Below are positions 1-32,991 of a stretch of DNA of 32,991 bases, piece after piece. Numbering within the stretch: the first letter of the stretch is position 1; every line of letters begins with the position of its first letter. The position numbers were made by a program, and so were the translations under genes. The DNA comes from an uncultured Cytophagaceae bacterium (GTDB lineage Bacteria; Bacteroidota; Bacteroidia; Cytophagales; Spirosomataceae). Where the stretch lies: NCBI GenBank assembly GCA_903933935.1, contig CAIZMB010000141.1:1-32991 (forward strand), in the 5' to 3' direction. The notes beneath the pieces are model-generated. The model made no database searches, was not told the DNA's origin, and worked only from the letters and a program-made list of their open reading frames with translations.

Positions 1-260
1 GTAATGTAGATGAAACCAGATGTAAATTTTTGTCCATAAATATTTATACGCTGCTTTGCATCTAAATCTAAGAAGATTCATACGAGGTAATACGCCGAAA
101 GTAGGGGGATTCGTTTAGTAATGTCAAAAGCTAAACAACTCAAAAAAAAAGAGTATATAAATTTGATTGAAAGAAAAACGGCAAATAAGTGAGCTTATTG
201 ATTTCAAGACACATGAGCATCTAAAATAAGCTAGGAGAGATTCTTCGACTTACATAGCGT
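1..260. other. Left-edge stretch without a supported gene
   Basis: No convincing coding region is visible. The only open stretches are a 23-codon Lys-rich reading frame at 121-192 (plus) and about 12 codons on the minus strand starting at 37 and running off the left edge. Neither has recognisable similarity or a clear promoter. This is the 3' flank of the polysaccharide gene that ends at 261. I see no strong hairpin terminator. Confidence 0.5.
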
Positions 261-1478
261 TTAGACGCGCTTGTCGCTTCCTGACATTGCACCGCGAAAC
301 GCCTCCATGTAATTGCCCAGCACGGTATGAATATTGATTTCTTGTTGGATGATTTCTTTTGACCTTTGGCCCATCAACTGAATTTTCGCAGGATCTATAA
401 ACAATTTTTCAATGGTAGATACTAGACTTGTCACAGAACCCGATTCAAAATAATAGCCATTATAACCCTCTCTGACCAACCTTTTTTCCGTTCCATCCGC
501 CACGGAGCAAATGATAGGTTTTCCAAAACACATGGCTTCATTGATGGACAAACCACCCATTCCCGCCAACACATATATGCCCGCCTCACAAGTAATTCTT
601 CCCAATTCCCCCATGTCATAAACTCCCCCCGTAAATTGAATATAATCTTGAGCGCCGGCCTCAATGACCTGTGCTCGCAAAATCTGCATTTCTGGCCCAT
701 CACCCACAATGGTTAATTCGGTTGACCCATATTTTTTTCGCAATTCAACCGCCGCCTCGATGAGCAAATCCACCTGTTTCCATTTCACTAATCGGCCTAC
801 ATGCAACAGCCGATATGGATTCGATGTAACATGTTGAAGCGTAGCCTCATGTCTGAAAATCTCATCCGTGTCGGGCGAGTTAGCGGTTATAAATACCCTA
901 TTGGCAGCTACACCATAACTGGCATGAAGGCTGCGAGCCTCCTCCAGGTAATTGATGTGGGCGTCGACCAAGCGGCTAAAAATCTTTCGGGTTTCTCGGA
1001 CAATTAAAAATTTGATCTTAGCGGTCCGAGCATTATTTTTTTGATGCGATTGATTATTCTCCGTGATTCCACCACCTTGTGTATAATAGCTAATCGCCTG
1101 TTTATAATGGGGTACTTGGAATGGAATCTCCTTAGAAATTAAGGCAATTTTATTCCACTTTAAAAACAAATACCAAAAAGGATAAAAGACAAAAGATACT
1201 TGGTATGGCCAAGAAACCATTAAAATGTCTGGCTTCTCTTCCCTAATGAGTTCGCGCAATCCCCTAAAGAATTTTTTGCCATAATAGGTGGTGTATTCTT
1301 CCTGAAAATAGACCTTAAATTCAATCCCATTCGTACTTTCAAAAACCCCCGCACCTAATGTTGCTCCGTTGCCCTTGGGTACCACCACGCTAATTTCTAC
1401 GTTAAAATCACGTTGCAGTTTATTTAATACGAGGTTGTAATAATGTGGCAACCCGCCCGCTAGCAACATTAACTTCAT
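261..1478 (-). CDS. GT4-family glycosyltransferase
   Basis: A retaining GT-B glycosyltransferase of family GT4, expected to transfer a sugar from a nucleotide-sugar donor to a growing surface polysaccharide or lipid-linked oligosaccharide at the cytoplasmic face of the inner membrane. The C-terminal Rossmann domain is clear: HVGRLVKWK at 226-234, GDGPE at 259-263, and the donor-binding GGLSINEAMCFGKPI at 308-322. The N-terminal acceptor domain has aromatic and basic segments (100-130) that could lie on the membrane, followed by a polar Gly/Asn/Gln-rich insert at 134-150. Its ATG overlaps the stop of the flippase gene by ATGA, implying translational coupling. It is the last gene of the cluster. 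The C-terminal residues SDKRV are encoded by bases resembling half of the palindromic repeat found at 12491-12670. The sugar and acceptor cannot be told from sequence. Confidence 0.9.
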   Translation of the reverse strand: MKLMLLAGGLPHYYNLVLNKLQRDFNVEISVVVPKGNGATLGAGVFESTNGIEFKVYFQEEYTTYYGKKFFRGLRELIREEKPDILMVSWPYQVSFVFYPFWYLFLKWNKIALISKEIPFQVPHYKQAISYYTQGGGITENNQSHQKNNARTAKIKFLIVRETRKIFSRLVDAHINYLEEARSLHASYGVAANRVFITANSPDTDEIFRHEATLQHVTSNPYRLLHVGRLVKWKQVDLLIEAAVELRKKYGSTELTIVGDGPEMQILRAQVIEAGAQDYIQFTGGVYDMGELGRITCEAGIYVLAGMGGLSINEAMCFGKPIICSVADGTEKRLVREGYNGYYFESGSVTSLVSTIEKLFIDPAKIQLMGQRSKEIIQQEINIHTVLGNYMEAFRGAMSGSDKRV

Positions 1479-2971
1479 TTCTTTTTGTAATTATTGATTA
1501 ATTCTTCCAAGTCAGGGGATAAATTTAATTGCCATCCTGCCAACAAAAATAAGCCCGAAATGGCGATCGTTCTAATGCCAATATTCATGGCCCAAGCGAT
1601 CCATTTTGTACCTGTAAATGTTGGGATTTGACTGACTAGGGCAAAAATAAGTAGACTAACTGCGATGATGAGGATCGTCCTTTTTTCAAAGGGTTGGAAT
1701 CCCATTTTTTTCCAAATAAAAACAAATTTGATCGTGTTGTATAAGGCCAAAGCCATTAATGCAGCTAATGCAGCCCCATTGTAGGAGTACAAGGGGATAA
1801 AAATCAAATTCCCTACAACAACACTCACCGCCAAAACGATGTAAAATAAAAGGTCGTATCGATAAAATTTCGAATTGATCAGTATTTCAGAATTCAGTCC
1901 CGTACCCATGTCGATGATTTTGGAAATACCCACCATCAACACAACCCACTTTCCTGTTTCATATACTTCGTGCCTTGGGATAATTTGGTAAATGAAATCT
2001 AAGTTGCACCAGATCAATAAAAACAAAAAGCATCCTACGATCAATAAATTAAGCGATGATCTTTTGTAAATATCCTCTATTTGGCTAATGTCATTTCTTT
2101 TCCAGGCTTGGGCCAATAAAGGCGTGCTGATGGCCGCAATCACATTTCTTGGGATCGCAATCATTAAGCCCATGCGCGAATTAATATCAAAAATGGCGGT
2201 GGTGCTTAATCCGCCCGCATAAGCCGGAAGCATCAGTTTTTCAATATGCTGGATCAAGGTAAAGCTCGCACCGGCCAACAAAACCCAGCCGCCATATCCT
2301 AGCATTTCTTTGAAAATAGGTTGCCTCAAAAATGAAAAGTCAAGCCTTGTATAAAATCGTTTCAGTTGTTTGATGTAAACCAAAAAGCCAAGAACGGCCA
2401 CTAGATACGATAAGGTAATGCACTGAATTAATTGATGGAAATCGATATATCCCAAACCAAAGGACAGAATTAAAAGGCCATTTGAAATGCGTAAAAATAA
2501 TTCACGAATGATGGCGGGAACTACAATTCTAAGGTGGACTCTGGCGTAGGCCTCCAAAACGGTCATGTATAAATAACTAGCCGTCAAGGGAATCATGTAG
2601 TAAAAATAGGTCGGTAGGAGCGGTGAGTTTTCGGAATAAATTTGATTGAAAATCTCATGCAAGGACAGATATCCAATGACAAAAAGCGATAGGCCAAAAA
2701 GCGGTGCAATCATCAAAAACCCGAAAAAACCATTGTGTCCTTTTGCCGGATCATCAAAGTGAGGAAAAAATCGCACCGCAATATGTGGAATTCCTAATTG
2801 GGTAAACGAAGCAAAAATTAGGGGAATGCTGACTAATGCGCCGGCAATTAAACCTACTTGGGCTTGAGAAAGAAATTGATTGTAAAGGAATATCACGTTG
2901 AAAGTGCCAATCGCCGTACCTAAATAGGTAACGATGGAAGCTTTTGCACTTTGACGAATGACTATCCCCAT
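1475..2971 (-). CDS. Polysaccharide flippase (Wzx/MVF-like)
   Basis: A 498-aa integral membrane protein with roughly 12-14 hydrophobic helices across its whole length and short loops. This is the size and pattern of oligosaccharide-lipid flippases of the MVF/PST superfamily (Wzx, RfbX). The N-terminus, with a Gly/Ala-rich first helix followed by LSQAQVGLIAGALVSIPLIF, resembles the opening helices of that family. Its expected role is to move undecaprenyl-linked repeat units across the inner membrane. It sits between two GT4 glycosyltransferases, which supports an O-antigen or exopolysaccharide job. It overlaps the next gene by ATGA and is separated from the upstream glycosyltransferase by 62 nt that contain a candidate internal promoter. 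No Wzy polymerase or chain-length regulator is seen in the window. Confidence 0.85.
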   Translation of the reverse strand: MGIVIRQSAKASIVTYLGTAIGTFNVIFLYNQFLSQAQVGLIAGALVSIPLIFASFTQLGIPHIAVRFFPHFDDPAKGHNGFFGFLMIAPLFGLSLFVIGYLSLHEIFNQIYSENSPLLPTYFYYMIPLTASYLYMTVLEAYARVHLRIVVPAIIRELFLRISNGLLILSFGLGYIDFHQLIQCITLSYLVAVLGFLVYIKQLKRFYTRLDFSFLRQPIFKEMLGYGGWVLLAGASFTLIQHIEKLMLPAYAGGLSTTAIFDINSRMGLMIAIPRNVIAAISTPLLAQAWKRNDISQIEDIYKRSSLNLLIVGCFLFLLIWCNLDFIYQIIPRHEVYETGKWVVLMVGISKIIDMGTGLNSEILINSKFYRYDLLFYIVLAVSVVVGNLIFIPLYSYNGAALAALMALALYNTIKFVFIWKKMGFQPFEKRTILIIAVSLLIFALVSQIPTFTGTKWIAWAMNIGIRTIAISGLFLLAGWQLNLSPDLEELINNYKKK

Positions 2972-2991
2972 GGATTAATTTGTGTAATTGA

Positions 2992-2999
2992 CAAAAATA
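2992..2999 (-). promoter_or_regulatory. Candidate -7 box upstream of the flippase
   Basis: Read on the minus strand this is TATTTTTG, an exact match to the Bacteroidota -7 consensus TAnnTTTG, about 20 nt before the flippase ATG. I see no good TTTG -33 element at the usual 19-22 nt spacing, so it may be weak or fortuitous. Confidence 0.3.
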
Positions 3000-3033
3000 C
3001 ACATTTGCACTAAAAAGAACTGATTTTTTTCTG

Positions 3034-4134
3034 CTATTGCAGCAGACCTTTTAGTTTTTCTGCTTGTGTTTTTATTTCATAATTTTTCAGCATGTGATTT
3101 CTAGCGGATTCCCCCATTTTAATTCGGAGTGTTGGGTCGTTTGCTAATGAAATTAATGCCTCGCCCATCGCCTTGAAATCACTCTCTTGAACCAGTATTC
3201 CGGTTTCCCCTTGAATGACCGCTTCAGGAATCCCTGCATGCAAGGTGGAAACAATCGGCAATCCACAGGCACTCGCTTCTAAAATGGAATTAGGGGTTCC
3301 TTCGGAATCTCCGCTAGGTGTTTTAATGGAATGTTGGATAAAAATATCGGCTTCCTGTAATTTTTCTAAAATCAAATCGGGTTTTTGTTGGCCCATGAAC
3401 GCTACACTTTTTCCCAAGCCATTTTCCTCCACATATTTTTTTGCCTCTTCCCACAATTCCCCATCTCCGATCATGGTAAATTGGGCATTTGGGAATTTTT
3501 CTAGCAAAATCTCAAAAGCTTTAATGCTCATGATGGGAGCTTTTTTGGCTGTAAAACGACCCACAGAAATTAATTGGATGGATTCTGTTGACGCTTTAGT
3601 CCCGGGTTTAAATTTTTCCGTATCGACCCCATAAGGCAAAACATGGAGGTTTTTCAAAGGTCCGCATATTCCTTCGATATCCATTTTCATGACTTGGGAA
3701 ACGACAATGACCGCTTTGGCTTGAGGTAAAATGGTGCGATATTCCTCTCCATAGCGAGCAATAGTTTTCTTTTCGCTGGCATCAAAGCCGTGAAAATGTA
3801 CCGTAAAAGGAATGTTTACTGATTGGCAAGCAGTAAAAACATGCATTCCCAATGGCCCATAATTAGCCAGAAGACAAGCGGTTTCCGTTTTCAGCAAATA
3901 TTTTTTTAAAAAGTAGGTATATACTTTTTGATAGAAAGCAGGAAATAAATTCCGAAGGCTTCCTCTAAAAATTAATAGGTTTAGCGGAAAGGGATAAATG
4001 GAACCGCCAGCATGGATATTGCTTGGCTGCCAACCTTCATACAAGACGGCATGTGGGTTTAATTGCCTGATTTGTTGGTCTATAAAAGTCTCCGAATAGG
4101 AAAAGAAATTCGACCGGGCGATTAAGAGTTTCAT
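3034..4134 (-). CDS. GT4-family glycosyltransferase (WcaL-like)
   Basis: A 366-aa GT-B glycosyltransferase, family GT4. Visible motifs are HFHGFD near 113-118, VGRFTAKK at 191-198 at the domain junction, GDG at 223-225, and EGTPNSILEASACGLPIV at 278-295, which carries the E-x7-E donor motif. The spacing and the VGRF-KK, GDSEGTPNSILEA and GLPIVST-H-GIPE segments resemble colanic-acid-type transferases such as WcaL/AmsK, though the substrate cannot be assigned. The ATG directly follows the stop codon of the upstream methyltransferase with no spacer, so translation is probably coupled. Predicted to act in the cytoplasm on lipid-linked intermediates handled by the neighbouring flippase. Confidence 0.9.
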   Translation of the reverse strand: MKLLIARSNFFSYSETFIDQQIRQLNPHAVLYEGWQPSNIHAGGSIYPFPLNLLIFRGSLRNLFPAFYQKVYTYFLKKYLLKTETACLLANYGPLGMHVFTACQSVNIPFTVHFHGFDASEKKTIARYGEEYRTILPQAKAVIVVSQVMKMDIEGICGPLKNLHVLPYGVDTEKFKPGTKASTESIQLISVGRFTAKKAPIMSIKAFEILLEKFPNAQFTMIGDGELWEEAKKYVEENGLGKSVAFMGQQKPDLILEKLQEADIFIQHSIKTPSGDSEGTPNSILEASACGLPIVSTLHAGIPEAVIQGETGILVQESDFKAMGEALISLANDPTLRIKMGESARNHMLKNYEIKTQAEKLKGLLQ

Positions 4135-4833
4135 TTATTTTTTAGCGACTAAAATAAAAGTACAAGCATCTTGATTTCGGGAACTTGACAAAATGATTTT
4201 GTCAAAAAAGATGATCAAAGGCTGCATGATCATAGCCCAAATAAATCGCAAGGGCTGTGGTATTTTAAACAAAATGCCATCCTGAAATAGTTGGAGACCC
4301 ATCGCAGACCGGCCTAAAATTCCTTCAAAATAAACCACTTCAAATCCCGCCTCTTTCAAAATTTTTTGTAGCCCCGTGGAGGTCCATCGCCAATAGTCCG
4401 TAGGGTCTGGATGGAACATCCAATAACCATGTGTAGACAAAATTAATTTCCCGTCTTTTTGTAAAATCCGATGGGCTTCTTTCAGGTATTCGCTAGGGTT
4501 TTCCACATGTTCTAACACTTGGGTCGAAAGGACAAAACCAACACTCTCATCTGGCATGTCTATTTTTCCTTCGGGATTAATGGTGACATCGGCTTTGGTA
4601 TTCAAGGCAAGATCTAGGCCGATATATTGCTCCACAAAGGGGTCGAAAAGTGGTTGGTACGGCTTATTTCCACAGCCATAATCGGCTAATAATTGGTGCG
4701 GGGAATTCTTCACAAACAATGAAATGACTTTTTCTAATTGGCGCCTCAGCTCCCTCAAATAATAAAATCTAGCCGCCATTCTACCCCAAATTTTTGGATA
4801 TAATCGTTCGATACCAGCTTCTCTACTTTCCAT
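4135..4833 (-). CDS. Class I SAM-dependent methyltransferase
   Basis: A type 11-like SAM methyltransferase. Counting from the longer possible start at 4872, motif I is DYGCGNK at 64-70, followed by an acidic strand end IGLDLA, STQVLEHVENP at 116-126 (post-motif II) and HPDPTDYWRWT at 154-164, seen in many methyltransferases of polysaccharide clusters. I prefer the internal ATG at 4831-4833. It lies after the stop of the upstream gene and has AAAGG about 7 nt upstream, whereas the ATG at 4872 would overlap the upstream gene by 29 nt. The final 30-40 residues are hydrophobic and may associate with the membrane. It probably methylates a sugar or an intermediate of the surface polysaccharide. The substrate is unknown. 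Confidence 0.82.
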   Translation of the reverse strand: MESREAGIERLYPKIWGRMAARFYYLRELRRQLEKVISLFVKNSPHQLLADYGCGNKPYQPLFDPFVEQYIGLDLALNTKADVTINPEGKIDMPDESVGFVLSTQVLEHVENPSEYLKEAHRILQKDGKLILSTHGYWMFHPDPTDYWRWTSTGLQKILKEAGFEVVYFEGILGRSAMGLQLFQDGILFKIPQPLRFIWAMIMQPLIIFFDKIILSSSRNQDACTFILVAKK

Positions 4834-4843
4834 AATATTGCCT

Positions 4844-5953
4844 TTATTGGCCGGTAATCCGGCTAAATTCAATTAGTGAATTTTTATATTCTATATATTC
4901 TTTAGCCATGGAGCTATACTTTCTTGCTTTTGCTGTCTGATTATTTTTTTGGGCTATTCTAATTAACCCTAAATAAGCCAAGCCTCTAATGTCTTTGGTA
5001 AATCGTTCTTCCCAAGGATAGGCTAATGCTTTGATGTAAAAAGATTCAGCGGCTGCTAAGTTACGATTTTCAAATTCTTCCCGCATACCTCTAAACGTTA
5101 AGGCACTTCCTAAGTAGTAAGGAGACTTTGTTTTTTCTAATTTTTCGATGAATTCATTCGCACCTTCGTAATTGCCAGTCAGCGATAATAATTCAGCTCT
5201 TTGCAAGGAATACCAATGATTGTTTGGGAATTTTTTTGTCAATTCTAAATTAAAAGGAAGTCCTTTGGCCGGTGTTCCTTCATACTTATTGTAAATATAT
5301 CCAATGTAAAAGAGGGACTCATTTTTAACAAATACTGTTTTTTTAATGCCAGATTCTAATTGCGCTAGGCCCAATTTTTTGTTTCCATCCGCAAAGAAGA
5401 ACATAAAAGGTTTTAGGATGGGATGAATTTCCGGATAGCAAATTCGGTAATAATTGTAAACGCCAGAAGAATATAGAAATTCGGGTTGCTTGTCTGAATT
5501 TGAGAGGCCAATTTTCATGTAATGATATGATTTTTTGGCGTAGTTGACCGCTTTGACAAAATTCTGATTATCCGCTTCATAGGCTGCTAAAAATCCTAAA
5601 GCGGAGGTGCAAAAAAAGGCGGATTCTAAATCATTGTTATTTTTTAGATACATCGATTCAGCTAAATCAAATGATTTTTCAAGGTTGTGCACGTAATTTT
5701 TACCTTGATTAACATGGTCTTTTAGCGGAAAATATTGCAGCTGAATTTGCATGGCGGTCAACAAATAACCGGCGGGGTTTTTGGGATATTTTGATTTAAA
5801 TAAGGAAAATGCGGCATTCGATTCTTTGAAATCGAAGGCATATAAATGATCTAAACCCGTTGAAATTAATTGTTTTGCATACGTATCCTGAAGAATTTGG
5901 GCTAGGCCTTGCGAATGACAGAAAACAAGTATCAGGAAAATGATTTTACGCAT
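4844..5953 (-). CDS. Secreted TPR-like helical protein
   Basis: A 369-aa protein with a clear N-terminal signal peptide: MRK, a hydrophobic core at 4-12, and a likely cleavage site after LA near residue 18. The rest is helical, rich in Ala, Leu, Tyr and Phe, with TPR-like helix pairs (for example AAFSLFKSKYPKNPAGYLLTA around 46-66 and AELLSLTGNYEGANEFIEKL further on), so a tetratricopeptide-like periplasmic protein is the likeliest description. I do not recognise a specific function. It is the first gene of the polysaccharide cluster and ends about 10 nt before the preferred methyltransferase start. It is divergent from the M16 peptidase gene. A periplasmic assembly or scaffold role in polysaccharide export is inference from context only. 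Confidence 0.7.
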   Translation of the reverse strand: MRKIIFLILVFCHSQGLAQILQDTYAKQLISTGLDHLYAFDFKESNAAFSLFKSKYPKNPAGYLLTAMQIQLQYFPLKDHVNQGKNYVHNLEKSFDLAESMYLKNNNDLESAFFCTSALGFLAAYEADNQNFVKAVNYAKKSYHYMKIGLSNSDKQPEFLYSSGVYNYYRICYPEIHPILKPFMFFFADGNKKLGLAQLESGIKKTVFVKNESLFYIGYIYNKYEGTPAKGLPFNLELTKKFPNNHWYSLQRAELLSLTGNYEGANEFIEKLEKTKSPYYLGSALTFRGMREEFENRNLAAAESFYIKALAYPWEERFTKDIRGLAYLGLIRIAQKNNQTAKARKYSSMAKEYIEYKNSLIEFSRITGQ

Positions 5954-6012
5954 AACTCATAAAATTGAATTGCAAAAGTAACTAAGCACTGTGGTTTTTA
6001 GGCCTAATTTTT

Positions 6013-6020
6013 TACATTTG
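6013..6020 (+). promoter_or_regulatory. Candidate -7 box of the M16 peptidase gene
   Basis: TACATTTG fits the Bacteroidota -7 consensus TAnnTTTG exactly and lies 28 nt before the ATG at 6049. The sequence 19-22 nt upstream holds GTGG and TTTT but no clean TTTG -33 element. Confidence 0.35.
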
Positions 6021-6048
6021 TTTAATTCTTTTTTTTGATTCGACCTTC

Positions 6049-7284
6049 ATGATTTCATATCAACAATTTACGCTTTCAAATGGACTTCAAGTCATTGTGC
6101 ATGAAGATCACACATCGACCCTCGCCGTGATGGATGTCATTTACGATGTGGGTTCGCGCGATGAAGATCCTAATCGGACAGGATTTGCCCATCTTTTCGA
6201 GCATCTGATGTTTGGGGGAAGTGCCAATATTCCTAATTACGATAGTCCTTTGCAGCAGGTAGGCGGTGAAAATAATGCTTTTACAACACCTGATTTAACC
6301 AATTATTACATATCGGTTCCGTATCAAAATCTTGAAACAGCCTTTTGGCTGGAATCAGACCGCATGTTGCAATTGGCCTTTAATCCTCAATCCCTGGAAG
6401 TCCAACGAAAAGTCGTCATCGAAGAATTTAAGCAACGCTATCTAAACCAACCCTATGGCGATGTTTGGTTGAAATTTCGTCCGCTCATTTATACCCAACA
6501 TCCATATCGTTGGCCTACGATTGGCGCCGGAATTCAGCACATCGAGGAGGCCGTTTTAGAAGATGTGAAAGCGTTTTTTGCTAAATATTATGTTCCGTCA
6601 AATGCGATTTTAGTGTTAGCGGGCCGAGTAACCTTTTCGGAGGCAAAGGCCTTGGCTGAAAAGTGGTTTGGCCCTATTCCGGGTGGGAAAAAGCCTGTAC
6701 GCCAATTGCCTAAAGAACCTGTTCAGACAGAAGATCGCCGAATGGAAATTGTGGAAAAGGTTCCGTCCAATCGAATTTACAAGGCATATCCAGTGCCAGG
6801 ACGGTATGACGAGGGATTTTACGCTATTGATTTAATGTCAGATTTAATGGGTCGGAATGAGACCTCTTTTTTATATTTAGCATTGGTTCAAAACAAACGA
6901 ATTTTTGATTCAATCTCTGTATCTCAAACGGGATCTTTAGACCCTGGTTTACTAATCATCTCAGGCCAAGTTTGTGATGGAGTTGATTTGGAATTGGCGG
7001 AAAAGGAATTGAATCAAGCCATTCATGATTTTGTAGACTGCTCATTTCAAAAAGTGGATTTGGAACGTGTTAAAAACCAGGCAGAGGCGAGTTTGATTTT
7101 CGGGGAAGTTGAGGTGCTGAATCGCGCCATGAATTTAGCTATGGCCGCGAATGCAGGCAATGTTAATTTGGTTAATTTAGAATCGGAAAATTTGGCGAAA
7201 GTCACCTTAAGCGAAGTGAATTATTGGGCTAAAAAAATATTTACAGAGGGGAAATCCAATACATTGATTTATAAAAAGGCATAA
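6049..7284 (+). CDS. M16-family zinc metallopeptidase
   Basis: A pitrilysin/insulinase-type (M16, half-size) peptidase of 411 aa. The inverted zinc motif HLFEH is at residues 48-52, and the downstream glutamate expected about 74 residues later is present in VVIEEFKQR (E125/E126), so it should be catalytically competent. The C-terminal M16 domain follows from about residue 180. No signal peptide is visible, so it may be cytoplasmic, acting on small peptides. Bacteroidota often pair an active M16 with an inactive partner, but none is adjacent here. It is followed after 1 nt by ispF, which suggests co-transcription of functionally unrelated genes. Confidence 0.92.
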   Translation: MISYQQFTLSNGLQVIVHEDHTSTLAVMDVIYDVGSRDEDPNRTGFAHLFEHLMFGGSANIPNYDSPLQQVGGENNAFTTPDLTNYYISVPYQNLETAFWLESDRMLQLAFNPQSLEVQRKVVIEEFKQRYLNQPYGDVWLKFRPLIYTQHPYRWPTIGAGIQHIEEAVLEDVKAFFAKYYVPSNAILVLAGRVTFSEAKALAEKWFGPIPGGKKPVRQLPKEPVQTEDRRMEIVEKVPSNRIYKAYPVPGRYDEGFYAIDLMSDLMGRNETSFLYLALVQNKRIFDSISVSQTGSLDPGLLIISGQVCDGVDLELAEKELNQAIHDFVDCSFQKVDLERVKNQAEASLIFGEVEVLNRAMNLAMAANAGNVNLVNLESENLAKVTLSEVNYWAKKIFTEGKSNTLIYKKA

Positions 7285-7285
7285 T

Positions 7286-7765
7286 ATGAAAATTCGGGTA
7301 GGTCAAGGGTATGATGTACATCAATGGGTCGCTGGAAGGCCATGCAGGTTGGGAGGTATTTTAATTCCTTCCGATTATGGGCCTCTAGGTCATTCAGATG
7401 CGGATCTTGTATGTCATGTATTGTGTGATGCTTTGTTAGGTGCTGCCAATATGCGCAATATTGGCTTTCATTTCTCAGATAAAGATCCTGTTTGGAAGGG
7501 CGTTGCCTCTACGATTTTATTGCAAAAAGTCATGGAGATGATCCGAGAAGCGGGATGGGAATTAGGCAATGCAGATGTGACGGTGATCTTAGATCAACCC
7601 AAATTAAATGCACATATTCCAGCGATGAAGGAGAATTTAGCCCTCGTGATGGGCATTGAAGAGGACCAAATTTCGATTAAAGCCACGACTTCTGAGGGGA
7701 TGGGATTTGTCGGAAGAGGGGAAGGAATATCCGCGATGGCTGTCGCATTAATTCAAAAAGACTAA
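7286..7765 (+). CDS. ispF: 2-C-methyl-D-erythritol 2,4-cyclodiphosphate synthase
   Basis: IspF converts CDP-ME 2-phosphate to MEcPP with release of CMP in the MEP pathway of isoprenoid precursor synthesis, in the cytoplasm, as a homotrimer. At 159 aa it is the normal length. The opening MKIRVGQGYDVH gives the metal ligands D10 and H12, with the third ligand H44 in DADLVCHVLCDALLGA. The HFSDKDP segment (62-68) and the ATTSEGMGFVGRGEGI segment near the C-terminus are characteristic. The start is fixed by the conserved N-terminus. It begins 1 nt after the M16 stop and ends directly against the rel start codon, so these three genes form a tight unit. Confidence 0.97.
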   Translation: MKIRVGQGYDVHQWVAGRPCRLGGILIPSDYGPLGHSDADLVCHVLCDALLGAANMRNIGFHFSDKDPVWKGVASTILLQKVMEMIREAGWELGNADVTVILDQPKLNAHIPAMKENLALVMGIEEDQISIKATTSEGMGFVGRGEGISAMAVALIQKD

Positions 7766-10027
7766 ATGAAAAACGTTGTCATCGACATAGAAAAAGAACG
7801 TTTAGAGATACTCAAAAGGTACCGTAAATTGCTGCGTACAGCTAAGCCTTTTTTGAAAGATGACGATGCCAAGCAAATAAAAAAAGCTTTTTTACTCTCG
7901 GCTGAAGCGCATAAAGATATGCGCAGAAAATCTGGAGAGCCCTATATATACCATCCGCTGGCTGTGGCGCAAATTTGTGTGGAGGAGATTGGGCTTGGGA
8001 CTACTTCGATTATTTCGGCATTAATGCATGATGTGGTTGAAGACACCAATACCACCTTAAAAGAAATAGATAAAGACTTTGGTCCTAAGATTACGTCGAT
8101 CATCGACGGTTTGACTAAGATTGCGGGGACTTTTGAGTACGGGACATCCCAACAAGCCGAGAATTTCAGGAAGATGTTATTGACGCTTTCAGATGACATT
8201 CGGGTGATCTTGATTAAGCTAGCAGATCGTTTACATAACATGCGCACATTGGGAAGCATGGGGAAGGAAAAGCAATTGAAAATTGCTTCGGAAACCATTT
8301 ATTTATATGCTCCTTTGGCGCACCGACTAGGTTTAAATGCGATTAAAACCGAATTAGAGGATTTAGGATTAAAGTATACGGAGCCCGAAGCTTATAAGGA
8401 AATTGCACATAAATTGTCGGAAAATAAGCGAAGTAGAGAAAGTTTTGTGGAGCATTTTATTCGGCCCATCAAAAAATCGCTGGATGCGCGCGAAAAGAAT
8501 TATACCATCATTGGCCGACCAAAATCCATTTATTCCATTTACAATAAATTGAAAAAGGGCAATGTTTCCTTTGATAAAATATATGATTTATTTGCGGTCC
8601 GAGTCGTTTTAGATGTTCCATTGGATCGCGAGAAATCTGATTGCTGGGAAGTGTATAGCATCGTAACGGATCATTATCGGCCTAACCCAAGCCGATTAAA
8701 AGACTGGGTTTCCACACCCAAATCGAATGGGTATGAGTCTTTGCACACTACGGTGATGAGTATGCCTTTTGGGAATGATAAGGAGGGGCGCTGGGTAGAA
8801 GTTCAAATCCGGACGAATCGGATGGATGAAATTGCCGAAAAGGGTGTGGCCGCACATTTCAAATATAAGGGAACGGATACCAGGACGAGTCAGGCTTTTG
8901 AGTCTTGGTTGTCGCAGGTGAGAGAAGCCTTGGAATCCAATGATAAATCCAAATCTGCCGTCGAGTTAGTGGATGACATCAAAAATTCACTCTACCATGA
9001 AGAGGTATTTGTGTTTACCCCCAAAGGAAAATTAATCGTTTTGCAATCCGGTTCTACGGCTTTGGATTTTGCTTTTGAGATACATTCAGAAGTAGGTGCT
9101 CGCTGCATTGGGGCTAAAGTAGGAGGGAAATTAGTTCCCTTATCTCATAAATTAGCAAATGGGGATCAGATAGAAATATTGACTTCGTCTAAGCAAAAAC
9201 CTTCTGAGGATTGGCTAAGGATTGTCTTTACGACCAAGGCAAAAGCGCGAATTAAAGAATTTATCAAAGAGGAAAATAAGTCCCATTTGATTAAGGGGCG
9301 CGATTTGATTGAGCTCCGACTGAAGCATTTGGGTTATCCTGTTTTGACATTAGAAATAACGAACCAATTGCGGGCTTACTTCAATGCGAAAGATGCGAAC
9401 GATCTTTTTTATCGGTTTGGGAAAGCATACATTCCCATAGAGCAATTGAAACACTGGAAGTCGGATAAGGAGTCGCATGAGCGAAAGCAGGCGGAAAAAG
9501 CGATTCAATCTCCCATTGTAGACAGTAAGTCTTTCCGAAAGGAAATGCAGCAATACAATAAGGATCGCAAGGAGTCAGATATTTTGTTGATCGGCGAGGA
9601 CATGGACAAGGTGGATTATACCTTAGCCAAATGTTGCAATCCAATTTCTGGGGATGAAGTATTTGGTTTTGTCACCATAAATGAAGGGATAAAAATTCAT
9701 CGGACTGGATGTCCAAATTCCACTGAGTTATTGTCCCGACATGGCGATCGTGTGATTAAAGCACAGTGGACCAGTCAGATAGCTATGTCATTTATTGTCG
9801 AGCTAGTGATTCGGGGAATCGACCGGGTGGGATTGGTCAATGATGTGACTCGGGTCATTTCGGATGAGTTACAAGTAAATATTACGGCTTTGTCGATTGG
9901 GGTCAAAGAGGGATTATTTGAAGGGAAAATTTCTTTAATGATTCAAGACACAAATCATTTGGAATCTCTGGTAGCCGAGTTAGAGCAAGTCACTGGAGTA
10001 ATCGAGGTTGCCCGAGAGGAAATTTAG
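7766..10027 (+). CDS. rel: Bifunctional (p)ppGpp synthetase/hydrolase
   Basis: A long RelA/SpoT homologue of 753 aa that makes and degrades (p)ppGpp in the stringent response. Domains in order: HD hydrolase (about 40-200) with H63, HD at 88-89, ED at 92-93 and LADRLHNMRT at 152-161, so hydrolysis should be active; synthetase (about 240-370) with GRPKS at 250-254, GYESLHTTV at 322-330 and EVQIRT at 345-350; TGS (about 412-475); a helical and zinc-finger region containing CCNPISGDEVFGFVT near 622-638; and a C-terminal ACT domain (about 675-753). Both catalytic halves look intact, as expected for the main Rel enzyme of Bacteroidota. It starts directly after the ispF stop with no spacer. Confidence 0.96.
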   Translation: MKNVVIDIEKERLEILKRYRKLLRTAKPFLKDDDAKQIKKAFLLSAEAHKDMRRKSGEPYIYHPLAVAQICVEEIGLGTTSIISALMHDVVEDTNTTLKEIDKDFGPKITSIIDGLTKIAGTFEYGTSQQAENFRKMLLTLSDDIRVILIKLADRLHNMRTLGSMGKEKQLKIASETIYLYAPLAHRLGLNAIKTELEDLGLKYTEPEAYKEIAHKLSENKRSRESFVEHFIRPIKKSLDAREKNYTIIGRPKSIYSIYNKLKKGNVSFDKIYDLFAVRVVLDVPLDREKSDCWEVYSIVTDHYRPNPSRLKDWVSTPKSNGYESLHTTVMSMPFGNDKEGRWVEVQIRTNRMDEIAEKGVAAHFKYKGTDTRTSQAFESWLSQVREALESNDKSKSAVELVDDIKNSLYHEEVFVFTPKGKLIVLQSGSTALDFAFEIHSEVGARCIGAKVGGKLVPLSHKLANGDQIEILTSSKQKPSEDWLRIVFTTKAKARIKEFIKEENKSHLIKGRDLIELRLKHLGYPVLTLEITNQLRAYFNAKDANDLFYRFGKAYIPIEQLKHWKSDKESHERKQAEKAIQSPIVDSKSFRKEMQQYNKDRKESDILLIGEDMDKVDYTLAKCCNPISGDEVFGFVTINEGIKIHRTGCPNSTELLSRHGDRVIKAQWTSQIAMSFIVELVIRGIDRVGLVNDVTRVISDELQVNITALSIGVKEGLFEGKISLMIQDTNHLESLVAELEQVTGVIEVAREEI

Positions 10028-10074
10028 TTTTTTTCATAATTTATAGCTTATTTTACGTCGTTTTTTTTGATTAA

Positions 10075-10560
10075 ATGTCCGCAGAAATAGAGAAGTTCGT
10101 TTCGGTAAAAAAGATTTTCACAGCCTACTTGGAAAACAAGGGATTGAGGAAGACGCCGGAGCGTTTTGCTATTTTAGAGGAGATTTATTTACGGGATGAC
10201 CACTTTGATGTGGAAGAGTTATACATCTCGATGAAAAACAAAAAGTACCAAGTTTCTAGGGCCACGGTGTATAATACATTGGATGTGTTGGTGGAATGTG
10301 ACTTGGTCGTAAAGCATCAGTTTGGCAGAAATCAAGCTCAATTTGAGAAGTCCTATGGCCGTCGCCAGCATGATCATTTAATTTGTACGGATTGCCACAA
10401 AGTCACTGAGTTTTGTGATCCACGTGTTCAAACCATTCAGAGTTTAGTGGGGGAGATGCTTCAGTTTAATGTCATGCACCATTCATTAATATTTTATGGT
10501 TCATGTACCAAAAAGAATTGCGAACACAGAGATGCTTATCGGGCTCAAAATCAAGAATAA
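10075..10560 (+). CDS. fur: Fur-family metal-responsive repressor
   Basis: A 161-aa winged-helix repressor. The recognition helix is [12 protein letters not shown] at 61-72. The metal region carries [12 protein letters not shown] with H99, H101, C104 and C107, and a second cysteine pair in SCTKKNC (C144, C149), which gives the structural zinc site of Fur/PerR/Zur proteins. Extra histidines H135 and H136 probably contribute to regulatory metal binding. Whether the sensed metal is iron, zinc or manganese, or peroxide, cannot be decided from sequence, so the symbol is by family. It lies 47 nt after rel and 21 nt before purA, which suggests read-through within the run or its own promoter in the T-rich spacer. 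Confidence 0.9.
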
Positions 10561-10581
10561 TTTACGTTTTAAAAATTTATT

Positions 10582-11862
10582 ATGGCAGTTGATGTATTAT
10601 TAGGATTACAGTGGGGAGATGAGGGGAAAGGAAAAATCGTGGATGTTTTAGCTCCTCGTTATCAGGTAGTTGCTCGTTTTCAAGGCGGTCCTAATGCGGG
10701 ACATACGCTTGAATTTGACGGATTTAAGCACGTACTGCATCAAATACCTTCTGGAATTTTCCGCCAAGAAGTTCAAAATATTATTGGGAATGGAGTGGTT
10801 TTAGATCCCATCATTTTCAAAAAAGAGATTGATGGACTGGCTCATTTCAATTTAGATTTGCGTAAGAATTTAGAAATTTCAAAAAAGGCTTCGATCATTT
10901 TACCTACGCATCGCTTATTAGATGCCGCGTATGAAAAAGCGAAAGGGGATGCTAAGATTGGCTCTACTTTAAAGGGGATTGGGCCAACGTATACCGACAA
11001 AATTTCAAGACAAGGATTGCGTGTAGGGGATATGATTTCACCTAATTTTCCAGAAAAATATACCGCTTTGGTGGATCGTCACAAGGCTATTTTAGATGTA
11101 TATAAATTTGAATATGATTTAGCGGAGGCTGAAAAAGAATTTTTTGCCGCGGTTGAATTCATGAAAGAATTTCATTTGGTTGACAGTGAGTATTCTGTTA
11201 ATCACGCGTTAAATGCGGGCAAAACGATTTTGGCTGAAGGCGCACAAGGTTCTCTATTGGATGTTGACTTTGGATCTTATCCATTTGTTACCTCTTCAAA
11301 TACCATTACGGCAGGTGCTTGTACCGGCTTAGGGGTAGCGCCTAAAAATATCGGAGAGGTTTTTGGAATATTTAAGGCCTATGCTACTCGGGTGGGTTCA
11401 GGACCTTTCCCTACGGAATTAGAAGATGAGGTGGGAGAACGTATGCGTCAGGAGGGGAGAGAGTTTGGTTCTACGACGGGCCGACCTCGCCGTTGCGGTT
11501 GGATCGATCTACCCGCGTTAAAATATGCCATGATGATTAATGGGGTGACCCAATTAATTATGATGAAAGCAGATGTGTTAAATATTTTTGAAGAAATTTT
11601 GGTGTGTACCGGCTATGAAATGCCGGATGGTTCGCTGACGGATCAAATCCCATTTGAAATTACGGACATTAAGGTGAAACCTGTGTATGCAAGTCTGAAA
11701 GGCTGGCACTGTTCCTTGGAAGGGATGAGAAATTTCGACCAATTGCCTGCTGAGTTGACCGCTTATATCGCGTTTTTAGAGTCGCACTTAAATTTGCCGA
11801 TCAATTTTATTTCGACGGGACCAGATCGTGAGGCATGTGTTTTACGTGGTTCTTTAGCTTAA
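10582..11862 (+). CDS. purA: Adenylosuccinate synthetase
   Basis: PurA joins IMP and aspartate using GTP, the first committed step from IMP to AMP, in the cytoplasm. The 426 aa are full length. The signature GLQWGDEGKGKIVD is at 7-20, with the catalytic Asp in WGDEGKG. The IMP-binding GSTLKGIGPTYTDKISRQGL segment lies near 133-152, and TTGRPRRCGWIDL is present further on. The N-terminus fits the family, so the ATG at 10582 is secure. It follows fur by 21 nt and is followed after 3 nt by an uncharacterised gene. Confidence 0.97.
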   Translation: MAVDVLLGLQWGDEGKGKIVDVLAPRYQVVARFQGGPNAGHTLEFDGFKHVLHQIPSGIFRQEVQNIIGNGVVLDPIIFKKEIDGLAHFNLDLRKNLEISKKASIILPTHRLLDAAYEKAKGDAKIGSTLKGIGPTYTDKISRQGLRVGDMISPNFPEKYTALVDRHKAILDVYKFEYDLAEAEKEFFAAVEFMKEFHLVDSEYSVNHALNAGKTILAEGAQGSLLDVDFGSYPFVTSSNTITAGACTGLGVAPKNIGEVFGIFKAYATRVGSGPFPTELEDEVGERMRQEGREFGSTTGRPRRCGWIDLPALKYAMMINGVTQLIMMKADVLNIFEEILVCTGYEMPDGSLTDQIPFEITDIKVKPVYASLKGWHCSLEGMRNFDQLPAELTAYIAFLESHLNLPINFISTGPDREACVLRGSLA

Positions 11863-11865
11863 GAA

Positions 11866-12474
11866 ATGAAAGCAGAAGAAAGTCATTTGGCCAATTTGTT
11901 TCAATATGACGAGATTTATTGGGTGCCTGCTGATCGCGGATCGAATGATATGCAGTTGGCGAGCTCCCCTCAAACGATTGATTCAAATCAGGTTCAGGAT
12001 TCTTCTTCATCGCCCAAAGAAAATGAGGCTGGTCGAGCGGCGGCCAATCTACCCGAAACTATTGAGAATTCATTTGAGTCAGAGCCCTCTTTAGACGGGG
12101 AATCTTCCAAAAGCAATGTTCGTATTTCTACCCCTTGGGTTGTCATAGGCCATATATCAGAGCTAGAAAAATCGCGGTTGACCTTAATTTTTTCAGCTCC
12201 CCCCATGTTATTGTCGGCCAAAGATTGGAGTATTTATGAGCCTAAGGATGACGAAGAACCCATACTTTCCGAATTTGTTAAAAAGGCTGGGGCTAATAAA
12301 TTTATCTTTTTAGGCCAACAACCCGCTGTTTGGCAATCTGATTTTCACGTGACAGAATTGGTGCCATTGGAAGGTAAATTGGTTTATTTCTTCCCCCGCT
12401 TGATATCCACCTTGACGGATACTGAAAAATCATTAAAATTGGTTTTTTGGAATGCGCTGAAATCGATGATTTAA
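11866..12474 (+). CDS. Unrecognised protein with acidic/Ser-rich linker
   Basis: A 202-aa protein I cannot assign with confidence. Residues 1-30 form a short conserved-looking head (ANLFQYDEIYWVP), residues 35-85 are a low-complexity Ser/Glu/Asn/Asp linker, and 87-202 look like a folded alpha/beta domain ending in FWNALKSMI. The tail (GANKFIFLGQQPAVW, then a bulky ending) is loosely reminiscent of small Bacteroidota proteins related to the DNA polymerase III psi subunit, but that is a weak impression. It starts 3 nt after the purA stop, so it is almost certainly co-transcribed with purA. There is no signal peptide or membrane segment. Its 3' end faces a palindromic repeat cluster. Confidence 0.7.
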   Translation: MKAEESHLANLFQYDEIYWVPADRGSNDMQLASSPQTIDSNQVQDSSSSPKENEAGRAAANLPETIENSFESEPSLDGESSKSNVRISTPWVVIGHISELEKSRLTLIFSAPPMLLSAKDWSIYEPKDDEEPILSEFVKKAGANKFIFLGQQPAVWQSDFHVTELVPLEGKLVYFFPRLISTLTDTEKSLKLVFWNALKSMI

Positions 12475-12490
12475 GAAAGCGATATGTGTT

Positions 12491-12514
12491 GTAGAGTCGC
12501 GGTACCTCGCGTCT
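12491..12514 (+). repeat. REP-like palindromic repeat, copy 1
   Basis: A degenerate copy of an imperfect palindrome with core GACGCGATACTTCGCGTC. Here the core reads GAGTCGCGGTACCTCGCGTC (12495-12514), preceded by GTA. It lies 16 nt after the stop of the purA-linked gene and is in plus orientation, defined by the flanking GTAGAG. Confidence 0.7.
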
Positions 12515-12531
12515 GGTTTTCAATTCACATA

Positions 12532-12556
12532 GTAGAGACGCGATACTTCGCGTCTA
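12532..12556 (+). repeat. REP-like palindromic repeat, copy 2
   Basis: The clearest copy. The core GACGCGATACTTCGCGTC is at 12537-12554, preceded by GTAGA and followed by TA. The arms GACGCGA and TCGCGTC are perfectly complementary over 7 bases around a 4-nt loop. Plus orientation. Confidence 0.8.
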
Positions 12557-12607
12557 TTACTTGATTTACAAATTATTATTATTTCCCAAAGGTTGTGTGT
12601 GCAAATT

Positions 12608-12632
12608 TTAGACGCGAAGTATCGCGTCTTTA
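12608..12632 (-). repeat. REP-like palindromic repeat, copy 3
   Basis: The core GACGCGAAGTATCGCGTC at 12611-12628 is the exact reverse complement of copy 2's core. The right flank TTTA, read in reverse, gives TAAAGA, matching the TAGAGA flank of copies 1 and 2 with one change. Minus orientation. Confidence 0.8.
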
Positions 12633-12644
12633 CGAATAGGGTTT

Positions 12645-12670
12645 TTAGACGCGAAGTATCCGCATCTTTA
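12645..12670 (-). repeat. REP-like palindromic repeat, copy 4 at the tsaD 3' end
   Basis: Core 12648-12666 reads GACGCGAAGTATCCGCATC, copy 3 with one inserted C and one G-to-A change, so the hairpin arm is damaged. Minus orientation. Its conserved flank TTTA contains the tsaD stop codon (12668-12670). The four copies thus run plus, plus, minus, minus across about 180 bp between convergent genes. Confidence 0.75.
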
Positions 12671-13666
12671 CCAGGCGTATTTGGCTAATGGACTCACGTC
12701 TTGTCCGCAAAATTCTCCTGCTTCGAATTTGAAATGACCAGCCATGGCAATCATCCCAGCGTTATCGGTGCAATAGGAAAAAGCTGGGATAAAAACGTCC
12801 CAATGATTCTCTTCCCCTAATTCCTGCAACCTTTTTCGTAATCCTGAATTGGCAGATACCCCTCCTGCGATCGCGATGGAAGAACAATTTTTTTCACGCA
12901 TCGCCTTTTTGACTTTACGCAATAAAATTTCAATCAGTGTTTTTTGAACGGAAGCACAAATATCAGCCTTGTTTTCCTCGATGAAATTGGGATTTAATTT
13001 CACCTCTTTTTGGAGAAAATAAAGAATGGACGTTTTGATTCCTGAAAATGAAAAATCTAAGCCGGGCATTTCGCCCATGGGAAATGGGTATTTGTCAGGA
13101 TTTCCTTCTTTGGCAAGCTTATCGATCAATGGCCCTCCTGGGTAAGGAAGTCCAATTAATTTAGCTGTTTTGTCAAAGGCTTCGCCAACGGCATCATCCT
13201 GGGTTTCCCCTATGATTTGCATGTTGAGGGGGCCTTCCACCCAGACCAACTGTGTATGTCCGCCGCTTACGGTTAAACACAAAAATGGAAATTGGGGTCT
13301 GGGTTCTTCAATAAAATGTGCCAACACATGAGCTTGCATGTGATTTACCTCGATCAAAGGAATGTTTAAACTTAGTGCCAATGACTTAGCAAATGACGTT
13401 CCTACCATGAGGGCTCCAAGCAAACCGGGGCCTCGTGTAAATGCGATGGCATTCAAGTCATTTTTGTTTATATTTGCCTTTTGCAGAGCTTCCTGTACGA
13501 CAGGAATAATTGATTTTTGATGTGCCCTGCTAGCTAATTCGGGAACAACGCCACCCCACTCGCTATGAATTAATTGAGTGGAAATGATGTTTGATTTTAA
13601 CTCTCCGTCGACCATAATCGCCGCAGAGGTTTCATCACAAGAAGATTCAATGGCTAGTAAAATCAT
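12668..13666 (-). CDS. tsaD: tRNA threonylcarbamoyladenosine transferase TsaD
   Basis: TsaD transfers the threonylcarbamoyl group from TC-AMP to A37 of ANN-decoding tRNAs, with TsaB and TsaE, in the cytoplasm. The 332 aa match the family length. Motifs: ESSCDETSAAI at 7-17, GPGLLGALMVG at 79-89, the metal-binding NHMQAH with H109 and H113, VSGGHTQL, DDAVGEAFDKTAKLIGLPYPGGP, and AGGVSANSGLR and CTDNAGMIAMAG near the C-terminus. The start is fixed by the MILLAIESSCDET opening. The stop codon lies inside the flank of a palindromic repeat. The preceding C-terminal residues PLAKYAW look normal for the family, so function is probably unaffected. It is divergent from tamB with a 65-nt spacer. Confidence 0.97.
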   Translation of the reverse strand: MILLAIESSCDETSAAIMVDGELKSNIISTQLIHSEWGGVVPELASRAHQKSIIPVVQEALQKANINKNDLNAIAFTRGPGLLGALMVGTSFAKSLALSLNIPLIEVNHMQAHVLAHFIEEPRPQFPFLCLTVSGGHTQLVWVEGPLNMQIIGETQDDAVGEAFDKTAKLIGLPYPGGPLIDKLAKEGNPDKYPFPMGEMPGLDFSFSGIKTSILYFLQKEVKLNPNFIEENKADICASVQKTLIEILLRKVKKAMREKNCSSIAIAGGVSANSGLRKRLQELGEENHWDVFIPAFSYCTDNAGMIAMAGHFKFEAGEFCGQDVSPLAKYAW

Positions 13667-13679
13667 AAAAATTCGTCTG

Positions 13680-13687
13680 CAAAAATA
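13680..13687 (-). promoter_or_regulatory. Candidate -7 box of tsaD
   Basis: Reads TATTTTTG on the minus strand, an exact TAnnTTTG match. It lies only 13 nt before the tsaD ATG, which would give a very short leader, and there is no obvious -33 TTTG, so confidence is low. Confidence 0.25.
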
Positions 13688-13731
13688 AGGTAATTAAAAC
13701 ATAAATTGTTTTTTTTCACTAAAAGAAAAAT

Positions 13732-16700
13732 ATGGTCAAATACCTAAAGATCCTCGCGAAATCAGTCCTATATGGGTTGGTTGGGATTTTTTTGCTATTT
13801 TTTTCAATCATATTGCTTCTCCGTGCGCCATCCAATCAAATCCGATTAGCCAATTACTTTGCTCCCAAAATTGAAAAAGCCATTGGATATCCGCTAACCT
13901 TAGACGGAATCCAACTCAAGTTTTTTGATGAAATAAGCTTTTGGGGTTTGCGGGTTAAAGATCCTTGGGGCAAGGACATGATTTACATTGAGAAATTAGA
14001 CATTAATTTTAGTATTTCAGATTTGTTTTTGCATGGTTCAAAACCTTCAATGGAACATGCGCAATTGATTCGCCCTCGAGTGCATTTAATTTTGGAAAAA
14101 AAGTCGGGGAAGATAAATTTGAATGAGTTTATTGATCGAATTGTCGCGTATGTAAATAAAAATTCAACCTCCACCAGCACGGAATCCAGTCTGTTTAAAA
14201 TTCATTCGGCCCAGGTAGTTGACGGTGCTTTTTTACTCGACGACGAGCAGGAAAAAAACCTGGCCACGCCCACGCACTTTGATTTATCACATTTCAGTTT
14301 TGTTAAAATCAATGCTCAAGTAGCGGATTTTTATGTTCATGGGGACACCATAGGACTTCAGACGATTGGTTTTCGGACGATCGATCCATTGAGTAAATTT
14401 CAGGTTAAAAAGTTGGACACCAAGTTCATGATTTCAGATCGACAAATGCGATTTGATGACTTGAGCTTATTTTTTAATGACTCTTATGTAGGCGACCATG
14501 TCCACATGAATTACAAAAAAATTAATGACTTGACTAAGTGGATTACCAAAGTCCAAATGGTCGGAAACCTGAAAAATAGCAAAGTTAAAGGAGAGGATTT
14601 AGGTCGATTTGTTACTGCCATGTATGATTATAAGGGGTATTATCAATTGAATGGCCAACTAAATGGCTCGGTGGACAATTTGGCATTAAAGAATTTTGAA
14701 ATTGGATTTGGCCAGAAATCTAAGTTGAAAGGTGATTTCAGCTTTAAAGGCTTGCCTAATGTAACGACGACAAAAATGGATTTTGCGATGAATAATTCCA
14801 TTTTCTTTCCCAACGATTTAGCTGTTTTTATCACGCAAGGTGCTTCCGAAAAAATGAAAATATTGGGCTCCGTTGCTTTTGATGGAAAATTTAATGGCAC
14901 TTATGACAACTTCCAAACATCAGGTCAGTTGAACACCGGTTTGGGTTACATGGAGGGAGATTTTAAACTAAAGCTTAAAGATTCCATGGCACTTTCATCC
15001 TATGATGGGATGGTAAAATTAGCCAAATTTAAATTAGGGAAACTGTTGGATGTTGAACCTTACATTGGCAATATTGATCTAACAGGCAAAATAAAAGGAA
15101 CAGGCTTTTCGAAAAAATCAGCCCATGTTGATTTTGATGGCAAACTTTCTGAAATCACTTTTAACGCTTATGCCTATAAAAATGTGAGTTTAAAAGGGAA
15201 TTTCCAGCGCCAATTATTTAAAGGAAATGTGGCCGTGAAAGACACCCATTTTGTGGCTGAAATGTCGGGGGAAATCAACTTACAACAACCCAAAGCCGCG
15301 TATTTATTAGAGGGTAAAATTGGGCATGCTGATCTAGCTAAATTACATTGGGGTAGTGAGGATGTTCAGATTAAGACGGGGTTTGATTTGAACATTAAAT
15401 TTACGGACATTGATGACTTATTAGGAAAGGCAGTTTTCACGGATATTGTCATTAAAAAACCTCAAATGGATGATCTGTCCATGGGCTTAATTTCCTTTAC
15501 GGCCAATGAAAATAATGTTGGATTCAGGCAGTACCGATTAAACTCTGATTTGATTTCGGTGGAATTGAATGGAGAATTCAAGCCTACTAAAATGAAATCG
15601 GAATTAGGCCAATTAGTTGATGAATATCTCTTGTATTTTAACAAAAAAGAAGACGAAAGGACCGCATATTATAGCAAAAGAAAATACGATATCAATGATA
15701 AATATTTTGCTGATTTCACCATTATTTGCCATCAAGCCCAACCTATTTTATCGAGGTTTTACCCGTCGATCGGCATCGGCCGAAATACGATTTTTACTGG
15801 AAATGTTTCTAAGGGGAGAACCTATTCGGTCAGTTTGGAGTCTTATCCGGACACACTTGTTTTTGGTGGATATAAATTTTATCAATCTGTTTTTTCTCTT
15901 CAAAGTTCCAAGTTTTTAGGGGGTCCCGAGGTATCCTCTAGCCTTGTTTTTCAATCAAGAAGACAGCAGTTGAATTTCTTGACTCCCACCGAAAACTTTA
16001 AATTAAATGCGCTTTGGGATCAGGATCGAATTAATTTTGACGTTGATTTCAAACAGGCAGGGGAGGATAATACGGCGCATTTTGGAGGCAATTGGAGATT
16101 TGAAAAAGACGGCTTGTCCTTAAGATTTAAGGATTCCTACTTGAAAATTTTAGGACAAGATTGGGCTTTTGATCCCGAAAATATGATTACTTTGAAAGGG
16201 CAAGAATGGAAGGCCGAACATGTTTTAATATCCAATAAAAAACAATCGATTGCCTTGCAAGGAAGCTTGTCCTTGGATTCAACTCAAACCTTGAGATTCC
16301 GAGCAAATAAATTCCAATTAGCAACCTTAGAACCTATACTTGCCATTAAGGCGAATGGGGAACTGAATGCTGAAATTAGTGTACAAAACTGGTATCAAAA
16401 TACACGGGTTGACTCCTGGATGATTGTTGACTCACTCCGATTGGATAAGTTTTATATGGGTAATTTTCAAGGTGTGGGGACTTATTTGGCGGAATCCCAA
16501 CGAATGGATTTAAACTATACCTTAAATCGTTTGGGGGAACCCGTTTTATCCATTAGTGGTCAGTATAAACCCTATGCAGAGGAGGACCAATTAGCCCTCA
16601 AAACGGAATTGAACCGCACGAACCTGGAAATTTTAGAGCCATTTACTCGAGGTATTTTTTCAGGATTAGCCGGTGAGGCTTCGGGTGAATTAAAAATTAG

Positions 16701-18201
16701 GGGTCAGTTTAATGATCCAAATTTTAGTGGAAAAGTCGTCGTTCAGAAAGCCAAAGTTAATTTTGATTATTTGAACACAGCGATTTTTGTGAGCGATACG
16801 GTTTCGTTTCAAGGACGTCAAATTTTGGCTAAAAATTGGCAACTAAAAGATAATGATGGCAACGTAGCTAAGTTAAATGGCCAACTCAATTTCCCGAAAG
16901 ATAAGCCTTTGGAAATGTCCTTAACAGCAGATCTAAGTCGATATAAAATTTTAAATACGCAGAAGAGTCCAAGTTCTTTTTATTATGGTACGGGTTATGC
17001 GAGCGGCTTATTTCAGTTGGATGGTACCCTGGATAACCTACTTATTTCGGGCAATTTGAAAAGTGAAAAAGGTACTCGATTATTTATTCCGTTAGATCGT
17101 GAATCTGAAGCGCAAGCGGATGATGATTTTGAGTTTTTAAGTCAGGCGTTAAAGACTGAAACGGCCAATGAAAAGCTCATTAAAATCCAATCAAAAGACA
17201 ATGGCATACGTTTAGATTTGATGTTGAATCTAACCCCTGAGGCTTATGGGGAAGTCCAATTAGATAGCAAAAAAGGGGATATCATGCGCGGCTATGGCAC
17301 GGGAGGCATTCGGATGACGATGGACAAAAAAGGCGATTTTAAGATGTTGGGCGACTATGTGATCGATCAAGGCGATTATACATTTTCCCTTCAAAATATC
17401 ATTAATAAAAAATTTGCTATTCAGCGTGGCTCCAAAATTTCATGGACGGGTAGTCCTTTGAATGCCAACATCAACATGAAAGCAATCTATACGCAATATG
17501 CTAGTTTGTTTCCTATCCTTTTGGATACGACTAATAAAGGGAATTTACCTGAATTTAAACGTCGGTACCCAGTCGACGTGGTGATTAATTTACAGGATAG
17601 ACTATTGTCCCCCAATGTCTCTTTTGATATTGGCATTCGTGATTTTCCAAAAGATGTTACTTTGAATAGTGCCGTAACGGCCTTCGCGAATCGCATAAAA
17701 ACCGATGAACAGGAGTTGACCCGTCAGGTTAGTAACGTGTTGCTTTTTGGCCAATTAGTTTCTCCTTTTGGTGCGAGTGGATTGGTGCTTGGGAATATTG
17801 TGGGAAATTTTACGGAGATGTTATCAAATCAGTTAAGCAATTTAGCATCTGAAATCAATAAGGATTTGAACATAGATGTTTACTTGGGAGGCGGTAATTT
17901 GACCCAGGATATATTGACAAACCTACAGCTGCGGGTCTCGTACAACGTGAATGATCGATTAAGAATAACGCGTAGTGGAGGATTTACGGATGCCAGGAAC
18001 CAGACAAGTCCTCAAATTTTACTGGGCGATTGGGCTTTGGAATATTTTATTAAAAAGGATGGTAGCCTGCGGACAAAAATGTATAATCGAAATGTCCAAA
18101 CGACTCTTTTAGGATCCTTAAACTCGTATCAAATCAATCAAACATTAGGAGCCAGTATTCTTTACAACAAAAGTTTTAATTCGTTTTTTGGCACGAAATA
18201 A
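13732..18201 (+). CDS. tamB: Translocation and assembly module protein TamB
   Basis: A 1489-aa AsmA/TamB-like protein that spans the periplasm as a hydrophobic groove and is linked to outer-membrane protein assembly and phospholipid transport. The N-terminal membrane anchor is at about 10-28 (LVGIFLLFFSIILLLR). An AsmA-like start (YPLTLDGIQL, followed by WGLRVKDPWG) follows, then a long stretch of beta-strand repeats. The C-terminal TamB/DUF490 domain covers roughly 1050-1480, with the typical GEVQLDSKKGDIMRGYGTGG-like segment and RQVSNVLLFGQLVSPFG. The length is normal for Bacteroidota TamB. No TamA/BamA-like gene is adjacent in the window. The gene is divergent from tsaD and ends at a bidirectional hairpin. 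Confidence 0.93.
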   Translation: MVKYLKILAKSVLYGLVGIFLLFFSIILLLRAPSNQIRLANYFAPKIEKAIGYPLTLDGIQLKFFDEISFWGLRVKDPWGKDMIYIEKLDINFSISDLFLHGSKPSMEHAQLIRPRVHLILEKKSGKINLNEFIDRIVAYVNKNSTSTSTESSLFKIHSAQVVDGAFLLDDEQEKNLATPTHFDLSHFSFVKINAQVADFYVHGDTIGLQTIGFRTIDPLSKFQVKKLDTKFMISDRQMRFDDLSLFFNDSYVGDHVHMNYKKINDLTKWITKVQMVGNLKNSKVKGEDLGRFVTAMYDYKGYYQLNGQLNGSVDNLALKNFEIGFGQKSKLKGDFSFKGLPNVTTTKMDFAMNNSIFFPNDLAVFITQGASEKMKILGSVAFDGKFNGTYDNFQTSGQLNTGLGYMEGDFKLKLKDSMALSSYDGMVKLAKFKLGKLLDVEPYIGNIDLTGKIKGTGFSKKSAHVDFDGKLSEITFNAYAYKNVSLKGNFQRQLFKGNVAVKDTHFVAEMSGEINLQQPKAAYLLEGKIGHADLAKLHWGSEDVQIKTGFDLNIKFTDIDDLLGKAVFTDIVIKKPQMDDLSMGLISFTANENNVGFRQYRLNSDLISVELNGEFKPTKMKSELGQLVDEYLLYFNKKEDERTAYYSKRKYDINDKYFADFTIICHQAQPILSRFYPSIGIGRNTIFTGNVSKGRTYSVSLESYPDTLVFGGYKFYQSVFSLQSSKFLGGPEVSSSLVFQSRRQQLNFLTPTENFKLNALWDQDRINFDVDFKQAGEDNTAHFGGNWRFEKDGLSLRFKDSYLKILGQDWAFDPENMITLKGQEWKAEHVLISNKKQSIALQGSLSLDSTQTLRFRANKFQLATLEPILAIKANGELNAEISVQNWYQNTRVDSWMIVDSLRLDKFYMGNFQGVGTYLAESQRMDLNYTLNRLGEPVLSISGQYKPYAEEDQLALKTELNRTNLEILEPFTRGIFSGLAGEASGELKIRGQFNDPNFSGKVVVQKAKVNFDYLNTAIFVSDTVSFQGRQILAKNWQLKDNDGNVAKLNGQLNFPKDKPLEMSLTADLSRYKILNTQKSPSSFYYGTGYASGLFQLDGTLDNLLISGNLKSEKGTRLFIPLDRESEAQADDDFEFLSQALKTETANEKLIKIQSKDNGIRLDLMLNLTPEAYGEVQLDSKKGDIMRGYGTGGIRMTMDKKGDFKMLGDYVIDQGDYTFSLQNIINKKFAIQRGSKISWTGSPLNANINMKAIYTQYASLFPILLDTTNKGNLPEFKRRYPVDVVINLQDRLLSPNVSFDIGIRDFPKDVTLNSAVTAFANRIKTDEQELTRQVSNVLLFGQLVSPFGASGLVLGNIVGNFTEMLSNQLSNLASEINKDLNIDVYLGGGNLTQDILTNLQLRVSYNVNDRLRITRSGGFTDARNQTSPQILLGDWALEYFIKKDGSLRTKMYNRNVQTTLLGSLNSYQINQTLGASILYNKSFNSFFGTK

Positions 18202-18221
18202 TGGTTGTATGCCAGTCATAA

Positions 18222-18245
18222 AAAAAGCCGCAATTGCGGCTTTTT
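18222..18245. terminator. Bidirectional intrinsic terminator
   Basis: A perfect palindrome: A-run, GCCGC, loop AATT, GCGGC, T-run (arms 18227-18231 and 18236-18240, A/T tails 18222-18226 and 18241-18245). It sits 20 nt after the tamB stop and 21 nt after the end of the minus-strand coiled-coil gene. It can terminate both converging transcripts. Confidence 0.9.
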
Positions 18246-18266
18246 AAATGCATGAATTTCAATAAT

Positions 18267-19208
18267 TTACCTAACGACGAAAGTGCCATTTCCAATCGTA
18301 AATCCTTCTGAATACATCTCAATTGAATATTTTCCTGGCTTGTAAACAACTCCACCACGCGAATAAAGTACGGCAACTTCTTGATTATCATTTGAGTAGG
18401 TAACTACTTGAGAAGTGGTAAAAGGAATATCTTTACCGCCTTGATTTATTTTACCTGAGCCAACTGCCTCGTCTGACAACGTGCTTCCTTCGCCATCTAA
18501 AATACGTACGTAAATGGTTTTGTTCTCCAATTTAGTGATTGGATTAGGAGCTAAATTGAATACAATTTTCAATTTGTCAATTCTTTTTCCGCCTAATTTA
18601 GCCTTCTCAGTTTCTTTTCCTTTTGCATTAACAGCTAATACACGAATGTTCTGAGCTTTCAAAGCTGCACCGATACTTACCTTACGAGCTAATTCTTTGT
18701 TCTTGGCTGCTACCTCAGATAAGGTATCACTTAGGTTTTTGTTAACCGTTTTTAAGCCCGTATTTTCAGTGTTTAACGTCTGATTTTGAGTGCTTAACAC
18801 TTGGTTGTTCTCTGTTAAAACGCCATTTTGTTTTTTCAGTTCAACAATATCACTATCCTTTTGAGCGAGAACAATGTCATATTCTTTTATTTTAGCTAAA
18901 TAAGAAGCTACAGTTGCATGATTTGCTTTTTTTAGCGAAGCTTTATCTTGTTCTAATTGTAATTTCAACGCTTCTAAATCAGCCACTTGACCTCCTAATG
19001 CTTTAATTTCGGCTATTTTACTATCTAACTGAGTCGAAATAGAATCTAATTTAACGCGTGTATTAGCTAATTCAGTTGCTTTTTCTTCGATACTAGTCGC
19101 TTGCTCTTTGGTCAGTTGGTTCGACCTGAAATATAAGACTCCAAATACTGCAGTGAGTACTGCAAGGACGATGAGTGCAATCTTAGAAGTATTGTTATTT
19201 GATTCCAT
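18267..19208 (-). CDS. Membrane-anchored coiled-coil protein
   Basis: A 313-aa protein with a single N-terminal membrane helix at about 9-26 (IALIVLAVLTAVFGVLYF), a long heptad-rich coiled coil from about 30 to 185 rich in Glu, Lys, Leu, Asn and Gln, and a C-terminal beta-rich domain (about 195-313) ending in GNGTFVVR. Most of the protein should project into the periplasm. I recognise the architecture as a common Bacteroidota hypothetical family but know no function. The C-terminal domain, with KIVFNLAPNPI and KTIYVRILDGEG, looks like an immunoglobulin-like or beta-sandwich fold. It is divergent from nadB across a 114-nt spacer with a 10-bp inverted repeat. The terminator at 18222-18245 marks its end. 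Confidence 0.8.
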   Translation of the reverse strand: MESNNNTSKIALIVLAVLTAVFGVLYFRSNQLTKEQATSIEEKATELANTRVKLDSISTQLDSKIAEIKALGGQVADLEALKLQLEQDKASLKKANHATVASYLAKIKEYDIVLAQKDSDIVELKKQNGVLTENNQVLSTQNQTLNTENTGLKTVNKNLSDTLSEVAAKNKELARKVSIGAALKAQNIRVLAVNAKGKETEKAKLGGKRIDKLKIVFNLAPNPITKLENKTIYVRILDGEGSTLSDEAVGSGKINQGGKDIPFTTSQVVTYSNDNQEVAVLYSRGGVVYKPGKYSIEMYSEGFTIGNGTFVVR

Positions 19209-19247
19209 TATGTTTGTTTTATTTATTAAAGGGTTTGTTTAATTTAT

Positions 19248-19305
19248 CGCAAATTACAATAATTAAATTTAAATTCTTTTCTAAATGCCTTTTTGGTAAT
19301 TTGCG
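19248..19305. promoter_or_regulatory. 10-bp inverted repeat in the nadB divergent leader
   Basis: CGCAAATTAC at 19248-19257 and GTAATTTGCG at 19296-19305 are perfect reverse complements 38 nt apart. Read toward each gene, both leaders carry GTAATTTGCG followed by (A)TAAAT. Each contains TAATTTG, one base short of the -7 consensus TAnnTTTG, so they may be the two divergent promoters or paired sites for one regulator. Confidence 0.45.
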
Positions 19306-19322
19306 TAAATAAAAAATAGAAC

Positions 19323-20900
19323 ATGCCTACCTATGATTTTATTGTAATTGGTTCAGGTATTGCGGGCTTATCGTACACCGCAAAAATTGCGCAGCACTTT
19401 CAGGATTTAAATCAATCTGTTAAAATTGCTGTCATTACAAAAACCATTGCAGAGGAAACCAATACAAAATATGCTCAGGGTGGAATTGCTGCCGTGTGGG
19501 ATCAGGATGATTCTTTTGATAAACATATCCAAGACACTATGGTCGCGGGTGATTATATAAGCAATCAAAAGGTAGTGGAATTGGTCGTAAAGGAAGCTCC
19601 TGAGCGCTTAAAGGAATTAATCTCTTATGGTACCGACTTTGATCGCCGAGCAGATGGTACATTTGATCTGGTCAAAGAAGGGGGGCATTCAGATAAAAGA
19701 ATTTTACATTATAAGGACTCAACGGGCAATGAAATTGAACGCGCACTTTTAGCTAAAGTGAAGGCTTTTCCTTCGGTGGATTTTTTCACGCATTACTTTG
19801 CCGTTGATTTAATCACCCAGCACCATTTAGGTGAAAAAGTAACTAAAGATACCCCTGACAAAAAATGTTTTGGGGTCTATGTGCTTAATTTAAAATCCAA
19901 AAAAGTTGAGACTTTTTTAGGCAAAACTACGTTGTTGGCTACCGGGGGAATCGGTCAAGTATATCAATCCACGACGAATCCTAAAATTGCCACGGGTGAC
20001 GGAATTGCGATGGCCTACCGAGCAAAGGCGTTTGTTCAAGGAATGGAATTTATTCAATTTCATCCAACCGCCTTATATAATCCAGGAAAGAAGCCATCCT
20101 TTTTAATTTCCGAGGCGGTGCGAGGCCATGGTGGAATTCTAAAAAACTTAGATGGTTCTACCTTTATGGAGCGTTATGACGATCGTTTGTCATTGGCACC
20201 CCGTGATATTGTGGCTCGTGCCATCGATTCGGAAATGAAAAAGCAAGGTAGTGACCATGTATTTTTGGATACAAGACACATTCCTAAAGATGAAATTTTG
20301 CAACATTTCCCAATGATCTATCAGCATTGTTTAGATGAATTGGGAATTGATATGTCGACGGAAATGATTCCTGTAGTACCCGCTCAGCATTATTTATGTG
20401 GGGGTATCATCGTGGATGAATTTAGTAGGACTAATATCCAGCATTTGTTTGCTGCAGGAGAATGTTCCTATACGGGACTTCATGGAGCAAACCGTTTGGC
20501 GTCAAATAGTTTATTAGAAGCTATTGTTTTTGCTCATCGGGCGTTCCAAAAATCGATTGAAGAATTTGGCACTCAATCCCTACCAGAATTGATTCCAGCT
20601 TGGAATGACGAAGGTACGAAACACCCGGAAGAATTAGTTTTAGTTACGGAAATGGCGCGTGAATTGGAATCCATTATGTCCAATTATGTGGGCATTGTTC
20701 GAACTGACCGCCGATTGAAACGGGCGTATGATCGACTTGAATTGATTTATTTAGAACATGAAGAGCTATATAAACAGTCTAGAATTACGGTTCCTTTGTG
20801 CGAATTAAGAAACATGATTAATGTTGCTTATTTGATCATTAAGCATGCTCGCGCTCAAAGAGAAAATAGAGGCCTTCATTACAATTTAGATTTGATATAG
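19323..20900 (+). CDS. nadB: L-aspartate oxidase
   Basis: NadB oxidises L-aspartate to iminoaspartate using FAD, with oxygen or fumarate as acceptor, and feeds NadA in de novo NAD synthesis. The 525 aa show the FAD Rossmann motif GSGIAG at 10-15, NTKYAQGGIAA at 47-57, EGGHS at 119-123, MEFIQFHPTAL at 241-251, RDIVARAID at 294-302, HYLCGG at 356-361 and GLHGANRLASNSLLEA at 385-400, then the helical C-terminal domain. It lacks a quinol-oxidase-type signature, and the EGGHS and HYLCGG motifs argue for NadB over the succinate dehydrogenase flavoprotein. No nadA or nadC is adjacent. The 56-nt spacer to the next gene carries a candidate promoter. Confidence 0.95.
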   Translation: MPTYDFIVIGSGIAGLSYTAKIAQHFQDLNQSVKIAVITKTIAEETNTKYAQGGIAAVWDQDDSFDKHIQDTMVAGDYISNQKVVELVVKEAPERLKELISYGTDFDRRADGTFDLVKEGGHSDKRILHYKDSTGNEIERALLAKVKAFPSVDFFTHYFAVDLITQHHLGEKVTKDTPDKKCFGVYVLNLKSKKVETFLGKTTLLATGGIGQVYQSTTNPKIATGDGIAMAYRAKAFVQGMEFIQFHPTALYNPGKKPSFLISEAVRGHGGILKNLDGSTFMERYDDRLSLAPRDIVARAIDSEMKKQGSDHVFLDTRHIPKDEILQHFPMIYQHCLDELGIDMSTEMIPVVPAQHYLCGGIIVDEFSRTNIQHLFAAGECSYTGLHGANRLASNSLLEAIVFAHRAFQKSIEEFGTQSLPELIPAWNDEGTKHPEELVLVTEMARELESIMSNYVGIVRTDRRLKRAYDRLELIYLEHEELYKQSRITVPLCELRNMINVAYLIIKHARAQRENRGLHYNLDLI

Positions 20901-20901
20901 C

Positions 20902-20931
20902 TTGACTTGTCAATTTTAAGGACTACATTTA
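20902..20931 (+). promoter_or_regulatory. Candidate promoter of the Crp-like gene
   Basis: TTG at 20902-20904, then 19 nt, then TACATTTA at 20924-20931. The arrangement fits the Bacteroidota TTTG-N19-TAnnTTTG pattern with one mismatch in each box, and it lies 25 nt before the ATG at 20957. Confidence 0.4.
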
Positions 20932-20956
20932 ATCGGTTCTATCCGCCATTCTTTCT

Positions 20957-21550
20957 ATGTCACAATCGATTCGAGAGGTAATCTCTCCTCTAAATATTCT
21001 TTCTAAATCTGAAATTCTGAACGTAAGTAAAAGTTTTAAGAGTGTTCAAATCAAAAAGGATGATTACTTGGTTCAGGCGGGAGAGCCTTTAGATTCTTTG
21101 GTTTTTTTGAAAAAAGGAATCTTAAAGACTGGCTCAAGCCAAGATCAAAATTCAGATGTTTCTAAATCGAAAGACTTTACTTTTGAGGGTAATTTTCTGT
21201 TTTCAGGCGGCAGTATTTTAACGTATCAGCCATTTCCACTTTCCATTCATGCGTTAATGGATTCTGAAATTTTAGTGTTGACCCTAGTTGAGTTGGACGG
21301 AATTTACGAGAGTATTCCAGGATTTGTGGCCGTTTTGCGCCAATTAACTCAGGATGAATTAGAAAAGCAGGAGATGCTTATGAATCTAATTAAGATCCAA
21401 TCCCCTCAAAAACGGTATGAGCATTTCCAACGAAATTTTGCTTTACTCGCTGCCCAATTACCCGAAGGGCAGTTGGCACATTTTCTACAAATTCCAACCT
21501 CGGAGCTATCTAGAATCCGCAAAAAAATAAGTTTGGGAAGCACCTTTTAA
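20957..21550 (+). CDS. Crp/Fnr-family regulator, short Bacteroidota type
   Basis: A 197-aa protein with an N-terminal cyclic-nucleotide-binding-like beta barrel (about 10-115; VQIKKDDYLVQAGEPLDSLVFLKKGIL) and a C-terminal helix-turn-helix at about 170-190 (LAHFLQIPTSELSRIRKKI). The phosphate-binding cassette lacks the Arg that contacts cAMP in E. coli Crp; the segment reads FLFSGGSILTYQPFPLSIHA. The ligand is therefore probably not cAMP, or the protein is ligand independent. The DNA-binding part is brief, as in many Bacteroidota members. Its targets are unknown. Its TAA shares bases with the stop of the convergent udk gene. Confidence 0.85.
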   Translation: MSQSIREVISPLNILSKSEILNVSKSFKSVQIKKDDYLVQAGEPLDSLVFLKKGILKTGSSQDQNSDVSKSKDFTFEGNFLFSGGSILTYQPFPLSIHALMDSEILVLTLVELDGIYESIPGFVAVLRQLTQDELEKQEMLMNLIKIQSPQKRYEHFQRNFALLAAQLPEGQLAHFLQIPTSELSRIRKKISLGSTF

Positions 21551-22170
21551 GCTTGGCTTTTTAGGTAGGATACAACGACTTGTAAGCCTTTTTCAAAGTG
21601 ATGGTTGTTGGGTATTACGATGTCGCAACTACGTTTGTGAGGCCTAATGAATTCTTCATACGTAGGTTTGACATGGTATTTCCAACGGTACATGACATCC
21701 TGTAAATCATAGCCCCTTTCTTCATTATCGCGTTTTATCCGGCGCTTTAATTTAATTTTATCTTGGGCGTCAATGAATATTTTTAAATCTAAGAGCTTGG
21801 CAACTTCAGGAAAATGAAAAACAAAAATGCCCTCTACAACCAATATTTTTTTGGGATGAAAATGCAATAAATTTGGAATTTTATCTGAGTTGTTGAAGGT
21901 ATATTCCTCACGGGTCACTATTTCGCCTGACCTTAATTTTTCCACGTCCGCCGCAAAGGCCACGTCGTCAATGGCCCCAGGCAAGTCAAAATTTTCAATC
22001 CCATTTTCATCTTTGGTTTGATGTTGTTTGGGGCGATAGTAATTGTCCTGAGATAATAAACAAATGTCATCTGTGTCGAATTGCTCCATTAAGCGTGTTA
22101 AAAATAGGGTTTTTCCTGAGGCACTTCCTCCGGTAATCCCGATGATGAATGGACGGTTGTTGGTCGACAT
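21547..22170 (-). CDS. udk: Uridine kinase
   Basis: Uridine/cytidine kinase of pyrimidine salvage, converting uridine to UMP with ATP or GTP. The 207 aa show the P-loop GITGGSASGKT at 11-21, SQDNYYRP at 39-46 with the nucleoside-binding Asp-Asn-Tyr-Tyr, the NFDLPGAID segment at 59-67, and KILVVEGIFVFHFPEV at 108-123. The length is typical. The ATG at 22170 gives the standard short N-terminal tail. It overlaps the convergent Crp-like gene at TTAA (21547-21550). Confidence 0.95.
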   Translation of the reverse strand: MSTNNRPFIIGITGGSASGKTLFLTRLMEQFDTDDICLLSQDNYYRPKQHQTKDENGIENFDLPGAIDDVAFAADVEKLRSGEIVTREEYTFNNSDKIPNLLHFHPKKILVVEGIFVFHFPEVAKLLDLKIFIDAQDKIKLKRRIKRDNEERGYDLQDVMYRWKYHVKPTYEEFIRPHKRSCDIVIPNNHHFEKGLQVVVSYLKSQA

Positions 22171-22231
22171 AATGAAATAGATTCAAATGCAAATTTGCGA
22201 AAATGATTTAAATTAAACTAAATCAATATTT

Positions 22232-22792
22232 TCATTTTTCGAATAATAGATAAATAGCTTTTTCGTCTTTTCGCTTTTGGTTGACCATGCTAAAACCAGC
22301 TTCGGCTACGAGGGTAATTAACTCTTCAGTGAAGAATAATTTTTTCCCACAACCCTCATGAATGAGTGGCGTGGAAATCGATATTTCTTCTTCAATAAAT
22401 AATTGCCCCCCTTTTTTTACTATTCGGAAAGCCTCTTGTAGTACTAAATCGATTTGATTGAATTCATGCAAGGCATTGAAAATGAATACCCAATCAGCCA
22501 TTTCTTTTTCTAACGTTAATGCATGAACGTCTTCGTTTTTTACGAAAATGGGTGTTGTGTTTTTTTTGTTTGTTGTGTTTTCGAAATAGGAAATGGATTC
22601 GCCAACTTCCTCATTCGTCAGAGCCTGAAAATCATGATCGACTAAAATTAATTGGCCAGCAGGCTGATGAATCACACAATTTATTTCCCACCAACCAGAT
22701 CCACAACCTAAAGAAACGAGGGTGTCGGTGTTTTTCCAAGGCGTAAATTTTAAAAGTTCTTTCATTTGGGTATAAATTAATGGATAAATCAT
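22232..22792 (-). CDS. Small class I SAM-dependent methyltransferase
   Basis: A 186-aa methyltransferase with motif I VSLGCGSGWW at 26-35, an acidic strand end LILVDHD (48-54), ADWVFIFNALHEFNQ (motif II region, about 99-113) and VKKGGQLFIEEE (motif III region, about 125-136). A short low-complexity insert, ENTTNKKNTTP, is at 71-81. The substrate is unknown; it could act on a small molecule such as a quinone or a thiol. The ATG at 22790-22792 overlaps the longest start of the divergent carbonic anhydrase gene. The internal ATG at 22763-22765 (residue 10) is a plausible alternative start that would leave room for promoters. It lies 61 nt upstream of udk and may be co-transcribed with it. Confidence 0.8.
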   Translation of the reverse strand: MIYPLIYTQMKELLKFTPWKNTDTLVSLGCGSGWWEINCVIHQPAGQLILVDHDFQALTNEEVGESISYFENTTNKKNTTPIFVKNEDVHALTLEKEMADWVFIFNALHEFNQIDLVLQEAFRIVKKGGQLFIEEEISISTPLIHEGCGKKLFFTEELITLVAEAGFSMVNQKRKDEKAIYLLFEK

Positions 22793-22801
22793 GAAGCATG
22801 G

Positions 22802-22809
22802 TATATTTG
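22802..22809 (+). promoter_or_regulatory. Candidate -7 box of the carbonic anhydrase gene
   Basis: TATATTTG is an exact TAnnTTTG match 17 nt before the ATG at 22827. If used, transcription would begin downstream of the ATG at 22791, which supports 22827 as the true start. No clear -33 TTTG is seen. Confidence 0.35.
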
Positions 22810-22826
22810 AAAATAATTATTTTAGC

Positions 22827-23330
22827 ATGGCAATATATATCGCACCTACGGCCTCAGTGATGGGCAGAGTTATTATTTCAAAAGATGTTTCTGTCTGGCA
22901 TGGAGCTGTTATTCGGGCAGATGTGGAAGAGATTATTTTAGGGGAGGGCTGTAATGTTCAAGACAATGTTGTTTTACATGCCGATGAAGGAGAAAAAACG
23001 ATTATTGGCCCTAGGGTTACCATTGGCCATTCTGCGATTGTTCATGGTGCTACGGTTGGTGAAGGCTCTCTTATTGGGATGCATGCTACGATTCTAAATC
23101 GAGCTCAGATTGGCCGGTTTTGTTTAATTGGCGCTCACGCATTAGTCACCGAAGGAATGATTATACCTGATTTTTCTATGGTGTTGGGTATGCCAGCTAA
23201 GGTCGTTAAAACTCTTTCGGAGGATCAAATAAGCCGTTTAAAAGAAGGGGCGGATCATTACATGATGATGGGAGAAAGACACGCTGCGGGTGAATTTCCC
23301 TTGCTCACTCAAGCAGATTTTAAGGAATGA
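22827..23330 (+). CDS. Gamma-class carbonic anhydrase-like hexapeptide protein
   Basis: A left-handed beta-helix (hexapeptide repeat) protein of the gamma carbonic anhydrase/YrdA/PaaY group, expected to act as a cytoplasmic trimer. From the preferred start it is 167 aa. Metal ligands fit H51 (VVLHADE), H68 (TIGHSA) and H73 (IVHGA), and R30, D32 and Q45 of the active site are present, so it may be active rather than merely structural. I prefer ATG 22827 (MAIYIAPTAS) over ATG 22791, because the longer form adds 12 residues that do not look like the family and would overlap the divergent methyltransferase start. It overlaps sixA by ATGA. True carbonic anhydrase activity is not proven for many members. 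Confidence 0.88.
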   Translation: MAIYIAPTASVMGRVIISKDVSVWHGAVIRADVEEIILGEGCNVQDNVVLHADEGEKTIIGPRVTIGHSAIVHGATVGEGSLIGMHATILNRAQIGRFCLIGAHALVTEGMIIPDFSMVLGMPAKVVKTLSEDQISRLKEGADHYMMMGERHAAGEFPLLTQADFKE

Positions 23331-23785
23331 AAGATCTCTTTTTGATTCGACATGCGCATGCTGGACCCTATTTACTTCCCGACGAAAGCCGTAAGTTGTC
23401 TATCAGGGGGGTAGAAGAAGCGCAGGAATTGAAAAGTATTTTTATAAATAATAATTTTCCTGACGGTTTTTGGTACATCTCTAATACGAATAGAACGATT
23501 GAAACGGCTGAAATATTGATGGCAAACCTGCAAAAATTAGGAGATTCTTTTGATGAGTATTGGTACCATGCCACAGGTCCCCAATATGTGGAAAAAATTG
23601 TGAGTAGTCCCCACGATGTTATTTATTTGGTAGCCCACAATCCATCTATTTCCTATGCGGCATCCTATTTTTCTGGAGAAATGATTCAAATGGAAACATC
23701 TTCCTGTGTACATTTGCACTGGCCAAAAGCCGATACTTGGGATGAAATTATCAAAGGAAGCGCCATGGTCAATTTTATACATTAA
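23327..23785 (+). CDS. sixA: SixA-type histidine phosphatase
   Basis: A 152-aa short histidine phosphatase of the SixA branch, with the catalytic RHAHAG at 8-13 (phospho-acceptor H9), the Arg/Glu region SNTNRTIETAEIL at 52-64, and the second catalytic His in VAHNPS around 102-107. SixA of E. coli removes phosphate from phosphohistidine in the PTS-Ntr or ArcB system, but Bacteroidota generally lack those partners, so the substrate here is open. The start overlaps the stop of the carbonic anhydrase gene by ATGA, so the two are translationally coupled. The 42-aa membrane microprotein gene follows after 4 nt. Confidence 0.88.
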   Translation: MKDLFLIRHAHAGPYLLPDESRKLSIRGVEEAQELKSIFINNNFPDGFWYISNTNRTIETAEILMANLQKLGDSFDEYWYHATGPQYVEKIVSSPHDVIYLVAHNPSISYAASYFSGEMIQMETSSCVHLHWPKADTWDEIIKGSAMVNFIH

Positions 23786-23789
23786 TTCT

Positions 23790-23918
23790 ATGCAAAAAAA
23801 TCGCCTTATTTTTCGTTGGATTTTAATTCTGTTTACACTCCTAATGATTGCGCTCGCTGTCGATATGGCCCGGAATACAACAGCTCCTTGGAATAAAAAC
23901 AAAGCAAAAACCAATTAA
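23790..23918 (+). CDS. 42-aa single-pass membrane microprotein
   Basis: A short gene starting at ATG 23790, 4 nt after the sixA stop. It encodes a basic N-terminus (MQKNRLIFRW), a hydrophobic helix at about 11-26 (ILILFTLLMIALAVDM), then a short polar tail ARNTTAPWNKNKAKTN. The positive-inside rule suggests N-in, C-out. The Arg/Lys flanks, the TTAPWNK motif and the operon position argue that it is real. I have the impression that similar tiny proteins ending in PWNK occur in Bacteroidota, but I cannot verify this. The function is unknown. In this frame the coding frame stays open upstream to 23706 inside sixA; the 23790 start is preferred. Confidence 0.62.
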   Translation: MQKNRLIFRWILILFTLLMIALAVDMARNTTAPWNKNKAKTN

Positions 23919-23957
23919 TGCGCCGATTTATTTAGCCATTTAATTCAAAACCGCAGG

Positions 23958-24476
23958 CTATAAAACGGACTCGATGTGCTTTAGATGATGAGTGCAATGC
24001 CAAGCATAAATGCCCAATACTCGATCTAAAGGATAAGTAATTCCTCGCTCTGGGTGAAAATAAGTTTTCGTCCAATCCGATTCTTGCAAGGTATTCATTA
24101 AATAAACCCAGCGCTGATGCACGGATTTGACACCTGTAATGGACCATTCAATGGGAGCTTCGTCGCCATCAGGCATATGAGCCCAGTCATTTTCTGAATA
24201 GGGCATGATGGTTGGATTTTCCTCATTTAATGCTTTTTTAAATCGTATGTAGCAATTCATGTGGCTATCAAACATGTGATGAATCACTTGGCGTGCGGTC
24301 CAACCTCCTGGTCGGTATGCTTTTTTCAAAGTGCTTTCCGAATGTTTTGAAGCTGCTATGGCTAATAAATCAGGAAATTCCTCAATTGTCTTAATCCAGT
24401 TTTTTCTGATTTCAGGGGTGATAATTTCTGGGGCAGCAAATTTCCCAATGGGATATTGGAGTGGATTTAATTCCAT
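23958..24476 (-). CDS. YfiT/DinB-fold metal-dependent enzyme
   Basis: A 172-aa DinB-like four-helix protein of the YfiT group (YfiT/BstA). The metal triad fits H67 (QVIHHMFDSH), H160 and H164 (WHCTHHLKH). The opening YPIGKF and the segments RPGGWTARQVIHHMFDSHMN (55-74) and GIYAWHCTHHLKH match that family closely. Bacillus members act as thiol-S-transferases with bacillithiol, but Bacteroidota usually also carry members without a proven thiol partner, so the substrate is open. It starts 4 nt after the Ddl-like gene and is the last gene of the mrp-nfu-ligase run. Confidence 0.88.
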   Translation of the reverse strand: MELNPLQYPIGKFAAPEIITPEIRKNWIKTIEEFPDLLAIAASKHSESTLKKAYRPGGWTARQVIHHMFDSHMNCYIRFKKALNEENPTIMPYSENDWAHMPDGDEAPIEWSITGVKSVHQRWVYLMNTLQESDWTKTYFHPERGITYPLDRVLGIYAWHCTHHLKHIESVL

Positions 24477-24480
24477 GCGA

Positions 24481-26190
24481 TTATTTGTTGGTATAAAAAG
24501 AAGTAATGTCTTTGGCGGCTTCCCTGGTATGGGCGATCAAGGGATGTACCCCACGATGTATCAACTCAAGCATTTCTTTTCCTGAATCTTTGCTTAGATG
24601 GGAAATATGTAAGGGCATCAAAATCTCCCCTTCTTCAACCTCCATAGGCGTAGTCACTTGAAAAGCGATGTTGCCCGCCGAGGCGATTTTAATTAAATCA
24701 AACTTCGTTTTCTGGAAACTCTCTTCAAAACTTTCTTCCGTACTTCCCGAAATTTCTAATTGGACTGCTGTCTGACTCAATTTTAAAGCTAGCAATTCTT
24801 TGATCTCGTTATCTAACAGGTTTAATTGTTTTCTAAGGGCATGGTAATTTTTACCGGTCGACATCCGTTCGCGAATCGATTGTCTAATGAAATAAGTAAT
24901 CGTATCCGTAACCGTTAAACCTATTTCAGCCGTTTGTTTAAAAATCAGCGAACTAGGCGACATGCCAGGAATAGTGTTTGGATCATGCAAGATGACCATT
25001 CCTTCAGGGCTTAAAAAACCATCTATACGCGTACAAACTCCAAAACCCAAGTCGTCAAAAGCTTTTTTTACTTGCTCCTGAATCATTTTCAAATGAGCTA
25101 AACTAGCATCCATTGGAATTCTTTTTCGTGTGGCCTTAGACTTGTATTTGGCATTAAAATCGAAAACTTCCACGGAATCGTCAATAACAATTTCGGTCGG
25201 GGGTAGGGCAACCGACTCGCCATCAGGTGTCTGAATGACCCCGCAACTAAATTCCGCTCCATTCACAAACGATTCTAATAAAATGGAATCCTCCGAATGA
25301 ATGGAATGAATAACCGCCTTAGTTACTCCTTGTAAAAAATACGATTGTAACTCGGTTAAAAGTCCGGTTGGATGTAGGAAAATTTGATGTTGGAATATCA
25401 CTGGAAAGCCTATTCCCTCATCTAAATTGACCATTTTTTGAAGTAAATCGATTTGATCTTCCTCGGTTAATTTAATCCAATCTTCCCGGTAAATCTCGGA
25501 GATGAACAGGCATTTTTTGATGGCTTGGTCAAAATCCTCTAAAGAATCTTTTTTGACAAATGCCAAACCAATCGAAGATCCTTGGTGAGGAGCTTTTGCC
25601 ACAAATGGCACACCTATTTCTTTTTTAACTTGCTCAAATAATGTTTCTCGGCCATATTTCTCGTAATCATCCCTCTTTAACGTGAAGAATTTTTTATCGA
25701 GTCCTACGCTTTTTTGAAGCCATTCATTTTGCTTCGACTTATCTATTCCGATCGATGATCCTAATAAACCAGGGCCGGAATAGGGGATGTTAAACCATTC
25801 TAATAATCCTTGAATACTTCCATCTTCCGCGCCAGGGCCATGCATGGCAATGAAAGCAAAATCGAAATGATCTTTAAAGTTTTCAGGAAAAATCTGAACA
25901 CCAATCTCCTGAATAATTTGAGCATAAGCCTCAGGATTTTGATTTTCTAAGGATTCAATGTAAACAGAAAATGGGGCTGTTTGATATCGTTTGGGAGGGA
26001 AAAAATCACGGATTGACTCTTCAAAAATGAGCGATTCTTTAATCAGAATAAAATGACCCAAACTGTCTACAAATATAGGCACGGGTTTGAATAATGATTT
26101 GTTGATATGCGCCATGGCCGTCTTTCCGCCGGCAAAACTAATTTCACGTTCTCTTGCTTGGCCACCAAATAAAATTCCAATGCGCATCAT
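24481..26190 (-). CDS. Long D-alanine--D-alanine ligase-like ATP-grasp protein
   Basis: A 569-aa ATP-grasp ligase of the Ddl family, whose typical members are 300-370 aa and join two D-Ala in the cytoplasm for peptidoglycan. Recognisable parts: GGQAREREISFAGG at 9-22, HGPGAEDGSIQGLLE at 117-131 and KAPHQGSSIGLAF at 199-211. The metal-binding end is RIDG at 388-391 and HDPNTIPGMS at 402-411, where canonical Ddl has E-x-N and this has D403-P-N405. There is an insertion at about 218-300, and a C-terminal extension (about 445-569) without recognised homology. It may be a second, specialised ligase rather than the essential Ddl. An alternative start is the second ATG (26187). It is 3 nt after nfu. 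Confidence 0.82.
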   Translation of the reverse strand: MMRIGILFGGQAREREISFAGGKTAMAHINKSLFKPVPIFVDSLGHFILIKESLIFEESIRDFFPPKRYQTAPFSVYIESLENQNPEAYAQIIQEIGVQIFPENFKDHFDFAFIAMHGPGAEDGSIQGLLEWFNIPYSGPGLLGSSIGIDKSKQNEWLQKSVGLDKKFFTLKRDDYEKYGRETLFEQVKKEIGVPFVAKAPHQGSSIGLAFVKKDSLEDFDQAIKKCLFISEIYREDWIKLTEEDQIDLLQKMVNLDEGIGFPVIFQHQIFLHPTGLLTELQSYFLQGVTKAVIHSIHSEDSILLESFVNGAEFSCGVIQTPDGESVALPPTEIVIDDSVEVFDFNAKYKSKATRKRIPMDASLAHLKMIQEQVKKAFDDLGFGVCTRIDGFLSPEGMVILHDPNTIPGMSPSSLIFKQTAEIGLTVTDTITYFIRQSIRERMSTGKNYHALRKQLNLLDNEIKELLALKLSQTAVQLEISGSTEESFEESFQKTKFDLIKIASAGNIAFQVTTPMEVEEGEILMPLHISHLSKDSGKEMLELIHRGVHPLIAHTREAAKDITSFYTNK

Positions 26191-26193
26191 AAA

Positions 26194-26448
26194 TTACTGG
26201 GGGATAATTTGGCTGATTTCTACCACCGACTTAACTTCGGGAACTTCCCTTTTTACCGCTTCTTCTACACCGGCTCTGAAGGTCATTGCCGACATATTAC
26301 AGGATTTGCAATTGCCAACTAAAGACAATTTAAGCTCATTTTCTTCCGAAATCTCCACAATTTCCACGTTGCCTCCATCTGCAATCAAGTAAGGACGAAT
26401 GCTGTCAAGTGCTGATTGAATTCGAGCATAAAGTGGATGATTTTCCAT
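26194..26448 (-). CDS. nfu: Nfu-type Fe-S cluster scaffold/carrier protein
   Basis: An 84-aa stand-alone NifU C-terminal domain that binds and passes on a [4Fe-4S] cluster. Motifs are IRPYLIADGGNVEIVEI at 17-33 and GNCKSCNMSAMTFRAGVE at 45-62, with the cluster ligands C47 and C50 in CxxC. The length is normal for a minimal Nfu. It lies 3 nt after mrp, another cluster-handling protein, so the pair is a typical Fe-S maturation unit. The ATG at 26448 is the only sensible start. Confidence 0.95.
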   Translation of the reverse strand: MENHPLYARIQSALDSIRPYLIADGGNVEIVEISEENELKLSLVGNCKSCNMSAMTFRAGVEEAVKREVPEVKSVVEISQIIPQ

Positions 26449-26451
26449 AGG

Positions 26452-27531
26452 TTAAGCGTTTGATTGTGCGTTACTAATTGCAATTTGTTGGGCTAAATTG
26501 GTAGCAATGTGTATAAAAGCATTTGCGCTAAGCCCGTCCGTGGATGCTATAGGTTTTCCCTCGTCGCCCGCTTCTCGGATCGCTTGTATTAAGGGCACTT
26601 CGCCCAAAAATGGCACTTTATATTTTTCAGCTAACATTTTACCTCCGTCTTTGCCAAATAAATAATATTTATTTTCAGGCAATTCTGCAGGTGTAAAATA
26701 AGCCATATTTTCGACCAAACCCAATAGTGGAACGTTAATTCCCGCTTGGTTGAAAAATTGTAAACCTTTGGTCGCATCTGATAAGGCTACTTTTTGAGGG
26801 GTTGTTACAATGACAGCTCCTGTTAATTTGATCAATTGGACCAGCGTTAAATGAATGTCAGAGGTTCCTGGAGGAAGATCGATCAATAAGTAATCCAACT
26901 CACCCCAATTCGTATCTCCAAAAAATTGGCGTAATGCCTGCGTCATCATAGGACCTCGCCATGGCACAGGACTGTCTGAGGGGGCCAAAAACCCCATTGA
27001 AATCATTTTTATCCCATATTGCATGATGGGTTGAATGCGATTCTTGCCATTTATTTCTTCGACCAAAGGTTGTAAATCCTCCGCGCCAAACATCACAGGA
27101 ATGGATGGTCCTGAAATATCAGCATCCAAAATACCTACTTTAGCTCCCAGGTTTTTAAGCGCCATGGCTAAGTTGGCCGTCACCGTCGATTTACCCACAC
27201 CCCCTTTTCCAGAGGCAATGGCAATCACATTTTTAACTCCAGGAATTAATGGATCAGCTGCCGATAAACTAGTTACTTCAGCAGTCATTTGAATCACGAC
27301 TTTTAGGTCAGGATGAACTAAACGATGTATAGCATCCTCACAATCTTTGCGAATTTTTTCCTTTAAAGGACATGCCGGGGTGGTTAAAACCACGGTAAAT
27401 CGAACTTCGCCAACGCCCAACTCGACATCCTTAATCATGCCTAAGGTGACCAAATCTTTTTTCAAGTCAGGTTCTTGGACGGTACTTAAGGCGCCTATAA
27501 TCAGTTCTTTACTAACACTTAATTCTCCCAT
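26452..27531 (-). CDS. mrp: Mrp/ApbC Fe-S cluster carrier ATPase
   Basis: A 359-aa P-loop ATPase of the Mrp/NBP35 group that carries Fe-S clusters to apoproteins. The N-terminal MIP18/DUF59 domain (about 1-85) includes the conserved TTPACPLK with C54. Then come the deviant Walker A GKGGVGKST at 108-116, LDADISGPSIPVMFG at 135-149, WRGPMMTQALRQFF, and YLLIDLPPGTSDIHLTL. The C-terminal CxxC that bridges a cluster in ApbC is missing: the segment reads NMAYFTPAELPENKYYLFG. Only C54 and C64 are present overall. It leads the run mrp-nfu-ddl-like-yfiT. Confidence 0.95.
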   Translation of the reverse strand: MGELSVSKELIIGALSTVQEPDLKKDLVTLGMIKDVELGVGEVRFTVVLTTPACPLKEKIRKDCEDAIHRLVHPDLKVVIQMTAEVTSLSAADPLIPGVKNVIAIASGKGGVGKSTVTANLAMALKNLGAKVGILDADISGPSIPVMFGAEDLQPLVEEINGKNRIQPIMQYGIKMISMGFLAPSDSPVPWRGPMMTQALRQFFGDTNWGELDYLLIDLPPGTSDIHLTLVQLIKLTGAVIVTTPQKVALSDATKGLQFFNQAGINVPLLGLVENMAYFTPAELPENKYYLFGKDGGKMLAEKYKVPFLGEVPLIQAIREAGDEGKPIASTDGLSANAFIHIATNLAQQIAISNAQSNA

Positions 27532-27554
27532 GTTCGATTTTAATATTCAAACCC

Positions 27555-27562
27555 CAAATATA
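27555..27562 (-). promoter_or_regulatory. Candidate -7 box of the mrp operon
   Basis: TATATTTG on the minus strand, an exact TAnnTTTG match 23 nt before the mrp ATG. It is inside the 48-nt gap after the GSCFA gene's stop codon (27580-27582). No clean -33 TTTG is visible. Confidence 0.38.
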
Positions 27563-27579
27563 CGGGTTTTTACTGTTTT

Positions 27580-28557
27580 TTATGAGCCCAATGATGCTTT
27601 TAATGATAAAATTTCAGCAGCTAATTTTTCAGCTAATTTCGAATAATTGACACGAGGGAATAGGATGGGCAACTCCTCCTTTAATTTTTCTAAGGTAGCT
27701 ATGTGTAAATGTTTTTTTGTAGGATGTGGCCGGTGAGATAGCGTGGCCATGATACGTTCCCAAGCAATTTCTAAAGCGACTAATTCGCTTGAAAAATAAG
27801 TCTCTTTGAATTTCCCCCAAATATAATCCACGGCCATTTCATTGGGATGTATTAAATCTTTTTCATAAAAACGATAATCCCTCAGCTCGTCCATCATGAT
27901 CTCAAAAGCGGGGAAATAAGTGACTTGGTCTGGAAATTCCTGGGCAATTTCATGGGCTGCTAACCGCAGTGTTGCTTTGGATACAGAATTTTCCATCATG
28001 CCATCACGGGTATGCCTCACGGGGGAAACGGTCAAGACGAGGTGTATGTTGGGATGATTCTTTATAAATGCACGATAGGCCTCAGTGATTTCAGAAACCT
28101 GATTCATGTGTTTGTCAAATCGTTGACTCGCTTGCTTATGGCAATTTGCGATCGGTCTGTTGAGTATTTTATCGTGATAAAAATAGGCCGTTCCGAAGGT
28201 CAATAACAGCGTATCTGCCTGGTTCAAAAATGACTGGGTTTCTTCCTGTTTTGCCTGAATTTCGGCTAATAAACTTTCCGGATCTTGACTGATGAAATCC
28301 GAATGAAAATCAGGATGTAAAAAAAAATCTCCTTCGGTATATACATCTGTGGCTTTGAGCGTTTCAAATGCTAAGGCTTTTAAAATCCGAAGTGGATTAA
28401 ATTGTGTACCGAAAGGCTGATTGAGCAATTTTAAAGATAAATCATCCAATCTTTTCCCCATATTTTCTGCGAAACAGGAACCCATACACAATACCTTGCT
28501 AGTAGGCGTTAGCTTATGATTTGCGACGGGAATAGGAAAATCAGTGCTGAGTTTCAA
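27580..28557 (-). CDS. GSCFA-domain protein
   Basis: A 325-aa protein of the GSCFA family, named from the motif seen here as MGSCFAENMGKRLDDL at 25-40. Other family hallmarks are QPFGTQFNPLRI around 48-59, LLTFGTAYFYHD in the middle, and LTVSPVRHTRDG followed by YFPAFEIMMDELRDYRFY. The fold is SGNH-hydrolase-like, with Ser in GSCF and Asp/His in the distal blocks. Members are common in Bacteroidota and some other bacteria, but the substrate is not established; a role in cell-surface or polysaccharide modification is guesswork. There is no signal peptide. It starts 27 nt downstream of the DUF885 stop. Confidence 0.88.
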   Translation of the reverse strand: MKLSTDFPIPVANHKLTPTSKVLCMGSCFAENMGKRLDDLSLKLLNQPFGTQFNPLRILKALAFETLKATDVYTEGDFFLHPDFHSDFISQDPESLLAEIQAKQEETQSFLNQADTLLLTFGTAYFYHDKILNRPIANCHKQASQRFDKHMNQVSEITEAYRAFIKNHPNIHLVLTVSPVRHTRDGMMENSVSKATLRLAAHEIAQEFPDQVTYFPAFEIMMDELRDYRFYEKDLIHPNEMAVDYIWGKFKETYFSSELVALEIAWERIMATLSHRPHPTKKHLHIATLEKLKEELPILFPRVNYSKLAEKLAAEILSLKASLGS

Positions 28558-28584
28558 GCCTTATTTTTTGAATTTTGTATTATT

Positions 28585-30351
28585 TTACAAGCCACTGGCC
28601 CATTGGTCCATTTTCTTCTCCAAAACCTCTAATGGCATATTTCCATCCTTTAAAAGTTCATCATGGAAGTCAGCGATTTTAAACTTGGCCCCTAATTGCT
28701 TCGTCAGACGTTCTCTAATTTCTTTGATTTTGAGCGCCCCTATTTTATAACTTAAAGCTTGTGCTGGGATGGCCATGTATCTTTCTATTTCAGCGACCGT
28801 TCCTTCTTCATTCAGGGGTTCATTGTCCATCATAAATTTAATGGCCTCTTCTCGAGTCATATTTTTGGAGTGCATTCCGGCATCTACTACTAAGCGAATG
28901 GCACGGTGCATTTCATCCCCCAAAGCTCCCATGTATTGATATGGATCTGTGTATAATCCCAATTCCTTCCCTAAGCTTTCGGTGTATAAAGCCCATCCTT
29001 CCGCATAAGCTGAGTTTCCACCAAAACGTCTAAATTTAGGTAAATCTCCATTTTCTTGTTGCAAACTAATTTGATAATGATGTCCTGGGATCGCTTCATG
29101 TAAAAAAAGACTTTCCATGCCACTCGTCAAGTTAAATGTCTTTGCATTGGTGATTGGCACATAAAAGATACCGGGTCTTTTTCCATCTTCAGAGCCAGCA
29201 AAATATTCAGCTGAGGCTGAGGCAGCACGAAAAGCTTCTGTTTGACGAATTTCAAAAGGTGATTTAGGAACACGCCCAAACATGGTTTTAAGTGCAGGCT
29301 CCATTTTTTTATGAATCGTTTCAAAAGCCGCAAGTACTTCTGCAGGGGTTTTAAAAGGAAAGAATTTTGGATCCGTTCGCATGTGTTCGAAAAAGGCTTT
29401 CAAGTCACCTTTAAACCCAACCGCATCTTTTGTTTTCTCCATTTCGGCTTTAATTCGCTTAACTTCAGATAGGCCAGTTTGATAAATTTCATCTGCCGAT
29501 TTATCTGTTGTCGTCATTGTGCGAATTAAATATTGATAATAAGCTTTGCCATTTGGGATGTCGCTGATTCCCGAACTTAGCCTTCCTTTTGGCAAGTATT
29601 CTTCCTTCATGAAAGTCGCCAAACGGCTATACGCAGGGAGAATAATTTGCTGAATGTTATTGGTGTATAATTCGGTAATCCTTTTCTTGTCTGCTTCGCT
29701 AAAGCTTTTTGGTAAATTTTTAATAGGTCCATAAAATGTACTTTCCTTTACATCTTTCACATTAAATGCGTCTAGCTGAGGAATGATTTTCACAATCAAT
29801 GCCTTAGGTAATACGTGGCCAGCGGCCATTCCTTTTCTGAAATAAACGAGCGAGCTGTCTAAATATGCCGCACCTTTAAGCATTCTTTTAGACCAGTTAT
29901 CATAATCCTTGATGGTTACAAAGGGTTGGATGACAGAGCCGCTTCCCAACTGTGCGAATGTCAAATGAAAGCCATAAAATTGATTTAATGGGATAAAGTT
30001 TTCGGGGAAGCTTAGTCCCTCAAGGCCTAAATTGACATCTCTTTCAATTAAGTCGTACGTTAATTGGTCATTCGTATTTAAACTTTCCCGATCAATTTCC
30101 TGTATTGCTTTTTGGTATTTCTCCAAGATGCTTTTGACTAAAGCCCTATGGCTATCTGTAAAGTCAATGTTTAATAAATCGTTATACCGATTATCTCCAT
30201 TAAATGTCGCAGAAAGGGGACTTAATTTCAATTGGTCCTCGTAATATTCCGAAATGATTTTATCAAGCTGAGGGTTTTTCTGTGTAGCATTTTTCTCTTT
30301 TTGGCATGATAAAAATGAAATGATGCTGATGAATAGGATGAGTTTTTTCAT
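28585..30351 (-). CDS. DUF885 lipoprotein, probable zinc peptidase
   Basis: A 588-aa DUF885 protein. The N-terminus is a lipoprotein signal: a hydrophobic core at 4-12 and a lipobox FLSC with C16. The rest is a large helical domain with the putative zinc motif HEAIPGHH at 418-425 and YAEGWALYTESLGKELG at 449-465, where E451 may act as the third ligand, as in M3/M32-like gluzincins. It is probably exported as a lipoprotein to the outer or inner membrane. The substrate is unproven; the family may be oligopeptidases. It is divergent from the GH63-like gene across a 232-nt spacer and is followed closely by the GSCFA gene. Confidence 0.9.
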   Translation of the reverse strand: MKKLILFISIISFLSCQKEKNATQKNPQLDKIISEYYEDQLKLSPLSATFNGDNRYNDLLNIDFTDSHRALVKSILEKYQKAIQEIDRESLNTNDQLTYDLIERDVNLGLEGLSFPENFIPLNQFYGFHLTFAQLGSGSVIQPFVTIKDYDNWSKRMLKGAAYLDSSLVYFRKGMAAGHVLPKALIVKIIPQLDAFNVKDVKESTFYGPIKNLPKSFSEADKKRITELYTNNIQQIILPAYSRLATFMKEEYLPKGRLSSGISDIPNGKAYYQYLIRTMTTTDKSADEIYQTGLSEVKRIKAEMEKTKDAVGFKGDLKAFFEHMRTDPKFFPFKTPAEVLAAFETIHKKMEPALKTMFGRVPKSPFEIRQTEAFRAASASAEYFAGSEDGKRPGIFYVPITNAKTFNLTSGMESLFLHEAIPGHHYQISLQQENGDLPKFRRFGGNSAYAEGWALYTESLGKELGLYTDPYQYMGALGDEMHRAIRLVVDAGMHSKNMTREEAIKFMMDNEPLNEEGTVAEIERYMAIPAQALSYKIGALKIKEIRERLTKQLGAKFKIADFHDELLKDGNMPLEVLEKKMDQWASGL

Positions 30352-30536
30352 TTGAATAGTTGATTTGTGAATCTATTTATTTGAAGTGTGTCAATTTAAA
30401 TGAATGGGTATTATTGCAATCATGGGTAAGGAAATGTATTCTTGATAGCAATTTATTTCAAGTCGGTAAAATTAGCAAAATTTTGGGAATCTGTGTAATT
30501 AAAAAGGCCTTCATGTTCATATTTGGACAAATTCAA

Positions 30537-30544
30537 TATATTTG
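30537..30544 (+). promoter_or_regulatory. Candidate -7 box of the GH63-like gene
   Basis: TATATTTG, an exact TAnnTTTG match 39 nt before the ATG at 30584, in the 232-nt divergent spacer. A TTTG at 30522-30525 is too close for a normal -33 element. Confidence 0.38.
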
Positions 30545-30583
30545 TAGGAAGCATTTATAGATCCATTTTTTAATCAAATTCAT

Positions 30584-32991
30584 ATGTCTGAAATTGGCGC
30601 TGAACGCGGGAGACTTTCATTAAGGAACGATAATAAAGGTTGGAAAAAGTGGGGTCCTTACCTGACTGAGCGCCAGTGGGGAACGGTCCGTGAGGATTAT
30701 AGTGCGCATGGAAATGCCTGGGGAAGTATTACCCATGACATGGCGCGTTCGAAAGCGTATCGCTGGGGGGAAGAAGGAATTGGTGGTATTTCAGATAATA
30801 AGCAGCATGTGTGTTTTGCGTTTTCTTTTTGGAATCACAGGGATCATATTATCAAAGAGCGTTTTTTTGGCTTGACCGGAGCGGAATCAAATCATGGGGA
30901 GGATGTGAAGGAGTTGTATTATTACCAAGATTCTACGCCTACACATTCCTATCAAAAGATGCTCTATAAGTATCCCCAACAAACTTTTCCGTATGATAAT
31001 TTAATCGCCGAGAGTAAAAAACGAAGCCGATTAGAGCCTGAATATGAGCTTTTAGACACAGGCATTTTTGATAAAAACGAATATTTTGATATTTCTATGG
31101 AATATGCCAAAGGGGATGAACAAGATATTTTGATTAAAGTGACGGTTGAAAATAGGTCGAAAGTGGCCGCACCCATTACGGTTTTGCCTACCATTTGGTA
31201 TCGAAATACATGGTGTTGGGGATATGAAAATTACAAATACAAACCGCTTTTAACCGGGGTTGGCAATTCATTTATTGAGGTGGATCACCGAGTGGTTGGC
31301 CGATTTAAATTATATGCAGAGGAGGCGGATGAATTTTTGTTTTGTGACAATGAAACGAATTTTGAGCGCTTGCATCAATCACCTAATTTATCGCATTTTA
31401 CTAAGGATGGGATCAATGATTACATCGTTAATAAAAGTAAAAATTCGATCAATCAAAATCACATTGGGACTAAAGCTGCGGTTCGATATTCCACAAAAAT
31501 TCCTCCTGGAGGCAAAAAAGTTTTCAGGTTGAGATTAGTCAATCATACATTAAAAACCCCCTTTGAAGATTTTGATGCAATTTTTGAGACAAGAATTAAG
31601 GAGGCGGATGAATTTTATGATTCGATTCAAAAGGGGGTAGATGATCCGGCTTTAAAATTGTTGCAACGACAATCCTATGCGGGAATGTTATGGACTAAGC
31701 AGTGGTATTATTACAATGTTTTTGAGTGGATAAAGGGCGATCCTGCCATGCCTAGACCGGATGATAGCCGGAAGTTTGGTCGCAATAATGCGTGGCGCCA
31801 TTTATATACGGCTAATATTTTGTCGATGCCAGACAAGTGGGAATATCCGTGGTTTGCGGCTTGGGATTTAGCATTTCATACGATTCCTTTGGCAAGACTT
31901 GACCCTGATTTTGCCAAAAGGCAGTTGGCCGTCATCCTTCGCGAATATTACATGCATCCCAACGGCCAAATTCCGGCTTATGAGTGGTCGTTTTCGGATG
32001 TTAATCCACCGGTACATGCTTGGGCCACTTGGAAAGTATATGAAATTGACAAGGAGATGAATGGCGGAAAGGGTGATATCGTTTTTTTAGAGCGGATATT
32101 TCATAAGTTGTTATTGAATTTTACTTGGTGGGTCAACTTAAAAGATGCGGGGGGAGATAATATTTTTGGGGGAGGATTTTTGGGAATGGATAATATTGGG
32201 GTTTTTGACCGATCGTCTACTTTGCCGACGGGCGGGCATTTAGAACAAGCGGATGGAACGGGATGGATGGCGATGTACAGTTTAAATATGTTGCGAATTG
32301 CTTGCGAAATTGCCATTGAAAATCCGGTGTATCAGGATATGGCTTCCAAGTTTTTTGAACATTTTCTTCATATCGCGGGGGCAATGCAATCCATTGGCGG
32401 AGAGAAATTGAATTTGTGGGATGAGGACGATCAGTTTTATTATGACATGTTGCATAAAGAGGATGGAAGTGCGATGCTTTTAAAAGTCCGGTCGATGGTA
32501 GGTTTAATTCCATTATTTGCCGTGGAGGTGTTGACATCCGATATGCTAGACAAATTGCCTGCGTTTAAACGTCGGGTTGAGTGGGTATTAAACAATCGCC
32601 CTGATTTAGCCTCCTTGATATCTCGTTGGTATGAACCGGGAAAAGGCGAAAGTCGCCTGCTTTCTATCTTAAGGGGGCATCGGATGAAAATGATTTTGAA
32701 ACGTATGTTTGACGAATCGGAGTTTTTATCGGATTTTGGAATTAGGTCTTTATCAAAATACCATCAGGAGAATCCGTATAAGTTTGCTTTTGACGGTGGT
32801 TCTATGCAAGTGGATTATACACCGGCAGAATCCACAGGGGATATGTTTGGTGGAAATTCAAATTGGCGTGGTCCCATTTGGTTTCCCATGAATTACTTAA
32901 TTTTGGATTCTTTATCCAAGTTCTCGGATTATTATGGAACTGATTATGAGGTGGAATATCCGACTAATTCAGGCCAGATGATGAATATAAA
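30584..32991 (+). CDS. GH63/MGH1-type glucosidase, partial (3' end cut)
   Basis: An open frame of 802 codons from ATG 30584 that runs off the right edge. The first 40 residues carry KWGPYLTERQWGTVREDY at 22-39, a strong mark of the large bacterial glucosidases (about 870-890 aa) with an MGH1-like (alpha/alpha)6 domain. Further marks are WFAAWDLAFHTIPLARL with W427-D428, a likely catalytic-acid region, and W761-RGPIW with the general-base region near it. No signal peptide is visible, so it is probably cytoplasmic. The family hydrolyses alpha-glucosides or glucosylglycerate-type compatible solutes; the substrate is not decided. Roughly 70-90 C-terminal residues are missing from the window. Confidence 0.9.
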   Translation, partial: MSEIGAERGRLSLRNDNKGWKKWGPYLTERQWGTVREDYSAHGNAWGSITHDMARSKAYRWGEEGIGGISDNKQHVCFAFSFWNHRDHIIKERFFGLTGAESNHGEDVKELYYYQDSTPTHSYQKMLYKYPQQTFPYDNLIAESKKRSRLEPEYELLDTGIFDKNEYFDISMEYAKGDEQDILIKVTVENRSKVAAPITVLPTIWYRNTWCWGYENYKYKPLLTGVGNSFIEVDHRVVGRFKLYAEEADEFLFCDNETNFERLHQSPNLSHFTKDGINDYIVNKSKNSINQNHIGTKAAVRYSTKIPPGGKKVFRLRLVNHTLKTPFEDFDAIFETRIKEADEFYDSIQKGVDDPALKLLQRQSYAGMLWTKQWYYYNVFEWIKGDPAMPRPDDSRKFGRNNAWRHLYTANILSMPDKWEYPWFAAWDLAFHTIPLARLDPDFAKRQLAVILREYYMHPNGQIPAYEWSFSDVNPPVHAWATWKVYEIDKEMNGGKGDIVFLERIFHKLLLNFTWWVNLKDAGGDNIFGGGFLGMDNIGVFDRSSTLPTGGHLEQADGTGWMAMYSLNMLRIACEIAIENPVYQDMASKFFEHFLHIAGAMQSIGGEKLNLWDEDDQFYYDMLHKEDGSAMLLKVRSMVGLIPLFAVEVLTSDMLDKLPAFKRRVEWVLNNRPDLASLISRWYEPGKGESRLLSILRGHRMKMILKRMFDESEFLSDFGIRSLSKYHQENPYKFAFDGGSMQVDYTPAESTGDMFGGNSNWRGPIWFPMNYLILDSLSKFSDYYGTDYEVEYPTNSGQMMNI

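Follow-up and report, generated by a model that had tools for sequence, protein, structure and literature searches.

A GTAG-type REP array centred on a REPIN between tsaD and a convergent gene in an uncultured Cytophagaceae bacterium

Results

The window (the whole stretch of DNA that was analysed, 32,991 nucleotides) is contig C141 of the source genome, G000, a 2.89 Mb assembly in 198 contigs that is rated 98.87% complete. Between two convergent genes of this contig, one of them tsaD, lie four REP copies with the following layout:

11866–12474, plus strand: convergent ORF of 202 aa, without an NCBIfam match
12491–12514, plus strand: REP copy 1, worn; GTAG tag, imperfect hairpin
12515–12531: spacer between copies 1 and 2, 17 nt; identical in sister genome G417 at the same locus
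12532–12555, plus strand: REP copy 2, perfect hairpin; left arm of the REPIN
12556–12609: REPIN spacer, 54 nt; partly alike in G396, diverged in G417
12610–12633, minus strand: REP copy 3, perfect hairpin, GTAA tag; right arm of the REPIN
12634–12646: spacer between copies 3 and 4, 13 nt; G417 differs at one base
12647–12671, minus strand: REP copy 4, worn; its GTAA tag includes the tsaD stop codon TAA (12668–12670)
12668–13666, minus strand: tsaD (tRNA threonylcarbamoyladenosine enzyme subunit); TIGR03723, 412 bits against a cut-off of 296

All four copies share the repeat unit GTARAGACGCGATACTTCGCGTCT. An initial annotation of this DNA had described four REP-like hairpins in the order plus, plus, minus, minus between convergent genes, and the coordinates and strands agree with that; of the span it gave, 12491–12670, the start stands and the end moves to 12671, the last base of the final tag. 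The cores of copies 2 and 3 are exactly complementary, as had been claimed, the 18 bases at 12537–12554 and 12611–12628 being identical on opposite strands. Mutations had been reported for the outer copies, and by eye we count three substitutions in the core of copy 1, and one substitution plus one inserted G in that of copy 4. The counterpart of copy 1 at the same locus of G417 is perfect. GTAG tags are present in two of the four copies and GTAA tags in the other two. The array had also been likened to a bacterial interspersed mosaic element (BIME). Two copies do face each way, but the alternating orientation that a BIME combines with regular spacing is absent, and the array is instead a REPIN of head-to-head copies, flanked at either end by one further tandem unit.

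As single-stranded DNA, copies 2 and 3 each fold into a stem of 8 bp closed by the 4-nt loop TACT (−9.5 and −9.4 kcal/mol; z −4.3 and −4.1), and copies 1 and 4 fold more weakly (−4.3 and −4.9 kcal/mol; z −1.3 and −2.7). For copy 1 there is no clear gain over shuffled sequences, 23 of 200 of which fold equally well. Single-strand folding of the whole array joins copies 2 and 3 in one long hairpin (z −8.1, 200 shuffles), so that the inverted REP doublet and its spacer give the single hairpin that defines a REPIN. Five matches to microRNA families in Rfam were rejected, lying far under the gathering scores (best 30 bits versus 120).

Stable hairpins at copies 2 and 3, placed where two 3' ends converge, could also be bidirectional terminators or RNA-stabilising ends of both genes and be kept for that. 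A scan of 12400–12760 returned one weak terminator-like site, at worn copy 1, which does not exceed the 0.5 ± 0.7 found in shuffles; a GC stem followed by a T run, as in an intrinsic terminator, is not present, the perfect hairpins 2 and 3 having no T run.

The 18-base core has five exact matches in G000, two of them inside the window, against approximately 2.6e-5 expected by chance (assuming 40% GC; the window has 39.4%). Allowing up to two mismatches gives 23 matches and none for a reversed-pattern control, far above chance. A tagged pattern likewise placed 23 copies, not the same set as these 23 core matches, on 10 contigs: all 23 are intergenic according to a simple ORF caller, and 21 carry the GTAG tag. 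Both the genome-wide search and the intergenic location therefore bear out what the initial annotation had expected, and the core is neither confined to this site nor present at chance level. Three copies without a GTA tag were left out of the placement (C49:22713, the second of C196 and the third of C109), and core matches at C185:12610 and at two more sites of C196 are beyond the reach of the tagged pattern. The 23 placed copies comprise 15 between codirectional genes, 5 between convergent genes, none between divergent genes and 3 at contig ends, and the predominance of codirectional neighbours argues against terminators.

Orientation within the groups is biased. Among 46 distinct neighbour pairs within 120 bp at the loci of the genus, 28 are tandem and 18 head-to-head, with GTAG outside (the REPIN arrangement); none is tail-to-tail. 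Inverted arms with a spacer, together with near-regular 38-bp tandem units of the repeat at some sites (C65), might also point to a MITE of another transposase family or to part of a CRISPR-like or integron array, a reading against which the mixed orientation and the GTAG tag speak. REP arrays were also seen at contig ends, in L038 and L043 (ends of C49 and C42) and in L160 (G403). With arrays in such positions, the count of copies probably falls short of the real one, and the assemblies may lack some RAYT units.

REPs of the GTAG kind are short elements that do not move autonomously: a cognate HUH tyrosine transposase (RAYT/TnpA-REP) cleaves and rejoins them as single-stranded DNA hairpins. 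As the initial annotation had stated, no RAYT lies in the window; the profile matches of G000 are all on other contigs. The best match of G000 to the RAYT clade profile A2 (see below) scores 96 bits and is a broken gene on C13, which is also the source of the only piece, at 51 bits, that the RAYT of a sister genome, G412, retrieves as a query. This gene was rejected as a partner, being broken and having no window-type REP in the 4.5 kb fetched for it. In L022 (1300–2100) it adjoins tandem TTGCCCTTGCACTAGAG units and a GGGCAACC-GGTTGCCC palindrome. A second RAYT-like gene, on C48, encodes 197 aa and matches NCBIfam REP_Tyr_transpos at 42 bits, under the cut-off of 80. It has NHYH and YIHNNP motifs and is bracketed in L020 (1150–2060) by AGCTTTACTAACTTT-AAAGTTAGTAAAGCT palindromes without a GTAG tag. 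Since this is a different palindrome and brackets the gene on both sides, the C48 gene was rejected as well; its palindrome occurs at 16 places in G000, both gene-flanking ones included. Y1_Tnp (PF01797) alone proved too weak a guide, with two matches, both under the cut-off; the one on C179 was rejected on the resemblance, by eye, of its ORF to a sugar-phosphate nucleotidyltransferase.

The window's repeat is thus absent from the stretches fetched around both RAYT-like genes, and profile searches and searches with the G412 protein across the 198 contigs found no cognate RAYT bracketed by the window's REP. The array consequently looks orphaned in G000, an assembly so fragmented that it could hide a RAYT. 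Short-read assemblies are prone to losing RAYTs that lie between repeats, so absence from a genome in 198 contigs is weak evidence of true absence.

By a looser pattern, the REP palindrome is present in 27 of the 38 genus genomes (own included, many incomplete), in at least five copies in 19 of them. This count overturned the notion that the REP is unique to the source species, which had come from a strict pattern that gave zero in seven other genus genomes. G404 (95) and G399 (64) are rich in palindromes. Eight genomes have a single match, which may be chance, given that G390, G394 and G415 show one control match each.

We detected a cognate RAYT in 2 of the 38 genomes (own included). In G412, an intact 167-aa RAYT has two plus-strand REPs before it and two minus-strand REPs after it, the window's own order; in G396, a 166-aa RAYT has three REPs on one side and five on the other. 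The two proteins share 64% identity, and that of G412 is 39–46% identical to eight Hymenobacter/Spirosoma rows. In the alignment of these RAYTs (A3, 10 rows), the H-x-H and YI-NP columns are invariant and a D-R pair follows WQ; both genus proteins therefore carry the HUH motif and the tyrosine region of a Y1 transposase, and the RAYT profile matches TnpA-REP 4er8 (E 2.3e-5). The RAYT flanked by the same repeat that the initial annotation had proposed to look for, which is also what a REPIN/REPtron has in its own genome, hence exists in G412 and G396, and none was found in the 198-contig assembly of G000. That the same sequence brackets RAYTs in G412 and G396, and a close sequence does so in a related clade, makes a MITE or a CRISPR-like array highly improbable, the more so as the junction alignment of the tsaD locus shows, by eye, no target duplication.

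Counting against mobility is how few genomes have a cognate RAYT that was detected, 2 of the 38, when 19 carry at least five palindromes. G392, with approximately 30 contigs and 98% completeness, likewise shows 16 palindromes without a cognate RAYT being found, which makes loss from the assembly a less complete answer, yet a possible one. The RAYT unit of G412 (L232 2999–4218) is located at the 3' end of an apparent relative of the window's glycosyltransferase-like gene 261–1478. The window contig runs 260 bases beyond that end of the gene, and an intact REP is absent there.

The locus itself exists in an alternative short state. tsaD is matched in 37 of the 38 genus genomes (own included), and the two stop codons are separated by 193 bases in G000 and by 10–11 bases in G392, G402, G416, G391, G393 and G418. 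G417 has the same array in the same order, with four perfect copies and the identical 17-nt first spacer, which has no other full-length match among the fetched loci. In G396 the order is one plus followed by three minus copies, and in G403 an array of four minus copies reaches the contig end. Six sister species with so few bases at the site show that the array is dispensable. Because these sisters do without it and the terminator scan does not exceed shuffles, termination is improbable as the cause of the array and possible as a side role.

A tree of tsaD, a single gene with three partial rows (G393, G417 and G418), groups G000 with G418 (support 0.85) and next with G392 (0.40), and G402 with G417 (0.79), so that filled and empty states of the locus interleave on it. 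The array may thus have reached the locus by recombination with a related species and not by REP movement on the spot: G000 and G417 share the inter-REP spacer, while G418 and G392 are nearer to G000 on the tree yet empty. We consider this rather unlikely. Several losses account for the pattern equally well, support at the relevant forks is modest (0.40 to 0.85, with the three partial rows), and the sequence that flanks the array of G000 on either side has its closest counterparts in G418, G392 and G402 rather than in G417, which leaves room for a very short exchanged piece at most. The array of G000 and G417 probably descends from a single insertion, followed by clean losses or short exchanges. 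A more tentative idea, which we put forward as a doubtful one, is that arrays of this order are modules gained and lost cleanly in genomes without a detected cognate RAYT, either through precise RAYT excision or through exchange of short intergenic pieces between species.

Quite different palindromic repeats were seen at the tsaD junction of G410, G407, G397 and G409 (L163–L166). Judging by more distant members of the genus, the junction behaves as if it were a tolerant landing place.

Beyond the genus, RAYT loci were collected from 16 genomes of the order picked for many REPs, and one clade among them is bracketed by GTAGAGACGC REPs. Eight members of this clade were combined into profile A2. 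In 390 genomes of the order, the profile has 27 matches of at least 254 bits, spread over 25 genomes, the next best scoring 217; two matches, the second in G276 and the second in G300, are without a locus. An AGACGC-type hairpin stands on at least one side in 24 of the 25 clade loci fetched (Hymenobacter/Spirosoma) and on both sides in 20, one of which counts by a one-base variant arm only. Locus L147 has no such hairpin by the flank scan, yet three tag-and-arm words were counted there in the arm-type analysis. Two genomes were assigned by loci 100% identical to those of named species: g30 to Hymenobacter (L109 equals L293 of Hymenobacter armeniacus) and g3 to Spirosoma (L145 equals L321 of Spirosoma luteum).

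Strict REPs are present in 60 of the 390 genomes, namely in 19 of 25 with the clade versus 41 of 365 without it (Fisher 2e-12; kinship ignored), an association that is partly circular because the RAYT profile came from REP-picked genomes. Without the 16 picked genomes, the figures are 10 of 16 versus 34 of 358 (9e-7; kinship ignored). The six clade genomes that lack strict REPs have variant arms beside their RAYT. Within Hymenobacter only (46 genomes), the link is not significant (15/16 versus 22/30, p 0.13; p 0.39 without the picked genomes); the median number of REP copies there is 20 with the RAYT clade versus 4.5 without. Arm type tracks the RAYT tree, with 7 changes versus a shuffled mean of 10.5 and 1 of 200 shuffles as low, in a test on 23 rows labelled by hand (L127, mixed, was labelled GA), from which L142, L143, L144 and L149 were dropped because no intact ORF was found in them.

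A wide scan of species genomes with the RAYT alignment gave at least 573 confirmed candidates, the best 80 of which were examined. By a strict rule, an AGACGC-type GT-tagged hairpin flanks 27 of these best 80 on one side or both (12 on both), and the other 53 gave none. The 27 include Mucilaginibacter, which has the window's exact core, Pontibacter, Chloroflexi, Patescibacteria and a Methylomonas MAG. RAYTs flanked by the same or variant arms are therefore found in Hymenobacter, Spirosoma, Mucilaginibacter and others.

Like the tag of copy 4, other tags end a reading frame. In a set of fetched loci from several genera, 32 of 212 tags supply the in-frame stop to an ORF of at least 80 codons, other distances accounting for at most 6 each; double-foot palindromes were scored on each strand. 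The tsaD gene accounts for three of the 32, one in each of three species; worn copy 4 of the window is unmatched by the pattern and not counted. A tag that supplies the stop shows why such insertions can be harmless.

Discussion

We interpret the array as a decaying mobile group of GTAG-type REPs centred on one REPIN, formed by copies 2 and 3 at a distance of 54 nt, with one REP outside each arm (probability roughly 0.88). A RAYT of the G412/G396 kind would have spread the copies in the past, with the REP single strand GTAGAGACGCGATACTTCGCGTCT as the putative substrate in the case of the G412 enzyme. Such a RAYT may once have acted in the lineage and since been lost, or may never have been resident, in which case as in the other the copies would be left only to erode.

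REP spread is hard to watch, and the close relatives compared here show one and the same site empty, filled with intact copies and filled with worn ones. Together with two species of the genus that have the matching RAYT, these states make gain, loss and RAYT dependence testable within one genus. The clean pattern of presence and absence is the useful part of a feature that is otherwise ordinary.

REPs, REPINs and RAYTs are well described (Nunvar 2010; Bertels and Rainey 2011, PMC3116915; Corneloup 2021; Quentin 2018, PMC6006769; Di Nocera 2013, PMC3733652). The copy number in G000 (23) is low compared with REPs in Nunvar 2010, where genomes usually have more than 100 copies. With the GTAG REPs of PMC3733652 the repeats share the 5' tag at the foot of a short stem-loop, many dispersed intergenic copies, and head-to-head dimers and groups. 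The use of the tag as a stop codon is likewise already known, the GTAG ends of REPs often giving the TAG stop to flanking ORFs (PMC3733652). Unlike in that survey, which places GTAG repeats in Proteobacteria, Cyanobacteria, Chloroflexi and PVC and names CGTC repeats for Bacteroidetes, the GTAG type here sits in Bacteroidetes. The resemblance to the REPINs of PMC3116915, which are thought to be spread by a RAYT, lies in two inverted REPs with a spacer that fold into one long hairpin; the differences are the additional tandem REP on each arm and a cognate RAYT that was not found in G000.

Among the classes of RAYT/TnpA-REP in PMC6006769, the proteins of G412 and G396 are like subclasses 2.4, which is abundant in Cyanobacteria and Bacteroidetes, and 2.7, which occurs scattered over phyla, in their HUH-Y1, WQ and YIxxNP motifs and in the GTAG REPs around the gene; their D-R pair after WQ is given there as a trait of 2.5 and 2.7. 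The C48 gene of G000 resembles subclass 2.6 of the same study. A literature search on REPs in Hymenobacter gave no paper, and among the papers listed for RAYTs in Bacteroidetes we saw no description of the present REP family, which is not proof of absence. Since PMC6006769 reports GTAG REPs next to RAYTs from a subclass that is common in Bacteroidetes, the kind is known in the phylum, and the array of the window is a new member of this known kind of element.
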